From positions 186,001 through 250,000 of the forward strand of contig NZ_WNXQ01000001.1 of NCBI RefSeq assembly GCF_009789075.1: 64,000 bases of DNA. The letters run 5' to 3'. Below, piece by piece: positions 1 through 64,000 of this stretch; position 1 is the first letter of the stretch, and each line of letters starts with the position of its first letter. A program made the position numbers and the translations under genes. A model generated the notes under the pieces. It was not told the DNA's origin and ran no database searches. It was given only the letters and a program-made list of their open reading frames with translations. The DNA comes from Pseudooceanicola pacificus. GTDB lineage: Bacteria > Pseudomonadota > Alphaproteobacteria > Rhodobacterales > Rhodobacteraceae.

Positions 1-2
1 CC

Positions 3-215
3 ATTTCCACCGCGGGCGGCCTGCGCTTCGACGCGCTGGACGACAGGCTGATGCTGCGCGAGTCGCCCGGCACCTTTGCCGCGGGCGAGATGCTGGACTG
101 GGACGCGCCCACCGGCGGCTACCTGCTGACCGCCTGCCTGGCCACCGGGCGGATGGCCGGGCTGGCGGCGGTGGATTACGCGGCGGCCTGCCGCAGCTCC
201 ATCGCGCGCAGATAG
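3..215 (+). CDS. C-terminal end of a BaiN/HI0933-like flavoprotein (partial)
   Basis: Only the last 70 codons and the TAG stop are in the window; the gene begins upstream. The reading frame contains AGEMLDWDAPTGGY, the C-terminal FAD-contacting signature (AGE-x3-D-x-PTGGY) of the HI0933/BaiN/TIGR03862 flavoprotein family, followed by a short helix. These are predicted FAD-dependent oxidoreductases whose physiological substrate is usually unknown. The last 40 bases overlap the 3' end of the convergent glutathione S-transferase gene. The family call rests on this one motif. Confidence 0.7.
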   Translation: MSTAGGLRFDALDDRLMLRESPGTFAAGEMLDWDAPTGGYLLTACLATGRMAGLAAVDYAAACRSSIARR

Positions 216-775
216 GCGGGGCGCGCGGTCATCCGGGCCAGATAGGCGTCCAGCTCGGGTATGCCATTGGCGAATTTCGCGCTCTGTGCCCAGTTCAGGC
301 AATGGGTGGCAAAGATGTCCGGCACGCTCATCTTGTCGCCCATCAGGAACTCGCCCTTGAGCCGTTTCGCCAGGTTCTTCTCGTTCCGGGCGTATTCGGC
401 CTTCAACGCGGGCTTGATCGCGGGCACGCGCATGTCCTCGGGCAGCAGCAGAGTGTGCTTGAGCGCAACCCACAGGATGGCGTCCATCTCGTCCAGCACC
501 TGGTGCAGCACGGCGTCCTGCTGGGCGCGCTCGACCGATCCGGCGGGGGCGGTCAACTGGCCGTGCCGGTCCGCCAGGAAGGTCACGATCGCCGCCGAAT
601 CCGAAATCGGCGTGCCGTCGGCCACCAGCACGGGCACCTTGCCCAGCGGTGATAGGGCGCGCACCTCGGGGGCATGCGGGCCGAACTTGTGATAATTGTA
701 GGCGATGCCGGCTTCTTCCATGAACCAGATCACGCGAAAGGCGCGCGAGGTCGCGCTGCCGTATAGGTCGTACAT
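176..775 (-). CDS. Glutathione S-transferase family protein
   Basis: The 199-residue protein has the normal length and layout of a soluble GST. An N-terminal thioredoxin-like domain (about residues 1-75) carries Ser10 or nearby residues as the possible thiol-activating group, the cis-proline in KVPVL (Pro48) and the Asp59-Ser60 pair that binds the gamma-glutamyl part of glutathione. An all-helical C-terminal domain ends in a typical ARPAYLRA helix. The substrate cannot be deduced. The start ATG at 775 follows a GGAGG-like site. The 3' end overlaps the convergent flavoprotein gene by 40 bases. Confidence 0.85.
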   Translation of the reverse strand: MYDLYGSATSRAFRVIWFMEEAGIAYNYHKFGPHAPEVRALSPLGKVPVLVADGTPISDSAAIVTFLADRHGQLTAPAGSVERAQQDAVLHQVLDEMDAILWVALKHTLLLPEDMRVPAIKPALKAEYARNEKNLAKRLKGEFLMGDKMSVPDIFATHCLNWAQSAKFANGIPELDAYLARMTARPAYLRAMELRQAAA

Positions 776-846
776 GTATCCTCCCTGAGGCGGCTCCGGG
801 CCGCCAATGGCCGGATGCTAGCGCCCGCGCGCGGCCCGGGAAAGGG

Positions 847-1872
847 TTAACGCCGCCCCAGCATCGCCAGACGGATCAGCGTCCGCTCCACCAGCGCCAT
901 CGCCGGGGCGTTCTGCCCGGCAGAGCGCAGCTGCAGGTCGGTCTCGATGATCATGGTCAGGGCGTCTTCCAGCCGGGCGGCGCCCCAGGCCTGCGCCTGC
1001 CGCAGGATCCGGTCGCGGCGGGGGCCGAACACCGGCGGGCGCAGGCGCGAGATCCCCTCGGACGGCCCGCCGGGCGCGCTGGCCACGGCGTAGAGGATGC
1101 GGAAATGCCGGATCGCCCCGATGCACAGGCCCGTCGCATGGACCCCCTGCGCCGATAGCCGCTGCATCACCGGCCCGATCTCGCCGGGCCGCGCCTCGGC
1201 CACGATGTCGAGCACGTCGTCGATCTCGGCCTCGGTGGAGCCGGGGGCGCAGGCGGCGATATCGGCGGCGCTGAACGGCGCGGGATCGCCCAGCTTGTAA
1301 AGCGCGAGCTTTTCCAGCGTCTGGCGGAAATCGCCCGGGTCGATGGTCAGCGCCAGGGCCGAGAGGTCGCGCAGCGCGTCCTGCCCCAGTTCGCCCAGGC
1401 CCGCCTCCTTCAGCGCCGCCTCGATCTCGCCGCGCGAGGGCGGGTCGTCGTAGATCCCCACGGCATAGGCATTGCGGTGCCCCTCGAAGAACTTGCGCAG
1501 CTTCGACGTGGCCTTGAGCGCACCGGCGGTGATCACAACCTGCGCATCGCCGGGCTGCCAGTCCTCCAGCGCGGGCAGGATCAGCGGGGCCTGCTGCTCG
1601 CCCGCGTCCTCAAGGAACACCACCCGGGGGCCGGGAAAGAAGCTCTGCGCCTTGATCGCATCGGACAGGGCCGCCGGGTCCTTGCGCAGATCGCCGGCCA
1701 GCATCCGGGTCAGGCGCATCTCTTCCTCGCCCTGCGGACCGACCAGCGCCTTGACCACCTGCTGGCGGCGCAGGGCGACGCGCATGGCATCGCCGCCGTA
1801 GATCAGGATTCCGGTCTTGTCCGGGTCGGGCCGGGCGAAATAGCCCGGCGCGTCGCGGGCCGAAAGCTTCAT
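847..1872 (-). CDS. holA: DNA polymerase III subunit delta
   Basis: The 341-residue product matches HolA in length (about 340) and arrangement: an N-terminal AAA+-like region beginning [31 protein letters not shown]-type sequence, a lid, and a helical C-terminal collar domain ending LVERTLIRLAML. Delta is the clamp-loader wrench that opens the beta sliding clamp. The gene is last in a leuS-lptE-holA operon and its ATG overlaps the lptE stop by 4 nt, so translation is probably coupled. That order is common in Alphaproteobacteria and supports the call. Confidence 0.9.
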   Translation of the reverse strand: MKLSARDAPGYFARPDPDKTGILIYGGDAMRVALRRQQVVKALVGPQGEEEMRLTRMLAGDLRKDPAALSDAIKAQSFFPGPRVVFLEDAGEQQAPLILPALEDWQPGDAQVVITAGALKATSKLRKFFEGHRNAYAVGIYDDPPSRGEIEAALKEAGLGELGQDALRDLSALALTIDPGDFRQTLEKLALYKLGDPAPFSAADIAACAPGSTEAEIDDVLDIVAEARPGEIGPVMQRLSAQGVHATGLCIGAIRHFRILYAVASAPGGPSEGISRLRPPVFGPRRDRILRQAQAWGAARLEDALTMIIETDLQLRSAGQNAPAMALVERTLIRLAMLGRR

Positions 1873-2360
1873 GCCGGCAGGCTCGGCGCCAGGGCGATCA
1901 GGCGGGTGGTCAGCTGATCGGCCAGGATCACCATCAGCCGGTCGCGGGCATCGTCATTGGCTGCCCGCGTCGCGACGGTGGAACCGGTGGCGGAATAGCC
2001 GGTGAAGCTGTCGACCTTGCCCGCTGCGATCTGTTCCCCGGTGCCAAGACGCGACAGGGTGAAGGTCACGTTGCCCACCAGGTTGAACCGGCTGGTTGTA
2101 TTGGTCGAGGTGATGCCCATGGCCTCTTCATAGATGCCGATGGCGTATTCCAGTCGCAGGTCGGGCGCGCTTGCCCGGCCCAGCCGGGTTTCCAGCTGGC
2201 GCACCAGCACATAGCCCTCGCGCCCGGCCGGTTCCGCGAACTGGATGCGGTTCAGCAGCCGGGTCGCCGGGGCGCCGGTGCCGAAGGACGGGCGGAACCC
2301 GCATCCGGTCAGGGCGGCCAGGCCCGCCAGTACAAGGCTGCGTCGATCAGGCGACCACAT
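1869..2360 (-). CDS. lptE: LPS-assembly lipoprotein LptE
   Basis: The 163-residue protein starts with a short basic region, a hydrophobic stretch and a lipobox L17-T18-G19-C20, so it should be an outer-membrane lipoprotein. LptE plugs the LptD translocon that delivers lipopolysaccharide to the cell surface. The body (GFRPSFG, then a mixed alpha/beta domain with [13 protein letters not shown]) resembles alphaproteobacterial LptE. The ATG lies inside the 3' end of leuS (14-nt overlap) and the stop overlaps holA by 4 nt, giving a tightly coupled operon. Confidence 0.88.
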
Positions 2361-5010
2361 TCACGATCCGTCCGGGGACGACGATGATCTTGCGGGGCTG
2401 CGCCCCGTCCAGCGCCCGGATCACATTGTCGGCGGCAAGTGCCAGCTTTTCAACCTCGTCGGCCGGCATGTCGCGCGGCACGGTGATTTCCGCCCGCCGC
2501 TTGCCGTTGACCTGCACCGGCATGGTCACGCTGTCCTCGACCAGCATCGCCTCGTCGGCCTGCGGCCAGGGGGCCGAGGCCACCAGCCCCTCGCCGCCCA
2601 GCAGGTGCCAGCATTCCTCGGCCAGGTGCGGGGTCATCGGCGACATCAGCTGCGCCAGCACCTTGGCCGCCTCGCGTTTCGCCCCGGCGCCGGCCTGCGA
2701 TTTCTGCAGCGTCGCGGTAAAGGCGTAAAGCCGCGCGATCGAGGCGTTGAAGCCGAAGCTTTCCACCCCCAGCGTCACGTCGCGGATGGCCTTGTGCATC
2801 TCGCGCAGCAGGGCGGCGTCTTCCTTGCCGTCGGCGGGGGCGTCGCTTTCCGCGATCTCGGCGGCGATGCGGTGGACGCGGGCCAGGTGGCGCGCGGCGG
2901 CCTCGGCCCCGGCGGCGGTCCATTCCACGTCACGCTCGGGCGGGCTGTCGGAGAGCACGAACCAGCGCGCGGTATCCGCGCCGTAATCGGCGATGATCTG
3001 CACCGGGTCGACGACGTTGTTCTTGGATTTCGACATCTTGGCCGAGGGGATGATCGTCACCTCGCGCCCGCCGTCCTTGAGGTAGGCGCGGCCGTCCTTC
3101 AGCTCGACCTCCTCGGGGTAGTGATAGACCGGCCGGCTGTTCCCGCCCTCGCTCTGGTAGATCGCGTGGGTCACCATGCCCTGGGTGAACAGGGCGTCGA
3201 AGGGTTCGTTCGCGGTCGAGGGCAGGTGGCCGCAGATATGCATCGCCCGGGCAAAGAACCGGGCGTAGAGCAGGTGCAGGATCGCATGCTCGATCCCGCC
3301 GATGTACTGGTCGACATTCATCCAGTACTTCGCATCCTCCATCACCGTGGGCGTGTCGGCGCGCGGCGCGGTGAAACGGGCGAAATACCACGACGAATCG
3401 ACAAAGGTGTCCATCGTGTCGGTCTCGCGCCTGGCGGCGCCACCGCAGGACGGGCAGGCGCAGTCGCGCCAGGTCGGATGCCGGTCCAGCGGGTTGCCGG
3501 GGATGTCGAAGGACACGTCGTCCGGCAGTTCGATCGGCAGGTTTTCCTTCTTCTCGGGCACCACGCCGCAGTCGGGACAATGCACCACAGGGATCGGGCA
3601 GCCCCAGTAGCGCTGCCGCGACAGGCCCCAGTCGCGCAGGCGGAAGCGGGTCACGCCCTGCCCCACGCCGTTCGCCTCGCAGAAGGCGATGGCGGCTTCG
3701 ATGGCCTGCTCACCCGTCTGAAACGGATCGCCGGCAAAGCCACGAACATATTGCACGTCTTGGGATTTCAGTGGGACGTACGCAGACTTCGTAATCTTGA
3801 AGTAAGTGGCCTCAGGCTCTCGCTCTCCGTCGAATTCAATGAGTTCCTGACCGACGTAGACTGGATTGTGATCGAACTCCCAATCAGGAATCGAAACGGG
3901 GGCATGAGCTCCTTCGGGCCGGAAGACCTCGATCACTGGCAGGCTGTACTTAATACAGAAATCGAGGTCTCTTTGATCATGGGCCGGGCAGCCGAAGATG
4001 GCGCCGGTGCCGTAATCCATCAGGATGAAGTTCGCGATATAGACCGGCAGCTCCCACGCGGTATCGAAGGGATGGCGCACGCGCAGCCCGGTGTCGTAGC
4101 CCTTCTTCTCGGCCGTCTCGATCGATTCAGCCGTGGTACCGCCCTGCCGCGCGTCGGCGCAGAAGGCCGCGACCTCCGGGTCGCGCGCCTCAAGGTGCTT
4201 GGCCAGCGGATGGTCGGGCGAGATGCCGACGAAGCTGGCCCCCATCAGCGTGTCGGGCCGGGTGGTATAGACCTCGACCCGGTCGAACCCCTCGGGCGCG
4301 TCGATCAGACCAAAGGCGAACTGCAGCCCGCGCGACTTGCCGATCCAGTTGGCCTGCATCAGCTTGACCTTGGCCGGCCAGTCGTCGAGCCCGTCGAGCG
4401 ATTCCAGCAGATCCTCGGCATGGTCCGAGATCTTGAAGAACCACTGCGTCAGCTCGCGCCGTTCCACCAGCGCGCCCGACCGCCAGCCGCGTCCGTTCTC
4501 GACCTGCTCGTTTGCCAGGACGGTCATGTCGACCGGATCCCAGTTCACCACCGCGTTCTTGCGGTAGACCAGCCCCTTTTCGAGGAAGTCGAGGAACAGC
4601 GCCTGCTGCTGGCCGTAATATTCCGGATCGCAGGTGGCGAACATCCGCGTCCAGTCGAGCGAGAAGCCCAGAGGCTTCATCTGCGCGACCATCGTGTCGA
4701 TGTTGGAATAGGTCCAGTCCTTGGGATGTCCGCCATTGGCCATCGCCGCGTTTTCCGCCGGCATGCCGAAGGCGTCGAACCCCATCGGGTGCAGCACGTT
4801 ATGCCCGGTCGAACGCTTGTAGCGCGCAACCACGTCGCCCATCGTGTAATTGCGCACGTGCCCGATATGGATCCGGCCCGAGGGATAGGGGAACATCTCA
4901 AGCACATAGTACTTGGGCCGCGAAGGGTCGCGCTCGGCCCGGAACAGACCGGCGTCGTCCCAGACCTTTTGCCATTTGGGTTCGATTTCGGCTGCGGAAT
5001 AGCGCGACAT
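2347..5010 (-). CDS. leuS: Leucyl-tRNA synthetase
   Basis: A class I aminoacyl-tRNA synthetase of 887 residues that charges tRNA-Leu in the cytoplasm. HIGH is at residues 48-51 and KMSKS near residue 657; between them is the CP1 editing domain with the GCPAHDQRD segment, and zinc-ligand cysteine pairs (CPDCG, CACPSCG) are visible. I choose the ATG at 5010 ([14 protein letters not shown]) because AAGGGA lies just upstream and the family starts there; the open frame extends 16 codons further without such a site. Bases about 3721-3985 (residues about 342-430) have clearly lower GC and different codon use from the rest of the gene. Confidence 0.96.
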
Positions 5011-5160
5011 GTGCGGCGGTCCCTTACGTTTCATGGTCCCGGGGGTGATATGCGGCAATTCTGCAAGGGTCCAGTGCCAACCCGCACGGGGGCCGGGCCG
5101 GGCACCTGTTCACAGGGGGCGCGCGCGGTATAAATGGCGGATGCCGCTTAAAGGGGTTTC

Positions 5161-6405
5161 ATGAATATCCTTTTTATACACCAGAATTTTCCTGGCCAGT
5201 TCAAGCACCTCTCGGTAGCGCTGGCCCGCGCGGGGCACCACGTCCTGGCCCTGACCCTGCGCGTCAAGGAGCCGACGAACTGGAACGGCGTGCACATCCT
5301 GCCCTATGCGATCCAGCGCAAGGTGGACCAGCGGACCCATCCCTGGCTCACCGACCTCGACAGCAAGGTGACCCGGGCCGAGGCCTGCTATACCGCCGCC
5401 ATGCGCCTGCGCGGAACGGGCTATCAGCCCGACATCATCATCGCCCACCCCGGCTGGGGCGAGTCGATGTTCCTGCGGGACGTCTGGCCCAAGGCGCGGA
5501 TCGGCATCTACTGCGAGCTCTACCATCACCCGGGCTATCCGCATGTCGGGTTCGACCCGGAATTCTCGCGCGGGGATTCCCCGTCCGAAGTGCTGCGCAT
5601 CCGGATGAAGAACCTGAACAACCACCTGCATTTCGATATCGCGCAGGCCGGTCTCAGCCCGACGAATTTCCAGGCCGATACCTTTCCGGCCGAATTCCGC
5701 GACAAGATCAGCGTGATTCATGACGGGATCGACACCGATGCGATCCAGCGCAACCAGTGGGCCAGCTACACGGTCCCGACCGGCGCGACCCTGACCCGCA
5801 AGGACGAGGTGATCACCTTCGTCAATCGCAACCTCGAACCCTATCGCGGCTATCACATCTTCATGCGCGCCCTGCCCGAGCTGCTGAAGGCCCGGCCCAA
5901 TGCCCGGGTTCTGATCGTGGGCGGCGACGGGGTGAGCTATGGCGCCCGCGCGCCCGAGGGCAAGACCTGGAAGGACATCTTCATCGGCGAGGTGCGCGGC
6001 CGCATTCCGGATGACGACTGGGCGCGGGTGCATTTCCTGGGCCGTATCCCCTATGACAAGTTCGTCAGCCTGCTGCAGGTTTCGCGCGTGCACGTGTACC
6101 TGACCTATCCCTTCGTCCTCAGCTGGTCCCTGTTCGAGGCGATGAGCGCCGAGGCCGCCGTTGTGGCCAGCGGAACCGCCCCGGTGCGCGAGGCCATCGT
6201 CGACAACGAGACCGGGCGGCTGATCGATTTCTTCAACGGCGGAGAGCTGGTGGCCGAGGTCGACCGCATGCTGGACAGCGCCGAGGCGCGCAACCGTCTG
6301 GGTGCCGCCGCCCGTGCCCATATCCGCGAGACCTACGATCTGAAGCGGATCTGCCTGCCCCAGCAAATGGAATGGGTGCAGAGTCTGGCCGACATGACCG
6401 TCTGA
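5161..6405 (+). CDS. Glycosyltransferase family 4 protein
   Basis: The 414-residue protein has a GT-B layout. The N-terminal Rossmann half begins MNILFIHQNFPGQF. The C-terminal half carries VTFVNRNLEPYRGYHIF-like acceptor/donor sequence, a VGGDGVSYG loop, HFLGRIPY and the late LFEAMSAEAAVV / VREAIVDNETGRL nucleotide-sugar region typical of GT4 (GT1/RfaG type) enzymes. There is no signal peptide or membrane segment, so it probably acts at the cytoplasmic face on a glycan or glycolipid. AAAGGGG lies 4 nt before the ATG. It stands alone, divergent from leuS, so the acceptor cannot be inferred. Confidence 0.85.
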   Translation: MNILFIHQNFPGQFKHLSVALARAGHHVLALTLRVKEPTNWNGVHILPYAIQRKVDQRTHPWLTDLDSKVTRAEACYTAAMRLRGTGYQPDIIIAHPGWGESMFLRDVWPKARIGIYCELYHHPGYPHVGFDPEFSRGDSPSEVLRIRMKNLNNHLHFDIAQAGLSPTNFQADTFPAEFRDKISVIHDGIDTDAIQRNQWASYTVPTGATLTRKDEVITFVNRNLEPYRGYHIFMRALPELLKARPNARVLIVGGDGVSYGARAPEGKTWKDIFIGEVRGRIPDDDWARVHFLGRIPYDKFVSLLQVSRVHVYLTYPFVLSWSLFEAMSAEAAVVASGTAPVREAIVDNETGRLIDFFNGGELVAEVDRMLDSAEARNRLGAAARAHIRETYDLKRICLPQQMEWVQSLADMTV

Positions 6406-6413
6406 TACGAAGC

Positions 6414-6434
6414 CCGGGCCGTCTTGCGGCCCGG
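6414..6434. terminator. Hairpin after the glycosyltransferase gene
   Basis: An 8-bp perfect stem (CCGGGCCG / CGGCCCGG) with a TCTTG loop sits 9 nt after the stop codon, in the convergent gap before the DUF3576 gene. No T-tract follows on either strand, so it may be a weak terminator or an mRNA 3' stabiliser. Confidence 0.4.
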
Positions 6435-6469
6435 CGCGCCGACAGATTGTCTTGCGGGTCGGCGCCTGA

Positions 6470-6991
6470 TCAGAACTTCTTGTCGCGCACCCGCAGCTGC
6501 CGGGCCCTTGTCAGGATCGCATCCTCGACCGCGCGCTGAGTCGATGCGCTGACCGGCCGGTTGCCGCGGGTCTGCATCGCCACCTTCAGCGAACGTGCCT
6601 CCAGCGCGGGATCGCTGATGTAGACCGTCGCACGGTAGGACTGGCCGCCCCCCGGAGGCGTCCCGTACCCGGTGATGATCACCCCCGAGAAGGGATCCAC
6701 CGACTGCACCGGCAGGAATTCGAGCACATCCAGCGAGGCATTCCAGAGGTAGCGATTCACGCCGACCTTGGTGCCGTCGTCGCGCTGGCGGAACAGGTCG
6801 AAGATTGACGTCCCGTCACCTTCCTCAAGCGGATTGCCGATGTTCTTGGGATTCGCCGCGCGCGCTTCCAGTTCGGTTGCGGCGCCGCTGCTGGGGGGGC
6901 CCAGCAACTTGAAACCGTTCCCACCACATGCGGCAAGAGTCAGGATCAGAACCCCGACCATCGCCTGCTTGAAAATGCGAGAAAATTCCAT
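6470..6991 (-). CDS. DUF3576 family lipoprotein
   Basis: The product begins with a basic residue, a hydrophobic helix and a lipobox LTLAAC (Cys22 counting from the ATG at 6991), so it should be a lipid-anchored periplasmic or outer-membrane protein. The body (residues about 50-170, with YLWNASLDVLEFLPV and a C-terminal ILTRARQLRVRDKKF) matches the alphaproteobacterial DUF3576 family, whose function is unknown. The frame is open to a GTG at 7018. A GTG at 6997 has GAGG eight bases upstream and is also a plausible start; all three choices keep the lipobox. Confidence 0.82.
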   Translation of the reverse strand: MEFSRIFKQAMVGVLILTLAACGGNGFKLLGPPSSGAATELEARAANPKNIGNPLEEGDGTSIFDLFRQRDDGTKVGVNRYLWNASLDVLEFLPVQSVDPFSGVIITGYGTPPGGGQSYRATVYISDPALEARSLKVAMQTRGNRPVSASTQRAVEDAILTRARQLRVRDKKF

Positions 6992-7214
6992 CGCCACGCC
7001 CAGTACCTCAAAGTTCACTCCGTCCTACCCAACGGCTCAATGCGGAGCAAGCGATTTAACGGCTGCGCGCGCGTGGCCGGCGGCTTCGGTCCGGGGCGGC
7101 AGGGGGGAGCGGTGGCGGCACTGTGGCAAAGCTGCACCAATTAGGGGTCCAAAACATGGCATGCCCCCCGGGCGCTTGCATTGAGGCCCCGAAAAGAGCG
7201 AAAGACCTGCCATG

Positions 7215-7238
7215 CCCAAATCGGATTCCCCGTTTGGG
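7215..7238 (+). promoter_or_regulatory. Hairpin in the 5' leader of the porin gene
   Basis: CCCAAA at 7215-7220 pairs with TTTGGG at 7233-7238 and an inner CGG/CCG extends the stem to 9 bp with one bulged T and a 5-nt loop. It lies about 26 nt before the porin ATG and just upstream of the GAGGGA ribosome-binding site. A stable 5' leader hairpin before an abundant porin could protect the mRNA or serve as a small-RNA target. Function is inferred only from position. In the rest of the 7019-7264 gap I see no convincing promoter boxes. Confidence 0.45.
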
Positions 7239-7264
7239 ACTGACTGAGAAACCGAGGGAAAACG

Positions 7265-8146
7265 ATGAAAAAAGTTCTCTTCGCTACGACCGCGCTGGTT
7301 GCCACTGCTGGCGTCGCAGCTGCGGACGTGTCCTTTGGCGGCTACGGCCGTTTTGGCGTGCTGTACGTTGAAAACGCAGCCAAAGACACCCGCATCGAAT
7401 CGCGCTTCCGTCTGAACATCGATGGTTCGACCGAAGCTGATGGCGGCGTGACTTTTGGTGCCCGCGTCCGTATGCAGGCCGACGACACCGCAACCGCTGC
7501 AAACGCTGCTTCGCTGAACGGCGCGCGCTTCTACGCAATGACCGGCGGCCTGACCGTTGGCGTTGGCAACATCTACGGCGCCATCGACTCGATGCCGAAC
7601 CTGTACACCGCTTCGATCGGTCTGTCGGGTCTCGGCTGGCACAACGTCGTGTCGAACTTCGACGCTGACTCCTACTCCTCGACCGGCGCTGGCCGGAACG
7701 GCGTGGAAGTCATCTACGAAGGTGGCGGCTTCGGCGCACACGTGTCGTCGTCGAACACCGGTGGCACCGAGCGTACCGCAATCGCTCTGTCGTACACCTG
7801 GAACGACTGGACCTTCGCAGCAGCCTACCAAGACTCGAACGTCGCTGACGACGTTGTCTACGCTGTGACCGTCGGTGGCGAAATCGGCCCGGTGACCGTT
7901 TCGGTCATGTACGCCGAAGACGACCTGGACCAAGCATCGGCCACCCTGGCTGGTGAGTTCGAAGTTGGTGGCGCCACGACCGTTCTGGCCTTCTACAACA
8001 ACGACGACGAAAACAACGGCCTGAGCGCCGACAGCTACGGCCTCGGCCTGAAGCACAGCCTCGGCGGTGGTGTGTCCATCCGCGGCGGTGTCGTTTCGGC
8101 ACAGGACGTGCTGACCGCAGACATGGGCGTCCTCTTCAACTTCTAA
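7265..8146 (+). CDS. Outer-membrane porin (Rhodobacter/Paracoccus type)
   Basis: The 293-residue precursor has a clear Sec signal peptide (cleavage after AAA at residue 20), then alternating amphipathic beta strands starting DVSFGGYGRFGV and ending TADMGVLFNF, with the C-terminal phenylalanine recognised by the BAM machinery. This is the trimeric general porin architecture of Rhodobacteraceae and should form diffusion channels. Codon choice is strongly biased and GC is lower than in neighbours, as expected for a very abundant protein. GAGGGA precedes the ATG, and a strong intrinsic terminator follows. Confidence 0.93.
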   Translation: MKKVLFATTALVATAGVAAADVSFGGYGRFGVLYVENAAKDTRIESRFRLNIDGSTEADGGVTFGARVRMQADDTATAANAASLNGARFYAMTGGLTVGVGNIYGAIDSMPNLYTASIGLSGLGWHNVVSNFDADSYSSTGAGRNGVEVIYEGGGFGAHVSSSNTGGTERTAIALSYTWNDWTFAAAYQDSNVADDVVYAVTVGGEIGPVTVSVMYAEDDLDQASATLAGEFEVGGATTVLAFYNNDDENNGLSADSYGLGLKHSLGGGVSIRGGVVSAQDVLTADMGVLFNF

Positions 8147-8171
8147 GTTGAACGGACCACAGTCTACGAGG

Positions 8172-8197
8172 GGGCAGGTCTCAGGACCTGCCCTTTT
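8172..8197 (+). terminator. Intrinsic terminator of the porin gene
   Basis: A perfect 9-bp stem GGGCAGGTC / GACCTGCCC with a TCAG loop is followed immediately by TTTT, then CG and TTTTT, 25 nt after the porin stop. This is a classical rho-independent terminator. Confidence 0.9.
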
Positions 8198-8370
8198 CGT
8201 TTTTGGGCCCCCTGCGGTTTGGGCCCTTCAGGTTGCGACCCCTTCCGGCAGGCCCCGCTCTCGCCCCGGCCCCGGCCCTTTTCCGCCGCGCCCCGCGCTC
8301 GCGCTTTTGTGGCTTGCCCGATCCCTGCATCCCGGGACACCCTGTCCGCGATTGCCGAAGGGAGCATCCC

Positions 8371-8664
8371 ATCCGATACGCCGTCCTCCTGACCTGCCTG
8401 GCGCTTGCGCCGGCCCCTGCCCTGGCCCAGTTGCGGTTCGAGGGCGAGGCGCGGTTCGGCGTGTCCCATGACTCCTCAAGCAAGGCCGCGCGCATCGAAA
8501 GCCGCTATGGCCTGGACAGCACCGCCAGCACGACGTCCGACGGCGGGCTGACCTTTGGCGCGCAGGTGCGGGTGCGGGCCGGCAACGGGCGTGCCGCCGC
8601 GCCCAACGGTCCGCGCTATTTCGTGACCACCGGAACGCCACTGCCGCCCCCGCGCGAGCGCTGA
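8371..8664 (+). pseudogene. Truncated porin paralogue with ATC in place of the start codon
   Basis: This frame encodes a signal-peptide-like stretch (RYAVLLTCLALAPAPALA then Q) followed by about 75 residues resembling the porin upstream: LRFEGEARFGV, RIESRYGLD and GGLTFGAQVRVRA align with FGGYGRFGV, RIESRFRLN and GGVTFGARVRMQA. It then ends at TGA within the region equivalent to porin residue about 97, so some 200 residues are missing. The expected start position, 6 nt after AAGGGAG, reads ATC rather than ATG, and no ATG, GTG or TTG lies close by in frame. It looks like a tandem porin copy decayed by truncation and start loss; rare ATC initiation remains possible. Confidence 0.6.
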
Positions 8665-8728
8665 CTCTTTTCATCCCGGCCAAACTGGTGTTGTCTCCGC
8701 CGCAACGACGCAGCCGCCGGAGGACCCT

Positions 8729-9382
8729 ATGCCCCTGACCGACATCCGCGCCCGCATCGCCGAGGCCGAAACCGCCGCGGGCCGCCCCGCGGGCAGTGCC
8801 CGGCTGATCGCCGTGTCGAAACTGCAGCCCGACGAAAGGGTCGAAGCGGTGCTGCAAGAGGGCCAGCGCGTCTTTGGCGAGAACCGCGTGCAGGAGGCCG
8901 CCGGCAAATGGCCCCGCTTCCGCGAGACCTACGACGGGGTCGAGCTGCATATCATCGGACCCCTGCAGACCAACAAGGCCCGTCAGGCGATGGAGCTGGC
9001 CCAGGCGATCCATTCGCTCGACCGGCCCAAGCTGGCGAACACCTTTGCCCGGCTGGCGCAGGAGATCGGCACCTGCCCGCAGCTTTTCATCCAGGTCAAC
9101 ACCGGGGAGGAGCCGCAGAAGGCCGGTGTCCTGCCCGGCGAGACCGACGCCTTTGTCGCCGAATGCCGCGGGCTGGACCTGCCGATCGCGGGGCTGATGT
9201 GCATCCCCCCGGTCGACGAGGAACCCTCGCTGCATTTCGCCCTGCTGGCCAAGATCGCCGCCCGCAACGGGCTGGAGGGGCTGTCGATGGGCATGTCCGG
9301 CGATTTCGAAAAGGCGATCATGCACGGCGCGACTCATGTCCGCGTGGGCAGCGCCATCTTCGGGGATCGCGACACGCACTGA
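8729..9382 (+). CDS. yggS: YggS-family pyridoxal-phosphate homeostasis protein
   Basis: The 217-residue protein is a fold-type III PLP-binding protein. Lys31 in AVSKLQP is the Schiff-base lysine; FGENRVQEA, HIIGPLQTNKA, IQVNTGEEPQKAG, GLMCIPP and SMGMSGDFEKAI are the family's conserved blocks in order, with GATHVRVGSAIFG at the end binding phosphate. The family has no clear catalytic activity and buffers PLP, affecting amino-acid pools. GGAGG lies 5 nt before the ATG at 8729. Confidence 0.95.
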   Translation: MPLTDIRARIAEAETAAGRPAGSARLIAVSKLQPDERVEAVLQEGQRVFGENRVQEAAGKWPRFRETYDGVELHIIGPLQTNKARQAMELAQAIHSLDRPKLANTFARLAQEIGTCPQLFIQVNTGEEPQKAGVLPGETDAFVAECRGLDLPIAGLMCIPPVDEEPSLHFALLAKIAARNGLEGLSMGMSGDFEKAIMHGATHVRVGSAIFGDRDTH

Positions 9383-9414
9383 CCTCCGGGGCGTACCCGG
9401 CCCGCCCGCGCCTT

Positions 9415-9933
9415 TCAGGCGAGCGCGGCCAGCCCCGGCGCGGGCACGATCACCCCGGCGCCCGGCTGGATCCGCCCGGCGATCCAGCGCAGGTGGTCGC
9501 GGCGGAACGCGATGCAGCCCGCCGTCGGCGCGCCCGGCCTGCGCCACTGGTGCAGGAAGATCGCCGAGCCGCGCCCCGGCTGCGCCTCGGGCCAGTTCCA
9601 GTCGGTCAGCAGCACGATGTCGTACATCGGATCGGCCCGGCGCAGCGCCTCGTGGCTGGGGGCATAGGGCGCGCGGACCATCAGGTTATAGGCCGCGTCG
9701 CGCGGGTCGTCGGACCACAGGTCGCCCGGGCCGATCGGCTCGGCCCAGTCGGCGGGGCGGGCCATGCGGTCGGGGCGGTAGAGCATGCCCACCACGCGAT
9801 GCCGTCCGACCGGCGTGGCGCCGTCGCCTTCGCGCTTGTCGGCCCGGATGCCGCCGCGCCCGATGGTGCAGGGAAACAGGCGCCCCATGAACCGGACGCC
9901 GCGCGGGGTCAGGACCAGATCGAAGGGGCTCAC
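9415..9933 (-). CDS. L,D-transpeptidase (YkuD) family protein
   Basis: The 172-residue protein carries the YkuD catalytic block: His128 in IFLHQW and the nucleophile Cys140 in PTAGCIAF. The N-terminal half has RREGD/ATPVGRHRV-like sequence typical of stand-alone cytoplasm-starting L,D-transpeptidase-like proteins. I see no clear signal peptide, so export is uncertain. Such enzymes make or rework 3-3 peptidoglycan cross-links or attach lipoproteins to the wall. The ATG overlaps the ribA stop by 4 nt, so the two are co-translated although they are functionally unrelated. Confidence 0.85.
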   Translation of the reverse strand: MSPFDLVLTPRGVRFMGRLFPCTIGRGGIRADKREGDGATPVGRHRVVGMLYRPDRMARPADWAEPIGPGDLWSDDPRDAAYNLMVRAPYAPSHEALRRADPMYDIVLLTDWNWPEAQPGRGSAIFLHQWRRPGAPTAGCIAFRRDHLRWIAGRIQPGAGVIVPAPGLAALA

Positions 9934-11021
9934 AGCAGGTGGCCCGATTTCCGGGCCTTGGTCGCCAGATAGGCGCGGTTATGCGCGTTCTCGCCCACCT
10001 TCAGCGGCACCCGTTCGGTCACGGCGATGCCGTTTTTTTCCATCATCGCGATCTTGGCGGGGTTGTTGGTCAGCAGCCGCACCTTGCGGAACCCCATCCG
10101 CGTCAGGATGTCCGAGCCGAGGCGGAAATCCCGCTCGTCATCCTCGAACCCCAGGCGGTGGTTCGCCTCGACCGTGTCGAATCCCTGATCCTGCAGCGAA
10201 TAGGCCCGCATCTTGTTGGCCAGCCCGATCCCCCGCCCCTCCTGGTTGAGGTAGAGGAGCACGCCGGCCCCTTCCTCGCCCATCTGGTGCAGGGCGCCGC
10301 GCAGCTGCGGGCCGCAGTCGCATTTCAGGCTGCCCAGCAGGTCGCCGGTGAAACAGGCCGAATGCAGCCGCGCCAGCACCGGCTGGTCGCGCTTGGGGCG
10401 GCCGATCTCGATGGCGTAATGCTCTTCGCCGCCGTCCTCGGGGCGAAAGACATGCACCCGCCCCGCCTCTGAGGCCTCAAGCGGCACGCGGGCAAAAATC
10501 ACCGGATGCAGCGGGCTGGCCGTGTCGATCACCGATTTGGCCCGCACGGCGTCCAGCGCGGTCAGCCCGTTCTCGCCCGCGAACCGGGCGGCGTCGGGGA
10601 TCGGCAGCACCAGAACGGCGGGCAGGATGCGCGCCGCCTTGGCGATGCGCAGGGCCAGCCGGTGCAGATGCGCCGGGCCGGTCCGTTCGGCAACCAGCGG
10701 CCCCTTCATCGGCGATCTCAGATCGTCCGCCGGGTCCGAGATCGCGGCGATCCACGCCAGGCTGACATCCGCCGGCAGGGCGATGCGCGCCAGGTCGCCG
10801 TCATAGGGCCGCGCCTTCAGCGTCTCGGCCCGGCGCGCGGTCACCGCCAGCACCGGCGCGCCGCCAAGCGCCCGCAGGTCCGCCAGCCGCTGCGACGACA
10901 GGGTTTCCGCCGCCAGAACCAGCGCGCCCTCGGCTCCGTCCAGCAGCACGATCCCCAGCCCCATGCGCAGATCGGCCCGCGCGCGGGCCAGCATTTCGGC
11001 AATGTCAGGCATGAAACTCAT
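9930..11021 (-). CDS. ribA: GTP cyclohydrolase II with N-terminal extension
   Basis: The 363-residue protein catalyses the first step of riboflavin synthesis, opening GTP to a diaminopyrimidine. The C-terminal 180 residues hold the RibA domain with zinc ligands Cys223, Cys234 and Cys236 (ACFTGDLLGSLKCDCG), NQEGRGIG at 259-266 and LLTNNPAKI at 317-325. The first roughly 190 residues resemble a DHBP-synthase-like fold but lack the acidic DDxxREGD-type active site, a known alphaproteobacterial RibA variant. I choose the ATG at 11021 because GGAG lies 8 nt upstream; the ATG at 11012 is a second option. The open frame extends much further only by chance. Confidence 0.92.
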   Translation of the reverse strand: MSFMPDIAEMLARARADLRMGLGIVLLDGAEGALVLAAETLSSQRLADLRALGGAPVLAVTARRAETLKARPYDGDLARIALPADVSLAWIAAISDPADDLRSPMKGPLVAERTGPAHLHRLALRIAKAARILPAVLVLPIPDAARFAGENGLTALDAVRAKSVIDTASPLHPVIFARVPLEASEAGRVHVFRPEDGGEEHYAIEIGRPKRDQPVLARLHSACFTGDLLGSLKCDCGPQLRGALHQMGEEGAGVLLYLNQEGRGIGLANKMRAYSLQDQGFDTVEANHRLGFEDDERDFRLGSDILTRMGFRKVRLLTNNPAKIAMMEKNGIAVTERVPLKVGENAHNRAYLATKARKSGHLL

Positions 11022-11175
11022 GACGGGATCTCCGCGTTGATACGGGAGATGTAATGCTTCACGGGAAAATTTGAAACATTCCTCAGGTGCATACACGTCC
11101 GCGTGACAGGGTTGCAGCAAATCTTGCCGCCCGCGTGAAACACACCGATGTGAAGTGCACAAAGGAGGGCCCGCA

Positions 11176-11862
11176 ATGGCACAACTGAAGAAAATCCTGC
11201 TTGTCGACGATGACGAGGACCTGCGCGAGGCACTGAGCGAGCAACTGGTGATGACCGAGGATTTCGACGTCTTCGAAGCCGCCAGCGGCGCCGACGCCAT
11301 GAGCCGCGTCAAGGAAGGTCTGTTCGATCTGGTCATTCTGGACGTCGGCCTGCCCGACACCGATGGCCGCGAACTGTGCCGCCTGATGCGCAAGCAGGGT
11401 GTCAAAAGCCCTGTCGTGATGCTGACCGGCCATGACAGCGATGCCGATACCATCCTGGGGCTGGACGCCGGCGCCAACGACTATGTGACCAAGCCGTTCA
11501 AGTTCCCCGTCCTGCTGGCCCGCATCCGCGCGCAGCTGCGCCAGCACGAGCAGAGCGAGGACGCGATTTTCCAGCTTGGCCCCTATACGTTCAAGCCCGC
11601 GATGAAGCTGCTGGTGACCGAGGACGAGCGCAAGATCAGGTTGACCGAGAAGGAAACCAACATCCTGAAGTTCCTGTACCGCGCGACCGAGGGCGTGGTG
11701 GCCCGCGACGTGCTGCTGCACGAGGTCTGGGGCTACAATGCCGGGGTCACGACCCACACGCTGGAAACCCACATCTACCGCCTGCGCCAGAAGATCGAGC
11801 CGGATCCGACCAATGCACGGCTTCTGGTCACCGAATCCGGCGGCTACCGTCTGGTGGCGTAA
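11176..11862 (+). CDS. cenR: OmpR-family response regulator, CenR-type
   Basis: The 228-residue regulator has a receiver domain with acidic residues D11-D12, phospho-acceptor D56 (ILDVGLPD), T84 and K106, and a winged-helix DNA-binding domain ending THTLETHIYRLRQKIEP and ESGGYRLVA. The overall sequence, especially GLDAGANDYVTKPFKFPVLLARIRAQLRQHE and the conserved linker, matches what I recall of CenR, the essential envelope regulator of Caulobacter and Rhodobacter that partners CenK. The kinase is not adjacent. Perfect AAAGGAGGG precedes the ATG at 11176. The symbol is by resemblance and could be a close paralogue. Confidence 0.75.
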   Translation: MAQLKKILLVDDDEDLREALSEQLVMTEDFDVFEAASGADAMSRVKEGLFDLVILDVGLPDTDGRELCRLMRKQGVKSPVVMLTGHDSDADTILGLDAGANDYVTKPFKFPVLLARIRAQLRQHEQSEDAIFQLGPYTFKPAMKLLVTEDERKIRLTEKETNILKFLYRATEGVVARDVLLHEVWGYNAGVTTHTLETHIYRLRQKIEPDPTNARLLVTESGGYRLVA

Positions 11863-11867
11863 GGAAT

Positions 11868-12002
11868 ACCTGACCTGACTTGGGGTCAGGTGACATGATA
11901 CTCTCTCACTCGTGACGAGTGTGACGGAACCCCGCGCATGTCCGGGTGATTGATATGCACCTCCCTGTTGGACTGGCCCGGGCACTGCCCGGGCCTTTTT
12001 TT
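11868..12002 (+). ncRNA. Candidate small RNA or structured 3' UTR of the CenR-type gene
   Basis: Three hairpins follow in order: ACCTGACC/GGTCAGGT (11868-11891), CACTCG/CGAGTG (11907-11921) and a very stable GGCCCGGGCA/TGCCCGGGCC (11975-11995) followed by seven Ts. Between the last two lies CACCTCCCTG, which could pair with ribosome-binding sites. No reading frame fills the segment. This is the look of a terminator-ended small RNA, either processed from the upstream mRNA or separately transcribed; no promoter is obvious. Confidence 0.35.
11975..12002 (+). terminator. Strong intrinsic terminator
   Basis: GGCCCGGGCA, a 1-nt centre and TGCCCGGGCC form a 10-bp GC-rich stem followed by TTTTTTT. 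It terminates transcription from the CenR-type gene side, in the gap before the convergent DUF5666 gene. Confidence 0.9.
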
Positions 12003-12114
12003 GTGCCCGGGCCTTTCTTGTGTGTCCACTGGAAGGCGCAGCCCGGTCCGCACCGCACCGCGCGCTTCGGCACGCGGGGTGTCTGCCACGCGCGCCGCGA
12101 CCCGGGCGGGCCGA

Positions 12115-13050
12115 TCAGCGCGGCGTGGCCGGGTCCATCATCGGGATGCCGGTGCAGCCCAGCCGGGCCGCCAGCTCCTGGGGCACCGTGCCGCCATCGG
12201 CGGGGGAGCCGCAGCTGAGGATCCGCTGCTCGGGGTCGATCATACCGGGATTTTCGGTATAGGCCACCAGCCCGCTGCCCAGCAGGATATACATGCCCGA
12301 CCCGTCCCGCGCATCGGCCAGGTAGCCCTCGGCCAGCACCAGCCCGGCACTGTCGGGGAAGATGCCGAAGGACAGCCGCTCGGCCGAGATGCCGCCGGGG
12401 ATCGGTTGGCCCTCGGCGCTCAGCACCTCGCCGGGCCCGGCATGGGTGGGGGAGATCCCCTCCAGCCGCGCGCCGCCGATGGTCACCCCGTCGGGCGTGC
12501 GCTTCCAGGTGCCCTGCACCAGCGCATGATCCTGCGGCGGGATCGGCTCGATATCCGAGGCGCTGAGCGCATTTTCCTGCCACAGCCCGCTGACGGCGAC
12601 CCAGTCGCCCGGCTCCAGCTCTCCGGCATCGGCCAGCACCTGCGAGCCCATGACGGTGAAGCTGCCCCGGGCCACCGATTCGATCGGCCCGATCAGGGCA
12701 AAGACCCGGTCGATGGAGCGCGCGCGCCAGTCGTCGCCCTCGGGGTCGGCCATCACCGCCACCACGTCGCCCGGCTCCAGCATCTCGGCCGTCATGCTGC
12801 CGAGGGGCGAGTGGACGAGCAGGCCCGGGTCATAGACCACCCGCTGCCCGTTCACGTGGATCGAGCCCAGCCCGGTGATCACGCCATAGATGCCCGCGGG
12901 CGCGATGCCGGTTCCGACGATGCCGCCCTCGGCCTCGGGGATGTCCTTGTCGCGCGCCGGGGACAGCGCGGGCGCCAGCGCCGTGGCCAGCGCAATCAGG
13001 CCGGCGGCAAGGCGGGCCAGGGGCCGCCGGACGGTCGGAAACGGCTTCAT
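12115..13050 (-). CDS. DUF5666 family exported protein
   Basis: The 311-residue protein begins with a basic N-terminus and a long hydrophobic segment ending ALAPALSPARD, a likely Sec signal. The mature part contains repeated beta-rich units of the type VIGTVESVDGGSFTVMGSQVLAD and LEPGDWVAVSG-x-W, which characterise DUF5666 OB-like repeats. The function of the family is unknown; export to the periplasm is inferred. The ATG overlaps the upstream DUF6502 stop by 4 nt, and this pairing suggests the two proteins work together. Confidence 0.75.
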   Translation of the reverse strand: MKPFPTVRRPLARLAAGLIALATALAPALSPARDKDIPEAEGGIVGTGIAPAGIYGVITGLGSIHVNGQRVVYDPGLLVHSPLGSMTAEMLEPGDVVAVMADPEGDDWRARSIDRVFALIGPIESVARGSFTVMGSQVLADAGELEPGDWVAVSGLWQENALSASDIEPIPPQDHALVQGTWKRTPDGVTIGGARLEGISPTHAGPGEVLSAEGQPIPGGISAERLSFGIFPDSAGLVLAEGYLADARDGSGMYILLGSGLVAYTENPGMIDPEQRILSCGSPADGGTVPQELAARLGCTGIPMMDPATPR

Positions 13051-13829
13051 TCGTGGTCCTCCGGTGGATCGGGCCGCACGAAAGCGCCCAGGACGAACCG
13101 TCCCGTGGCGCCCGGGAGGTCCCGGTCCCGTTTCTGCAATTCATGGGCCTTTCGGTCCAGCGCTACCAGCATCTCCTGCGCGGCCTTGCGCGCGGCGGCG
13201 TCCAGTTCTGCCACCGACTCGGGCGACAGATGGGAATAGCGCAGCGCACGGTCGTAATGCCGGGTGCCTTCGGTGGCGGTGAGGTTGTGCACCGCCGCGT
13301 CCAGATGCGGCGCCAGCGTGGCGCCAAAGGCGGCGACCATCTCGTCGCTGCCCGCGCGCGGCAGGGCGGCGGTGGTCAGCGGCACCAGCAGGCCCGCGTC
13401 GTCGGTGGTGACCGCGCCGTGATCCTGCAGCGCGGCCAGCACCGTGCCCGGGGCCATGTCGATGCGCGCGGACCGCACCAGCGCGTCGAACTCGGCCCGG
13501 GTCAGGGGGCGGCCGCCGTCGGGTCCGGCCAGATCCGGCTCTCCGCGCCAGTGGGCCAGCACCTGCGCCACAGCGCCGATGGCCGTCCTCTTGGGCTGGG
13601 GCATGGCCTCGCGCAGGCGCTTGACGTCCTTGCGGTGTAGCCCGGTGACCAGCGAGATGCGGCTGTCGCTGGCATCCGCGCCCTCGGTCCGCTCGGCCGA
13701 CCGCACCATCGCGCCCTTCAGCGCCTCATAGGCCTGGCCCAGGCTGACCCCGCGCACAATCAGCGCCTCGGACAAAGGTGTCAGAAGGCGTTGGAGGACG
13801 TGCAGGAAGGGGTCATTCTGTCTGGTCAA
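13047..13829 (-). CDS. DUF6502 family protein
   Basis: The 260-residue protein has no signal peptide. Its N-terminal 75 residues (LLTPLSEALIVRGVSLGQAYEALKGAMV, then SRISLVTGLHRKDVKRLREA) look like a helix-turn-helix type unit and match DUF6502 as I recall it; the rest is helical. A DNA-binding role is possible but not shown. It is the first gene of a two-gene unit with the exported DUF5666 protein. Confidence 0.65.
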   Translation of the reverse strand: MTRQNDPFLHVLQRLLTPLSEALIVRGVSLGQAYEALKGAMVRSAERTEGADASDSRISLVTGLHRKDVKRLREAMPQPKRTAIGAVAQVLAHWRGEPDLAGPDGGRPLTRAEFDALVRSARIDMAPGTVLAALQDHGAVTTDDAGLLVPLTTAALPRAGSDEMVAAFGATLAPHLDAAVHNLTATEGTRHYDRALRYSHLSPESVAELDAAARKAAQEMLVALDRKAHELQKRDRDLPGATGRFVLGAFVRPDPPEDHE

Positions 13830-13926
13830 TCGCGCGGTCCGGGTTTCGACTGAACCTAGCGCGAAACCGCCCGCTCAACCAGCCGGGCGCCCGTCAAACC
13901 TGGGTGATCCGGATGTCATCGAAGGC

Positions 13927-14742
13927 TCAGGTCTTCAGCGCGTTGATCCGCATCTCGACCGCCACCTTGCCGTCCTTTTCGATGCAGAGCGCATCCCAGC
14001 CCCCGCCCGAGCGGCGGGCGAGGATGCGAAACCCGTCATCCCAGAACAGCGGCCGGCGGAAATAGATGTCGAGATCGGCCCCCGTCGGCGCGAATTCCCG
14101 CCAGATCGCGGCGGTCAGGTAGCGCACCCCATGCGCCCCGCCGATGATCGGCGCGCGATAGCCGGCGCGGTTGGCGGCCTCCATCTCGGTATGGATCGGG
14201 TTGCGGGTGTGCAGGCTGTAGCCCTGCACGATCTCGGGCGTCAGCTGCACCTCGCCCAGGCGGACCAGACCGTCCAGGCTGTCAAAGACCGGCGGGGGGC
14301 GTTCCCCCGCTCCGCGCAGCGCGGGATCGGCCTGTTTCGTCGGGTCGGTCTTGAGCGAGCGCCGCGCCGAAATCAGCGCCAGCGCCCCGTCCTGCCCGTG
14401 ATAGCGCACCTCGCTGGTGGTCACCCGCCCGCGCGGGGCATGGGTGACGTCCAGGATACCGCCCTCCAGCATCACCTCTTCGTCCAGACGCGGCAGGCGG
14501 CGGATATCCAGCTTCTGCACCATGTTGACGCCGCCATTGGCCGAAACGCCGTTGCTCACGCCCTCGTTGATGGCATGGGTGATGAACTGCGCCGGGTCGG
14601 CCCCGCCGCTGTAGATCGCCGGGTCGATGCCGCAGAGGGCCAGCAGGCGGGCCTCCTCCTGTGCGTCCAGGTGAAAGCTGCGCCTGCGGTACTGGAACCC
14701 GCGATAGGGTTCGATCTCGGCCACGGTCCCGGTCTCGGTCAT
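13927..14742 (-). CDS. MaoC-like hotdog-fold protein, probable dehydratase/hydratase
   Basis: The 271-residue protein looks like a double-hotdog member of the MaoC group. The second half has NPIHTEMEAANRAGYRAPI then GGAHGVRYLTAAI, corresponding to the family's NPIH/D-x-AxxAGF and G-x-L positions; the first half has HAINEGVSNGVSANGG. Members hydrate or dehydrate acyl thioesters. I choose the ATG at 14742 because GGGGGAT stands 7 nt upstream, whereas the ATG at 14760 has no such site. The substrate is unknown. Confidence 0.6.
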   Translation of the reverse strand: MTETGTVAEIEPYRGFQYRRRSFHLDAQEEARLLALCGIDPAIYSGGADPAQFITHAINEGVSNGVSANGGVNMVQKLDIRRLPRLDEEVMLEGGILDVTHAPRGRVTTSEVRYHGQDGALALISARRSLKTDPTKQADPALRGAGERPPPVFDSLDGLVRLGEVQLTPEIVQGYSLHTRNPIHTEMEAANRAGYRAPIIGGAHGVRYLTAAIWREFAPTGADLDIYFRRPLFWDDGFRILARRSGGGWDALCIEKDGKVAVEMRINALKT

Positions 14743-14828
14743 CACGCATCCCCCGATCATCAGGGGGACATGCTAGCACCGCCGCCCTGCGCGCCCCAAC
14801 GGCGGGGGCGCGGATCGCAGGAATGCGC

Positions 14829-15950
14829 TCAGAGCACGGCGCCCCGCGCGTCCACCGGCCAGATGCATTCGACGATCCCGCCGCGCGTGCCGATGATCCA
14901 GTCGTGCAGGTTCACGGTCGGATCGCAATGCCCCGGGATCAGCGACAGCACCGCGCCCACGCCGGGCCGCCGCGCCGGATCGGTCAGGATCACCGTATGT
15001 TCGTCCGACACGCCCCGCACCCGGGCCCAGGGCGCATCCACCACGCGCGGCGGGCCGCTTTCGGTCGACATCGCCTTGAGGCCCGCATCGGTCACGATCC
15101 GGTCGGGCACCGGGGCGCTGATCACCGTGCTGCGGATCGTCAGGCTGTTGGCAAAGCGCCGGTCGGGCTGGCCATCGGGGCCGAGGTTGTCGGAATAATC
15201 CCCGTCCATGAAGACGTAGGAGCCCGCCTGCAGCTCGGTCCACAGGCCCAGCTCGGTCTCGAATTCGTGGCTGCCGGTGCCCGCCCCGCCGACGATGCGG
15301 CAGTCGAGCCCCTCGGCCGCCAGCAGGTCGAGCGTCTGGCGCAGGCCCTCGGCGGCGGCGGCGATGGCGGCGCGCCGGTCGTCGTGCCCCCGGATATGCT
15401 GGGCGCTGCCGTGATAGGCCTGCACCCCGCCGAACCGCAGGCTGTCATGCCCGGCGATGCGGCGGGCCAGGGCCAGGGCCGGCGCTCCCGGCGGCGTACC
15501 GCAGCGGCCGGTGCCGACGTCGATCTCGACCAGCACCTCGACCACGGTGCCGAACCGCGCGGCCGCGGCGGCGATCCGGTCGACATTGCCGCCGTCATCG
15601 GCGCAGACGGCCAGCCGGATACGCTTGGACAGGGCGGCCAGGCGGTCGAGCTTGCGCTCCCCCACCACCTGGTTGGTCACCAGAATGTCGCCGATACCGG
15701 CATTGGCCAGCGCCTCGGCCTCGCCCACCTTCTGGCAGCAGATGCCGACGGCGCCCGCGGCGATCTGCATCCGGGCGATGGCGGCGCATTTGTGGGTCTT
15801 GGCATGGGGCCGCAGGCGGATGCCGCGCGCGGCGGCGAAATCGGCCATCCGCCGGATGTTCGCCTCCAGCAGGTCGAGATCGACCACCAGGGCGGGCGTC
15901 TCGATCACGTCGACCGGATCGCCGACACAGGCGGCGGGGGCGTTCATCAT
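14829..15950 (-). CDS. DSD1-family PLP enzyme (D-threonine/3-hydroxyaspartate aldolase or D-serine dehydratase type)
   Basis: The 373-residue protein is a fold-type III PLP enzyme. Lys51 in RPHAKTHK is the expected Schiff-base lysine, VGGAGTGSHEFE and AGSYVFMDGDY bind cofactor and substrate, and a late GHCDPTVNLHD supplies the His and Cys metal ligands of this family. Members cleave D-threonine or D-3-hydroxyaspartate to glycine plus aldehyde, or deaminate D-serine. The ATG at 15950 (MMNAP) has GGAG 8 nt upstream; the longer frame has no support. It is divergent from a hydroxyacid dehydrogenase that might act on related intermediates. Confidence 0.82.
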   Translation of the reverse strand: MMNAPAACVGDPVDVIETPALVVDLDLLEANIRRMADFAAARGIRLRPHAKTHKCAAIARMQIAAGAVGICCQKVGEAEALANAGIGDILVTNQVVGERKLDRLAALSKRIRLAVCADDGGNVDRIAAAAARFGTVVEVLVEIDVGTGRCGTPPGAPALALARRIAGHDSLRFGGVQAYHGSAQHIRGHDDRRAAIAAAAEGLRQTLDLLAAEGLDCRIVGGAGTGSHEFETELGLWTELQAGSYVFMDGDYSDNLGPDGQPDRRFANSLTIRSTVISAPVPDRIVTDAGLKAMSTESGPPRVVDAPWARVRGVSDEHTVILTDPARRPGVGAVLSLIPGHCDPTVNLHDWIIGTRGGIVECIWPVDARGAVL

Positions 15951-16122
15951 GGCGGGCTCTCCGGGGATTTGCGGCGTGGACCCGCCCAGCTTAGCCCCTG
16001 TGCCAGAAGAGTGGAATATCCCCGCCACCCGGCCGCCCGGTCTGGTCATTCCGGCGCTGCTGCGCATGATGGCCCCGAACCGGGCCAGCCCTCTGGCCCC
16101 GCACCCAACAAAAGGTCCCGCC

Positions 16123-17061
16123 ATGAGCATTTCTGTCGTCCTTCATCCCAAACTGCCCGAAGGCGTGCGCGAGTATGTCAGCGCCCTGCCCGGGCTGCAG
16201 ATCGTCACGCCGCAGGACGACGAGGGTGTCGCCCGTGCCCTGCAGGACGGGGGCGAGGTGCTGGTTTCCTTCATCTGGAACGAAAGCTATCTTTCGCCCT
16301 CGCTGAAATGGGTGGCCAGCCCAAGCGCCGGATTCGACCAGTTCCCGGTGGCCGAACTGCATGCGCGCGACGTGGTGATCACCACCGGCGCCGGCGTGCA
16401 TGCGGATGCCGTGGCCGAACATGCCTTTGCCTTGATGCTGGCGCTGACCCGCAACCTGGGCACCGCGGCGCGCAACATGGCCGAGGCGAAATGGCAGCGC
16501 CCGCTCTGCGACGAGGTATTCGGCAAGAAGATCGCCATCGTCGGCATCGGCCGCATCGGGGATGCCTTTGCCCGGCGGCTGGATGGCTGGGGGGCCGAGG
16601 TCGTGGGCGTCAAGCGCAACCCGGCCACCTATTCCGGCCCGGTCGAGGTGATCCACCCGGTCAGCGCATTGCGCGAGGTCTGCGACTGGGCGGATATCCT
16701 GATTCTGACCTCACCCGCGCAGGTCGACGGGTCGGCCCTGATTGGGGCCGCAGAGCTGGAGGCGCTTGGCGCGGGCTGGATCGTGAACATCGGGCGCGGC
16801 AGCCTGATCGACGAAACCGCCCTGATCGCGGCGCTCGATTCCGGAGAGCTGAGGGGCGCGGGGCTCGACGTGTTCTCCAAGGAGCCGCTGCCCGCCGACA
16901 GCCCGCTCTGGACCTCGCCCAAGGTGCTGGTCAGCCCGCATGTCGCAGGCTCCACCCCCGCCTTCGGCAAGCGCTACGTCAAGGTCTTCGAAACCAACCT
17001 CGCCGCCTATCGCGGGCAGGGCGAATGGATGAACCTGCTGGGCCGCGATATTCCGCTCTGA
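16123..17061 (+). CDS. D-isomer-specific 2-hydroxyacid dehydrogenase
   Basis: The 312-residue protein has the NAD(P)-binding motif GIGRIG at residues 141-146 and the catalytic trio of the family: Arg in NIGRGSLID, Glu in GLDVFSKEPLP and His in VSPHVAGSTP. It should interconvert a 2-hydroxyacid and a 2-oxoacid; it could be a hydroxypyruvate/glyoxylate reductase type, but specificity cannot be read. AAAGG lies 7 nt before the ATG at 16123. The long upstream open frame is a GC-rich artefact. Confidence 0.9.
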   Translation: MSISVVLHPKLPEGVREYVSALPGLQIVTPQDDEGVARALQDGGEVLVSFIWNESYLSPSLKWVASPSAGFDQFPVAELHARDVVITTGAGVHADAVAEHAFALMLALTRNLGTAARNMAEAKWQRPLCDEVFGKKIAIVGIGRIGDAFARRLDGWGAEVVGVKRNPATYSGPVEVIHPVSALREVCDWADILILTSPAQVDGSALIGAAELEALGAGWIVNIGRGSLIDETALIAALDSGELRGAGLDVFSKEPLPADSPLWTSPKVLVSPHVAGSTPAFGKRYVKVFETNLAAYRGQGEWMNLLGRDIPL

Positions 17062-17202
17062 GCGCAGCAGGCGCCTGCAGGCCCCGGCGCGCGCCCGGGG
17101 CCCATGTCGCGAAGCGCCGCAGAGGGTCACGCCGCTGTGTGCCATCCTGCCGGACCGGCTGCGCGGTGTCGGCGCCCCGGCCCGGGCCCGAGCGCTCGCG
17201 CC

Positions 17203-18309
17203 CTATTGCGCCGCGCTGACCCGGTATTCGGACTTCGCCAGCCACTCCGGCGCGATCTCGACGCCCCAGCCGGGGGCGTCGGTGACCTCGGCCATGCCGT
17301 CCTCGATCCGGTAGGGATCATTGCGGAACAGGCCGTATTGCCAGGGGTAGTAATCCGCCTCTTCGATCGAGAATTCCAGATACTTGCCCGCGTTCGGCAG
17401 TGCCCTCAGCAGATGCATGGTGAACAGCGTCACCAGCCCCAGGTTGGCGCAATGCGGCGTGACCGGCTTGCCCGCCGCCTGCGCCATCCGGGCAACCCGC
17501 AGGGTCCGCCCCATGCCGCCGAGATACAGGATATCGGGCTGCACGATATCCACCGCGTCCATCTCGATCATCCGCCGCCAGGTGGGCAGCATGCAGTCCT
17601 GCTCGCCGCCCGTCACGTCGACATCCAGCGCGGCGGCGACCTCTCGTGTCTGCTCCAACTCCCAATAGGGGCAGGGTTCCTCGTAATGGCCGATGCCATT
17701 GTCCTGCAGCATGTGCCCGTAATGGATCGCCCGGTCCGGGGAATAGCAGGAATTGGCATCCGCCAGCAGGGCCACGTCCTCGCTGGCAAAGGCGCGGGCG
17801 ACGGTGGGGATGATCTCTTCGGTCCGGCCCTCCCATTCATCGCGGTTGCGCCCGACCTCGGCCCCGATGCGGAACTTGAAGGCGTCGAACCCGTGCTCGC
17901 CCCGCAGGCGGCGGAACCGCTCGGCCTCTGCCGCCGGGGTGATGTCGCGTTTCATCGACGAGGCATAGGCCCGCAGCTTGCCCGGCGAGCCGCCCAGAAG
18001 CGTGGCGACCGGCTGGCCCGCCTGCTTGCCGCGCAGATCCCAGATCGCCGTTTCCAGCCCCGCGATGGCCCGGCACATGTAGGATCCGGGAAACTTGTGC
18101 TCGCGCTCCAGCACCCGTTCCAGGTGATCGTCCAGATCGGTGATCCCGATCCCCAGCGAATGCGGCGCGACCTGCCGGTGCAGCACCTGCGCGGTGATGT
18201 CGGACTGATAGGTCGACACCTGCCCCCAGCCCGTCGCCCCCGTCTCGTCGGTGACCCGGACAAAACCGATGTCGGGGGTGGCAAATGTCTCGATCCGTGT
18301 CAGCTGCAT
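17203..18309 (-). CDS. Mandelate racemase/muconate lactonizing enzyme family protein
   Basis: The 368-residue protein is an enolase-superfamily enzyme. A capping domain is followed by a TIM barrel with AFKFRIG (general-base region), metal ligands in LADANS, YEEP and TGGEQ, then QPDILYLGG and a His in PHCANLG as the second base. It should abstract the alpha-proton of a carboxylate substrate such as a sugar acid or amino-acid derivative. The first position of the usual KxK motif reads K-x-R, a variation that argues against muconate cycloisomerase. The substrate is unknown. Confidence 0.87.
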   Translation of the reverse strand: MQLTRIETFATPDIGFVRVTDETGATGWGQVSTYQSDITAQVLHRQVAPHSLGIGITDLDDHLERVLEREHKFPGSYMCRAIAGLETAIWDLRGKQAGQPVATLLGGSPGKLRAYASSMKRDITPAAEAERFRRLRGEHGFDAFKFRIGAEVGRNRDEWEGRTEEIIPTVARAFASEDVALLADANSCYSPDRAIHYGHMLQDNGIGHYEEPCPYWELEQTREVAAALDVDVTGGEQDCMLPTWRRMIEMDAVDIVQPDILYLGGMGRTLRVARMAQAAGKPVTPHCANLGLVTLFTMHLLRALPNAGKYLEFSIEEADYYPWQYGLFRNDPYRIEDGMAEVTDAPGWGVEIAPEWLAKSEYRVSAAQ

Positions 18310-18378
18310 GGCGTCGGTCCTGTGGCCTGATGAGCGGCACCATGACCCGGACGCGGCGGGCTGGCAATCGGGCGGCGC

Positions 18379-20016
18379 TCAGGCATTCTGCGCATCCTCC
18401 AGCACCATCGCGGCCCCCTTGTGCCCGGTCATGATCGAGGGCGCGTTGATGTTGCCCGCAGGCACGCGCGGAAAGACCGAGGCGTCGATGACCCGCAGCC
18501 CGCTGACGCCGCGCACCCGGAGGCGCGGATCGACCACCGCCCCGGCATCGCCGTCCGGCCCCATCGAACAGGTCCCGCAGGGATGGAAGATCGAGCCGCT
18601 GCGCAGGCGGATATCCTCGGCCAGCTGGGCATCGTCCTGCACCTCGGTGCCGGGCGCGATCTCGCGCAGGAAGACACCGGCGAGCGGCGGCTGCGCCGCG
18701 ATCCGGCGCAGCATCTTCACGCCTTCGACCAGCTCGGCGATATCGTCGGGCGCGCTGAGGTAGCCGGGCCGGATCTCGGGCGCCTGTGCCGGATCGGCCG
18801 AGCGGATGTGGATCTCGCCCCGGCTGGCGGGGTGGCAGTTCGACAGGCCGATCAGGATGCCCGAGAAGGGATCGGGCCTGGTCAGCCGCCGCTTGCCCGG
18901 TTTGGCCCGGGTATAGCTGACCGGCGAGAAGTAGAGCTGCATGTTCGGCCGCACCCGGTCGGGGCTTGAGCGGAAGAAACCACCGGCCTGGTTCACGCTC
19001 AGCGACAGCGGGCCGGTGCGGGTCAGGGCATAGCGCAGCGCGGCCAGGGCGCGCGGCAGCATCGGGCCAAGCTCGTCGTTCAGGGTCGGAACCGAGGTGG
19101 CATAGTTGTAATCCAGCCCGATGTGGTCCTGCAGGTTGCGCCCCACGCCCGGCAGATCGGCCACCGGCGCGATGCCAAGCGCCCTCAGCCGGTCGGGATC
19201 GCCGATGCCCGACAGTTCCAGCAGCTGGGGCGAGTTCACCGAACCGCCCGACAGGATCACCTCGCGCCGGGCCATCACGCGGCGGATCTCGCCGCCCCGG
19301 GTGTATTCCACCCCCACGGCGCGGCTGCCGTCGAACAGCACCCGGGTCGCCAGCGCATGGGTCACCAGCCGCAGGTTGGCGCGCGACAGCACCGGGTTCA
19401 GGAAGCCGGTTGCGGCGGAACAGCGGAACCCCCGGCGGGTGGAGATCTGGTAAAGCGCCACGCCCTCCTGGCTGGCTCCGTTGTAATCGGGGTTCAGCGC
19501 CAGGCCGGCGGCCTGGGCGGCGGTCAGGAAATCGTGGCTCATCGGGTGGACCGAACCGTCGGTGCGTGTCACCGTGATCGGCCCGCCGCGTCCGCGCCAT
19601 GCGTCGGCCCCGGCCAGGTTGTCCTCGATCGCGCGGAAATGCGGCAGCACATCGGCATAGGACCACCCCGCGTTGCCCAGGGCCGCCCAGCCGTCGTAAT
19701 CCTCGGCCTGGCCCCGGACATAGACCATCGCGTTGATCGAGCTGGACCCGCCGACAACCTTGCCCCGCGGCCAGTAAAGCTGCCGCCCCGCAGAACCGGG
19801 ATCGGCCTCGGTCGTGTAGCGCCAGTTCAGCCGGGGGTGGTAATAGGCCCCGCCATAGCCGATGGGCATGCGGACCCAGATGCTGAAATCCCGGCCCCCG
19901 GCCTCTAGCAGGGTGACCCGGTGCGCAGGTTTTTCCGACAGGCGATTGGCCAGCACGCAGCCCGCGGACCCCGCGCCGACAATCACGAAATCGGCCTCGT
20001 CGGCCTGTGCCTGCAT
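18379..20016 (-). CDS. GMC-family FAD-dependent oxidoreductase (choline dehydrogenase-like)
   Basis: The 545-residue protein has the N-terminal FAD-binding GAGSAGCVLANRL motif, GMC signature 1 in WPRGKVVGGSSSINAM, signature 2 in GSVNSPQLLELSGIG, and the C-terminal active-site FHPCGTCSMG with its catalytic His. It oxidises an alcohol to an aldehyde or ketone. The BetA-like length is typical, but no betaine genes (betB, betI) are adjacent, so I would not call it choline dehydrogenase. A hairpin lies upstream at 20107-20125. Confidence 0.9.
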   Translation of the reverse strand: MQAQADEADFVIVGAGSAGCVLANRLSEKPAHRVTLLEAGGRDFSIWVRMPIGYGGAYYHPRLNWRYTTEADPGSAGRQLYWPRGKVVGGSSSINAMVYVRGQAEDYDGWAALGNAGWSYADVLPHFRAIEDNLAGADAWRGRGGPITVTRTDGSVHPMSHDFLTAAQAAGLALNPDYNGASQEGVALYQISTRRGFRCSAATGFLNPVLSRANLRLVTHALATRVLFDGSRAVGVEYTRGGEIRRVMARREVILSGGSVNSPQLLELSGIGDPDRLRALGIAPVADLPGVGRNLQDHIGLDYNYATSVPTLNDELGPMLPRALAALRYALTRTGPLSLSVNQAGGFFRSSPDRVRPNMQLYFSPVSYTRAKPGKRRLTRPDPFSGILIGLSNCHPASRGEIHIRSADPAQAPEIRPGYLSAPDDIAELVEGVKMLRRIAAQPPLAGVFLREIAPGTEVQDDAQLAEDIRLRSGSIFHPCGTCSMGPDGDAGAVVDPRLRVRGVSGLRVIDASVFPRVPAGNINAPSIMTGHKGAAMVLEDAQNA

Positions 20017-20106
20017 CGCCCGCCCCGTATCGCAGATGCCCGTGCCCGCGACGGCGGTCTGCCGTCTGATGCTGCGGGGTCATGCGCCCAGTGGTATCGG
20101 GAATCG

Positions 20107-20125
20107 ACCGGGCGGCTTGCCCGGT
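20107..20125. terminator. Hairpin downstream of opgC
   Basis: ACCGGGC and GCCCGGT form a 7-bp perfect stem with a 5-nt loop, 18 nt after the opgC stop on the minus strand. No T-run follows, so it may be a weak terminator or an mRNA 3' end for the opg operon. Confidence 0.4.
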
Positions 20126-20142
20126 TGCGACAGCTTCTTGTC

Positions 20143-21390
20143 CTATTCCGCCGGGACGGCTGCGGCGCGCGACACGGGCGCCACGGGACGCGCGACCTGA
20201 CCCTTGCCCACGGGGCGGGGCATCCGGCGGCGGGCCTCCTCGCGCAGCCACGCGGCGGCCAGCATCAGGCCCACGCCCGCCGCCGGCAGCACCCAGGGCA
20301 GGGCGGACAGGTCCGGCTCGGCCGCCATCATGACCTGGAAGGTCAGCGCCAGCACCGTGCCCAGCGAGAACACCAGCAGCCCCTGCCGCCCCATCAGCCG
20401 CAGCGGCGCGGCGATGCGCGACCCGGAGAGGCTGCGCACCCAGCCCAGCGACGAGATCACGTAGACCAGCGCCAGGATGTGCAGCAGACGCGGCAGCGAC
20501 ACGAAGGTCTTGTCATGCGCGACGATGTGGAACGGAGCGCCCTGCGCGCCAAGCCAGGCCATGCCCGTGTTCAGCACCTCGGCCACCGCCGGGACGCGGA
20601 CCCAGACCAGCACCAGCACCACGAAGGCCAGCGCGGGCCAGAACAGCCAGGGGCTGCGCGGCACCAGCCGTTCGCCGCGGCGCAGGGCCAGGCCGATCAG
20701 CAGGCCGGTGACAAAGACCACCTGCCACGAGAAGGGGTTGAAGAACCAGCCGCCCGGGTTGGGATAATTCGGCAGGTTCAGCCGGAAATGCCCCGCCGCG
20801 TACCACAGCAGCGCCGACAGCAGCGCCAGCGTCCAGGGGCGGCGCAGACCCAGCACGATCGCGGCGGGCAGGCAGACCAGCAGCACAGCATAGGCCGGCA
20901 GGATGTTCACATAGCCCAGCTGGTGTGTCAGCGCGGGCACCCCGGCCAGCGCGGGGCCGGTGTTTTCGAACACCTGGCGCAGGTTGATCGCCTGTCGCAG
21001 CTCCGGCAGGACAAAGGTGCTGGCGCCCCAGGCAAAGATCGCGATGGCCCAAGCCGTCAGGAAGACATGCACCAGGTAGAGCGTCCAGGCCCGCGCCCAG
21101 ATCGGCGAGATCGCGGCCCAGTGGCCATTCCGTCTGAGCGTATCCGGCAGGAAGCGGCCGGAATAGGCGATCCCGGCGGCGATGCCGGACATGACAAAGA
21201 ACGCCTCGGCCGCGTCCGAAAAGCCGAAGTTGCGGCTGGTGAAGGCCTCGTAGGGGTTGCCGGGCACGTGATCGACAAAGATCATCACCAGCGCCAGCCC
21301 GCGGAACATGTCGATGCGCAGGTCGCGCGGCGGCTTGACCGGCGGTTGCGCGGCAGGAAAGGCGACCAGGGTCGGATCAGGCTGCGGCAT
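20143..21390 (-). CDS. opgC: OpgC protein, glucan succinyl/acyl modification
   Basis: The 415-residue protein has about ten hydrophobic segments and the OpgC-domain opening DLRIDMFRGLALVMIFVDHVPGN. In Rhodobacter sphaeroides OpgC adds succinyl groups to osmoregulated periplasmic glucans, acting in the inner membrane. I choose the ATG at 21390 (MPQPDPTLV), which overlaps the opgH stop by 14 nt, so it is last in the opgG-small ORF-opgH-opgC operon. The C-terminal 60 residues are a basic cytoplasmic tail. Confidence 0.9.
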   Translation of the reverse strand: MPQPDPTLVAFPAAQPPVKPPRDLRIDMFRGLALVMIFVDHVPGNPYEAFTSRNFGFSDAAEAFFVMSGIAAGIAYSGRFLPDTLRRNGHWAAISPIWARAWTLYLVHVFLTAWAIAIFAWGASTFVLPELRQAINLRQVFENTGPALAGVPALTHQLGYVNILPAYAVLLVCLPAAIVLGLRRPWTLALLSALLWYAAGHFRLNLPNYPNPGGWFFNPFSWQVVFVTGLLIGLALRRGERLVPRSPWLFWPALAFVVLVLVWVRVPAVAEVLNTGMAWLGAQGAPFHIVAHDKTFVSLPRLLHILALVYVISSLGWVRSLSGSRIAAPLRLMGRQGLLVFSLGTVLALTFQVMMAAEPDLSALPWVLPAAGVGLMLAAAWLREEARRRMPRPVGKGQVARPVAPVSRAAAVPAE

Positions 21391-23158
21391 CGAGGCGCCC
21401 TCCGGTCCCGGTATCCTCGGGCGCGGCATGCCCGGCCCAGGTGCCGTGAATGTCGCGATAGGCCGCGACGACGGCAGGGGCCTGGTCCTCCTGCGGCACC
21501 CGGAACACGCCCTGCCCGGCGGGCTGCGAGCTCCAGGCGATCAGCATCGGCGCCAGCACCATCGGCAGGCTGACCGGCATCAGCCAGATCAGCAGCTCCG
21601 GCGCGAGGTAGGTCGAGGCGGCCAGCGACGCCGCCCCCACGACCGAGATCCAGGCCGAGGCGCGCCAGGCATCGGACAGCGACAGCCGCCCCTCGCCCCG
21701 CTGGTTCGCGGGCCAGCCGCCATCGCGGCCGGTCAGCACCTGCAGCACGGCGCGCGACTGGTACATCAGCATCACCGGCGCCAGCAGCGAGGACAGCAGC
21801 AGTTCGCACAGGACCGAGCGCAGCGCCGAGAGCCGCCCGCCGAACCCCGCCGCCCGTCCGTTGAGCGCGGATTCGGTCAGGATCGCCACCTTGGGCAGCA
21901 GCAGCAGGCCGACGATGCCGATGGCAAGGCCGACGATCTGCTTGGTCCGGTCGTCGGGGAAGACCGGGAACAGCTGATAGATGTCGGGGAAGTAATCCGG
22001 CGCGGGCGCGGTCACGGCGGCCACGATCGACACGATCAGGAAGGCCCCCCAGATCAGCGACGAGACATAGGCGAGGATGCCCTGAACAAAGACGAAGCGG
22101 CTCCACCCTTTCAGCCCGGGGGCGAAGATCAGGCGCGAATGCTGCAGGTTGCCCTGGCACCAGCGCCGGTCGCGGCGGGCAAAGGCGACGACGTTCTCGG
22201 GCCCCTCCTCGAAGGAGCCCTCGATATCCTCGTCCACCCGCACCTTCCATCCGGCGCGGGCCAGCAGCGCGGCCTCGACGTAATCGTGGCTGAGGATGTG
22301 CCCGCCAAAGGGCGGGCGCCCCGACAGCGAGGGCAGGCCGCAGCTTTCGGCAAAGGCGCGGACCCGGACAATCGCGTTATGGCCCCAGAACGGCCCGGTC
22401 CGCCCCTGCATCCGGGCCAGCCCCCGGGCAAAGACGGGCGAGAAGAAGCTGGCCGAGAACTGCATCGCCCGCCCGAACAGCGATTGCGCGCCGACGATCT
22501 TGGGCAGGGTCTGCAGCAGGCCAAGTTCGGGTTCGGCTTCCATCCGGGCGATCATCTCGCGGATGGTGGCGCCCTCCATCAGGCTGTCGGCGTCGAGGAT
22601 GACGGCGAATTCGTACCCGCCGCCCGACTTGCGGATGAAATCCTCGATATTGCCGGCCTTGCGCCCGGTGTTCACCTCGCGCCGGCGGTAGAAGATGCGC
22701 CCGTCGCCGTGCCGTTCGGCCAGCAGACGGGCGAACCAGTCGCGTTCCCGCGTGGCGGCGGTGTCGTCACGGGTATCCGACAGGATGGCGATATCCGCAT
22801 TCACCCCCGCAGCGTCGAGCGAGGCATCCATCGCGGCGATGCGGGCAAAGGTGGCAACCGGATCCTCGTTACAGATCGGCACCAGCACCACGGTCGGCGC
22901 ATGCGGCAGGCCGATTTCGCCACGCTCGGGCAGGGTGCGGCGGGGCGGCAGGCCCAGCAGGGCCTGCATCGTGCCCCAGGCCAGCCAGGCCGTCGTCACC
23001 AGGATCAGCAGGGTGCGCAGGACATCCCACAGCTGCACGCCGTCCTGGATCGACGCCTCGAACATCAGCCCGGCGGCGGCCAGGCCAAGCGCGGCGCTGA
23101 AGGTCAGTGCCGCAATCCGCGCCAGGCGGAAACCGTCAGTTCCCAGCGAAACCGCCAT
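21377..23158 (-). CDS. opgH: Periplasmic glucan glucosyltransferase OpgH
   Basis: The 593-residue inner-membrane protein polymerises UDP-glucose into the glucan backbone and passes it to the periplasm. Two N-terminal membrane helices precede a GT2 catalytic domain with PICNEDP, ILSDTRDD, the metal-binding VILDADSLMEG and the processivity segment RRDRRWCQGNLQHSRL, then several C-terminal helices. It lacks the long cytoplasmic N-terminus of E. coli OpgH (847 residues). AGGAG precedes the ATG at 23158. The 59-codon ORF 24 nt upstream may supply part of the missing region. Confidence 0.93.
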   Translation of the reverse strand: MAVSLGTDGFRLARIAALTFSAALGLAAAGLMFEASIQDGVQLWDVLRTLLILVTTAWLAWGTMQALLGLPPRRTLPERGEIGLPHAPTVVLVPICNEDPVATFARIAAMDASLDAAGVNADIAILSDTRDDTAATRERDWFARLLAERHGDGRIFYRRREVNTGRKAGNIEDFIRKSGGGYEFAVILDADSLMEGATIREMIARMEAEPELGLLQTLPKIVGAQSLFGRAMQFSASFFSPVFARGLARMQGRTGPFWGHNAIVRVRAFAESCGLPSLSGRPPFGGHILSHDYVEAALLARAGWKVRVDEDIEGSFEEGPENVVAFARRDRRWCQGNLQHSRLIFAPGLKGWSRFVFVQGILAYVSSLIWGAFLIVSIVAAVTAPAPDYFPDIYQLFPVFPDDRTKQIVGLAIGIVGLLLLPKVAILTESALNGRAAGFGGRLSALRSVLCELLLSSLLAPVMLMYQSRAVLQVLTGRDGGWPANQRGEGRLSLSDAWRASAWISVVGAASLAASTYLAPELLIWLMPVSLPMVLAPMLIAWSSQPAGQGVFRVPQEDQAPAVVAAYRDIHGTWAGHAAPEDTGTGGRLDAAA

Positions 23159-23182
23159 GCGGATGCTCCTGCTGTTACGGGG

Positions 23183-23362
23183 TCAGCCGCGCAGGCGCAG
23201 CATCGGCGCGCTCAGCCAGTGCAGGACAGCGTCGACCCAGCGGTTCTGGGCCTCCAGCACCTGCGTCGGCATGTCGAGCGGGGCGGACGGGGGTTCCCAA
23301 TGCGGCCCCTCGATGGCGCTCGCATTGTGGTGTCGAGCAGAGATCTGTTGTTCAGCGCTCAT
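23183..23362 (-). CDS. Small protein between opgG and opgH
   Basis: A 59-residue product begins MSAEQQISARHH and ends with an amphipathic helix (NRWVDAVLHWLSAPMLRLRG). The ATG at 23362 overlaps the opgG stop (ATGA), and opgH follows 24 nt after its stop, so it is locked in the operon. The proline- and tryptophan-rich middle (GPHWEPPSAPLDMPTQ) resembles the start of some long OpgH N-termini, so it may be a separately encoded OpgH N-terminal segment. R. sphaeroides has an extra gene, opgI, at this place in its operon, but I cannot confirm they are the same. Confidence 0.65.
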   Translation of the reverse strand: MSAEQQISARHHNASAIEGPHWEPPSAPLDMPTQVLEAQNRWVDAVLHWLSAPMLRLRG

Positions 23363-24936
23363 TCCTTGATCCACTGGTACAGCCAGCTCTCGGTCAGGTT
23401 TCGCCCATAGCCCGAGACACCGGCACGGATTTCGACAATGGAACCGGCAGGAGCGGAAATCTCGGCCACAAGGCGCCAGACTTTCGTCCCCGCAATTTTG
23501 GACAGGACCGCCTCTGCGACCTCGCCCCGGCTCACGGTGATCGACGGCGAAACCTTCGCATCCGCAGAAAGTTCCCCCAAAAGACCGCCAGCGAAGTCGA
23601 CGACGAATTTTCGCCGATCCGCCTTGTCCGAAACGCCTGAAATTCCGCCTTCTCCGGTGCGGGTGCGTAGAACATGGGCAATATCCTCACCCGCATCGGG
23701 CGGCAGGTCGCCCCAGTGCAGACGGTAGGACACCTCCATCGTCTCGCCCGCGCGCACCGGCGCCTCGGGCACCCAGAAGGCGACGATATTGTCATTGCCC
23801 TCCAGGTCCGACGGGATTTCGACCAGCCGGACAGAGCCCCGGCCCCAGTCCCCGCGCGGCTCGACCATCAGCGAGGGGCGTTTTTCGTAATGGGCCTGGG
23901 CGTCGAGGTAATTGTCGAACTCCCGGTCGCGCTGCATCAGGCCGAACCCGCGCGGGCTCTGACTGCCAAGGTAGGAGCTTGCCAGTTTCGGCGGGTTGTT
24001 CAGCGGACGGTAAAAGACCTCGCCGGTGTGCGAACGCAGGATCAGCGCCTCGCTGTCGTGCACCTGCGGGCGGTAATCGTCGAATTCGCCCGGATCGTTT
24101 TCGCCGAACAGGTACATCGAGGTCAGCGGCGCGACGCCCAGCTGTTCGATATCCGCCCGGAAGTAGAGCCGCGCCGTCACGTCCATCACCGTGTCCTGGC
24201 CCGGCGTCACGACAAAGCGGAAGGCCCCGGTGACCGACTTGCTGTCCAGCGCGGCATAAAGGACGACGCTGGTCGCCCCCGGCGCGGGCCGTTCCAGATA
24301 GAAGGCGCTGAAACGGGGAAATTCCTCGGCCCCCGAAAGGCCGGTGTTCACCGCCAGGCCCCGGGCGCTGAGCCCGTAGAAATTGCCCCGCCCCAGGGCG
24401 CGGAAGTAGCTGGCCCCGAGGAAGGCCACGACCTCGTCGAACCGGTCGGCGCTGTTCAGCGGCGTGTTCAGGCGGAACCCGGCCACGCCCGGCATCGGCG
24501 TATCGGCGGGCACCTGGTCCTTGAGCGGGCCGTGATATTCGAAATCGGCGGTGGTAAAGGTCATCTCGCGCGCGGCGCCGTCGACCACCTCGTAGATCCG
24601 CACCGGCTCCTTGTAGAGCCAGCCCATGTGGAAGGCGTGCACCTGGAACAGCCCGCCCACATCGCGCCAGCGCGCCATCTCGGGGCGGAAGCGGATACGC
24701 TGATAGCCGTCATAGTCCAGCCCGGCCAGGAACCCCTCGACCTCTTCGGGCGCGGGTTGCGGCGCCTTGCTGCGCTGTCGCATCTGCTCGCTGAGCATAT
24801 CGAAGGAAAACGCCGGCGCATCGCTCTGCGCCCTGAGCGGCAGCCCGGTCATTCCGAGGGTCGACAGCATTGTGGTGGCAGATAGCAGGCGCAACGCCTG
24901 ACGGCGGCCGACCGCGCGCGGCCGAACCGAATTCAT
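23359..24936 (-). CDS. opgG: Periplasmic glucan biosynthesis protein OpgG (MdoG)
   Basis: The 525-residue precursor has a twin-arginine signal (RRQALRLL at 11-18, cleavage near LPLRAQ) and an OpgG domain with FSFDMLSEQMRQRS, RIRFRPEMARW, FQVHAFHMGWLYKEPV and SYLGSQSPRGFGLMQRDREFDNY. OpgG is the periplasmic factor, now known as a glucanase/branching-type protein, needed for osmoregulated periplasmic glucan synthesis. I choose the ATG at 24936, with GGAAA nearby; a TTG start 8 codons upstream is possible. The last 350 bases (23359-23700) have somewhat lower GC than the rest. Confidence 0.92.
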   Translation of the reverse strand: MNSVRPRAVGRRQALRLLSATTMLSTLGMTGLPLRAQSDAPAFSFDMLSEQMRQRSKAPQPAPEEVEGFLAGLDYDGYQRIRFRPEMARWRDVGGLFQVHAFHMGWLYKEPVRIYEVVDGAAREMTFTTADFEYHGPLKDQVPADTPMPGVAGFRLNTPLNSADRFDEVVAFLGASYFRALGRGNFYGLSARGLAVNTGLSGAEEFPRFSAFYLERPAPGATSVVLYAALDSKSVTGAFRFVVTPGQDTVMDVTARLYFRADIEQLGVAPLTSMYLFGENDPGEFDDYRPQVHDSEALILRSHTGEVFYRPLNNPPKLASSYLGSQSPRGFGLMQRDREFDNYLDAQAHYEKRPSLMVEPRGDWGRGSVRLVEIPSDLEGNDNIVAFWVPEAPVRAGETMEVSYRLHWGDLPPDAGEDIAHVLRTRTGEGGISGVSDKADRRKFVVDFAGGLLGELSADAKVSPSITVSRGEVAEAVLSKIAGTKVWRLVAEISAPAGSIVEIRAGVSGYGRNLTESWLYQWIKE

Positions 24937-25083
24937 CGGTACGATTTTCCGATTCAACAAGAACCAAACCCTTTGACAGCGGCCCCATCAGCCAGCCTTG
25001 CGGAGATTTAGCACCGGCTTGCGCGGGCGCAATTGCCGCGACGCGGCGACGCGGTTTTCTGCCTGATATTGTTGTAAAAGTTG

Positions 25084-25102
25084 GCGGCTCTTCGCCGCTT
25101 TT
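25084..25102. terminator. Hairpin in the opgG upstream gap
   Basis: GCGGC/GCCGC with a TCTTC loop is flanked by A-rich and T-rich runs (AAAAGTTG before, TTTT after), so it could act in either direction. On the minus strand it would end the tctD-tctE-binding-protein transcript. The remainder of the 24937-25223 gap is AT-richer and probably carries the opgG promoter (TTTTACAACAATATC on the minus strand), without clear boxes. Confidence 0.4.
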
Positions 25103-25223
25103 CGCACCAAATCGCCCCGCGCGGGGCGGACGCGCGCAATTGTGCCGACCTGCTGCTCAAAGCTTGCGCAAATCGAAGAGACCCGGCCGCGACTCACCCC
25201 CGCCCGGTTCAGGCCCCTTCCGG

Positions 25224-26297
25224 CTATTCGGCCGGAAAACTCTTGCGCCACAGTTCGATGAAGGCCGCGCGCGCCTGCCGGTCCAATGCTACGATCAGGG
25301 CCGGGGTCAGGCTGATCGGGCGCAGTGCGGTTTCCGACAGGGCGGCCCCGTCCTCGCCGCTTTCCTTGCCGGTCAGCGGGCTGACCAGCAGCACCTGCGA
25401 CAGCGCCTCGCGCCCCGGGGGCGACAGCAGAAAGTCGAGGAACTCTGCCGCCTCGCCCGGATGCGCCGCGCCGCGCGGGATCATCAGGGCGCGCGACAGC
25501 ACCAGGGTATAGTCATTGGGCAGGACGATCCCGATGCGCCCGTCGGCCTGCGCCGCCGCCCGGGCATAGGAGCCGAGGACATTATAGGCCAGCAGGTATC
25601 GCCCCTCGGCCACGCCGGCGATGATTTCGGCGGAACAGCAGGTCGCGACAGCCCCGGTGCGGCCCAGGGCCTCCATCAGCGCGCCGAAGGTCGTCGCCTC
25701 CTGCGCGTCGGCAAAGGCAAAGAGGTAGCCGAGCCCCGAGCTTTCGATGTCATAGGTCGCAACCCGCCCGGCATAGCGGGTGGCCTGCGGGCGCAGCAGA
25801 TCCAGCAGGTCGAACCGGGTGCGCGGCACCTCGGCGGGCGGCACCAGCGTGCGGTTGTAGACGATCACCGCCGGTTCGCGCGAAATGCCCCAGAGCTCGT
25901 CCCGCCAGCGCTGCGCATCGGGCAGGGCCGCCGTGAAGGTCGAGCGATAGGGCGCGGCGCAGGCGTCGTTCACCAGCTTGACCATCTGCTGCACGCCGGA
26001 AGAGATCACCGCATCGGCGGCGCGCCCGCCGCCCCGGCAATCGGTCTGGCTGAGGTCGAACAGGTCGTTCGATCCCCATTGCTCGTAATCCACCGCCAGC
26101 CCGGGGCGGCGCTGCAGGAAGGCCCGGATCACCGGGCCGAAGGCCGCAATATCGGTGGTGGAGCGGATGGACAGTCGCACGGGCGCATCGGCAGGGCCGA
26201 AGGATTCCCGCACCTCCTGCGCCAGGGCAGCGGGGGCCGTGCAGCCCGCAAGGACCAGCGCCGCCGCAAGGCGCAGCAGGCGGGCCCGCGCGCTCAC
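25224..26297 (-). CDS. Periplasmic binding protein coupled to the TctDE two-component system
   Basis: The 357-residue protein has an N-terminal lipobox LAGC (Cys19), although a Sec cut after ALAQ is also possible, and a type II substrate-binding fold resembling iron/polyamine ABC binding proteins: FGPVIRAFLQRRPGLAVDY, ISREPAVIVYNRTLV, VAEGRYLLAYNVLGSYA, ALMIPRGAAHPGEAAEFLDFLLSP. It starts with a GTG that overlaps the tctE stop (GTGA), so it is made with the sensor kinase rather than with an ABC transporter; no permease is near. I infer a role as a ligand-sensing partner of TctE. Confidence 0.75.
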   Translation of the reverse strand: MSARARLLRLAAALVLAGCTAPAALAQEVRESFGPADAPVRLSIRSTTDIAAFGPVIRAFLQRRPGLAVDYEQWGSNDLFDLSQTDCRGGGRAADAVISSGVQQMVKLVNDACAAPYRSTFTAALPDAQRWRDELWGISREPAVIVYNRTLVPPAEVPRTRFDLLDLLRPQATRYAGRVATYDIESSGLGYLFAFADAQEATTFGALMEALGRTGAVATCCSAEIIAGVAEGRYLLAYNVLGSYARAAAQADGRIGIVLPNDYTLVLSRALMIPRGAAHPGEAAEFLDFLLSPPGREALSQVLLVSPLTGKESGEDGAALSETALRPISLTPALIVALDRQARAAFIELWRKSFPAE

Positions 26298-27688
26298 GAT
26301 ACCGCCTCCGGTGCCAGGGGCAGCAGGATCGCCGCGCGAAAGCCCTCGGCCCCGCGGTCCAGCCGCAGCTCTCCGTGGCAGGCGCGGGCGACGGCGGCGG
26401 CGATCGACAGGCCCAGCCCGCTGCCGCCGCCGCGCGCGCTCTCGCCCGCGAACCGGGCGCCAAGCTGGGCCATCAGCGCCGCATCCGGCCCCGCGCCGCT
26501 GTCCACGACCCAGATGCAGGCGCGGCCCGCCTCGACCCCCGCGCCGATGCGCACCGGCGACTGACCGTGCCGCACCGCGTTGTTCAGCAGATTCTTCACC
26601 GCCTCGGACAGCGACAAGGCATCGGCCAGCGCGGGCACCGGGCTTTCGCCCACCTGCAGCGCGACCTCGACCCCCGGAGAGATCAGCGCATGGTCCCCGG
26701 CCTCGGCCACCTCCAGCGCGATGTCGCGCAGGTCGACCAGCTCACGGCGCGCGCTTTCGGCCCGGTGGATCACCAGGGCACGCGCCAGCATCTGGTCCAG
26801 CAGGTGGCCCAGGTCCTTGGTGCGGCTGTGGATCCGGGCGACGATGGCGTCGCGGCGGTCGGGATCGGGTTCTCCGGCGGCCAGGTCGGCCTGCGCCCTG
26901 AGCGCGGCAACCGGGGTGCGCAGCTGGTGCGCCGCGTCCGAAATCAGGTTCCGCATCGAGGCCAGCTGCTGGTCGATCCGCCCCATGAAACCGTTCAGCG
27001 CCCGCACCATCGCCTGCGCCTCGCGCGGGACATCGGTATCCACCGGGGTCAGGTCGTGCGGGTCGCGCGCGGCGATGGCCTGCTCCAGCCGGTCCAGCGG
27101 GCCAAGGGCGGTGCGTACCACCACCGCCGCCAGCATCACCATCGCGATGCCGACCCCGGCCAGCACCAGCAGCGCCCGGCGGGTGATGTCGAAGGCAAAG
27201 GCCCGGCGGGCCAGCAAGGTCTGGCCCACGATCACCTCGACCGTGCCCGAAAGATCGCGCTCGGCAAAGCGGCGGGTGACAGCGGCATAGCGTGCCGGTT
27301 CGCCCAGGAAATCCGCGTCGTAGAACACCACCCCGCCCAGCGGCCGGCGCGGCGGCTCGGGCAGGTCGTCATATCCGGTCAGCACCTCGCCCCGGGTATC
27401 GAGCACCCGGTAGGCGACCCGGTCGTTCGCCGCCAGCCCCAGCAACTGGAAGGCCGAGACGGGCACCGCGACCTCCAGCCCGTTCTGCCCGGCGGAAATC
27501 GAGGCGGCGATGTCGTTGGCGGCGCCCACCAGCAGCCGGTCATAGGCCTCCTGCGCGGCCTGCCGGCCATAGGCGAAGGCCGCGACCGAGACGATGACCC
27601 CGCCCGCCAGCAGCAGCACCGCCACGGCCACCGCGATCCGCCCGGTCAGCGAGGGCGCGCGCAGGGTCCCGGCCTCAGCCATCGGCAT
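26294..27688 (-). CDS. tctE: TctE-type sensor histidine kinase
   Basis: The 464-residue kinase has two membrane helices (about residues 17-40 and 172-192) around a periplasmic N-terminal sensor domain of the 2CSK_N type, a HAMP-like linker, the phospho-acceptor His254 in SDAAHQLRTPV, the N-box LLNNAVRHG and G-boxes VDSGAG and GGSGLGLSI. It should phosphorylate TctD in response to tricarboxylates or related acids. The start overlaps the tctD stop (ATG at 27688, a second ATG two codons in). Confidence 0.88.
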   Translation of the reverse strand: MPMAEAGTLRAPSLTGRIAVAVAVLLLAGGVIVSVAAFAYGRQAAQEAYDRLLVGAANDIAASISAGQNGLEVAVPVSAFQLLGLAANDRVAYRVLDTRGEVLTGYDDLPEPPRRPLGGVVFYDADFLGEPARYAAVTRRFAERDLSGTVEVIVGQTLLARRAFAFDITRRALLVLAGVGIAMVMLAAVVVRTALGPLDRLEQAIAARDPHDLTPVDTDVPREAQAMVRALNGFMGRIDQQLASMRNLISDAAHQLRTPVAALRAQADLAAGEPDPDRRDAIVARIHSRTKDLGHLLDQMLARALVIHRAESARRELVDLRDIALEVAEAGDHALISPGVEVALQVGESPVPALADALSLSEAVKNLLNNAVRHGQSPVRIGAGVEAGRACIWVVDSGAGPDAALMAQLGARFAGESARGGGSGLGLSIAAAVARACHGELRLDRGAEGFRAAILLPLAPEAVS

Positions 27689-28346
27689 CCAGCCTGTAGC
27701 CCAGGCCGCGCTGCGTCTCGATCCGCACGCCGCTGCCGGACAGCTTCTTGCGCAGACGCGCGATGTAGAGCTCCACCGCGTTCAGCCCGACATCGGCATC
27801 GTCAAAGGAATAGAGTCCTTCGAACAGCCGCTCCTTACTCATCACCCGCCCGGGGTTGCGCATCAGCAGCTCCAGCAGCGTCATCTCGCGCCGGGTCATC
27901 TGCAGCGCCGCGCCGTCCAGCGTGACGGTCTGCGCCGCCGGGTCCAGCGCCAGCACGCCCAGGCGGATCTCTTCGCCCTTCTGGGACTGCTCGCGGCGGT
28001 AGAGGGCGCGGATCCGCGCCTCAAGCTCGCGCTGGTCGAAGGGTTTCACCAGATAGTCGTCAGCACCGAGGTTCAGCGCCGTGACCCGGTCGTCGACCGA
28101 AAACAGCGCGGTCAGCATCAGCACCGGCGTGCGCAGCCCCCCGGCGCGCAGCTTGCGCAGCAGGCCGGTGCCGGTGCCGTCGGGCAGGTCGATGTCCAGC
28201 AAGATGACGTCATAGGCCTGTACGGCAAGGTGGGCCTGCGCCTCGGCAACCGACCCGGCGGTGTCGCAGGCGATGCCGCTGCGGCCCAGGCGGATGGCGA
28301 CGGCCTCGGCCAGGTCGGCGGTGTCCTCGACCAGCAACAAACGCAT
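27675..28346 (-). CDS. tctD: TctD-type response regulator
   Basis: The 223-residue OmpR-family regulator has a receiver domain with phospho-acceptor D51 (LLDIDLPDG) and the conserved Lys in DDYLVKPFD, and a winged-helix domain (LLMRNPGRVMSKERLFEGLY, NAVELYIARLRKKL, RGLGYRLD). It is divergent from tctCBA, and a tandem 11-bp repeat lies between them. The ATG at 28346 (MRLLLVED) follows GGAGGAG; the longer frame has no ribosome-binding site. Confidence 0.92.
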   Translation of the reverse strand: MRLLLVEDTADLAEAVAIRLGRSGIACDTAGSVAEAQAHLAVQAYDVILLDIDLPDGTGTGLLRKLRAGGLRTPVLMLTALFSVDDRVTALNLGADDYLVKPFDQRELEARIRALYRREQSQKGEEIRLGVLALDPAAQTVTLDGAALQMTRREMTLLELLMRNPGRVMSKERLFEGLYSFDDADVGLNAVELYIARLRKKLSGSGVRIETQRGLGYRLDADG

Positions 28347-28408
28347 CCCGGGCTCCTCCCCTGTGCCGCGCCCGAGGACGCGCGCCAAAACGCGGTTCGC
28401 ACAGCCTG

Positions 28409-28430
28409 TGACAGGTTAATGACAGGTTCA
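28409..28430. promoter_or_regulatory. Tandem 11-bp direct repeat, candidate TctD operator
   Basis: TGACAGGTTAA and TGACAGGTTCA abut exactly, with one mismatch in the eleven positions. An 11-bp period (one helical turn) is how OmpR-family dimers contact DNA. It lies 63 nt upstream of the tctD ATG and 89 nt upstream of the tctC ATG, suited to controlling both directions. Confidence 0.55.
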
Positions 28431-28518
28431 ACCGCTAACAGGGGCCAGCACTCCGTCCGGCGGGCCCCCTGGGCTGCGCCCGGACCGGAAGGCGAAGACA
28501 ACCGGAGGAGAGATATTC

Positions 28519-29508
28519 ATGACATTCAAGGCAACCCGCCTGACCCTTGCCGCGGCCTTCCTTGGCCTGTCGGCATTCGGCGCCTCGGCGCAGGGCTTCA
28601 CCCCCGAGAACCCGGAATGCATCGCGCCCGCCAACCCGGGCGGCGGCTGGGACTTCACATGCCGCCAGGTCGGCAAGTCGCTGCAGGACCTGGGCCTGAT
28701 CGACAAGACCATGCAGGTCGTCAACCTTGCCGGTGGCGGCGGTGGCGTGGCCTATGCCGAGGTGGTGAACAAGCGCAACGACGACAACGACCTGATCGTC
28801 GCGGCCTCGTCTGCCACCGCGACCCGGCTGGCGCAGGGCGCCTTTCCGGGCAACACGATGGACCAGGTCCGCTGGCTGGCCTCGATCGGGGCGGATTACG
28901 GTGTGATCGCCGTCGCCAAGGACAGCCCGGTGCAGTCGCTGACCGAACTGCTGGACATGATCAAGGACGACCCGCGCTCGGTCTCCATCGCAGGCGGGTC
29001 GGCCGTGGGCGGATGGGATCACCTGAAGGTGCTGATCGCCGCCAATGCCTATGGCATCGAGGACGTGCGCAAGGTGAAATACATCGCCTTCGACGGCGGC
29101 GGCGAGGCGGTGACCCAGCTGCTGGCCGGGTCGGTCCAGGCCTTCACCGGCGACATCTCCGAGGCCAAGGGCTTTGTCGACTCGGGCGACATCCGCGTGA
29201 TTGCCGTGCTGGCGCCCGAGCGGCTGGACGGCGAATTCGCCAGCTTCCCGACCGCACGGGAACAGGGAGTCGACGCCATCGGCGCCAACTGGCGCGGCTT
29301 CTACGCCCCCGGCGGCATGAGCGATGCGGCCTATGACGCCTGGGTGTCCAAGATCGCCGACCTCTATGCCTCGGACGAATGGAAGGCGATCATGGCCAAC
29401 AACGGCCTGGCCCCGCTGGACCTGCAGGGCGCCGACTTCCAGAAATTCGTGGCCGACTCGGTCGCGCAGATCCAGTCGATCTCGAAGGACATCGGCATCA
29501 TCAAGTAG
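28519..29508 (+). CDS. tctC: Tripartite tricarboxylate transporter binding protein TctC
   Basis: The 329-residue precursor has a Sec signal (cleavage after ASA, residue 24) and the Bug/TctC fold: CIAPANPGGGWDFTCR at the ligand site, NLAGGGGGVAYAEV, GGSAVGGWDHL and KYIAFDGGGEAVTQLLAGSV. It captures citrate-like carboxylates in the periplasm and hands them to TctAB. GGAGGAG precedes the ATG. First gene of tctCBA. Confidence 0.94.
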   Translation: MTFKATRLTLAAAFLGLSAFGASAQGFTPENPECIAPANPGGGWDFTCRQVGKSLQDLGLIDKTMQVVNLAGGGGGVAYAEVVNKRNDDNDLIVAASSATATRLAQGAFPGNTMDQVRWLASIGADYGVIAVAKDSPVQSLTELLDMIKDDPRSVSIAGGSAVGGWDHLKVLIAANAYGIEDVRKVKYIAFDGGGEAVTQLLAGSVQAFTGDISEAKGFVDSGDIRVIAVLAPERLDGEFASFPTAREQGVDAIGANWRGFYAPGGMSDAAYDAWVSKIADLYASDEWKAIMANNGLAPLDLQGADFQKFVADSVAQIQSISKDIGIIK

Positions 29509-29604
29509 GCACCCCCGGGTGCAGGCGGCGGGCATCCCCTTGCCCGCCGTCACTCGTTCGCGGCACCGCCTCGCAAGCCCGGGCCGCATCCAAGGGAGGA
29601 CACC

Positions 29605-30036
29605 ATGAGCGACCGCATCTTCGGCGTCGTCGGCCTGCTGCTGGCCGCCGGCTATATCTGGGCCGCGCTTCTGATCGAGGAAAGCTTCCTCTCGGACGCC
29701 GTCGGGCCCAAGACGTTCCCCATCATCATCGCCGCGATCCTGGCGCTGGCCTCGATCGCCATCATCCTGCGCCCCGATGCGGAACCGGAATGGCCCACCC
29801 TGGGCCGCCTGGCCGAGATCGCCGCCGCCGCCGTGGTGATGATCCTCTATGCCCAGTTGCTTCCGGAAATCGGCTTTGTCATCGCCACCGCCCTTGCCGC
29901 CGCCTACCTGACCTGGCGCCTCGGCTCGGGCCTTGTGGGCACCGTGCTGACGGGCGTGGGCACATCGGTCGGCATCTACGTCGTCTTCCACCTGGTTCTG
30001 GGCCTGTCGCTGGCCCGCGGCCCGCTGGGTTTCTGA
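29605..30036 (+). CDS. tctB: Tripartite tricarboxylate transporter small membrane subunit TctB
   Basis: The 143-residue protein has four hydrophobic helices and the usual TctB length. It opens with GVVGLLLAAGYIWAALLIEE, and GPKTFPIIIAAILALASI is the typical helix-2 entry. It partners TctA in sodium-dependent carboxylate uptake. GGGAGGA precedes the ATG; tctA follows after 10 nt. Confidence 0.92.
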   Translation: MSDRIFGVVGLLLAAGYIWAALLIEESFLSDAVGPKTFPIIIAAILALASIAIILRPDAEPEWPTLGRLAEIAAAAVVMILYAQLLPEIGFVIATALAAAYLTWRLGSGLVGTVLTGVGTSVGIYVVFHLVLGLSLARGPLGF

Positions 30037-30046
30037 GGAGCGGATC

Positions 30047-31579
30047 ATGGACACACTTGCATCCCTCGGCGACGGTTTCGCCATCGCCCTGACCTGGCAG
30101 AACCTGCTGCTGGCCCTGCTGGGCTGTTTCCTGGGCACGATCATGGGCGCCCTGCCCGGCCTCGGCCCGTCAAACGGCGTGGCGATCCTGATCCCGCTGG
30201 CCTTTACCCTGGGCCTGGACGCGACGGCGGCGCTGATCCTGCTGACCTCGGTCTATTACGGCGCGATGTACGGCGGGCGGATTTCGTCGATCCTGCTGAA
30301 CATCCCCGGCGACGAACCGGCGATGATGACCTGCCTGGACGGCTATCCCATGGCGCAGGCCGGACGCGCGGGCGAGGCGCTGGCCCTGTCGGGCATCGCC
30401 TCCTTCGTCGGGGCCTTCCTCGCCACCTGGGGGTTGATCCTGCTGGCCCCGCAGCTGGTCAAGATCGCCCTGCTCTTCGGTCCGGCGGAATATTTCGCCC
30501 TCTTCGCGCTGGCCTTTGCCACGCTGGGCGGCGTCTCTTCGACCAACCAGGCGAAATCGGCCTTTGCCGCGATGCTGGGCCTGGGCCTTGCGATGATCGG
30601 CGTCGACAGCCAGACCGGCGTGCCGCGCTTCACCTTCGGCGAGGTGCACCTGTACGACGGGCTCGACTTCCTTGTCGCCATCGTCGGCCTCTTTGCCCTG
30701 TCCGAGGTCTTTGTCTTCCTCGAACACCGTCACGGCAATGCCGATGCGCAGGGCAAGAAGATGGTGATCGGGCGGCTGACCCCGTCTTGGTCGCTGATCC
30801 GCAGCTGCACGCCCACCATGCTGCGCACCTCGGTCCTCGGCTTCCTGGCCGGGGTGCTTCCGGGGGCCGGGGCCTCGCTCGGCTCTTTCATCTCGTATTC
30901 GCTGGAAAAGAAGCTGGTCGACAAGGACAACACCTTTGGCAAGGGCGACCCGCGCGGCGTCGCGGCGCCCGAGGCGGGCAACAACGCCGCCGCGGGCGGG
31001 GCGCTGGTGCCGATGCTGGCGCTCGGCGTGCCGGGATCGGGCACCACCGCGGTGCTGCTGGCGGTGCTGCTGTCGCTGAACATCACCCCGGGGCCGCTGC
31101 TGTTTTCGCAGAACCCCGATGTGGTCTGGGGCCTGATCGCGGCGCTGTTCATCGCCAACTTCATGCTGCTGGCGATGAACATCCCGATGGTGGGCCTGTT
31201 CACCCGGGTGCTGCTGGTGCCGCCGCGCGTGCTGATGCCGGTGGTGGCCATGGTCAGTTTCGTCGGGATCTACGGCATCTCGGGGTCCAGCTTCGACCTG
31301 ATGGTCATGGTCGGCTTTGGCGTGCTGGGCTGGCTGCTGCGCAAGTTCGACGTGCCGCTGGTGCCGGTGATCCTGGGCACCCTGCTGGGCAACGCGATGG
31401 AGAGCAACCTGCGCCGCGCGGTGACCATCTCGGACGGCGACTGGTGGACGCTGGTGGACAGCCCGCTGGCGCTGACGCTCTGGGCCATTGCCGCCGTGGG
31501 CTTCATCCTGCCGCTGATCTTCGGCCGGATGGTCAAGAGCAAGATGCAGCGCGAGGACGAAAGCTCTCTCGCCGACTGA
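30047..31579 (+). CDS. tctA: Tripartite tricarboxylate transporter large membrane subunit TctA
   Basis: The 510-residue protein has about 11-12 membrane helices and the conserved TctA motifs GALPGLGPSNGVAILIPL, YYGAMYGGRISSILLNIPGD, GVLPGAGASLGSFISY and ALGVPGSGTTAVLLA, the last two being the inverted-repeat glycine loops at the transport site. It is the secondary transporter of the TctCBA system. GAGGAG precedes the ATG. Confidence 0.95.
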   Translation: MDTLASLGDGFAIALTWQNLLLALLGCFLGTIMGALPGLGPSNGVAILIPLAFTLGLDATAALILLTSVYYGAMYGGRISSILLNIPGDEPAMMTCLDGYPMAQAGRAGEALALSGIASFVGAFLATWGLILLAPQLVKIALLFGPAEYFALFALAFATLGGVSSTNQAKSAFAAMLGLGLAMIGVDSQTGVPRFTFGEVHLYDGLDFLVAIVGLFALSEVFVFLEHRHGNADAQGKKMVIGRLTPSWSLIRSCTPTMLRTSVLGFLAGVLPGAGASLGSFISYSLEKKLVDKDNTFGKGDPRGVAAPEAGNNAAAGGALVPMLALGVPGSGTTAVLLAVLLSLNITPGPLLFSQNPDVVWGLIAALFIANFMLLAMNIPMVGLFTRVLLVPPRVLMPVVAMVSFVGIYGISGSSFDLMVMVGFGVLGWLLRKFDVPLVPVILGTLLGNAMESNLRRAVTISDGDWWTLVDSPLALTLWAIAAVGFILPLIFGRMVKSKMQREDESSLAD

Positions 31580-31586
31580 TCCGACC

Positions 31587-31608
31587 GGGGGCGCCGCGAT
31601 GCGCCCCC
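31587..31608. terminator. Hairpin between convergent tctA and acetamidase genes
   Basis: GGGGGCGC/GCGCCCCC, an 8-bp perfect stem with a CGCGAT loop, fills the 30-nt gap between the two convergent stop codons, suited to ending transcription in both directions. The T-run is weak (CCTTACCTT on the plus strand). Confidence 0.6.
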
Positions 31609-31609
31609 C

Positions 31610-32569
31610 TTACCTTGCGGGCAGCAGCGCCTTCTTCAGGATGCCATGCACGCCCTTCTCGCTGTTGACCGTCTGGGTCACCGCGAAATCCACAGCCAGA
31701 GAACAGAACTGATAGGCCTCGGTCGGGGTGATGCCCAGCCGTTCCACCAGGATGGCGATCATCTCGCGCAGGGCGATGCGCATGGCGTCGTCCAGATCGG
31801 CATGGAACCCGAAGGAAATCAGCGCCGCCTCGGTCTCGGCCCGGGGATAGGCGATATCAAGTGTCCCGGCCTTGTGCAGGACAAAGGTGAAGGTGCCGGT
31901 CAGCGCCATTTCCAGCGCGGTCAGGCAGACCTCGCCATCGCCCTGGCAGCCGTGCCCGTCCCCGCAAGAGAACAGCGCCCCCTCGGCCTGCACCGGCAGG
32001 TAGAGCGTCGCGCCCTGGGTCAGCAGCTTGCAATCCAGGTTGCCGCCAAAGACCCGTGGCTCGCGCGAGGTGACCTCGCCATATTCCGGCGGCGGGGCGA
32101 TGCCCATCACGCCGAAGAACGGGTCGAGCGGCAGTTCGGCCCCCCAGGGCAGGCGCGCGGTGCGGGCCGCCCGGTCCACCGGGATATGCGTCAGCGCCGC
32201 AAGCGAGGTCGGGAATTCGCCCGGCAGCGTGCCCGACAGCGGCCGCACCAGGTTGTAGCCCCAGTCCGACCCCATCTCGACCCGGTCGATCCTGACCTCA
32301 AGCACATCGCCCGGCATCGCGCCCCGGATCGCCACCGGGCCGGTCAGCAGGTGGCCGAACTGCCCCTTCACATCGGCGTCGCAGATCGCCGCCAGTTCGG
32401 GCGCGACGGTCATACCCGACCCTTCGGGCGGCCAGACGGCCCGGTTGCCGCTGAAGCACTGGATTTCCACCGTGTCGCCCGGGTCGACCTCCAGCACCGG
32501 CTCCAGCCCCGACCAGAAGCGGCCCCAGCTGACGGTTTCGGGCAAGGCGGACAGGCGGTGCAAGGTCAT
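31610..32569 (-). CDS. Acetamidase/formamidase family protein
   Basis: The 319-residue cytoplasmic protein matches the FmdA/AmdA family: GDTVEIQCFSGNRAVWP near residue 32, HLLTGPVAIRGAMPGDVLEV, GVMGIAPP, GGNLDCKLLTQG and the metal-site block FSCGDGHGCQGDGEVC. It hydrolyses formamide, acetamide or a related amide to ammonia and the acid. GGAG lies upstream of the ATG. It is convergent with tctA and divergent from the GAF protein. Substrate specificity cannot be told. Confidence 0.88.
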   Translation of the reverse strand: MTLHRLSALPETVSWGRFWSGLEPVLEVDPGDTVEIQCFSGNRAVWPPEGSGMTVAPELAAICDADVKGQFGHLLTGPVAIRGAMPGDVLEVRIDRVEMGSDWGYNLVRPLSGTLPGEFPTSLAALTHIPVDRAARTARLPWGAELPLDPFFGVMGIAPPPEYGEVTSREPRVFGGNLDCKLLTQGATLYLPVQAEGALFSCGDGHGCQGDGEVCLTALEMALTGTFTFVLHKAGTLDIAYPRAETEAALISFGFHADLDDAMRIALREMIAILVERLGITPTEAYQFCSLAVDFAVTQTVNSEKGVHGILKKALLPAR

Positions 32570-32695
32570 GGCGGGCTCCTTCAGGAACGGTTGGCGCGAT
32601 GCTGCGTTGCCCCGGCAGCCAATGTCCAGACCGGATGCGGTGGCGCGCCCCTCGCGCGCCTGCTAGCCTGCCCGCATCGCCTGAAGGAGCACCGG

Positions 32696-33187
32696 ATGTC
32701 CGCCCACGCCTTTGCCGATTTCGACACCGCCCTCGCCACGGCAGAGTCGCCCGATGCCGTCTGGGATGCGCTCTGCGCCCTGGCCCGCGCCACCGTGGGG
32801 GCCCGGCTGTTCACCATCATGGAGCTGGACCCCGGCGAACAGGTCGCGCGCCGCGCCTATACCAGCCACCCGGCGCAATATCCGACCTCGGGGACCAAAC
32901 CCTTCGAGATGAACCCCTGGTTCGACACGGTCATGGGCCGGCAGGACACATTTGTCGCCAACACGATCGAAGAGATCGCCCAGGTCTTTGGCGATCACCT
33001 GCTGATCCATTCGCTGGGCTGCGCCTCGGTGGTGAACCAGCCGCTGATCGTCGGGGGGCGACTGGTCGGCACGATGAACCTGCTGGACGAGGCCGGGCAT
33101 TACACGCCCGACAAGGTCGCCTATGTCCGCACGGTGCTGTCGGGCAGCGCGGTCAAGGCCTGGGAAAAGGCCGCGACCTTCGCCTGA
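32696..33187 (+). CDS. GAF domain protein
   Basis: The 163-residue protein is a single GAF domain without an output domain: TIMELDPGEQVARRAYTS, WFDTVMGRQDTFVANT, then VVNQPLIVGGRLVGTMNLLDE, which is the typical GAF core. Such stand-alone GAF proteins may bind a small ligand or act with a partner; the cysteine pattern of free-methionine sulfoxide reductase is not present. GAAGGAG lies 6 nt before the ATG at 32696. Confidence 0.8.
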   Translation: MSAHAFADFDTALATAESPDAVWDALCALARATVGARLFTIMELDPGEQVARRAYTSHPAQYPTSGTKPFEMNPWFDTVMGRQDTFVANTIEEIAQVFGDHLLIHSLGCASVVNQPLIVGGRLVGTMNLLDEAGHYTPDKVAYVRTVLSGSAVKAWEKAATFA

Positions 33188-33231
33188 CAGCGGGCCCGGG
33201 CCCGGAACTCGGGCCGCGGCGAAGGCCCTGT

Positions 33232-34068
33232 TCAGACCCCTTTCCCGGCGTCCGATCCGGCCCGCGCCCGGCGTTTGCCCATCACCCAGACGGCAAACAG
33301 GAACACCCCGATGATGACAAAGGAAAACAGCGTCGTCAGCGTGCCAAGCGCATAGATCACCGGCGTGGTCACGTTTGTCGTCATGCCGAAGACTTCCAGC
33401 GGCAGCGTGTTGTAGCTGCCCGCCGTCAGCAGGGTCCGCGCGAATTCGTCATAGCTGAGCGTGAAGCCGAACAGCGCCACCCCGATCAGCGAGGGCGCGA
33501 TGATCGGCAGCACCACCTGCGCGATGGTCTGCCACGCGGTGGCGCCCTGATCGCGGGCGGCCTCTTCATAGCTGGCATCGAACCGGTTGAAGACCGCGAA
33601 CATGATCAGCAGGCCAAAGGGCAGGGTCCATGTCAGCTGCGAGCCGAAGCCCGAGGTCGCCCAGTGAATTTTCAGCCCCAGCTGGGTGAAGATCAGCCCC
33701 ACCCCCAGCGAAACCAGGATCGACGGGATCACCAGCGAGGTGATGGCGAGATAGAACAACAGCCCCGACCCCGCGAACCGCTTGCGAAAGGCCAGCCCCG
33801 CCATGACCGATACGACCACCGTGGTGACCATCACCATGAGGCCCAGGGCAAAGCTGCGGCGGAAGGCGCCCCAGATGTCGCCCACGGCCTGCTCCTGGAA
33901 CAGGTCGCGGAACCAATGCAGCGACACGCCCCGCATCGGGAAGGTCAGCCCCCCGCCCTCGCCCTGGAAGGACAGGATGCCGATGGTCAGCGTGGGCCCG
34001 TAGAGGAACAGCACGAAGAGCGCGAAAAAGACGGTCAGAATATAGAAGCTGCGCGGCCGGCGTTCCAT
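33232..34068 (-). CDS. Polyamine/opine-type ABC transporter permease (PotC-like)
   Basis: The 278-residue inner-membrane protein has six predicted helices and the permease EAA loop SYEEAARDQGATAWQTIAQVVLPIIAPSL that docks on the ATPase. The sequence class is the PotC half of spermidine/putrescine-type importers. It starts 1 nt after the stop of the partner permease and ends the four-gene operon ATPase-binding protein-permease-permease. Substrate is unknown; family members also carry opines and other amines. Confidence 0.9.
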   Translation of the reverse strand: MERRPRSFYILTVFFALFVLFLYGPTLTIGILSFQGEGGGLTFPMRGVSLHWFRDLFQEQAVGDIWGAFRRSFALGLMVMVTTVVVSVMAGLAFRKRFAGSGLLFYLAITSLVIPSILVSLGVGLIFTQLGLKIHWATSGFGSQLTWTLPFGLLIMFAVFNRFDASYEEAARDQGATAWQTIAQVVLPIIAPSLIGVALFGFTLSYDEFARTLLTAGSYNTLPLEVFGMTTNVTTPVIYALGTLTTLFSFVIIGVFLFAVWVMGKRRARAGSDAGKGV

Positions 34069-34069
34069 C

Positions 34070-34987
34070 TCAGAGCTCCTTGCGGATGTTGACGAAGCGC
34101 AGCAGGATCCCGATCACGATGAGCACCGTGCACAGCAGCACCACCGCCGTCGCCGCGGCCGAGGGGTATTGCAGCAGCCCGATGTCGTTCGAGATCAGAC
34201 GCCCCACATTGGCCCGCTGCGACCCGCTCATGAAGCGCACGGTGATGAAATCGCCCATCACCAGCGTCACCACGAAGATGGTGCCGATCATGATGCCCGG
34301 CTTGGTCAGCGGGATCACCACGTTCACCAGCGTCTGATAGCCGTTGGCGCCCCCGTCGCGGGCGGCCTCCAGCAGGGATTTGTCGATCCGCATCATGGTG
34401 TTGAAGATCGGGACCACCATGAACAGCGTGTAAAGATGCACAAAGGCCAGGATCACCGAAAAATCGGAATAGAGCAGCCATTCCAGCGGCTCGTCGATCA
34501 CACCCCACGAGATCAGGGTCTGGTTCGCGATGCCGTTGCGGCCCAGGAAGGGGATCCAGCTGATCATCCGGATGATGTTCGAGGTCCAGAACGGGATCGT
34601 GCAGACCAGGAACAGCGCGATCTGGATCGACTGAGACCGGATGTGGAAAGCCAGGTAATAGGCCACGGTGAACCCGATGACGAGCGTCAGCGCCCAGGTG
34701 ATCAGCGCGTATTTGAACGTCGCCAGGAACACCCGGTAGGTGACCGGCGAGCCGAAGAGGAATTCGTAATTCTCCAGCGAAAAGGCGGGGATGATCGAGA
34801 ACTCGGTCGCCTGCCAGAAGCTGACGATGACGATCATCACGATCGGCGCCACGAGGAAGGCGATCAGCACGAAGGTCAGCGGCGCCGCCTGCAGCCAGCC
34901 CAGCACATGCCGGTTCTTCAGCGCGCCGCCCTTGCGGGGTGGCGTGGCGGGCGCCTGGGGCGCGGCCTGGGCCAGGGTGTCGGTCAT
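34070..34987 (-). CDS. Polyamine/opine-type ABC transporter permease (PotB-like)
   Basis: The 305-residue protein has a cytoplasmic N-terminal tail rich in Ala/Pro, then six helices. The EAA loop is SLLEAARDGGANGYQTLVNVVIPLTKPGI. IPFWTSNIIRMISW is typical of PotB proteins. It forms the channel with the adjacent PotC-like subunit. It is separated from the upstream binding-protein gene by about 200 nt containing stable hairpins. Confidence 0.9.
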   Translation of the reverse strand: MTDTLAQAAPQAPATPPRKGGALKNRHVLGWLQAAPLTFVLIAFLVAPIVMIVIVSFWQATEFSIIPAFSLENYEFLFGSPVTYRVFLATFKYALITWALTLVIGFTVAYYLAFHIRSQSIQIALFLVCTIPFWTSNIIRMISWIPFLGRNGIANQTLISWGVIDEPLEWLLYSDFSVILAFVHLYTLFMVVPIFNTMMRIDKSLLEAARDGGANGYQTLVNVVIPLTKPGIMIGTIFVVTLVMGDFITVRFMSGSQRANVGRLISNDIGLLQYPSAAATAVVLLCTVLIVIGILLRFVNIRKEL

Positions 34988-35068
34988 CGGGGCCTACCTT
35001 GGGCGCGGGCCGGATGCGGGGCGCGATGCCCGTCATCTGGCCGGAAAACTCTCGGGGGTGGGACCGTC

Positions 35069-35185
35069 GGCCGCCGGGAGGGCGGCCAACGGGACGGGGC
35101 AGTTGGCCCCATGTCGGGCCGGGCCGGTCGCCGGATGCAGGACGCCGCCGCTGGCAATGTCCTGCATGGCGCGCCGGGCCCGGCG
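35069..35185 (-). repeat. Hairpin-rich gap between binding-protein and permease genes
   Basis: The 34988-35189 gap holds a perfect GGCCGCC/GGCGGCC stem with a 5-nt loop (35069-35087) and a 14-bp perfect palindrome CGCCGGGCCCGGCG (35172-35185) just 4 nt after the binding-protein stop. Such structures commonly protect the binding-protein mRNA so that it is made in excess over the permeases. No gene is visible in the gap. Confidence 0.5.
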
Positions 35186-35189
35186 GGGA

Positions 35190-36455
35190 TCAGGCCGCGA
35201 TGAACTCGTTCCACTTGCGGACCATGTACTGGTTCTCGTCCATCACCGCGTTCCAGCAGGCGACCGCGCCCATGCGGTCGTAGAACGATCCGCCGTCGCG
35301 GGTCTCGCCCGCCTGGGCCAGGGTGTCGCCGGTGGGCGAGGTGATGACGTCGGTGGCTTCCTTGCCCTCGAACCAGTAGCCCCATTCGTTCGGGGACATG
35401 AATTCCTTGGAGGTCTCGGGCACGGCCGAGTAATAGCCCTGGCGCATCAGATAGCCGCCGACCCAGCCCGAGAGATACCAGTTGATGTACTCGTAGGCCG
35501 CGTCCAGCTCCATGCCCGACAGCGACTTCGACAGGCCGATGCCGCCGCCCCAGGAGCGGTAGCCCTCTTTCAGCGGCTGGTAGACACAGTCGATGCCGCG
35601 CGATTTCACCGCCGTGATGGCGGGCGACCACATCGACTGGATCACCACCTCGCCGCTTGCCATCAGGTTGACGCTTTCATCGAAGGTCTTCCAGAAGGCG
35701 CGGAACTGGCCTGCGCGCTTGGCCTCGGTGAAGATCGCAAAGGTCTTGTCGATCTCGTCCCTGGTCATGTTGCCCTTGTCGCCATACTGGATCTCGCCCA
35801 TGGCCTCGCAGACCATCGCCATGTCCATGATGCCGATCGACGAGATGTCGAGGATCGAGGCCTTGCCCTTGAATTCGGGGTTCAGCAGCTCGGTCCAGCT
35901 TTCGATGGGGCGGCCGATCAGGTCGGGGCGGATCCCCAGCGTATCGGCATTGTAGATCGTCGGGATCAGGGTCATCCAGCCCGTTTCGGAGGCGGCAAAG
36001 GACTTGCCATCCGGGCCGTCGACAAAGCCCACGGTATGGGGCGCGGTGCCCTGAGCAATCGTGCTGTCGGGCGTCAGCTTGCCGTCACGGAAGATGCCGA
36101 CGATCTTGTCGTAATTGGCGATCTTGCTGGTATCCATCGCCTGCAGGTTGCCGGTCGGCCAGACCTTCTTGCAGATCCAGTATTCGATATCCGCGATGTC
36201 GAAACTGTCGGGCTGGGTCGCCGCGCGCTGCGTCACGCTGTCGGAATCCAGCGCCGTCATCTCAAGCGTGAAGCCCAGGTCTTCCTTCACCTTCTTGGCC
36301 ACGTCGTTCAGGTTCGACACGCCGGTGCCGAACTGGCGCAGGGTGATGTTCTTGGTCTCTTGCGCCCAGATCATCGGCGCGGGCAGGGTCGATGCGGCAA
36401 CCGCCGCGCCCCCGGCCCTCAGCACCGAACGGCGGCTCCATCTCATCTTGCTCAT
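35190..36455 (-). CDS. Polyamine/opine-type ABC transporter binding protein (PotD-like)
   Basis: The 421-residue precursor carries a twin-arginine signal (RRSVLRAGG, R8-R9, cleavage near APMIWA), so it is exported folded, unlike the Sec-exported binding protein of the second transporter. The mature part is a type II binding fold: DIADIEYWICKKVWPTGNL, TAPHTVGFVDG, TIYNADTLGIRPDLIGRPIESW, LDISSIGIMDMAM and GGGIGLSKSLSGMELDAAYEYINWYL. It is larger than spermidine PotD (about 350 residues), so the ligand may differ. Confidence 0.88.
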   Translation of the reverse strand: MSKMRWSRRSVLRAGGAAVAASTLPAPMIWAQETKNITLRQFGTGVSNLNDVAKKVKEDLGFTLEMTALDSDSVTQRAATQPDSFDIADIEYWICKKVWPTGNLQAMDTSKIANYDKIVGIFRDGKLTPDSTIAQGTAPHTVGFVDGPDGKSFAASETGWMTLIPTIYNADTLGIRPDLIGRPIESWTELLNPEFKGKASILDISSIGIMDMAMVCEAMGEIQYGDKGNMTRDEIDKTFAIFTEAKRAGQFRAFWKTFDESVNLMASGEVVIQSMWSPAITAVKSRGIDCVYQPLKEGYRSWGGGIGLSKSLSGMELDAAYEYINWYLSGWVGGYLMRQGYYSAVPETSKEFMSPNEWGYWFEGKEATDVITSPTGDTLAQAGETRDGGSFYDRMGAVACWNAVMDENQYMVRKWNEFIAA

Positions 36456-36487
36456 GGTCTTGTCTCCCTATCGTATGTTCGGGGTGG

Positions 36488-37459
36488 TCAGGCCTGGAGG
36501 CGGTGCAGCCGCCCTTCGTCCCATGCCAGCGACACGGCGTCGCCGGGGTTCTTCGGGTCCTTGAAAAAGTCGTGGTCGGGGATCAGGGCCAGCACCTCGG
36601 CCTCGCCCATGGCCGAGGTCACGGCCACATGGTTCCCCTGATATTCGACCGTGCGCACGGTGGCGGCATGGCCCTGGGGCGCCAGGCGCACCTCGTCCGC
36701 GCGCAGGGCGTAGCTGGCATCGCCCAGAGTGATGATGTTGTGCCCGCCCATGAAGCGGGCGACGAATTCGGTGCGCGGCGCGGTGAACACCTCGCGCGCG
36801 GGGCCGGCCTGTTCGATCACGGCGTTGTTCATCACCACCATCTCGTCCGCCAGGGCCAGCGCCTCGTCCTGGCCGTGGGTGACGTGGATGAAGGTGATCC
36901 CCAGCTCGCGCTGCAGGCGCTTCAGCTCGGCCCGCACCCGGATCCGCAGAAAGGGGTCGAGCGCCGAAAGCGGTTCGTCCAGCAGCAGGACACGGGGGTT
37001 GGTGACCAGCGCGCGGGCCAGCGCGACCCGCTGCTGCTGACCACCGGACAGCTGGGCGGGCAGGCGGGCAGAGAGGTGGCCCATGTCCACCAGCTCCAGC
37101 ATCTCGTCGGCCTTCCTGTGGCGCGTCGCCTTGTCCTCGCCCTTCATCTTGAGCGAGAAGGCCACGTTGTCCCTGACCGACAGGTGCGGGAACAGGGCGT
37201 AGCTCTGAAACATCATGGCGGTGCCGCGCTTGGCGGGCGGGAGGTAGGAAATATCGTGCCCGTCCAGCACGATCTGCCCCTCGCTCACGCTTTCATGCCC
37301 GGCGATCATCCGCAGCGTCGACGACTTTCCGCAGCCCGATGGGCCCAGCAGGCAGACGTAGGTGCCATTGGTGAAGACGTGGTTGATGTCATTGACCGCC
37401 AGCGCCGTGCCGTAGCGCTTGGTCAGATGCACCAATTCGAGATCGGCCCCTGATCGCAT
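36488..37459 (-). CDS. Polyamine/opine-type ABC transporter ATPase (PotA-like)
   Basis: The 323-residue ATPase has Walker A GPSGCGKSS, the signature LSGGQQQR, Walker [13 protein letters not shown], the H-loop HVTHGQDEALAL and a C-terminal TOBE domain. Its target is the adjacent permease pair. I choose the ATG at 37459 (MRSGADLELVHL), the natural start of the family; the longer frame upstream runs through the GntR promoter region. First gene of the operon, divergent from the GntR regulator. Confidence 0.92.
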   Translation of the reverse strand: MRSGADLELVHLTKRYGTALAVNDINHVFTNGTYVCLLGPSGCGKSSTLRMIAGHESVSEGQIVLDGHDISYLPPAKRGTAMMFQSYALFPHLSVRDNVAFSLKMKGEDKATRHRKADEMLELVDMGHLSARLPAQLSGGQQQRVALARALVTNPRVLLLDEPLSALDPFLRIRVRAELKRLQRELGITFIHVTHGQDEALALADEMVVMNNAVIEQAGPAREVFTAPRTEFVARFMGGHNIITLGDASYALRADEVRLAPQGHAATVRTVEYQGNHVAVTSAMGEAEVLALIPDHDFFKDPKNPGDAVSLAWDEGRLHRLQA

Positions 37460-37600
37460 GTGTCCCTCGTGCGTTCCCTGCGGGCGAGGTTGGCCGACTC
37501 GCCCCGCGCACCGCAGGAAATTCCGCCCCGCCGGCAGGGCGGAACGACAGATGCCCAGAACTCGGGCGGCCCCCGGTGCACGCCGCCCAATATTTGGAAC

Positions 37601-37616
37601 AATTCTGTATACAATA
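37601..37616. promoter_or_regulatory. Candidate GntR/FCD operator
   Basis: TGTATACA at 37606-37613 is a perfect palindrome inside the AT-rich stretch TTCTGTATACAATAT, which fits the inverted (T)TGTATACA(A) half-sites bound by FCD-type GntR regulators. It lies between the divergent ABC operon and the GntR gene in otherwise GC-rich DNA, so it may overlap promoters for both. Confidence 0.5.
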
Positions 37617-37715
37617 TCGTTGACGATACCGGGCGGCGGCTGGCACCGCGTTCCGCCTTGCCGCCCGGCGGGTGTTCTTTCACGATCCGGACAAGTTGAA
37701 AGACCGGGGGGTGGT

Positions 37716-38402
37716 ATGTTCGAAAGCCCAGACAGGGCCGATCCGGCCAGCACGCGCATCGCCCAGGCCATGGCCCTGGCGATCCACGAACACCGGCTGG
37801 CCCCGGGCGCCAAGCTGTCCGAGGACGAGGTGGGCGAGGTCTACGGCGTCAGCCGCACCGTCGTGCGCGCCGCCCTGCAGCAGCTGGCGCATCAGCGGCT
37901 GGTCGACCTGCGCCGCAACCGGGGCGCCTATGTCGCCCAGCCCACCGTGCGCGAGGCGCGCGAGGTGTTCGAGGCCCGCGCCCTGCTGGAACCCCGCACC
38001 GCCCGGTCCGCCGCCGAACGTGCCGGACCCGGGGATGTCGCCACACTGCGGGCCCACCTGGCCGAGGAACACGCCGCCCTGGCGCAGGAGGAACCGGCCC
38101 GCGCGCTCTACCTCTCGGGCCAGTTCCATGTCGAAATCGCGCGCATCGCCGATCAGGCCACGATCTTCGACTTCGTCTCGCAGCTGGTCGCCAGATCCTC
38201 GCTGATCATCGCGCTTTACTGGCAAAGACGCACCGCCCTGTGCGAAAGCAATGCACACCACGCGCTGATCGACGCCTTTGCCGCCAATGACGGCCCGGCC
38301 GCCGAAGAGCTGATGAAAAGCCACCTGCTGGACCTGCTGTCGTCTCTCGACCTGCGCAACCGGCCCAGCGTGGCCCGTTCGCTGCGCGAGGCACTGGAAT
38401 AG
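37716..38402 (+). CDS. GntR-family transcriptional regulator, FCD type
   Basis: The 228-residue protein has an N-terminal winged helix (KLSEDEVGEVYGVSRTVVRAALQQLAHQRLVDLRRNRGAYVA, about residues 33-75) and an all-helical FCD ligand domain with metal-ligand positions around EARALLEPRTA, FHVEIARIA and HHALIDAFAANDG. It probably represses the divergent ABC operon and responds to its substrate or a breakdown product. GGGGGT precedes the ATG at 37716. The SDR gene follows in the same direction after 37 nt. Confidence 0.9.
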   Translation: MFESPDRADPASTRIAQAMALAIHEHRLAPGAKLSEDEVGEVYGVSRTVVRAALQQLAHQRLVDLRRNRGAYVAQPTVREAREVFEARALLEPRTARSAAERAGPGDVATLRAHLAEEHAALAQEEPARALYLSGQFHVEIARIADQATIFDFVSQLVARSSLIIALYWQRRTALCESNAHHALIDAFAANDGPAAEELMKSHLLDLLSSLDLRNRPSVARSLREALE

Positions 38403-38439
38403 CGCCGCACCCGGCGCGCGGGCTGCAAGGGAGGATGAC

Positions 38440-39240
38440 ATGGACCTGCAACTGAAGGGCAAGATCGCCGTGGTGACCGGCGGCAGCCGGGGCATCGGGC
38501 TGGCCGCCGCCAAGGCGCTGGCGGCCGAGGGCGTCGATATCGCCATCGTCGGACGCGACCGCGCCGCCGCCGAGGCCGCGGCGCAGCAGATCGCCGCCAC
38601 CTATGGCGTGCGCGCCATCGCCAGCCCGGCGGACACAAGCGACGACGCATCGGTGGCGGCAATGGGCCGGCACGTGAGCGAGACGCTCGGCGGCATCGAC
38701 ATCGTGGTCAACTGCGCCGCCGAACCCTCGGGCCAGGCGAAACCGCCCTCGGCGCTGGAGATCACCGAAGAGCATCTGATGCGGCACATGAACACCAAGG
38801 TGATGGGCTACCTGCGGGTGGCCCGCGCCGCCCTGCCCCATATGACGGCGCAGGGCTGGGGGCGCGTGATCTCGATCAGCGGCATGGGGGCGCGGCGGCC
38901 GGGGAATATCGCCGGGTCGATCCGGAACGTGGGCGTTCAGGCGATGAGCAAGAACCTGGCGCAGGACCTGGCGGGCACCGGCGTGACCACCTCGGTCATC
39001 CACCCGGGCATGACCCGGACCGAAAAGGTGGACGAGATGCTGGACCGGCGCGCCGCGCAGCAGGGCACCGACCGCGCCACGGTGGAACAGCCCCTGCTGG
39101 CCGGCGTACTGAATGGCGAGCTGCCGACCGCCGAGGACATCGCCCATATCGTGGCCTTCCTCGCCTCGCCGCTGTCCTCGGCGATCAATGGCGACGTGAT
39201 CACCGCCGCGGGCGGGAGCCGGGGCGTGATCGAATACTAG
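38440..39240 (+). CDS. SDR-family protein lacking the catalytic YxxxK pair
   Basis: The 266-residue protein has an SDR Rossmann fold with cofactor loop TGGSRGIG (13-20), Asp/Arg after strand 2 (GRDR) and NCAAEPSG in place of the usual NNAG. After Ser147 the position expected to hold the catalytic Tyr is Gly159 and the Lys position is Asn163 (segment IAGSIRNVGVQAMSKNL). The C-terminal loop HPGMTRTE and GGSRGVIEY are otherwise normal. It should bind NAD(P) but may not do classical SDR redox chemistry; similar GSIRNVAV-type SDRs exist. GGGAGGA precedes the ATG. Confidence 0.82.
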   Translation: MDLQLKGKIAVVTGGSRGIGLAAAKALAAEGVDIAIVGRDRAAAEAAAQQIAATYGVRAIASPADTSDDASVAAMGRHVSETLGGIDIVVNCAAEPSGQAKPPSALEITEEHLMRHMNTKVMGYLRVARAALPHMTAQGWGRVISISGMGARRPGNIAGSIRNVGVQAMSKNLAQDLAGTGVTTSVIHPGMTRTEKVDEMLDRRAAQQGTDRATVEQPLLAGVLNGELPTAEDIAHIVAFLASPLSSAINGDVITAAGGSRGVIEY

Positions 39241-39252
39241 AGGGCCAGGAGC

Positions 39253-40347
39253 CTAGCCGACGATCCGCAGCTCTTTGGGAAAGGTGGTGAGCGAACGGCA
39301 GCCATCCCCGGTGATCAGGATGTCATCCTCGATCCGCACCCCGACGCGGCCCAGCAGGTACAGGCCCGGCTCGTCGGTGAAGACCATGCCGGGCTGCAGC
39401 AGCTGGTGGTTGCCGCGCATGATATAGGGCGCTTCGTGCACCTCGCGCCCCAGGCCGTGGCCGGTCTTGGTGCGGATGTACTCGGCAAAGGGCGATGCCT
39501 CCAGCACGCCGGTCACCGCATCGTCCACGTCATGGGCCGAGACGCCGGGCCCGGCGACCTCGTGCCCCTTGCGGTTGGCGGCCAGCACCGTGGCATAGAC
39601 CTGCTGCGCCTCGTCCGGGGCGTGGCCCACAAAGACGGTGCGGGTGATATCCGCTGTCAGCCCGCCGTAGACCGCGCCGAAATCGAACAGCAGCGCATCG
39701 CCGGGCCGGATCGCGTAATCCGCCCGGGCGCTGGCATGGGGCTGGGCCGAATTGGCCCCGGCGGCGACGATCGGGGTAAAGGCCAGCGCCTCGGCCCCGT
39801 GGCCGAACATCGCCTGCACCAGGCGGCGTTCGACGTCCTTTTCGCTCTGGCCCGCCTTGAGATCCTGCAGGACCTCTTCCAGCGCGGCCTCGGAAATGCG
39901 GATCGCCTGTTCCAGCGCGGCGATCTCGTCCGGGGTCTTGCACAGCCGCAGGCCCGAGATCTCGCGCTCGGCGTCCACCACGCGCAGCCCCGGCATGGCC
40001 TGGACCAGCGCATGATGGACAAAGACGCGCATCACCTGCCCCTCGACCGCCAGGCTGCGCAGCGGCATATGCGCCGCCAGCGCGGCAAATGCCGGGGCAT
40101 GGCCGGTCTGGTCGCGCCAGTCGAAGGTCTCTCCCTCGAAGCCGACCTCGTCCCACGAGGCGAGTTCAAGGTTCGGCACGATGGCGGCGGGCGGCCCTTC
40201 GACCGGCACCACGACCAGCAGCGGGCGCTCGAACGACAGAAAGGCATGGCCCATGATCCGGGTGAAATTCGACCCGGGCACCAAAGCCACGGCATCGACA
40301 CCCAGGGTGCGGGCGATCTCGCGCAGGGGGGCGTAACGGTCTGTCAT
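39253..40347 (-). CDS. M24-family metallopeptidase (Xaa-Pro peptidase-like)
   Basis: The 364-residue protein has a creatinase-type N-terminal domain and a pita-bread catalytic domain with all five metal ligands in order: Asp in LLFDFGAVYGG, Asp in TADITR, His in GHGLGREVHEAPY, Glu in FTDEPGLY and Glu in RIEDDILI. It may cleave Xaa-Pro dipeptides or a C-N bond of a small nitrogen compound, as creatinase and ectoine hydrolase relatives do. The ATG at 40347 overlaps the aminotransferase stop (ATGA), so the two are coupled. Confidence 0.88.
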   Translation of the reverse strand: MTDRYAPLREIARTLGVDAVALVPGSNFTRIMGHAFLSFERPLLVVVPVEGPPAAIVPNLELASWDEVGFEGETFDWRDQTGHAPAFAALAAHMPLRSLAVEGQVMRVFVHHALVQAMPGLRVVDAEREISGLRLCKTPDEIAALEQAIRISEAALEEVLQDLKAGQSEKDVERRLVQAMFGHGAEALAFTPIVAAGANSAQPHASARADYAIRPGDALLFDFGAVYGGLTADITRTVFVGHAPDEAQQVYATVLAANRKGHEVAGPGVSAHDVDDAVTGVLEASPFAEYIRTKTGHGLGREVHEAPYIMRGNHQLLQPGMVFTDEPGLYLLGRVGVRIEDDILITGDGCRSLTTFPKELRIVG

Positions 40348-41270
40348 GCGGTGTCCTTGTCTACCAAGCCCTTGTAGAGCTCGCGGATGCGGCGGAAGAC
40401 CGGGCCGCGCCCGCCCTCGGTGCCAATGGTGCGGCCGTCGATCTCGGCCACCGGGGTCTGCGCGCCGAAGGTGCCGGTAAGGAAGGCCTCGTCGGCGCCA
40501 TAGGCTTCGACCAGCGAATAGTTCCTTTCGAACACCGGGATGCCATCGGCGCGGCAGAGCTCGATCACCTTGCGCCGGGTGACGCCGTTCATGCAGTAGT
40601 CGCCCGTGCTGGTCCAGACCTCGCCCCTGCGCACGATGAAGAAGTTGCAGGCGTTGGTGGTGTTCACGAAACCATGCGGGTCGAGCATCAGCCCTTCGTC
40701 CGCCCCGGCCTGTTCGGCCTGGATGCAGGCGATCACGCAATTCAGCTTGGAATGGCTGTTGTACTTGGCATCCTGGCTCATCGGCAGGCCGCGCACCTGC
40801 GGCACGGTCGCCAGCCGGATGCCACGGGACTGCAGCGTATCGACGGGTTTGGAATGTTCCATGATGATCACCACCGTCGGGCCCGAACGGCTGAGCGAGG
40901 GGTGCTGGAACGGCCGCACCTTGACGCCGCGGGTGACCATCAGGCGGCAGTGCACGTCATGGTGCATCGCATTCGCCTCGCGCGTCATTTCCAGCGCGGC
41001 GACCAGCTGGTCGCGGGTCATGCCGATGTCCAGCGCCACCGCCTTGCAGCTTTCGTAGAGCCGGTCCAGATGATCGTCGAGGAACGCCCATTTGCCGTTG
41101 TAGAGGCGCATCCCCTCCCACATCCCGTCGCCCAGCATGAAGCCGCTGTCGTAGACGCTGACCTTGGCGTCGTCGCGATGCTTCAGCGCGCCGTCGACAT
41201 AGATCAGGATATCCGCGTTGCGGGGATCGTCCTCGGCGGAATGGGTGGTGGTCTCGGTCTCGGGGCTCAT
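40344..41270 (-). CDS. Class IV aminotransferase (D-amino-acid or branched-chain type)
   Basis: The 308-residue PLP enzyme has the class IV fold: [23 protein letters not shown] at the start, [26 protein letters not shown] with the probable PLP lysine, [20 protein letters not shown] and a C-terminal phosphate-binding [15 protein letters not shown]. It transfers an amino group between a D- or branched amino acid and 2-oxoglutarate or pyruvate. I choose the ATG at 41270 with GGAG 6 nt upstream. It is divergent from the second ABC operon. Confidence 0.87.
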
Positions 41271-41491
41271 CGGCGGCTCCTGCAATCGGGTGTGCCGATT
41301 GGTCGGTCAGATCCCGTCCGGTGTCCAGCCCCCAGACCACTGCCCTCTTGACCGATCCGCCGGCGATGCGCAGGCTTTCGGCACCAGCAGAATTTGACCA
41401 TCGGAAAACCGGCCCCACCCCAACGAGGGTTTGCAAGCGGCTGCGTTTTCTGCGGCCATGGGGCCGAAAACTGGATGGAGACCACGCGCGG

Positions 41492-42562
41492 ATGATCGAA
41501 ATCGAAGGTGTCACCAAAATTTACGGAGAGGGCAAAAGCGCCTTCCATGCCCTCGACGACGTGTCCGTCACGATCCGCGAAAACGAGTTCTTCACCCTGC
41601 TGGGCCCATCGGGCTGCGGCAAGACCACCCTGCTGCGCACCATCGCCGGATTCGTCGATCCGACGCGCGGGGCGATAAGGCTGGCGGGCAAGAGCCTGCT
41701 GGAAAGCCCCCCGCACAAGCGGCCGGTGAACACCGTCTTCCAGTCCTACGCGCTGTTTCCGCACATGACCGTGGCGCAGAACATCGCCTTTGGGCTTGAG
41801 ATGCAGGGAAAGCCAAGGGTCGAGGTGAAGGAGACGGTGGCCCGCATGCTGGAGCTTGTCCGCATGACGCCGATGGCCGACCGCCAGACCGGCCAGATCT
41901 CGGGCGGGCAGCAGCAGCGGGTCGCCCTGGCCCGCGCCCTGGCCCCGCGCCCCGAGGTGCTGCTGCTGGACGAGCCGCTGTCGGCGCTGGATTTCAAGCT
42001 GCGCAAGGACATGCAGCTGGAGCTGAAGCGCCTGCAGGCGGAAACCGGGATCACCTTCATCTTTGTCACCCACGACCAGGAGGAAGCGCTGACCATGTCG
42101 GACCGGATCGCGGTGATGAATGCCGGCCGGATCCGCCAGATCGGCAGCCCGCGCGAGATCTACGACCAGCCCGCCGAACGCTTCGTCGCGGATTTCATCG
42201 GCGACACGAACTTCGTCGAGATCGAGCTGCTGGAGACCGAGGGCGAGACCGCCGGCATCCGCCTGCCCTCGGGGCGCGAGACGCGGGCCAGGTCCGGTGC
42301 CGAGGCCCGGCCCGGCAAGGCGACCCTGGCGGTGCGCCCGGAACACGCCCGGCTTGTCCCGCCAGAAGAGGCGCTGATGGCCGGCACCCTGGCCGAGATC
42401 GTCTATTTCGGCACCGACACGCATTACCATGTCGCGCTCGACAGCGGCGCCCGCTTCGTCATCCGGCAGCAGAACGCCCCGCATCACAGGCAGACCCATG
42501 CCACCGGCGACAGGGTGGGCGTCAGCTTCGCCCCCGGTGTGGGCCAGGTGCTGAGGGACTGA
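41492..42562 (+). CDS. Second polyamine/opine-type ABC transporter ATPase (PotA-like)
   Basis: The 356-residue ATPase has Walker A GPSGCGKT (38-45), the signature ISGGQQQR, Walker [13 protein letters not shown]-loop [10 protein letters not shown] and a TOBE domain (about 240-350). It is first in an ATPase-permease-permease-binding protein operon whose genes nearly touch. The ATG at 41492 is the natural family start; no strong ribosome-binding site lies at ideal distance. Confidence 0.92.
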
Positions 42563-42566
42563 CGCG

Positions 42567-43484
42567 ATGGCCGATGACCTCTCACCCGCACGCGCGGCCC
42601 GGGAAAGACGCAGCCGCCTGCTGCTGCTGACCCCGGCGATGATCATCCTGCTGCTGGCCGCATCCGGGCCGCTGCTGATCGTGCTGATCTATTCCTTCCT
42701 GACCCCGGGCGATTATGGCGGGGTGGTCTGGAAATTCTCGTGGGATGCCTGGTTCTCGGTCGTGGCCGAGCGGGATTTCTTTACCGACGAGCTGTCCTTT
42801 GCCGATGCGCATCTGTCGATCTTCTGGCGGTCGGTCAAGCTGTCGCTGATGACCACCGTGGCGGCGCTGATCTTTGGCTTTCCCACCGCCTATTTCATCG
42901 CGACGCGGCCCAAGCGCAGCCGGGATTTCTGGATGCTGCTGATCATGATCCCGTTCTGGACCAACCTGCTGATCCGCACCTTCGCCATCATGGAGCTGAT
43001 CCGCGCCGAGGGCACGGTGAACATGCTGCTGCTGTGGACCGGGATCATCGACGAGCCGATCCAGATGCTGTTCACCGAATTCTCGATCATGCTGGGCATG
43101 GTCTATGTCTATCTGCCGCTGATGATCCTGCCGATCTATGCCTCGATGGAGCGGCTGGATTTCTCGCTGGTCGAGGCCGCCTATGACCTCTACGCCACCC
43201 GCTGGCGGGTGCTGCGGCGGGTGATCTTTCCGCTGGTGCGGCCCGGGGTCATCGCCGGGTCCATCCTGGTCTTCATCCCCTGCCTTGGCGCCTATGTCAC
43301 CCCGCGCGTACTGGGCGGCGGCAAGAACCTGATGCTGGGCAACCTGATCGAACTGCAGTTCGGCCAGGGCCGCAACTGGCCGCTGGGGGCCGCCCTGTCG
43401 CTGAGCCTGCTGGCCATCGTGATGGTGGCGCTGATCTTCTACGTCCGCGCCGTCGGCCGCGACGGGGAGAAGGCGCATGGCTAG
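42567..43484 (+). CDS. Second ABC transporter permease, PotB-like
   Basis: The 305-residue protein has six helices; MIPFWTNLLIRTFAIM and the EAA loop SLVEAAYDLYATRWRVLRRVIFPLVRPGV are typical of PotB. It follows the ATPase gene by 4 nt and overlaps the next permease gene by 8 nt. Confidence 0.92.
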   Translation: MADDLSPARAARERRSRLLLLTPAMIILLLAASGPLLIVLIYSFLTPGDYGGVVWKFSWDAWFSVVAERDFFTDELSFADAHLSIFWRSVKLSLMTTVAALIFGFPTAYFIATRPKRSRDFWMLLIMIPFWTNLLIRTFAIMELIRAEGTVNMLLLWTGIIDEPIQMLFTEFSIMLGMVYVYLPLMILPIYASMERLDFSLVEAAYDLYATRWRVLRRVIFPLVRPGVIAGSILVFIPCLGAYVTPRVLGGGKNLMLGNLIELQFGQGRNWPLGAALSLSLLAIVMVALIFYVRAVGRDGEKAHG

Positions 43485-44277
43485 AACCTTCGACATCCGC
43501 AAGCAGACCGGGTTCACCGCGCTGGCGATCACCTGCTTTGCCGTGCTCTACATGCCGATCGTGCTGCTGGTGGTCTATTCCTTCAACGCGGGCAGTTCCA
43601 TCGCGATATGGGAGGGGTTCTCCTTCCGCTGGTACGCCACCGCCTGGGACAACGACCAGGTTCAGGCCGCGACGATCCGGTCGCTGGTGATCGCCTGCTG
43701 CGCCTCGGGGATCGCGACCTTTGCCGCCGTTCTGGCCGCGCTGGCCACCACCCGGACCAAGCCGTGGAAGGGGCAGACCCTGGCCTTTGCCATGGTGAAC
43801 CAGCCGCTCATGGTGCCCGAGATCGTGACCGCCGTGGCGCTGCTGATCTTCTTTGCCATGATCAAGGTGTCGACCGGCTATACCGGGCTGGGCTACCTGA
43901 TCCTGGCGCATTCGGCCTTTTGCATCCCCTTTGCCTATTTGCCGGTGCGCGCGCGTCTGCAGGGGATGGACCTCACGCTGGAACAGGCGGCGTCGGACCT
44001 CTATGCCACGCCGTTCCAGATCTTCCGCCGCATCACCCTGCCACAACTCTTCCCCGGCATCCTCGCCGGGGCGATGCTGGCCTTCGTCATTTCGCTCGAC
44101 GACGTGGTCATCACCGAATTTGTCAAATCGGCGGGGCAGGACACGCTGCCCACCTACATGCTGGGGCAGCTCCGGCGGGTCGTCACTCCGGAGATCAACG
44201 CGATCTCGACCGTGCTGCTGGCCATATCGGTCGTCATGGTCATCGCGTTCTTCTTCCTGAGCCGGGTCAGGAAATGA
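43477..44277 (+). CDS. Second ABC transporter permease, PotC-like
   Basis: The 266-residue protein has six helices, with LYMPIVLLVVYSFNAG in the first and the EAA loop TLEQAASDLYATPFQIFRRITLPQLFPGI. FVISLDDVVITEFVKSAG is the characteristic PotC sequence. It pairs with the preceding permease. Confidence 0.93.
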   Translation: MARTFDIRKQTGFTALAITCFAVLYMPIVLLVVYSFNAGSSIAIWEGFSFRWYATAWDNDQVQAATIRSLVIACCASGIATFAAVLAALATTRTKPWKGQTLAFAMVNQPLMVPEIVTAVALLIFFAMIKVSTGYTGLGYLILAHSAFCIPFAYLPVRARLQGMDLTLEQAASDLYATPFQIFRRITLPQLFPGILAGAMLAFVISLDDVVITEFVKSAGQDTLPTYMLGQLRRVVTPEINAISTVLLAISVVMVIAFFFLSRVRK

Positions 44278-44314
44278 CCCTCACCAACCAAGAACCAACA
44301 GGGAGCACTTCACC

Positions 44315-45343
44315 ATGAAACGGACGATCCTCATGTCCACCGCCGCGGCATTCCTCGCAGCGGGCGCCGCCCATGCCGAGGGCGTGCTGAACATCTACAA
44401 CTGGGGCAACTACACCAGCCCCGAGATGATCGAGAAGTTCGAGAAGCAATACGACGTCGACGTCACGATCACCGATTACGACAGCAACGACACCGCGCTG
44501 GCCAAGATCAAGGCCGGCGGCCACGGGTTCGACATCGTCGTGCCGTCGGGCACCTATGTGCCGATCTTCATCTCCGAGGGGCTGCTGATGGAGTCCAAGC
44601 CCAACGAGATGGAGAATTTCGTGAACATGGACCCGACCTGGGTCGACGTGGAATTCGACCCGGGCCGCAACTACACCGTGCCGTGGCAGTGGGGCACCGT
44701 GGGCGTGACCGTCAACACCAGCGTCTACGGCGGCGACATCAACACCGCCGCGATCTTTCTCGACCCGCCGGACGAGCTGAAGGGCAAGATCAACGTCGTG
44801 CCCGAGATGATGGATATCATGTCGACCACCATCTACTACGTCGGCGGCGAACAGTGCACGATGGACAAGGAAGTCCTGAAGAAGGTGCGCGACACGCTGG
44901 TCGAGGCCAAGAAGAGCTGGCTGTCGATGGATTACGGCAATATCGAGAAATACGCCAAGGGCGACCTCGCCGCCGGGGTGAACTGGAACGGCGCCTCGCT
45001 GCGCTCGCGCCTGCTGAACGAGGCCGTCGCCTTTGGCTATCCGATGACGGGCTACCCGGTCTGGATGGACAATGCGGCCATCCTGGCCGACGCCCAGAAC
45101 CCCGAGAACGCCAAGCTGTTCCTGAACTTCATCATGGACCCGGAAAACGCGGCGATGCTGTCGAATTTCGCCCGCTACGCGAACGGCATCAAGGGGTCCG
45201 AGGCCTATCTCGACCCGGTCATGGCCCAGGCGCCCGAAGTCGTCGTGCCCGACGAGCTGAAGGCCGCCGGCGTGATCTCCAAGACCTGCCCGCCCGAGGC
45301 GCAGAAGATCTATACCGCGATCTGGACCGAGCTTCAGAAGTGA
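44315..45343 (+). CDS. Second ABC transporter binding protein, PotD-like
   Basis: The 342-residue precursor has a Sec signal (cleavage after AHA, residue 21) and the PotD fold: LNIYNWGNYTSPEMIEKFEK, ALAKIKAGGHGFDIVVPSG, VPWQWGTVGVTVN, EMMDIMSTTIYYVGGEQ and NWNGASLRSRL. Length and these motifs are close to spermidine/putrescine-binding proteins, so polyamines are more likely here than for the first system. A GGAG lies upstream of the ATG. Confidence 0.92.
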   Translation: MKRTILMSTAAAFLAAGAAHAEGVLNIYNWGNYTSPEMIEKFEKQYDVDVTITDYDSNDTALAKIKAGGHGFDIVVPSGTYVPIFISEGLLMESKPNEMENFVNMDPTWVDVEFDPGRNYTVPWQWGTVGVTVNTSVYGGDINTAAIFLDPPDELKGKINVVPEMMDIMSTTIYYVGGEQCTMDKEVLKKVRDTLVEAKKSWLSMDYGNIEKYAKGDLAAGVNWNGASLRSRLLNEAVAFGYPMTGYPVWMDNAAILADAQNPENAKLFLNFIMDPENAAMLSNFARYANGIKGSEAYLDPVMAQAPEVVVPDELKAAGVISKTCPPEAQKIYTAIWTELQK

Positions 45344-45404
45344 CGCGACAGGGGCGGCCGGACCCGCGGGCCCGGCTGTCCCGGTTGCAAGGCAGCCCTG
45401 CCTC

Positions 45405-45423
45405 GCCCGGCCTGGCGCCGGGC
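45405..45423 (+). terminator. Hairpin after the second ABC operon
   Basis: GCCCGGC/GCCGGGC with a 5-nt loop lies 62 nt after the binding-protein stop, preceded by a smaller AGGCAG/CTGCCT stem (45390-45403). TTT follows within a few bases. Probably a terminator or 3' stabiliser. The rest of the 45344-45613 gap shows no gene. Confidence 0.4.
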
Positions 45424-45613
45424 GGCGTTTGCCTCGCCCCCGGTTGGGCACTTGGCGAAGTCGCCCAGAGCGGGTGTGACAGGGGTGCTTTCAAGCGCAA
45501 CCGCCCGGCGCCGGGGTAACGGACGCCCCGCGCCCAGGACGCCGCCCGAACCCTTCCCCGCCTCAGCGATTTCCGCGATAGTCCTGCCGACACCCCCGAC
45601 CCGGAGCCCCGCC

Positions 45614-47278
45614 ATGACCACGCCCGACACGATCATCACCGGCGGCCGCCTGCTGACGATGGACCCCGCCGCGCCGCAGGCCGAGGCGCTGGCGATCACC
45701 GGCGGCACGATCACCGCCGTTGGCGGCAATGCCGAGATCGCCGCCCTCGCCGGCCCCACCACCCGCAGGGTCGACGCCGCCGGCGGCACCGTGCTGCCCG
45801 GATTCATCGACAGCCACGTGCATCTTTTCGGCGGCTCGGCGGAACTGGAATACCTCGACCTGCACGGCATCCAGGGCGAGGACCGCCTGACCGCGAAGAT
45901 CCGCGAATGGGCCGCCGCCTGCCCGGATGACGAGATCGTCTTTGCCGTCCAGGCCGATTACATGATCCTCGGTCCCGGCATCCTCACCACGCGCCAGGCG
46001 CTGGACCGGGTGCTGCCCGACCGGCCATTCGCCCTCTTCTCGCCCGACCACCACACGATCTGGGCCAACACCAGGGCGCTGGAACTCACCGGCCTGCTGC
46101 ATGGCGGCGCGGTCGATCAGGGGGCCGAGATCGTGATGGGCGACGACGGCCTCGCCAGCGGAGAGCTGCGCGAAGCCGGCGCCTATGCCCCGGTGCTGAT
46201 GCGCACCCGCTACGGCGGGCGCGAGCTGATGGGCATGGTCACCGGCGCCGACCCGGTGCCCGCGCCGACCTCGGCCCAGCGGGCGCTGGACCGCAAGGCG
46301 CTTGTCGCCGGGCTGAAACACTGCGCCAGCCACGGCATCACCGGGCTGCACAACATGGACGGCAATTTCTACACGCTGGAATTGCTCGACGCGCTTCTGG
46401 CCGAGGGCGACCTGCTCTGCCGCACCGAGGTTCCGTTCCATTTCAAGAGCTTCGACTCCCTCGACCGGTTCGAGGAGGCCGAAGAGATGCGCCGCCGCTG
46501 GCAGGGCGACATGCTCTGGTGCGCCCGGGTCAAGATGTTCATGGATGGCGTGGTGGAAAGCGGCACCGCCCTGATGCTGCGCCCCTATCCCGGCACCGAC
46601 CACATTGGCGACGCGGTCTTCGACCCCGAGGTCTTTGACGCCGCCTGCATCCGCGCCGATGCGCTTGGCCTGCAGATCGCGACCCACGCCATCGGCGACC
46701 TGGCGGTGCGCCGAACCCTGGACGGGTACGAAAAGGCGCGACAGGCCAACGGCCCGCGCGACTCCCGCCACCGGATCGAGCATATCGAGGTGCTGCATCC
46801 CGACGACCTGCCCCGGTTCCGCCAGCTGGGCGTCGTCGCCTCGATCCAGCCGCGCCATGCGCCCTTTGGCGGCTTCTTCCCGCCCGACGGGGTGCGCCGG
46901 ATGCTGCATGACGACCAGATCCCGCTGGCCTATGCCTGGCAGGACATCCGCGCCACCGGCACGCCGGTGATCTTTTCCACCGACTGGCCGGTGATCCCGG
47001 TCGACGTCATGCCCTCGGTCAAGGCGGCGGTGGCGCCGGTGGACATGCCCGCGCCCTGGCGCAGCCAGCGGCAGACGCTTTCGGACACGCTGCGCTCCTA
47101 CACCGCCGGCAATGCCTGGGTGGAGTTCAACGAGACCCGCAAGGGCATGTTGAAACCCGGCATGATGGCCGACGTGGCGGTGATGTCCCACGATCTGGAG
47201 GCGATGGACCCGGCGGCGCTCGACACCGCGCGGGCAAACCTGACGATCTGCGGCGGCCGCGTGACCTGGGAGGCCTGA
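45614..47278 (+). CDS. Amidohydrolase (YtcJ-like)
   Basis: The 554-residue protein has an amidohydrolase barrel: HxH metal ligands in FIDSHVHLFGG, later HAIGDLAV and HRIEHIEV (histidines) and the catalytic Asp in FSTDWPV. The N-terminal ITGGRLLTMDP and C-terminal LKPGMMADVAVMSHDLE form the flanking composite beta domain. Members of this COG1574 group hydrolyse amides or imides of unknown identity. The ATG at 45614 has GGAG 7 nt upstream; the longer frame is unsupported. Confidence 0.9.
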   Translation: MTTPDTIITGGRLLTMDPAAPQAEALAITGGTITAVGGNAEIAALAGPTTRRVDAAGGTVLPGFIDSHVHLFGGSAELEYLDLHGIQGEDRLTAKIREWAAACPDDEIVFAVQADYMILGPGILTTRQALDRVLPDRPFALFSPDHHTIWANTRALELTGLLHGGAVDQGAEIVMGDDGLASGELREAGAYAPVLMRTRYGGRELMGMVTGADPVPAPTSAQRALDRKALVAGLKHCASHGITGLHNMDGNFYTLELLDALLAEGDLLCRTEVPFHFKSFDSLDRFEEAEEMRRRWQGDMLWCARVKMFMDGVVESGTALMLRPYPGTDHIGDAVFDPEVFDAACIRADALGLQIATHAIGDLAVRRTLDGYEKARQANGPRDSRHRIEHIEVLHPDDLPRFRQLGVVASIQPRHAPFGGFFPPDGVRRMLHDDQIPLAYAWQDIRATGTPVIFSTDWPVIPVDVMPSVKAAVAPVDMPAPWRSQRQTLSDTLRSYTAGNAWVEFNETRKGMLKPGMMADVAVMSHDLEAMDPAALDTARANLTICGGRVTWEA

Positions 47279-47290
47279 CCGGCCGGCGGC

Positions 47291-47390
47291 AGGCCTCAGC
47301 CACTTTGCCGCCCGCACGGGCCAGGCATCGCGGCAGCAGGCGCCAGATCAGCGCGGACAGCAACAGGCAGAACCAGGGCCACCCGCTCAC
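47291..47390 (-). CDS. Possible small membrane peptide coupled to fliP
   Basis: A GTG at 47390 overlaps the fliP stop (GTGA), as with most junctions in this cluster. The frame encodes SGWPWFCLLLSALIWRLLPR, a plausible single membrane helix, then basic residues through AGGKVAEACRR; it remains open to 47127 antisense to the amidohydrolase gene, where it looks like noise. I give only the segment before the amidohydrolase stop region. It could be a real small flagellar-operon protein with an eroded 3' end, or chance. Confidence 0.25.
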
Positions 47391-48157
47391 GAATAGCTCC
47401 GCACAAGGCTGGCCGACACTAGGCTCCACCCGTCCGCGATGACGAAGAACGCCAGCTTGAACGGCAGCGAGACAACGGCCGGGGGCACCATCATCATGCC
47501 CATCGACATCAATACCGCGGCGACGACCAGGTCGATGATCAGGAACGGCATGAAGATCAGGAATCCCACCTGGAAGGCCCGCGCGATCTCGGACAGCATG
47601 AAGCTGGGCACCAGCACCGCCAGCGGCGCCTCCGGCCCCGGGTCTAGCTCTGCGGTCTCGGGGCGCAATTGTGCGAGCGCGGCAAAGGCATCGGGATCGA
47701 CACGGGCTGCCATGAAGCCCCGGAAGGGCTGGATTGTCCGCTGCGCCGCGTCCTCGATCTCGACCTGGCCATCGAGGTAGGGCGTCACCCCCTCTGACCA
47801 GGCCGCCTGAAAGACCGGGTCCATCACGAACCAGGTCAGGAACAAGGCCAGGCTGACGATCAGCATGTTCGGCGGCGACTGCTGCAGCCCGATGGCCTGG
47901 CGCAGGATCGACAGCACCGTCACCACGAAGGGAAAGCAGGTCACCATGATCAGGATGCCCGGCGCCAGCCCCAGAACGGTGACGATCAGCAGCAGATGGA
48001 TCGTCGCGCCGCTCAGCGACTGATCGCCAAGCGAGACCTGCAGGTCCTGCGCCGCCACGGGCCCGGCCCCGGCCAGCGCGATGACCGGCAGCAGGGCCAG
48101 CCCCCGCAGGACGGGCCGGGGCCGCAATGGATCAGACCCCGGCCTGGATGTCTGCAA
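47387..48157 (-). CDS. fliP: Flagellar export gate protein FliP
   Basis: The 256-residue precursor has a signal-like first helix (LALLPVIALAGAGPVAAQ), which FliP characteristically has, then helices with LAPGILIMVTCFPFVVTVLSILRQAIGLQQSPPNMLIVSLALFLTWF and a C-terminal FLIFMPFLIIDLVVAAVLMSMGMMMVPP. It forms the export gate with FliQ and FliR. The ATG lies 26 nt inside the 3' end of fliN. Last full gene of the fliF-fliH-like-fliN-fliP unit. Confidence 0.95.
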   Translation of the reverse strand: MQTSRPGSDPLRPRPVLRGLALLPVIALAGAGPVAAQDLQVSLGDQSLSGATIHLLLIVTVLGLAPGILIMVTCFPFVVTVLSILRQAIGLQQSPPNMLIVSLALFLTWFVMDPVFQAAWSEGVTPYLDGQVEIEDAAQRTIQPFRGFMAARVDPDAFAALAQLRPETAELDPGPEAPLAVLVPSFMLSEIARAFQVGFLIFMPFLIIDLVVAAVLMSMGMMMVPPAVVSLPFKLAFFVIADGWSLVSASLVRSYS

Positions 48158-48419
48158 CCTCGGTCAGCCTCACGGCCAGCTGTCCCTTCTGGTCGCCGTC
48201 GAGTTCTTCCAGCTCGCCGCGCGCGATCAGCCTGTCGCCGACGTAGAGCTCGACCGGATCGTCCACGCGCCGGTCCAGCGGCAGGACCGCGTCTTTGCCC
48301 ATCGCCAGCAGATCCCGGATCAGCGGACGCGCCCGCCCGACGGAAATCGTGATCTCGATCGGCACCGCGGTAAAGGGGCTCGACCGATCGACCTTTGCGG
48401 CCTTTGCTGCGTCATCCAT
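48132..48419 (-). CDS. fliN: Flagellar motor switch protein FliN
   Basis: The 95-residue protein is essentially one SpoA domain (IEITISVGRARPLIRDLLAMGKDAVLPLDRRVDDPVELYVGDRLIARGEL), the C-ring unit that helps set rotation and docks export cargo. Length is slightly short of enterobacterial FliN (137) because the variable N-terminus is brief. It overlaps the upstream FliH-like gene by 8 nt. Confidence 0.92.
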   Translation of the reverse strand: MDDAAKAAKVDRSSPFTAVPIEITISVGRARPLIRDLLAMGKDAVLPLDRRVDDPVELYVGDRLIARGELEELDGDQKGQLAVRLTEVADIQAGV

Positions 48420-49014
48420 GTTGCGCCTCTCTTTCGATATCTGCGTAAAATCCCGAGACCGCGCTCTCGACCTCGGCCAGCAGCCGGCCCATGTCGATCA
48501 TCCGTTCCTGCGCACCAAGGCGGATCGCGACCTGCCAGTCCTGCTGCTCGGGATCCGCCACGATCTCCAGCGGGAAGCCGAAATTGGCCTCGGTCAGCCG
48601 CTGCAGGGCAGGCAGATCGGCCTCGGTACAGGCGATCTCCACCCGGCTCTGCGCGGCCTCGGCGGCGAGCGCGTCCAGCTGATCCTTGATCCGCTCGCCC
48701 AGCGTCGCGCGCGCCATCACGGGCAGCACGATGTCGACCAGCTGCGCCATCAGTCCGCGCGTCGATTTCAGCACATGGGCGTGGGCCTCGTGATAGGTAA
48801 AGGACAGGTCCTGCAGGTTGCGGGCCAGTTCGGCCGAAATGCGGTCCTGGTCCTCGGACTGCGCCTTCAGGCTGTCGTCCCAGCCGGCCTTATACCCCTC
48901 GTCGAACCCCTCCAGCCGCAGCGCCTCGGTGTCGATCGCGGGCGCGGCGCGGGCGGCCGGGCGCATGGCGGGCGGCGACCCGAAATCCTCAAGCAGATGC
49001 CCGATGCGGCTCAC
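48412..49014 (-). CDS. FliH/FlbE-like flagellar export protein
   Basis: The 200-residue protein begins SRIGHLLEDFG and has GFDEGYKAGWDDSLKAQ followed by long helices (QDRISAELARNLQDLSFTYHEA), the GxxxG-containing pattern of FliH. The C-terminal part has the alpha/beta arrangement of FliH/V-ATPase E proteins. FliH ties the FliI ATPase to the C-ring; its place between fliF and fliN fits. Overall identity to FliH is low, as is usual in this group (FlbE in Caulobacter). It overlaps fliF by 4 nt. Confidence 0.7.
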   Translation of the reverse strand: MSRIGHLLEDFGSPPAMRPAARAAPAIDTEALRLEGFDEGYKAGWDDSLKAQSEDQDRISAELARNLQDLSFTYHEAHAHVLKSTRGLMAQLVDIVLPVMARATLGERIKDQLDALAAEAAQSRVEIACTEADLPALQRLTEANFGFPLEIVADPEQQDWQVAIRLGAQERMIDMGRLLAEVESAVSGFYADIEREAQHG

Positions 49015-50624
49015 ACCTTCTCCTCCCGGTCTTCGAGCCAGAAGCGCAGGATTTCCAGCGTTTCCTCACGCCGGTCGGCGATCAGCTCCCGCAGGCGCTG
49101 GACCGGATCGGTGTCTCCGCCCTCGCCCATTGCGGCCATGCCCGCCCCGTCGAACCCCGAGACGATCTGCAGGTCCGGCAGTTCGAATGCGCCATCGTCG
49201 ATTTCCCCGGTCAGCGCCTCCCCCGCCGCTTCCTCCGGCCCGGGCAGGGCCGCGCCGCGTGCCAGCAGGGGGACGTCCTCTGCGCGCCGCATCAGCAGCG
49301 GGCGCACGACGAAGAGGCCCAGGATCAGGGCGACCGCCGCGAGCACCGCCATCTGGACCAGCCGCGTCGCGTCCAGTGACAACCCGCCGATCAGCCCCTC
49401 GGCCGCCGGTGTTCCCGCCATCTCGACCGGCTGGAACGTCATGCTCTTGAGCGTGATCACATCGCCCCTCGCCTCGTCGAAACCCACGGCCGAGGCGACG
49501 AGTTCGCGCATCTCGGCCAGTTCCGCCTCGTCGCGGGGGGTTGTGCTCACCGTTCCGTCGGCGGCGGTCTCGGCGATGCCATTCACCAGAACCGCCACAG
49601 TCAGCCGCCGCACAGCGCCCGGCGCGCGGATCAGCTCGCGCTCCGTGGCGGACACCTCGTAATTCACGCGCTCCCGAGTCTCGCTGTCCTGGCTGGACGA
49701 ATCGCCACCGCCGCCCGCGCCGCCGTCCGGCAGGTTCGAGGCCACCGTGACCGCCCCGCCGGTGTCGGAATTCCGGCTGCTGTTGGACCTCTCCTCGCTC
49801 TCCGTACTGATCGCGACGCGCTCCGTCGGGTCGAACCGCCGCTCCCGTATCGATTCGCTGGCCGTTTCGGTTTCCACCGAGACCTCGACCGCGACATTGC
49901 CCAGGCCGACCCGCGCCTCGAGCAGACGCTGCACCCGGTCGCGCATCCGTTCCGCCATGTCGTCGCCCGCGGGGGCCTGGGACGTGTCGTCGGAATTGCC
50001 GATCAACTCGCCCGAAGAGTCCATGACGGCCACGTTTTCCGGCATCAGGCCGGCCACGGCCGACGCCACGAGATACCTGAGCGCGCGGGCATGCGCGGGC
50101 GCCAGGGAGCCGCTTGCCGGCGTGACGAAGATCGAGGCGGTTGGCGGCGTATCCTTGCGAAACGGGCGGTTGCCCGAATGCGCAATATGCACGCGCGCCG
50201 ACTGGACCTGAGGCGAGGCCGCGATGGTCCGCGCCAGCTCTCCTTCCTTCGCGCGCCAGTAGGCGGCGTCGAACATCTGCGAGGTGATGCCGAACCCGGA
50301 CAGGGAATCGAGCAGTTCATACCCCTGGACCCCGTTGCGCGGCAGCCCCTCGCCCGCCAGGACCATGCGCAGTTCGTCCCGCTGCGCGACGTCCACGAAG
50401 ATCGAGCCTCCGCGCACCTCGTAAGGGACCCCGCGCTGTTCCAGCGCCGCCACGACCTCGCCCGACGCGGTCCCCTCCAGCCCGGAATAGAGCAGACCGA
50501 GATTCGGCGCCGAGGCCATGCGCGCCAGCAACAGCACGGCAACGAACATACCCGCCGACGCCAGGAAGGCCAGGATTCGGCGGCGCATACTCAGTCCGGC
50601 CCATAGTTCCGACAATTGCTGCAC
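49011..50624 (-). CDS. fliF: Flagellar MS-ring protein FliF
   Basis: The 537-residue protein has two membrane helices (about residues 16-38 and 405-425) around a periplasmic YscJ/FliF domain (LGLLYSGLEGTASGEVVAALEQRGVPYEV, SARVHIA, PTASIFVTPASG) and an FliF C domain ending in acidic helices that bind FliG. It builds the MS ring, the base of the flagellum. I choose the GTG at 50624 because AGGGAG lies 6 nt upstream; the ATG 7 codons earlier has no such site. A Gly/Ser/Asp-rich linker lies near residue 300. No fliG is in the window. Confidence 0.94.
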   Translation of the reverse strand: MQQLSELWAGLSMRRRILAFLASAGMFVAVLLLARMASAPNLGLLYSGLEGTASGEVVAALEQRGVPYEVRGGSIFVDVAQRDELRMVLAGEGLPRNGVQGYELLDSLSGFGITSQMFDAAYWRAKEGELARTIAASPQVQSARVHIAHSGNRPFRKDTPPTASIFVTPASGSLAPAHARALRYLVASAVAGLMPENVAVMDSSGELIGNSDDTSQAPAGDDMAERMRDRVQRLLEARVGLGNVAVEVSVETETASESIRERRFDPTERVAISTESEERSNSSRNSDTGGAVTVASNLPDGGAGGGGDSSSQDSETRERVNYEVSATERELIRAPGAVRRLTVAVLVNGIAETAADGTVSTTPRDEAELAEMRELVASAVGFDEARGDVITLKSMTFQPVEMAGTPAAEGLIGGLSLDATRLVQMAVLAAVALILGLFVVRPLLMRRAEDVPLLARGAALPGPEEAAGEALTGEIDDGAFELPDLQIVSGFDGAGMAAMGEGGDTDPVQRLRELIADRREETLEILRFWLEDREEKV

Positions 50625-50681
50625 GTGATGCTCCCTGCCCGGCATTCTGCCCTTCGGTGTCCCATCAATCGCCGATCCGGC

Positions 50682-50696
50682 TTAACAATCGGTTAG
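50682..50696. promoter_or_regulatory. CtrA-like binding site in the fliF/fliL promoter region
   Basis: TTAA-N7-TTAG (TTAACAATCGGTTAG) matches the CtrA consensus TTAA-N7-TTAA with one change, in a GC-rich genome where such AT words are rare. A further TTAG at 50707-50710 sits in a direct repeat ATCGGTTAG. It lies 58 nt before the fliF GTG and 46 nt before the fliL ATG, so it could control both units. CtrA is the usual flagellar activator in Rhodobacteraceae. Confidence 0.6.
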
Positions 50697-50741
50697 TTCC
50701 CATCGGTTAGGACTGCGCCAATCCGGGAACGAGGCTGGACC

Positions 50742-51230
50742 ATGTCTGAAACAGAAGATGCCCAGGGCGAGGCGAAACCGAAGCGGTCGAAACTGCCGCT
50801 GATCCTCGGGCTTGTGCTGGCGCTCGCTGGCGGTGGCGGCGGATTTTTCGCTGTCTATTCCGGCCTTGTGCTGGCCCCGGACCCTGCGGGCGCCGGGGAG
50901 ACGCCGATGCCGCAGCCCGGCCCGGTGCCGGACATCGCCTATGTCGCGCTGGAGCCGATGGTGATCAACATGGGCCGGGCCTCTGGCGGGCGGCACCTGC
51001 GGTTCCGCGCGCAGATCGAGGTCAACCGCAGCCAGAAAGAGGCGGTCGAGACGCTCGTGCCCCGGATCATGGACGTGCTGAACACTTATCTTCGCGCCGT
51101 CGATCTCGACGTGCTGGAGGAACGGTCGTCGCTGATGAAACTGCGCACCCAGATGCTGCGACGGATCGATGTCGTCGTCGGCCCGGGCCGCGTCCGTGAT
51201 CTGTTGATCATGGAATTCGTAATGAGCTGA
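50742..51230 (+). CDS. fliL: Flagellar basal body-associated protein FliL
   Basis: The 162-residue protein has a short charged N-terminus, one membrane helix (about 18-40) with Gly-rich end, a linker and a periplasmic FliL domain (YVALEPMVINMG, LRFRAQIEV, LVPRIMDVLNTYLRAVDLDVLE, RIDVVVGPGRVRDLLIMEFVMS). FliL rings the stator and modulates motor torque. GAGG lies 7 nt before the ATG. First gene of the rightward unit. Confidence 0.93.
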   Translation: MSETEDAQGEAKPKRSKLPLILGLVLALAGGGGGFFAVYSGLVLAPDPAGAGETPMPQPGPVPDIAYVALEPMVINMGRASGGRHLRFRAQIEVNRSQKEAVETLVPRIMDVLNTYLRAVDLDVLEERSSLMKLRTQMLRRIDVVVGPGRVRDLLIMEFVMS

Positions 51231-51244
51231 AGGACTTGATCGAC

Positions 51245-51601
51245 ATGATTGCCGATATACTGCTCGCTGCCGGTGCCTTTGGCGCCGGGCTGTACTGCTT
51301 TGTCCTGGCGCGCCGCCTGAACCGGTTCAACAACCTGCAGGGTGGCATCGGCGGTGCGGTGGCAACCCTGTCGAGCCAGGTCGACGAACTCTCGCGCACG
51401 CTCTCCACGGCCCAGGCCAGTGCGGGCAGCACAACCGATTCGCTTGGGGACATCACCGAACGGGCGGAAAACGTCGCGCGGCGGCTGGAGTTGCTGGTCG
51501 CGTCGATGCACGACCTGCCGGCGCAGGTGCCGGAGACGCAGGCCAATGGCAGCAGTCAGGCCGTCTTCTCGCGCCGCACCACCAACGGGTCGAGGGGGTG
51601 A
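51245..51601 (+). CDS. Small membrane protein with coiled coil in the flagellar operon
   Basis: The 118-residue protein has one N-terminal helix (ADILLAAGAFGAGLYCFVLA) followed by a basic pair and a heptad-rich helix (LQGGIGGAVATLSSQVDELSRTLSTAQ ... ERAENVARRLELLVASM). It has no family I recognise. Its constant place between fliL and the MotE-like gene suggests a role near the motor. The ATG at 51245 is preceded by GAAGGA at 10 nt; a TTG at 51236 is another option. Confidence 0.75.
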   Translation: MIADILLAAGAFGAGLYCFVLARRLNRFNNLQGGIGGAVATLSSQVDELSRTLSTAQASAGSTTDSLGDITERAENVARRLELLVASMHDLPAQVPETQANGSSQAVFSRRTTNGSRG

Positions 51602-51603
51602 GG

Positions 51604-52224
51604 ATGTTCGCAGGCCGTCGCAATGACCGGCCCGGCGGCAGGCCGAAACGTCTTCGCGGGACGCTCAACATCGTGGCCCTTCTGTTCGTTGGCTCTGCAT
51701 TGCTGCGCCTGCTGGGAGAGGCCGGCGCCGTACTGGCCGCCCAGGATGGCATCATGCCCGTGGCGCCGGCCAGCGACGAGGTGTGCCATTCGGACGAGGC
51801 CACCAACCGGTTGGTTGCCGCGATCCAGAAAAGGACAGCCGAACTGGACGCGCGCGAAAAGGCCATCGCAGAACGGCAGGTCTTCCTGTCCGAGGCAGAT
51901 CAGCAGATCGAGGCCAAGCTGGCCGAGCTGGAGGCCGCAGAGGCCTCTCTGCGCAAGGTCCTGTCCGTCGCCCAGGACGGGGCGGAACAGGATATCGCAC
52001 GCCTGACTGCCGTCTATGCCAGCATGAAACCCAAGAGCGCAGCCGCGCTGTTCCAGGAGATGGAGCCGAACTTCGCCGCCGGTTTCTTGACCCGCATGCC
52101 GCCCGAGTCCGCCGCCGAAATCCTGTCGCTGCTGGACCCTGGGACGGCCCATGCGATCAGCGTCGTCATCGCCGGACGGAACGCGGATTTTCGCGGCGGG
52201 ACTGGATCCGACACCGGAAATTAA
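51604..52224 (+). CDS. MotE-like protein with MgtE N-terminal type domain
   Basis: The 206-residue protein has one membrane helix (about 20-48), a long charged coiled coil (LVAAIQKRTAELDAREKAIAERQVFLSEADQQIEAKLAELEAAEASLRKV), and a C-terminal MgtE-intracellular-like helical domain (VYASMKPKSAAALFQEMEPNFAAGFLTRMPPESAAEILSLLDP). In Sinorhizobium MotE is a periplasmic stability factor for MotC; this protein shares layout and context rather than proven function. It overlaps the upstream stop closely. Start ATG at 51604; GTG at 51598 possible. Confidence 0.75.
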   Translation: MFAGRRNDRPGGRPKRLRGTLNIVALLFVGSALLRLLGEAGAVLAAQDGIMPVAPASDEVCHSDEATNRLVAAIQKRTAELDAREKAIAERQVFLSEADQQIEAKLAELEAAEASLRKVLSVAQDGAEQDIARLTAVYASMKPKSAAALFQEMEPNFAAGFLTRMPPESAAEILSLLDPGTAHAISVVIAGRNADFRGGTGSDTGN

Positions 52225-52269
52225 CCCCCAGGCTGGCACAAGGGGGCGAGGCGGTTCGGAGGTCGGACA

Positions 52270-53139
52270 ATGATCGGAATAGTCGGTATCGGCATCATCT
52301 TCGTCATGGTGTTCGGCGGGTATATCCTCGCCGGCGGCAAACTTGGCATCATCCTGAAATCGCTGCCGTTCGAACTGATGATGATCGGCGGGGCGGCCGT
52401 CGGGGCCTTCCTGATCTCGAACGACATGAGCAGCGTGAAGCACACGCTGAAGGATGTCGGCAAGGTCTTCAAGGGCCCGAAATGGAAGCCCGAGGATTAC
52501 AAGGATCTGTTGTGCCTGCTCTTCGAACTCATCCGGCTGGTGCGCCAGAACCCGGTTGCGATCGAAGAACATATCGAAGCGCCGGCAGAGAGTTCGATTT
52601 TCAGCAAATACCCCAAGATCCTGTCCGAAGGAGAGGCCATCGGCATGATCTGCGACACCATGCGGTCGGCCTCGATGAACTATGACGACCCGCACCAGGT
52701 CGAGGAGGTCCTCGACAAACGGGCCGAGGCCAATCTGCACCACGCCCTGCACTCAAGCCACGCGCTGCAGACCATGGCCGACGGTCTGCCGGCCCTCGGG
52801 ATCGTCGCGGCGGTGCTGGGCGTGATCAAGACCATGGGCTCGATTGACCAACCCCCTGAAATTCTTGGCAAAATGATCGGCGGGGCGTTGGTCGGCACCT
52901 TCCTCGGCGTTTTCCTGGCCTATGGCCTGGTCGGTCCGTTTGCCGCCAAGGTCAAGGCTGTGGTGGAAGAGGATCGGCATTTCTACAATCTCATCCGCGA
53001 AGTGCTGATCGCGAACCTGCACAATCACTCCACCAACATCTGCATCGAGGTGGGGCGGCAGAATACGCCGCAGCAATGCCGCCCCACCTTTGCCGACCTG
53101 GAAGATGCGCTGAAGGCGACGAAACAGGAGGCCGCGTGA
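52270..53139 (+). CDS. motA: Flagellar stator protein MotA
   Basis: The 289-residue inner-membrane protein has four helices, with GGAAVGAFLISND, the cytoplasmic loop, then LPALGIVAAVLGVIKTMGS and GGALVGTFLGVFLAYGLVGPFA, which are the TM3/TM4 proton-channel segments of MotA. It couples ion flow to rotation with MotB. No motB gene follows; instead a 700-residue exported protein starts at an overlapping GTG. GGAGG lies 7 nt before the ATG. Confidence 0.95.
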   Translation: MIGIVGIGIIFVMVFGGYILAGGKLGIILKSLPFELMMIGGAAVGAFLISNDMSSVKHTLKDVGKVFKGPKWKPEDYKDLLCLLFELIRLVRQNPVAIEEHIEAPAESSIFSKYPKILSEGEAIGMICDTMRSASMNYDDPHQVEEVLDKRAEANLHHALHSSHALQTMADGLPALGIVAAVLGVIKTMGSIDQPPEILGKMIGGALVGTFLGVFLAYGLVGPFAAKVKAVVEEDRHFYNLIREVLIANLHNHSTNICIEVGRQNTPQQCRPTFADLEDALKATKQEAA

Positions 53140-55238
53140 AACCTGTCGCCCTGACACTGGTATGGCTTCTGGCCCTGTTCGGCCCGCAAGCCGCGATGTC
53201 CGCGCCAATCGAGGTCCGCACCGGGGACCACGACGGCTTTACCCGCGTCGTGTTCTATCTGCTCAAAGGCGAGCGGTTGCGCGTGACTGCCAATTCCGGA
53301 CGTATCCTCGTCAGGAGGACCGAAGCCGGGGGCTTCGACACATCGGGGATATTCGACAGGATCACACGGGCCAGGGTGTCCTCTGCCACGGCTTCGGACA
53401 GGTCGATGGAACTCAGGCTGGCCTGCGATTGTGCCATCCTGCGAGAGTTCGATCAGGGCGGGGTCAAGGTGATCGACATCGGCCAGGGGTCAACTGGTCA
53501 GAAAGCCGCCAACCAGTTGAGTTTCGGCACTGCGGTGGCCAGCGACAGCCCCGACGCGTCGCGCCATCTGATGGGCCTAGAGCGCAGTGCACGTTCACTG
53601 ACCTTCCCGGACCGCAGCGACCCCACGCAGGTTGCGGGCGAAACGGTGCGGGATCCCATGCCTCACCGCCCTGGCGACGGTGACATCGAGTCCCCCGCAG
53701 CTACCCCGATATCGCATAACAAGTTGCTGGATGAGCTTCGCTCGGACCTGATGGCCCGGCTGACCGACGCCACGAACCGCGGGCTTCTTGTTCCGGAATC
53801 GTTGCCCAACGACCGGCATGCAGGCGAAAGCGGGATTTCGGCGACACCCCTGGATCGAGCCATCCTCCCGCAGCCTGAACACAGCACCGAAACAGACGAG
53901 GCTGCGGCGCGCTGCGGGGATCCGGTTCACAACCCGCTCCTGCACTTCGATAGCGATGTGAATTTCCGGGACGTTCTTGCCGAAAAGAGGTCCGAGGTAA
54001 CGGATGACCTCGAAGATTCCGATACCTCGCGGAAGGCGCTCGCACGAGTCTACGCAAATTTCGGTTTCGGGATCGAGGCAATCTCGGTTCTGGATACGCT
54101 GCGGCATCCGGATCGCGAGGCAGCGGCGTTGAGGCAGCTGGCGGCCATTGTCGACGGCGAACCGATGACAGGAAACGAGGAATTGCTGAAGTCCCTGGCC
54201 TGCGATCCTTCGTTTGGTGTCTGGTCGGCAATCGCCGGGAACGGGATCGCAACCTTGGACGAGGGAACATTCAGCGACTTGATGTCAGGCCTCGCGATCC
54301 TTGCGAGACCGCTCCGCAATGCCCTGTACGAAAGGCTCCGCGCCGAACTGCTTGCCTCAGGCAAGACGGACCGCCTCGCCCAATTGTCCCGAATGATGGA
54401 ACAGAGGGCCGCAGGTTCAGATCAGACTGTGACCTCCCCGGCAAGGGATGCGCATGCGCCATCGCCAGGCGTCCCGCAACATATGGCGTCTACAAGTGAA
54501 CCGGGGCCACTGGCAGCCGACATAGAAGGCGAGTTGCAAAGCGGGGCAAACCCCGACCTCCAGAAAATCGAGTTGCTGGACAGCTATGCCCTGCAAGAAC
54601 GCGGAACCGAAGAGGCATCCAGGCTGACATACCTGGCAATGCTGGCCAGGGCACGGCGTGGAGATCTCAGGCAAGTGATCGAAGACTTGCCCAAGGCAAT
54701 GGAGTTCTACGACTCCTTTGGCTCGGCCGATGTCATTTCACCCATTGTCGCCGCCGCGTTGGAGACCGCCGAAGCGGGGCAGTCGCTATGGTTCATATCC
54801 GCGCTCCAGACAATCTTTGCAGACAACCCGGACGCGGAGATCTCGGCCCTCCTGAACAGGGAAGCCGCACAACTGGGGATGCCCGGTCTTACGGCCGCCT
54901 CAGGTGGTCACGCTCAGGAACAAGCCACGGATCGACTTGCCGGCCTGCCTCTGAAAACGACGCAGCACGAGACAGGCTCCATTCCGCCCAGCCTGGACAA
55001 TGTGGCGAGTGATCAGCCGAATTCGGATACGGCCAGAATGCCGACACGTGTTTCCGAACCACAACCTGTCGGCGAGGGCACCCGAGCACCTTCACGCGCC
55101 GAGGGACCAGGTCGCGTCTCGACAACGGTCGCAACCGGGCTGGAATTGGCGGACACGTCGCTTGGACTTCGCGAGGGCATCGCGAACCGACTTCGATCAC
55201 GGGTGCCAGACCCACCACAGGCTGCCCCCCGCCCATGA
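53136..55238 (+). CDS. Large exported protein coupled to motA, possible MotC analogue
   Basis: The 700-residue protein has a Sec signal (cleavage after SA, residue 23), an N-terminal beta-rich domain (about 24-115, EVRTGDHDGFTRVVFYLLKGERLRV, CDCAILREF) resembling an AMIN-type fold, a long low-complexity hydrophilic linker, and helical TPR-like repeats about 300-560 (YANFGFGIEAISVLDTL, ELLKSLACD), then a proline/serine-rich tail. I do not recognise a family. It starts at a GTG overlapping the motA stop (GTGA) with AGGAGG 4 nt before, so it is coupled to the stator. GC is lower than in neighbouring genes, and codon use is looser. Confidence 0.8.
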   Translation: MKPVALTLVWLLALFGPQAAMSAPIEVRTGDHDGFTRVVFYLLKGERLRVTANSGRILVRRTEAGGFDTSGIFDRITRARVSSATASDRSMELRLACDCAILREFDQGGVKVIDIGQGSTGQKAANQLSFGTAVASDSPDASRHLMGLERSARSLTFPDRSDPTQVAGETVRDPMPHRPGDGDIESPAATPISHNKLLDELRSDLMARLTDATNRGLLVPESLPNDRHAGESGISATPLDRAILPQPEHSTETDEAAARCGDPVHNPLLHFDSDVNFRDVLAEKRSEVTDDLEDSDTSRKALARVYANFGFGIEAISVLDTLRHPDREAAALRQLAAIVDGEPMTGNEELLKSLACDPSFGVWSAIAGNGIATLDEGTFSDLMSGLAILARPLRNALYERLRAELLASGKTDRLAQLSRMMEQRAAGSDQTVTSPARDAHAPSPGVPQHMASTSEPGPLAADIEGELQSGANPDLQKIELLDSYALQERGTEEASRLTYLAMLARARRGDLRQVIEDLPKAMEFYDSFGSADVISPIVAAALETAEAGQSLWFISALQTIFADNPDAEISALLNREAAQLGMPGLTAASGGHAQEQATDRLAGLPLKTTQHETGSIPPSLDNVASDQPNSDTARMPTRVSEPQPVGEGTRAPSRAEGPGRVSTTVATGLELADTSLGLREGIANRLRSRVPDPPQAAPRP

Positions 55239-56050
55239 ATATATCATTGCATATCCGCGAACAATTTCCAGGTTTCGCCATGGCGCATCGCAGCCGCACC
55301 GGGCCAATCGCCGGGCGACTGTGTGGAATCTCACCCGGCCGAATCGTCCTGACCATGTCTCTGGTCTGGGCACTTGCCCTATGCGCAGAACAAGCTGACG
55401 CAGCGGTCATGGCCTCGGCAGAATGCGACAGGGCAGCCAGCATCGCGGCACATGAGACCGGCGTTCCGGCCAAGCTGATGCAGGCCCTGACGAGGCAGGA
55501 AACCGGGCGCAACGTGGATGGCGAATTGCGCGGCTGGCCATGGGCACTGAATGTCGGTGGCAAAGGCCAGTGGTTTGCGACGTCTCGCGACCTCGAACGC
55601 TCCATCGCGGCACAGCAGGCGTCCGGCGTCACCAACATGGACATCGGCTGCTTCCAGATCAATTTCCGCTGGCACCGGGATAATTTCGCCTCGTTGCAGG
55701 ACATGATCGACCCACTCGAAAATGCAAGATATGCCGCCCGGTTCCTGCGGGACTTGCACGGGGAAACCGGCGACTGGACCGAAAGTGTCGGCCTGTTCCA
55801 TTCGCGAAACACGCAGTTCTCCAAGCCATATCTCAGGCGATTTGCACGCATCTACGCCTCACTGGATGACGCCGCATCTCCCCCGACACCGGGCAAATCC
55901 AGGCGTAGCGTTGCCCGCCAGCCAACCGGCGCCAGGGATTGGCCATCAGTTTCAGACGCAGGTATCGGCTCGGTTCTCCTGTCGCGCAGCGGCGGCAGTG
56001 CGATGGATTCAACCGGCACATCCAGCGCAGGCATCCGGTATTCAAGATGA
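55235..56050 (+). CDS. Lytic transglycosylase (SLT domain) of the flagellar operon
   Basis: The protein has an N-terminal signal or anchor (IVLTMSLVWALALCAEQADA) and an SLT domain with the catalytic Glu in TRQETGR (Glu89 counting from 55235), ALNVGGKG and NMDIGCFQINFRWH (the GxxQIN motif), then SVGLFHSR. It should open peptidoglycan for the rod and ring, a job done by FlgJ in enterobacteria. The ATG at 55235 overlaps the preceding stop (ATGA) but has a weak ribosome-binding site; ATGs at 55277 and 55355 are alternatives. The C-terminal 60 residues are disordered. Confidence 0.88.
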   Translation: MNISLHIREQFPGFAMAHRSRTGPIAGRLCGISPGRIVLTMSLVWALALCAEQADAAVMASAECDRAASIAAHETGVPAKLMQALTRQETGRNVDGELRGWPWALNVGGKGQWFATSRDLERSIAAQQASGVTNMDIGCFQINFRWHRDNFASLQDMIDPLENARYAARFLRDLHGETGDWTESVGLFHSRNTQFSKPYLRRFARIYASLDDAASPPTPGKSRRSVARQPTGARDWPSVSDAGIGSVLLSRSGGSAMDSTGTSSAGIRYSR

Positions 56051-58137
56051 ACGACATGAATTTCGGTAGAGCCCTATTCCAGCCCACCGTGCTGTTTGCC
56101 CTGGCGCTGATGTCGGTCATCGTCATGATGATCCTTCCGATGCCGGCCTTCGTTCTCGACATCGGGCTGGCGATCAGTTTTTCCCTGGCAATCCTGATCT
56201 TCACCGTCACACTTTTCATCGACCGCCCGCTCGATTTCTCGGCATTCCCCACGGTCCTGCTGGCGGCCCTGATGCTCCGCCTGTCGCTCAATGTCTCATC
56301 GACGAAACTGATCATCGGCGAGGGCCATACGGGCACGCATGCTGCTGGCGGGGTTATCCAGGGCTTTGCCGATTTTATCATGGGTGGCAGTGTCTTCCTT
56401 GGTATCGTGGTGTTCGGCGTGCTGATGATCGTCAACTTCATGGTGATCACCAAGGGCGCCGGCCGCATGGCGGAAGTCAGCGCCCGATTCGCGCTCGACG
56501 GCATGCCGGGCAAGCAGCTCGCCATCGACAGCGACATGTCCGCGGGCGCCATCGACCACGCCGAAGCCAAGGCGCGTCGCGAGCGGGAACAGCAGGAAAC
56601 GACATTCTTCGGCTCGCTCGACGGCGCGTCGAAATTCGTGAAGGGCGACGCCGTAGCCGGCCTGCTGATCACCCTCCTGAACCTGGTGATGGGACTCACG
56701 ATGGGCGTGATGGTCCACGGCATGGACTTCGCGGACGCGTTTACCACCTATTCCATCCTGACCGTGGGCGACGGGCTCGTCTCGCAGGTGCCCGCCGTGA
56801 TCATCTCGATTGCTGCGGCGCTGTTGCTTGCTCGCGGCGGGGCGACGGGCTCGACGGACCTGGCACTCGTCTCGCAACTCGGTCGATATCCGGGCGCGCT
56901 CGGAACGGTCGCGGTGCTGATGTGCCTCTTCGGCCTGGTCCCAGGCCTGCCTTTCGGCCCGTTCTTCGCAGGCGGTCTCATCCTGGGATTGCTGGCCTAT
57001 GTCGTATCTCGCGGTCGTCGCGAACAGGCCAAGTCCGACACCGCGACGCCGGACCTGGCCAAGAAAGCCGCCGATCCGTCGATGGGCGATCTGCTCGACC
57101 TAGACGACATCCATATCGAGTTCGCAACCGATCTTGTCGGCATGGCACTGGACCCTGCAACCGGCCTCGATGCCAGGATATCGAACATGCGCAGCCACAT
57201 CGCCCGGGTCTATGGCCTAGTGCTGCCCGAGATGAGGTTGACCGACGACCCGTCGCTCGCCTCGGGCACCTACGTCGTGCGCATCCAGGGCGTTGAACTT
57301 GCCCAGGCCCGGCTGCGCCCGGACCGGATGTTGTTGCTGGTGCCCGAGGATCCCCGTGGCCTGCCTCCGGGCGAGGACGTGAAGGAACCGGTTTATGGTG
57401 CCCCGGCGCGCTGGATATCGCCTGAATCCCAGGAGTCCGCGGCCCTGTCCGGCGCGACCATTGTATCTCCGGCTGAGGTGCTTGCGACCCATCTGCTTGA
57501 AATCGTGAAGAAGAATTTCCCCCGCCTGCTGTCTTTCCGCAGTCTCAGGCAGCTGCTTTCGGAAATGATGAACCTGAGCGACCCGCGCAAGGCCGAGGCG
57601 AACCGCAAGATGATCGACGAGTTCATACCCGACCGCGTGCCGATGGATATGTTGCACCAGGTGCTGCGCCTGCTGCTCGAGGAACAGGTTTCGATCCGCA
57701 ACATGCCCCTGATCCTCGAGGCCATCGCCGAAGGGCGCAGCACGACCCAGCAGCCAGAGGCGCTGTGCGAATATGTGCGACACCGCCTCGGCTTCCAGCT
57801 GGTGTCCGATCTGAAACGGCCGGACGGGACGATCCCGCTGGTCCAGCTGGACACGACCTGGGAAGATACCTTTGCCGCCTATCAACTGGACGGCGACCGG
57901 GGCGCGTTGGATATCGCCCTGCCGCCGGATCTGTTCAACCGCCTGGCGGACAATGTGGCAACCGAACTGCGCCGCGCCGGCGATGTCGGCATTTCGCCGG
58001 CCATCGTGACCTCGGCCCGGCGGCGCAGGTTCGTGAAAACGGTGCTGAGCGCGCGCAACATCGCGGCACCCGTTCTGGCATTCGAAGAGATCGGCCTGGA
58101 GGCGAGGCCCTCGCTTGTCGGGACGGCGGCGGCATGA
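56047..58137 (+). CDS. flhA: Flagellar export gate protein FlhA
   Basis: The 696-residue protein has about eight N-terminal helices containing the FHIPEP signature region (LMLRLSLNVSSTKLIIGEGHTGTHAAGGVIQGF) and a large cytoplasmic domain from about residue 330 (DDIHIEFATDLVGMALDP through RRRRFVKTVLS) that receives substrates and chaperones. Length matches the family. The ATG overlaps the transglycosylase stop by 4 nt, and the stop overlaps fliR by 4 nt. Confidence 0.97.
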   Translation: MNDMNFGRALFQPTVLFALALMSVIVMMILPMPAFVLDIGLAISFSLAILIFTVTLFIDRPLDFSAFPTVLLAALMLRLSLNVSSTKLIIGEGHTGTHAAGGVIQGFADFIMGGSVFLGIVVFGVLMIVNFMVITKGAGRMAEVSARFALDGMPGKQLAIDSDMSAGAIDHAEAKARREREQQETTFFGSLDGASKFVKGDAVAGLLITLLNLVMGLTMGVMVHGMDFADAFTTYSILTVGDGLVSQVPAVIISIAAALLLARGGATGSTDLALVSQLGRYPGALGTVAVLMCLFGLVPGLPFGPFFAGGLILGLLAYVVSRGRREQAKSDTATPDLAKKAADPSMGDLLDLDDIHIEFATDLVGMALDPATGLDARISNMRSHIARVYGLVLPEMRLTDDPSLASGTYVVRIQGVELAQARLRPDRMLLLVPEDPRGLPPGEDVKEPVYGAPARWISPESQESAALSGATIVSPAEVLATHLLEIVKKNFPRLLSFRSLRQLLSEMMNLSDPRKAEANRKMIDEFIPDRVPMDMLHQVLRLLLEEQVSIRNMPLILEAIAEGRSTTQQPEALCEYVRHRLGFQLVSDLKRPDGTIPLVQLDTTWEDTFAAYQLDGDRGALDIALPPDLFNRLADNVATELRRAGDVGISPAIVTSARRRRFVKTVLSARNIAAPVLAFEEIGLEARPSLVGTAAA

Positions 58138-58904
58138 TTCCGCAGGACGTGCTGCAGTGGCCCCTGACGCTGCTCGTCCATCTCGGCGCCGTCTTCCTGC
58201 GGGTCGGCCCGGTGATCGGCCTGGCCCCGGGCCTGGGTGAGCAATCCGTGCCGGTGCGTGTCCGCCTGTTGCTGGCGTTGACCCTGTCCGTTGCACTTGC
58301 ACCGGCGATCCGCCCCCATTTCGGCTCCGTTCCCGAGGCGGGCCCCGCTATCGCCCATATCCTGGCCGAAACCCTGAACGGCCTGTTGCTGGGTCTGGCC
58401 CTGCGAATCCTGCTGCTCGGGCTGCAGACCGCCGGTTCCATGGCGGCTCAGGCCATGTCGCTCAGCCAGGTCTTTGGCGGCGCCGGGGTCGAACCCTTGC
58501 CCGCCTTCGGGCACGCGCTGGTGCTGGGCGGTTTGGCCCTGGCGATGATCATGGGCGCCCATATCGCCTTGGTGCATTACATCCTGCAGTCCTACGACAT
58601 CCTGCCGGCCGGGCGCATGGCCTCGGGAACAGACGTCGCGCACTGGGGAATCGCGATGATCTCGGGCGCCTTCGACCTCGCCTTTCGCCTGGCCATTCCT
58701 TTCATCGTCGTTTCGGTCATCTACAACGTGACCCTCGGCGTCATCAACAAGGCGATGCCCCAACTCATGGTCGCCTTTGTCGGCGCCCCGGTGATCACAG
58801 CCGGCGGGTTGGTGATCCTGATGCTCACCATCCCGGCCATGCTGACGATCTGGCAGGGCGCCCTGTTCACCCTGCTGGCGTCGCCATTCGGGGTGACACC
58901 ATGA
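58134..58904 (+). CDS. fliR: Flagellar export gate protein FliR
   Basis: The 256-residue protein has six hydrophobic helices and FliR motifs: LRVGPVIGLAPGLGEQSVPVRVRLLLAL near the start, and VIYNVTLGVINKAMPQLMVAFVGAPV toward the end. It forms the conical gate with FliP and FliQ. The start overlaps flhA by 4 nt, and the stop overlaps flhB by 4 nt. Confidence 0.96.
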   Translation: MIPQDVLQWPLTLLVHLGAVFLRVGPVIGLAPGLGEQSVPVRVRLLLALTLSVALAPAIRPHFGSVPEAGPAIAHILAETLNGLLLGLALRILLLGLQTAGSMAAQAMSLSQVFGGAGVEPLPAFGHALVLGGLALAMIMGAHIALVHYILQSYDILPAGRMASGTDVAHWGIAMISGAFDLAFRLAIPFIVVSVIYNVTLGVINKAMPQLMVAFVGAPVITAGGLVILMLTIPAMLTIWQGALFTLLASPFGVTP

Positions 58905-59992
58905 GCGACCAGGACGACACGGCCGAAAAATCCCACGAGCCGACGCCGCGCAAGCTCGAAAAGGCCCGGGAAAAAGGAGAAATCGCCCGGTCGACCGACC
59001 TCAACACAGCCGCGGGCTACCTGGGCCTTTTGCTGGCCTTTGCCATGCTCGGGCCGGTCACGGTACAGCATTTGGGCGATGGCCTGACCGCCATGCTGGA
59101 CGCGCCGGCCCGCCTCGGCCGTGCCGGTGACCTCGACACCCGCATCGTCGGAAGGTTGAGCTGGGCCGCAAGCGCCGCGACCCTGCCGATTTTCCTGTTC
59201 CCGGCCGTGGCCGTCCTGATGGTGATCCTGGCACAGCGCGGCTTGATCTTTCGCGGCAGCAAACTGGCGCCAAAACTGTCGCGCATCTCGCCCATCGCCA
59301 ACGCCAGGAACAAGTTCGGGAGGGGCGGGCTGTTCGAATTCTTCAAGAGCTTTACCAAGCTTGTTGCCTATTCCACGGTGCTGGCCGGTTTCCTGCACAT
59401 GCGCAGCCCTCAATTCCTGGGCCTGCTAGAGACAAGTTCCCGCGCCGGCATCGCGGTCATGGCGGGCCTCGTTGTCGATTTCCTGATTGTCGTGACGCTC
59501 TGTGCCGCAGCGATCGGGCTGCTCGATTTCTTCTGGCAGCGCGCCGAACATCTGCGCCGCAACCGGATGTCCGATCAGGACCTCCGCGACGAGAACAAGG
59601 AGGCGGAAGGCGACCCGCACCTCAAGAACCGGCGGCGGCAGCGGGCCCAGGACCTCGCGCTGAACCAGATGATGGCGGCGGTGCCCAAGGCAGACGTGGT
59701 TGTCGTCAACCCGACGCATTACGCAGTCGCCCTGTCGTGGTCCCGCATGCGAGGCGACGCCCCGAAGGTTGTGGCCAAGGGCGTGGACGAGATCGCGCGC
59801 CGCATCCGGGAGACCGCGCAAGAGGCCGGAGTGCCGATCCACAGCGATCCGCCAACGGCACGCGCCATCTTCGAGACGACCGAAGTCGGCGAAGAGATTC
59901 GCCCGGCGCATTACCGGGCGGTCGCGGCTGCGATCCGGTTTTCGGACCGGATGCGCAAGCGCGCCAGGTCCGGCGCCGGGCTGGGCCGATGA
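58901..59992 (+). CDS. flhB: Flagellar export switch protein FlhB
   Basis: The 363-residue protein has the charged N-terminus EKSHEPTPRKLEKAREKGEIARS, four helices, and a cytoplasmic domain with the self-cleaving NPTH motif at residues 270-273 (VVNPTHYAVAL), which switches export from hook to filament substrates. Length is normal. It is coupled to fliR and to the FliJ-like gene by 4-nt overlaps. Confidence 0.97.
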   Translation: MSDQDDTAEKSHEPTPRKLEKAREKGEIARSTDLNTAAGYLGLLLAFAMLGPVTVQHLGDGLTAMLDAPARLGRAGDLDTRIVGRLSWAASAATLPIFLFPAVAVLMVILAQRGLIFRGSKLAPKLSRISPIANARNKFGRGGLFEFFKSFTKLVAYSTVLAGFLHMRSPQFLGLLETSSRAGIAVMAGLVVDFLIVVTLCAAAIGLLDFFWQRAEHLRRNRMSDQDLRDENKEAEGDPHLKNRRRQRAQDLALNQMMAAVPKADVVVVNPTHYAVALSWSRMRGDAPKVVAKGVDEIARRIRETAQEAGVPIHSDPPTARAIFETTEVGEEIRPAHYRAVAAAIRFSDRMRKRARSGAGLGR

Positions 59993-60429
59993 GCGGCAAG
60001 TCCGATCTGGCATCGGCGACCGAGGCGCGATACCGCGCCGCCCAGGCGGAAGTCTCTACCCTGAAGGCACGGGAGGCCGCCGCCCGGCAGATGGTGCGCG
60101 ACCTCGACGAGATGGCGCGGTCCGAAACGCTGCGCGCAGCGGTGACGCCGGCCATGCGGGCCATCGGCGCCGACCTCCGGTGGCAGGGCTGGACGGCGAC
60201 GCGGCGGGCGAGCCTGCAGATCCAGCTGGCGCAAATCCTGGCCGCACAGGGCCAGGCGCAACGCAAGATGGCCCTGGCTCATGCGCAGAAGGAGGCCGCA
60301 GGGCTCCTGCACGCCCAAGAGCGACGCGACGCGGCCAAGGCCCGCGCCAGAAGGACGGCGGATGAGGTGCTCGCGCTGATGCTGATTGCCCGCAGCGGTG
60401 CGCCGCAGGTCCGGGATGCGCCCCCGTGA
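59989..60429 (+). CDS. FliJ-like coiled-coil protein
   Basis: The 146-residue protein is almost wholly helical and charged (TEARYRAAQAEVSTLKAREAAARQMVRDL, AQRKMALAHAQKEAAGLLHAQERRDAAKARARRTADEV), with the length of FliJ (about 147). FliJ is the export-ATPase stalk. Sequence alone is not diagnostic; position after flhB in an operon lacking a named fliJ supports it. The ATG overlaps the flhB stop by 4 nt. The gap to the convergent FliL-like gene (60430-60517) holds no gene. Confidence 0.55.
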   Translation: MSGKSDLASATEARYRAAQAEVSTLKAREAAARQMVRDLDEMARSETLRAAVTPAMRAIGADLRWQGWTATRRASLQIQLAQILAAQGQAQRKMALAHAQKEAAGLLHAQERRDAAKARARRTADEVLALMLIARSGAPQVRDAPP

Positions 60430-60517
60430 TGCCGCACCCACAGATGCGCGCAGGCCGGGACCGCGGTGGACACACAAGGCCGGGGGAAGCACGTTAGAGT
60501 GTAGGGAACCCGGCCCG

Positions 60518-60970
60518 TCAGACGTCCTGGCGCACGATATCCACGATCAGCACGTCCGAGATGACGTCGGGCATGATCCTGCGGCCCACCTCGTTCAACC
60601 CGTTCCGCAGGATTTCCATGTTTCTGAAATTGGTGAACTCGCCGCTGAACCCGCCGGTGTTGGCATGATCGAACATGACCTGCAGGAACTCGTCCCGCAG
60701 CTTGGGTTCGTGCGCATAAATCTGCTCGCGCTGCCCGGTGCCGACCTCGACGCTGAGCGAGATGACGACCAGGGCTGAAACCTTCTCGCCGGTCACGACC
60801 GGGATGATGAACTGGTTGCTGAGCTTGACGTATTCGCGGTCCGTAGGCTCAGCCTCCTCGACCACCTCTTGGGCCTGATGGGGCGCGGCATCGGGGCGCA
60901 GCATCAGGCCGGCCCCGGCACCGCCGCCCAGGCCGATCAGCAGCAGGAGAATGGGAAGTAGCATGCGCAT
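60518..60970 (-). CDS. Second FliL-like flagellar basal body protein
   Basis: The 150-residue protein has an N-terminal membrane helix (MLLPILLLLIGLGGGAGAGL), a short acidic linker, and a FliL-type domain (REYVKLSNQFIIPVV, SALVVISLSVEV, LRNGLNEVGRRIMPDVISDVLIVDIVRQDV). It is a divergent paralogue of the fliL at 50742. GAGGGG lies 7 nt before the ATG at 60970. It ends the fliQ-flgF-flgG-flgA-flgH unit. Confidence 0.85.
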   Translation of the reverse strand: MRMLLPILLLLIGLGGGAGAGLMLRPDAAPHQAQEVVEEAEPTDREYVKLSNQFIIPVVTGEKVSALVVISLSVEVGTGQREQIYAHEPKLRDEFLQVMFDHANTGGFSGEFTNFRNMEILRNGLNEVGRRIMPDVISDVLIVDIVRQDV

Positions 60971-60981
60971 CCGGATTCCCC

Positions 60982-61704
60982 TCAGAACGGCAGGATGACG
61001 TCGAGGATCTGCTGACCGATCCTGGGTTGCTGCATGTCCGAGATCTGGCCGCGGCCGCCATAGGACACCCGGGCGGAGGCGATCTTGTCATAGGTGATCT
61101 CGTTCTGGCGCGAGATATCCTCGGGCCGGACAAAACCCGTGACCAGCAGTTCCCGGATCTCGAAATTCACCCTGACCTCCTGCGAGCCGGAAATCTCCAG
61201 TACGCCGTTGGGGAGGATCTGCGTCACCGTGGCGGCCACGCGCAGGGTCAGTTTTTCGTTGCGGCGCACCGATCCGTCGCCAGTCGACTGGCTGGACGAG
61301 TTGATCGACACGGCATTTGCGCTGGTCGCCCCCGGAGCGAAGCCTTCGTCCAGCCGCTGCGGGATGCCGAATAGCTGCGGCACGCCCAGGCTTTCGGAGC
61401 CATCGCGGGAACGCGAACTGGAGTTCGAGATCTCGGCCTTTTCGTCGATTTCGATGACAACCGTCATGATGTCGCCGCGCCGCATCGCCCGCCGGTCACC
61501 CAGCAACGACGCCCGCTCGCCGCTCCAGAGCGAGGCGGCATCGGCGACGCCGTGGGTCGGGGCCGACATCGGCAGGCCCGGGAACAGCATCGCGCTGTGC
61601 TCGGTCGACTCCATCGTCGGCGTGAAATCCGGCGGCTTGCCGATATGCCCCTCGCGCCCGCAGGCGACCAGCAGGCCGAGGGTCAAGAGCCTGTAGAGTT
61701 TCAT
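60982..61704 (-). CDS. flgH: Flagellar L-ring protein FlgH
   Basis: The 240-residue lipoprotein has a signal ending in the lipobox LLVAC (Cys15), then SLWSGERASLLGDRRAMRRGDIMTVVIEIDEKAEISNSSSRSR and, at the end, GFVRPEDISRQNEITYDKIASARVSYGGRGQISDMQQPRIGQQILDVILPF, which are family blocks. It forms the outer-membrane bushing of the rod. It overlaps flgA by 4 nt. Confidence 0.96.
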   Translation of the reverse strand: MKLYRLLTLGLLVACGREGHIGKPPDFTPTMESTEHSAMLFPGLPMSAPTHGVADAASLWSGERASLLGDRRAMRRGDIMTVVIEIDEKAEISNSSSRSRDGSESLGVPQLFGIPQRLDEGFAPGATSANAVSINSSSQSTGDGSVRRNEKLTLRVAATVTQILPNGVLEISGSQEVRVNFEIRELLVTGFVRPEDISRQNEITYDKIASARVSYGGRGQISDMQQPRIGQQILDVILPF

Positions 61705-62156
61705 CCCGGGTGCTCCTGCGGTGACACGGTGATCGAACCGTCCGGCCGGACAGTGCCAAGTACCGTCGCGCGTGAATCGAGGTTCATCACCCGGACCCGC
61801 TCGCCAATCGCGGCCCGGCCGAGCGCACGCCCGTCAGCCGAAATGGTCAGGCTTGCGGTCACGTAGTGCATCACAACCAGCTGATTACGTTCGACAACTG
61901 CAGGCGGGCCGGTGTCGGCACGCATGACGGGACGGCCCGCATAGATTGCAATCCGCGCCTCGCGGCCCACAACCTCGGCCAGCGCGGCAGCGGCACCGGG
62001 CATATCGCCGCTACGCAGGGCGACATCGGTGGCGGCGATGATCGCCTGGGGCCGGATGGTGCGGCTGGCGACCACGACCTCGGCCGCGACCGGCGGGGGG
62101 ATCAGGACAAGAACAAGGGCATGGACAAGGGCATGGGCAAGGACGATCCGGCGCAT
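61701..62156 (-). CDS. flgA: Flagellar P-ring chaperone FlgA
   Basis: The 151-residue precursor has a signal peptide (to about residue 25) and a SAF domain (ASRTIRPQAIIAATDVALR, RPVMRADTGPPAVVERNQLVVMHY, GERVRVMNLDSRATVLGTVRPDGSI). FlgA helps assemble the P ring in the periplasm. The signal region contains a short repeat (AHALVHALV) from a 12-bp near-repeat in the DNA. It is shorter than enterobacterial FlgA but normal for this group. Confidence 0.9.
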   Translation of the reverse strand: MRRIVLAHALVHALVLVLIPPPVAAEVVVASRTIRPQAIIAATDVALRSGDMPGAAAALAEVVGREARIAIYAGRPVMRADTGPPAVVERNQLVVMHYVTASLTISADGRALGRAAIGERVRVMNLDSRATVLGTVRPDGSITVSPQEHPG

Positions 62157-62941
62157 CAGCGCACCTGCGTCGTGGCGCCCAGCATCTGGTCGGCTGCCGA
62201 GATGACCTTGGCGTTCAGTTCGTAGCCGCGCTGCGCCTCGATCAGCTCGGTGATCTCGCGCACGGCATCGACGCTGCTGTCCTCCAGGTAGCCCTGGCGG
62301 AGCGTGCCCAGCCCGTCCTCTCCTGCGGTGGATTGCAGGGCGGGGCCCGAGGCCTCGGTCTCGGCGAAGAGGTTCGAGCCGAGCGCTTCCAGCCCCTTGG
62401 GGTTGGCGAAGCCGGCCAGGGTGAACTGGCCCAACAGCTGCGCCGGGGTGCCGGTCTGGAAATAGGCGTAGACCTCGCCCGCGCCGTTGATCGAGATCGA
62501 GCGCGCGTCCTCGGGGATCACAATTTCGGGGGACACGGGGTAGCCGTCGGAGGTCACGATCAGCCCGTCGCCGGTCCGCTTGAGCCCGCCGTCGCGGGTA
62601 TAGGCCGCCTGTCCCGAAGGCAGCGTCACCTCAAGATAGCCGCGCCCCTCGATCGCGAGGTCGAGATCGCCGCCGGTTTCCGAGACGGAGCCCTGCTGCA
62701 CGGTCATCGAAACCGCCGAAGGCCTGACGCCCAGGCCAAGCTGGATGCCCGTGGGCAGCACCGCGCCGTTGGCGGCGCTAACCGTACCGGCGCGGGCATA
62801 TTGCTGGTAGTGCAGGTCGGAAAATTCCGCCCGCCGGGCGTTGTAGCCGGTGGTCGACATGTTCGAGAGGTTGTTCGAAATGGTCTCGACCCGCATCTGC
62901 TGGGCGGCCATTCCGGTTGCCGCGATGTGCAAGGCACGCAT
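62156..62941 (-). CDS. flgG: Flagellar distal rod protein FlgG
   Basis: The 261-residue protein has the rod/hook N-terminal block ALHIAATGMAAQQMRVETISNNLSNMSTTGYNARRAEF and C-terminal block EITELIEAQRGYELNAKVISAADQML. GGDLDLAIEGRGYLEV lies in between. The length (about 260) is that of FlgG. It shares one base with the flgA start region, and flgF lies 30 nt upstream. Confidence 0.97.
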   Translation of the reverse strand: MRALHIAATGMAAQQMRVETISNNLSNMSTTGYNARRAEFSDLHYQQYARAGTVSAANGAVLPTGIQLGLGVRPSAVSMTVQQGSVSETGGDLDLAIEGRGYLEVTLPSGQAAYTRDGGLKRTGDGLIVTSDGYPVSPEIVIPEDARSISINGAGEVYAYFQTGTPAQLLGQFTLAGFANPKGLEALGSNLFAETEASGPALQSTAGEDGLGTLRQGYLEDSSVDAVREITELIEAQRGYELNAKVISAADQMLGATTQVR

Positions 62942-62971
62942 CTGTCTGCTCCGTCAGGTTGATATCGGCGT

Positions 62972-63685
62972 CTAACGCCCAAAGGTTTTCAAGGCGTTAC
63001 GTATCCTGTCGTCCTCGGCGTCGAGGAAGCTCTGCCCCAGCTCATAGGCGCGCTGCACCTCGATCATGCGGGCGATCTGGCTGACCGGGTCGACATTGGC
63101 GCGTTCGATGAAGCCCTGCAGGACGCGGGGATCATCGACCAGATCGAAGCCGGCGTCGGCGCGGAACATCACACCGTCCTCGCGCTGCATCCGGTCCGGC
63201 TCCAGCGGACGGACCACGCCGACCTGGGCCAGCACGCGACCGTCGGCGCTGATCGTGCCGTCGCGCGCGACCGTCAGGCCGCTGGCATCCGGCGGCACGA
63301 AGAGCGGCGCGCCGCCCGCGTCGAGCACCCGGAACCCGTCGTTGGTGACAAGGTCCCCGGCGGGCGAGGTGCTGAAGTTGCCCGCGCGGGTCAGCCGCTC
63401 GCCATTCGGCGTTTCGACGAGGAAGAAGCCGTCGCCCTCTATCGCCATGTCCAGCGGGCTGCCGGTGCGCACCATGCCGCCCTGGGCGAAGGAGGTCGTG
63501 CCGACCCGCGCCGAGGCCATCGAGACCGACGGGCCGGTGCGGGTGCGCTGCACGTATTCGGTGAAGATCACCCCCTCCTGCCGGTAGCCGGAGGTTGCGC
63601 TGTTGGCGATGTTGTTGGCCACCACCTGCATTTCGCGCAGCAGGCCGGCCTGGCGGGTCAGCGTGGCATAGGTCGCGTTTTCCAT
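62972..63685 (-). CDS. flgF: Flagellar proximal rod protein FlgF
   Basis: The 237-residue protein has the rod-family N-terminus (MENATYATLTRQAGLLREMQVVANNIANSATSGYRQEGVIF) and C-terminus (QIARMIEVQRAYELGQSFLDAEDDRIRNALKT), plus SPLDMAIEGDGFFLVET. The length and position beside flgG favour FlgF. fliQ lies 3 nt upstream. Confidence 0.95.
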   Translation of the reverse strand: MENATYATLTRQAGLLREMQVVANNIANSATSGYRQEGVIFTEYVQRTRTGPSVSMASARVGTTSFAQGGMVRTGSPLDMAIEGDGFFLVETPNGERLTRAGNFSTSPAGDLVTNDGFRVLDAGGAPLFVPPDASGLTVARDGTISADGRVLAQVGVVRPLEPDRMQREDGVMFRADAGFDLVDDPRVLQGFIERANVDPVSQIARMIEVQRAYELGQSFLDAEDDRIRNALKTFGR

Positions 63686-63688
63686 CTG

Positions 63689-63955
63689 TCAGACTCCGGA
63701 CACGAGGGGCAGCAGGTGGTCCTGGAAATAGGACACCAGCATCTGGGTCATGAATCCCATCGACAGCCAGAAGACGACGACGATGGCGGCGAGCTTGGGC
63801 ACGAAGGTCAGCGTCATCTCCTGCACCGAGGTCAGGGCCTGGAAGAGGCCGATCGCGAGGCCGACCACCAGTGCCACGGTCAGGATCGGCAGGGAGGTGA
63901 TCACGGCCACCCTGAGCCCCTGCCGCATGGTGTCGAAGAAGATGATTTCGTCCAT
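63689..63955 (-). CDS. fliQ: Flagellar export gate protein FliQ
   Basis: The 88-residue protein has two membrane helices (VITSLPILTVALVVGLAIGLFQALTSVQEMTLTFVPKLAAIVVVFWLSM), the typical FliQ sequence. It joins FliP and FliR in the export gate. It lies between fliE and flgF. Confidence 0.96.
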   Translation of the reverse strand: MDEIIFFDTMRQGLRVAVITSLPILTVALVVGLAIGLFQALTSVQEMTLTFVPKLAAIVVVFWLSMGFMTQMLVSYFQDHLLPLVSGV

Positions 63956-63979
63956 TCGCCTGCCCTCCGTCCGGCCCCG

Positions 63980-64000
63980 TCAGACCGGCATCCGCAGGAT
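63980..64000 (-). CDS. fliE: C-terminal end of probable fliE (partial)
   Basis: The last six codons before a TGA at 63980-63982 read ILRMPV, the common C-terminus of FliE (…IMRMPI/V). It lies directly upstream of fliQ, the expected position in the flgB-flgC-fliE-fliQ order. The call rests on context and six residues. Confidence 0.5.
   Translation of the reverse strand: MLRMPV

Follow-up and report, generated by a model that had tools for sequence, protein, structure and literature searches.

Directly behind motA, in the 64,000-nucleotide stretch of Pseudooceanicola pacificus DNA analyzed here (the window), lies a gene for a 700-residue, exported-looking protein, and its position raises the question of what such a protein does for the flagellar motor. 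We find that this gene (positions 53136-55238) is very probably an ortholog of MotK and that its product very probably helps to keep the motor's force-generating units in place and to activate them. MotK-type proteins were already described in 2024, and the window gene adds a roseobacter member of this known kind.

Results

A motility operon with a probable motK behind motA

The reading frame of motK (53136..55238, + strand) starts at GTG and is intact over all 700 codons, as seen from the open reading frame and translation of the window; its start codon and the motA stop share 4 nt, the initial annotation having already described an overlap there. A Shine-Dalgarno-like AGGAGG (53126..53131, +) lies inside the 3' end of motA, 4 nt ahead of the GTG, and the overlap suggests that the two genes are translationally coupled. 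The first 22 residues (53136..53201, +) resemble a signal peptide both in sequence and in the predicted model (helix at residues 2-20), and export to the periplasm, also proposed in the initial annotation, is predicted from these two features.

The preceding genes, all on the + strand, are fliL (50742..51230; PF03748, 51.7 bits), a pflI-like DUF6468 gene (51236..51601; 27.2 bits against a cut-off of 26.9, the name being taken from the gene order shared with PMC10954123), motE (51598..52224) and motA (52270..53139). The 289-residue motA product scores 361.9 bits against TIGR03818 (MotA1), above the cut-off of 303.8. Downstream, a lytic-transglycosylase-like gene (55235..56050, +; SLT_3 21.9 bits, under the cut-off of 27) overlaps the motK stop by 4 nt. 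The MotE-like gene noted earlier from the sequence was upheld: its 208-residue product combines a long helix with an MgtE_N-like domain (29.5 bits, cut-off 25.9) of the type described for E-ring proteins, and it matches the FlbB model at E 2.5e-7, yet under the cut-off. A fold search with MotE gave no PDB match at E ≤1e-3; the best sub-threshold matches were a FliF-YlxF model chain (E 2.1e-3), flagellar C-ring chains, which we take to be FliG, and MgtE. The search therefore backs the MgtE_N-like domain and little beyond it. A candidate CtrA site upstream of fliL (TTAA-N7-TTAG, 50682-50696) belongs to a motif whose frequency is near chance (2 matches against 0.73 expected); since 14 of 100 shuffles also reached 2 matches, CtrA control of the operon is not claimed.

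Relationship to Cereibacter MotK

MotK of Cereibacter sphaeroides (RSWS8N_12065, UniProt Q3IY86) is encoded in the same operon order as in the window, fliL-pflI-motE-motA-motK (PMC10954123), and the two proteins share an AMIN-like domain, a disordered linker and TPR-like helices, along with an export signal that in the window protein is predicted. In sequence, the window protein is about 20-24% identical to MotK of Cereibacter johrii (BLASTP E=1e-10, 24% over 530 columns), with which it also shares the CxC...C...C arrangement of cysteines. Profile A1, made from 19 proteins (18 plus that of the window) before any Cereibacter locus came in, matched the C. johrii protein at E 1.3e-111. It is because of this sequence similarity together with the shared gene order that we regard the window gene as very probably orthologous.

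The AMIN-like domain and the TPR-like region are both already on record in the same 2024 paper, as is a homologue from Dinoroseobacter shibae (Dshi_3259). It reports that C. sphaeroides MotK is periplasmic, is needed for rotation of the Fla2 flagellum and binds MotE and MotB2, that its polar localization depends on MotA2/MotB2, and that the stability of MotE depends on MotK in turn (PMC10954123). By analogy, MotK probably plays the same role in the organism of the window.

Distribution, gene address and divergence

Matches to the 19-protein profile were found in 162 of the 248 genomes of the window's family. Linkage to motility genes had been chosen beforehand as the check that could speak against a motility role, and no counter-example emerged: in 132 of the 137 genomes among the matches listed, motK shares the strand of motA and lies 3' of it, and the remaining five have the two genes on different contigs (four genomes) or at opposite ends of a contig (one). 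Similarly, a profile-positive ORF directly follows motA in 77 of 80 named loci, with the 4-nt overlap of motK start and motA stop in 69 of these 77; in the other three, no ORF of more than 300 codons is readable and the sequence ends 202-764 nt past the motA match. In one genome (G068) the operon is intact, but a short frame stands where motK is expected. A tblastn search of plasmid records with the window protein gave no match at E 1e-5. We attribute this to divergence of the family, not to its absence from plasmids, as a plasmid-borne MotK of Paroceanicella profunda (L217:5816-8467, annotated 'hypothetical protein') matches profile A1 at E 3e-119.

The fast evolution suspected in the initial annotation is apparent from median identities to the window proteins of 19% for MotK (56 named relatives, aligned columns), compared with 43% for MotE (35 named relatives, aligned columns) and 78% for MotA (80 named relatives, tblastn identity). 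Its remark on low GC content holds for motK against the window (62.3% versus 67.2%) but does not set motK apart, because motA (59.5%) and the gene after motK (60.9%) are lower still. At third codon positions, motK (69.2%) and the gene that follows it (67.6%) stand below fliL, pflI, motE, motA, flhA and flhB (78.9-83.6%).

Predicted architecture of MotK

In the predicted model, the signal-like segment, the only N-terminal helix, is followed by an AMIN-fold domain at residues 23-118 (53202..53489, +; pLDDT blocks of 91-96 over residues 21-120), a mostly low-confidence linker at residues 119-193 (53490..53714, +; pLDDT <50 at 123-138 and 140-192), a TPR-like helical arm at residues 277-601 (53964..54938, +) with a low-confidence loop at 430-452, and a C-terminal helix at residues 665-688 (55128..55199, +). 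The TPR-like helices read earlier from the sequence thus reappear in the model. So does the AMIN-like N-terminal domain: the Pfam AMIN score of MotK is far under the cut-off (13.9 bits against 27), and modelled residues 23-118 match AmiC (4bin, Z 11.2), the type IV pilus chain 3jc8_Qa (Z 11.6) and the PilQ entries 4av2 and 4aqz (Z 10.1 and 9.9). The AMIN-like sandwich of the model also resembles small heat-shock proteins (4zj9, Z 9.5).

A Foldseek search with the model gave a sole match at E ≤1e-3, namely 9hmf_K (E 9.2e-5 over 658 columns, with low global TM-scores of 0.16/0.15 and an rmsd of 38). This chain belongs to the flagellar periplasmic scaffold of Campylobacter jejuni and, judging from its 773-residue length, is probably PflA. 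FlgY, PflB and FlcB do not occur by name among the matches listed, an outcome that carries no weight either way. TPR matches by themselves are commonplace, and a sequence search of solved structures with MotK returned only helical-repeat and other unrelated proteins (best match coatomer epsilon, E 2.7e-5).

Among 57 aligned proteins, each cysteine of a CxC motif (C97 and C99; 53424..53432, +) is kept in 52, and C260 (53913..53915, +) and C356 (54201..54203, +) are invariant. Disulphides may form between these conserved cysteines, with C260-C356 as the candidate pair.

Matches across the Alphaproteobacteria

A class-wide profile search gave matches at E ≤1e-3 in 73 of 240 alphaproteobacterial genomes, two of the 73 from the window's family. 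Several weak matches confined to the N terminus, in frames of about 350-480 codons that are amidase-like by their length alone, were not counted as MotK. The profile links MotK to long AMIN-TPR proteins of about 1000-1300 aa, frequently with the AMIN-like part present twice, that are encoded in flagellar clusters across the class. Many of the long genes are directly preceded by two MotB-like genes, one whose product has the ion-binding Asp and in most cases also an OmpA domain, and one whose product lacks the Asp. Of the 71 matches outside the window's family, 35 come from genomes in which no B-type MotB-like match is strong. No description of this pair was found in the open-access literature searched.

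Discussion

Our leading reading, with a probability of roughly 0.8, is that the protein is MotK, which would serve as a spoke that links the E-ring, the cell wall and the stator and that recruits or activates MotA/MotB. MotK would be exported by Sec and its signal removed; its AMIN domain would then attach either to peptidoglycan or to a nearby scaffold protein, and the flexible linker would provide reach. The TPR-like arm would contact two partners: MotE, probably the building block of the E-ring that surrounds the MS-ring, and MotB, on its periplasmic side. Through its arm and AMIN contacts MotK would act as the spoke by which MotA/MotB is recruited or activated, and translational coupling to motA would keep its level matched to that of the stator. 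Points against this reading are the low identity to Cereibacter MotK, the shortened C-terminal helical region of the window protein and the short frame in place of motK in G068. The proposed spoke resembles PflA, the C. jejuni motor spoke (9HMF), in which an AMIN-like beta-sandwich, a flexible linker and a TPR superhelix follow one another as in the MotK model, and which works with FlgY, an E-ring protein of the MotE kind, just as motE is encoded near motK (PMC12222027 and PMC11870540). PflA binds PflB, which its N-terminal part is reported to wrap, a point against wall binding by the AMIN domain; MotK is likened to PflA by predicted architecture, the global TM-score being only 0.16. FssB (CC_2058) of Caulobacter crescentus is an exported, motility-essential TPR protein encoded next to motE (PMC7885107 and PMC10954123); in PMC10954123 it is said to have no BLAST similarity to MotK.

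Other readings of the locus fare less well. That MotK takes the place of MotB as the stator subunit anchored in the wall might be supposed from its direct coupling to motA and from the lack of any MotB plug match in the window, where motB had been called absent. That call is correct for the window but not for the genome: a MotB gene lies on the same contig about 75 kb before motA (G000:C1:162185-163054; plug 69.4 bits, OmpA 25.1 bits, under the cut-off of 27.2) and is followed by a flgE-like gene. Replacement of MotB is therefore refuted in practice, and MotK itself has no plug match and no N-terminal model helix other than the signal-like one. Orthology with MotC, the rhizobial periplasmic motility protein, its gene having moved next to motA, is unlikely. 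MotC of Sinorhizobium meliloti is, like MotK, an exported motility protein that partners MotE, and a 2026 review treats the two as homologs in spite of their great divergence (PMC13023049). Against this, S. meliloti MotC (434 aa, L216:5424-6728, taken as MotC because its gene follows motB, the annotation being 'chemotaxis protein') showed, as the one sequence compared, no detectable relation to MotK (hhalign probability 1.7%, profile E-values 0.66-7); it has no AMIN domain according to the same review, and its gene adjoins motB, which window motK does not. As no sequence relation to MotC was found, the proposed roseobacter counterpart of the MotC/MotE module stands as a likeness of role, descent aside.

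We give little credence to two further possibilities. MotK could be a cell-wall assembly factor that opens peptidoglycan for the rod or P-ring together with the adjacent lytic transglycosylase, as its AMIN-like domain and the 4-nt overlap with the SLT-like (sub-cut-off) next gene might suggest, SLT being detectable in 60 of the 80 named motA loci (truncated loci counted). However, C. sphaeroides motK mutants are reported to build flagella yet not to swim (PMC10954123), the constant neighbor of motK is motA, and the modelled fold resembles a flagellar scaffold chain. Equally improbable is that the window copy is decaying and has lost its function: it is the shortest of the 19 A1 proteins, is missing some of the C-terminal helices that most aligned relatives possess and has a lowered GC3, but its frame and motA overlap are intact, its four signature cysteines are retained, the model has high-confidence domains, and the working C. 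sphaeroides MotK is shorter still, at 652 aa against 700 (PMC10954123).

The MotK assignment places a MotK/MotE motor module in a roseobacter, in a family whose sequence has drifted far while its gene address has stayed unchanged (median identity 19% for MotK, 78% for MotA). More tentatively, MotK may be the short branch, confined to the window's family, of a class-wide motor-scaffold family, in which the MotB-like pair could form an asymmetric stator-like or stator-scaffold unit held by the MotK arm. A 2025 preprint describes the flagellar scaffold as lacking conservation in sequence (PMC11870540), and the profile link offers a sequence handle on it. The MotB-like pair, in turn, is a tangible starting point for the question of whether the B subunits of one stator unit can differ.

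The gene downstream of motA is very probably a divergent motK

The frame at 53136-55238 on the plus strand of the window encodes 700 residues and begins with a GTG that shares 4 nt with the motA stop; AGGAGG lies 4 nt 5' of this GTG. Upstream on the same strand are fliL, a DUF6468 gene in the position of pflI, motE, and motA. Downstream, a lytic-transglycosylase-like (SLT-like) gene (55235-56050), whose ATG shares 4 nt with the motK stop, is followed by flhA, which was named from its translation and position. A CtrA-like TTAA-N7-TTAG occurs at 50682-50696, 5' of fliL; the frequency of this motif in the window is not above chance.

Gene by gene, this arrangement agrees with the Cereibacter sphaeroides operon fliL2-pflI-motE-motA2-motK, the fifth gene of which was described in 2024 as coding for an exported 652-aa protein with an AMIN-like N terminus and TPR-like helices that is essential for rotation and binds MotE and MotB2 (PMC10954123). 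The same paper names Roseobacteraceae homologues with low similarity. By direct BLASTP, the window protein shares 24% identity with Cereibacter johrii MotK (530 columns, E = 1e-10). One compared genome, G096, encodes a 652-aa MotK with 91% identity to that of C. johrii and a 185-aa MotE with a Cys at position 20, counted after a 29-residue signal, in agreement with the numbers reported for C. sphaeroides (PMC10954123). The window gene is very probably a clean, very divergent motK, of an ordinary kind in that MotK was published in 2024.

motK occupies a fixed position after motA

A search with the window protein alone matched 22 of 60 relatives, own genome counted, and a motA match lay directly 5' of the MotK match at all 22 places. 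A profile of 19 MotK proteins (18 plus that of the window) matched 162 of 248 genomes of the window's family (by genus, 161 of 247), and MotA1 matched 172 of the same 248. Judging by named relatives, this family is probably Rhodobacteraceae as defined by GTDB. For the 150 MotK places listed, a listed MotA was present in 137; MotK was 3' of MotA on the same strand in 132 of these, with a gap between matches of at most 929 nt (median 27.5), and in the other five the two were on different contigs (four) or at opposite ends of one contig (one). Comparison of both match tables gave 160 genomes with both proteins, 2 with MotK only, and 12 with MotA only.

Eight of these 12 probably carry another flagellar system, because their MotA is only 50-55% identical and no MotE match was found within the 3.8 kb fetched. 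Marinovum algicola plasmid pMaD5 presents the same picture, with a MotA of 53.8% identity adjoined by short hypothetical genes and no MotK beside it. Among other MotA-only genomes, the locus of G158 is at a contig end, G025 has at the MotK place an 810-aa protein that is in fact profile-positive (E 5.6e-46), and G270 has there a 608-aa protein with a signal, which escapes the profile (E 0.03-0.11) despite a MotK-type four-cysteine pattern. In G068, fliL-pflI-motE-motA is followed by a frame of only 235 aa and then flhA; the operon is otherwise intact, and MotK seems to have been lost or greatly truncated.

From a collection labeled with organism names, 80 motA loci were taken, the best 80 of the matches listed in a scan with a Cereibacter-like MotA. 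A profile-positive ORF was directly 3' of motA in 77 of them, and 69 of these ORFs share a 4-nt start-stop overlap with motA; at the remaining three loci, no ORF of >300 codons was readable and the DNA ended 202-764 nt past the motA match. The SLT-like gene was detectable at 60 of the 80. On Paroceanicella profunda plasmid pD4M1D, an 883-aa motK with the usual overlap (L217:5816-8467) is annotated "hypothetical protein." In G021, the MotK similarity is split over two open frames after motA with no single long frame readable, possibly because of a frameshift or assembly error.

Rapid divergence and predicted fold of MotK

Median identity to the window protein was 19% for MotK (56 of 77 named proteins aligned) and 43% for MotE (n = 35 named loci); that of MotA was 78% (n = 80), measured differently, as tblastn identity. 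Within MotK, identity was 29% in the AMIN domain, 18% in the helical arm, and 17% in the linker. C260 and C356 are present in 57 of 57 aligned MotK proteins, and C97 and C99 each in 52, the CxC pair being lost in five. The full pattern, CxC...C-(about 96)-C (window 53424-53432, 53913-53915, and 54201-54203), is found in 71 of the 77 named frames; the other six are without both CxC cysteines. The cysteines may form disulphides.

A model built from the 57-sequence alignment of the window protein and named loci (mean pLDDT 74, pTM 0.40) comprises a signal-like helix (residues 2-20), eight strands (25-117), a low-confidence linker, helices at 194-214 and 277-601, and a C-terminal helix (665-688). 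Modeled residues 23-118 match AMIN-type domains, namely 3jc8_Qa (Z 11.6, 93 residues, 2.2 A), AmiC 4bin (Z 11.2, 95 residues, 2.4 A), and PilQ 4av2 (Z 10.1), with the small heat-shock protein 4zj9 next (Z 9.5). Among 350,542 PDB chains, the top Foldseek match, and the sole one with E ≤1e-3, was 9hmf_K (E 9.2e-5, 658 columns), a chain of the Campylobacter jejuni flagellar periplasmic scaffold. This scaffold is described as including PflA, an AMIN-like beta-sandwich with a linker and TPR superhelix (PMC12222027, PMC11870540). Because the global TM-score is low (0.16), the match supports shared architecture of the predicted fold but not tight superposition. The MotE model, a long helix (66-142) with a small helical domain, gave weak PDB matches (best, a FliF-YlxF model, E 2.1e-3; next, C-ring chains and MgtE); together with an MgtE_N match above the cut-off, it is consistent with the E-ring family outlined in PMC13023049.

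MotK as a candidate link between MotE and the stator

The initial annotation had stated that motB is absent. This holds within the window but not for the genome, which encodes a 289-aa MotB (MotB plug, 69.4 bits) at G000:C1:162185-163054, on the contig that also carries motA and ∼75 kb upstream of that gene, adjoined by flgE-, flgK-, flgL-, and flgI-like genes (named by reading their translations). Absences elsewhere in this assembly, which has a completeness rating of 67%, would carry little weight.

Most likely, MotK would be a periplasmic spoke linking MotE (E-ring), peptidoglycan, and MotB, and would thereby recruit or activate the stator. We infer that its AMIN domain binds the wall. Binding, localization, and a paralyzed phenotype, demonstrated by others in C. 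sphaeroides (PMC10954123), would extend to P. pacificus through orthology. The analogy first drawn with rhizobial MotC is retained for role only because profile comparisons with the Sinorhizobium meliloti protein found no sequence relation to MotK; a 2026 review argues for homology of MotC and MotK on structural grounds (PMC13023049).

Long MotK-like proteins and a MotB-like gene pair across Alphaproteobacteria

The 57-row MotK profile matched 73 of 240 alphaproteobacterial genomes at E 1e-3, two of them from the window's family. Of the 71 others, 20, mostly the strongest, were fetched; the 51 weaker ones were placed only by position relative to B-type matches (below). All 20 stretches (12-15 kb) match flagellar proteins encoded in the window or elsewhere in its genome, with several query names assigned by our own reading, and none contains a MotA match at E 1e-3. 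A long frame was recovered by script at 19 loci (the exception being L192); 13 of these frames have two separate matches to the N-terminal region of the MotK profile, and R-x-G-x-H-x-x-[FY]-x-R is visible within the first 90 residues of 10. A profile of 14 long proteins aligned with the MotK profile over 443 helical-arm columns (hhalign probability 99.8%, E 5.2e-29), a score that TPR arms can inflate; searched against the whole P. pacificus genome (E up to 10), it matched motK alone, in the AMIN region (E 5.3e-9). As reported, MotK has no BLAST similarity to the Caulobacter protein (PMC10954123), and a 2025 preprint calls PflA not conserved in sequence (PMC11870540). The profile link appears to reach beyond these BLAST- and sequence-level reports, the sequences compared here including none from Caulobacter.

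At 15 of the 19 loci (L184, L185, L187-L189, L191, L193, L195-L198, and L200-L203), but not at the other four, the two genes directly 5' of the long frame are MotB-like by membrane segments, often overlapping by 1-4 nt. One gene of the pair encodes the ion-binding Asp and, in most cases, an OmpA domain; the other lacks the Asp. In Pfam searches of those tested, Asp-bearing proteins exceeded the MotB_plug cut-off in 8/8 and the OmpA cut-off in 6/8 cases, and Asp-less proteins passed the plug cut-off in 2/7, fell below it in 4/7, and were unmatched in 1/7. All 10 aligned B-type proteins have the Asp, which is missing from the membrane segment of the 10 A-type proteins. With a B-type profile, 51 of the 240 genomes gave strong matches (E 1.1e-31 or better), and many others gave weaker ones of the OmpA type. 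Of the 51, 36 have a listed MotK-like match and 15 have none; in 35 of the 36 this match lies directly 3' of the Asp-bearing gene, on the same strand and within 2.6 kb, and in one on another contig. Among these results, the class-wide profile link and the MotB-like pair merit following up.
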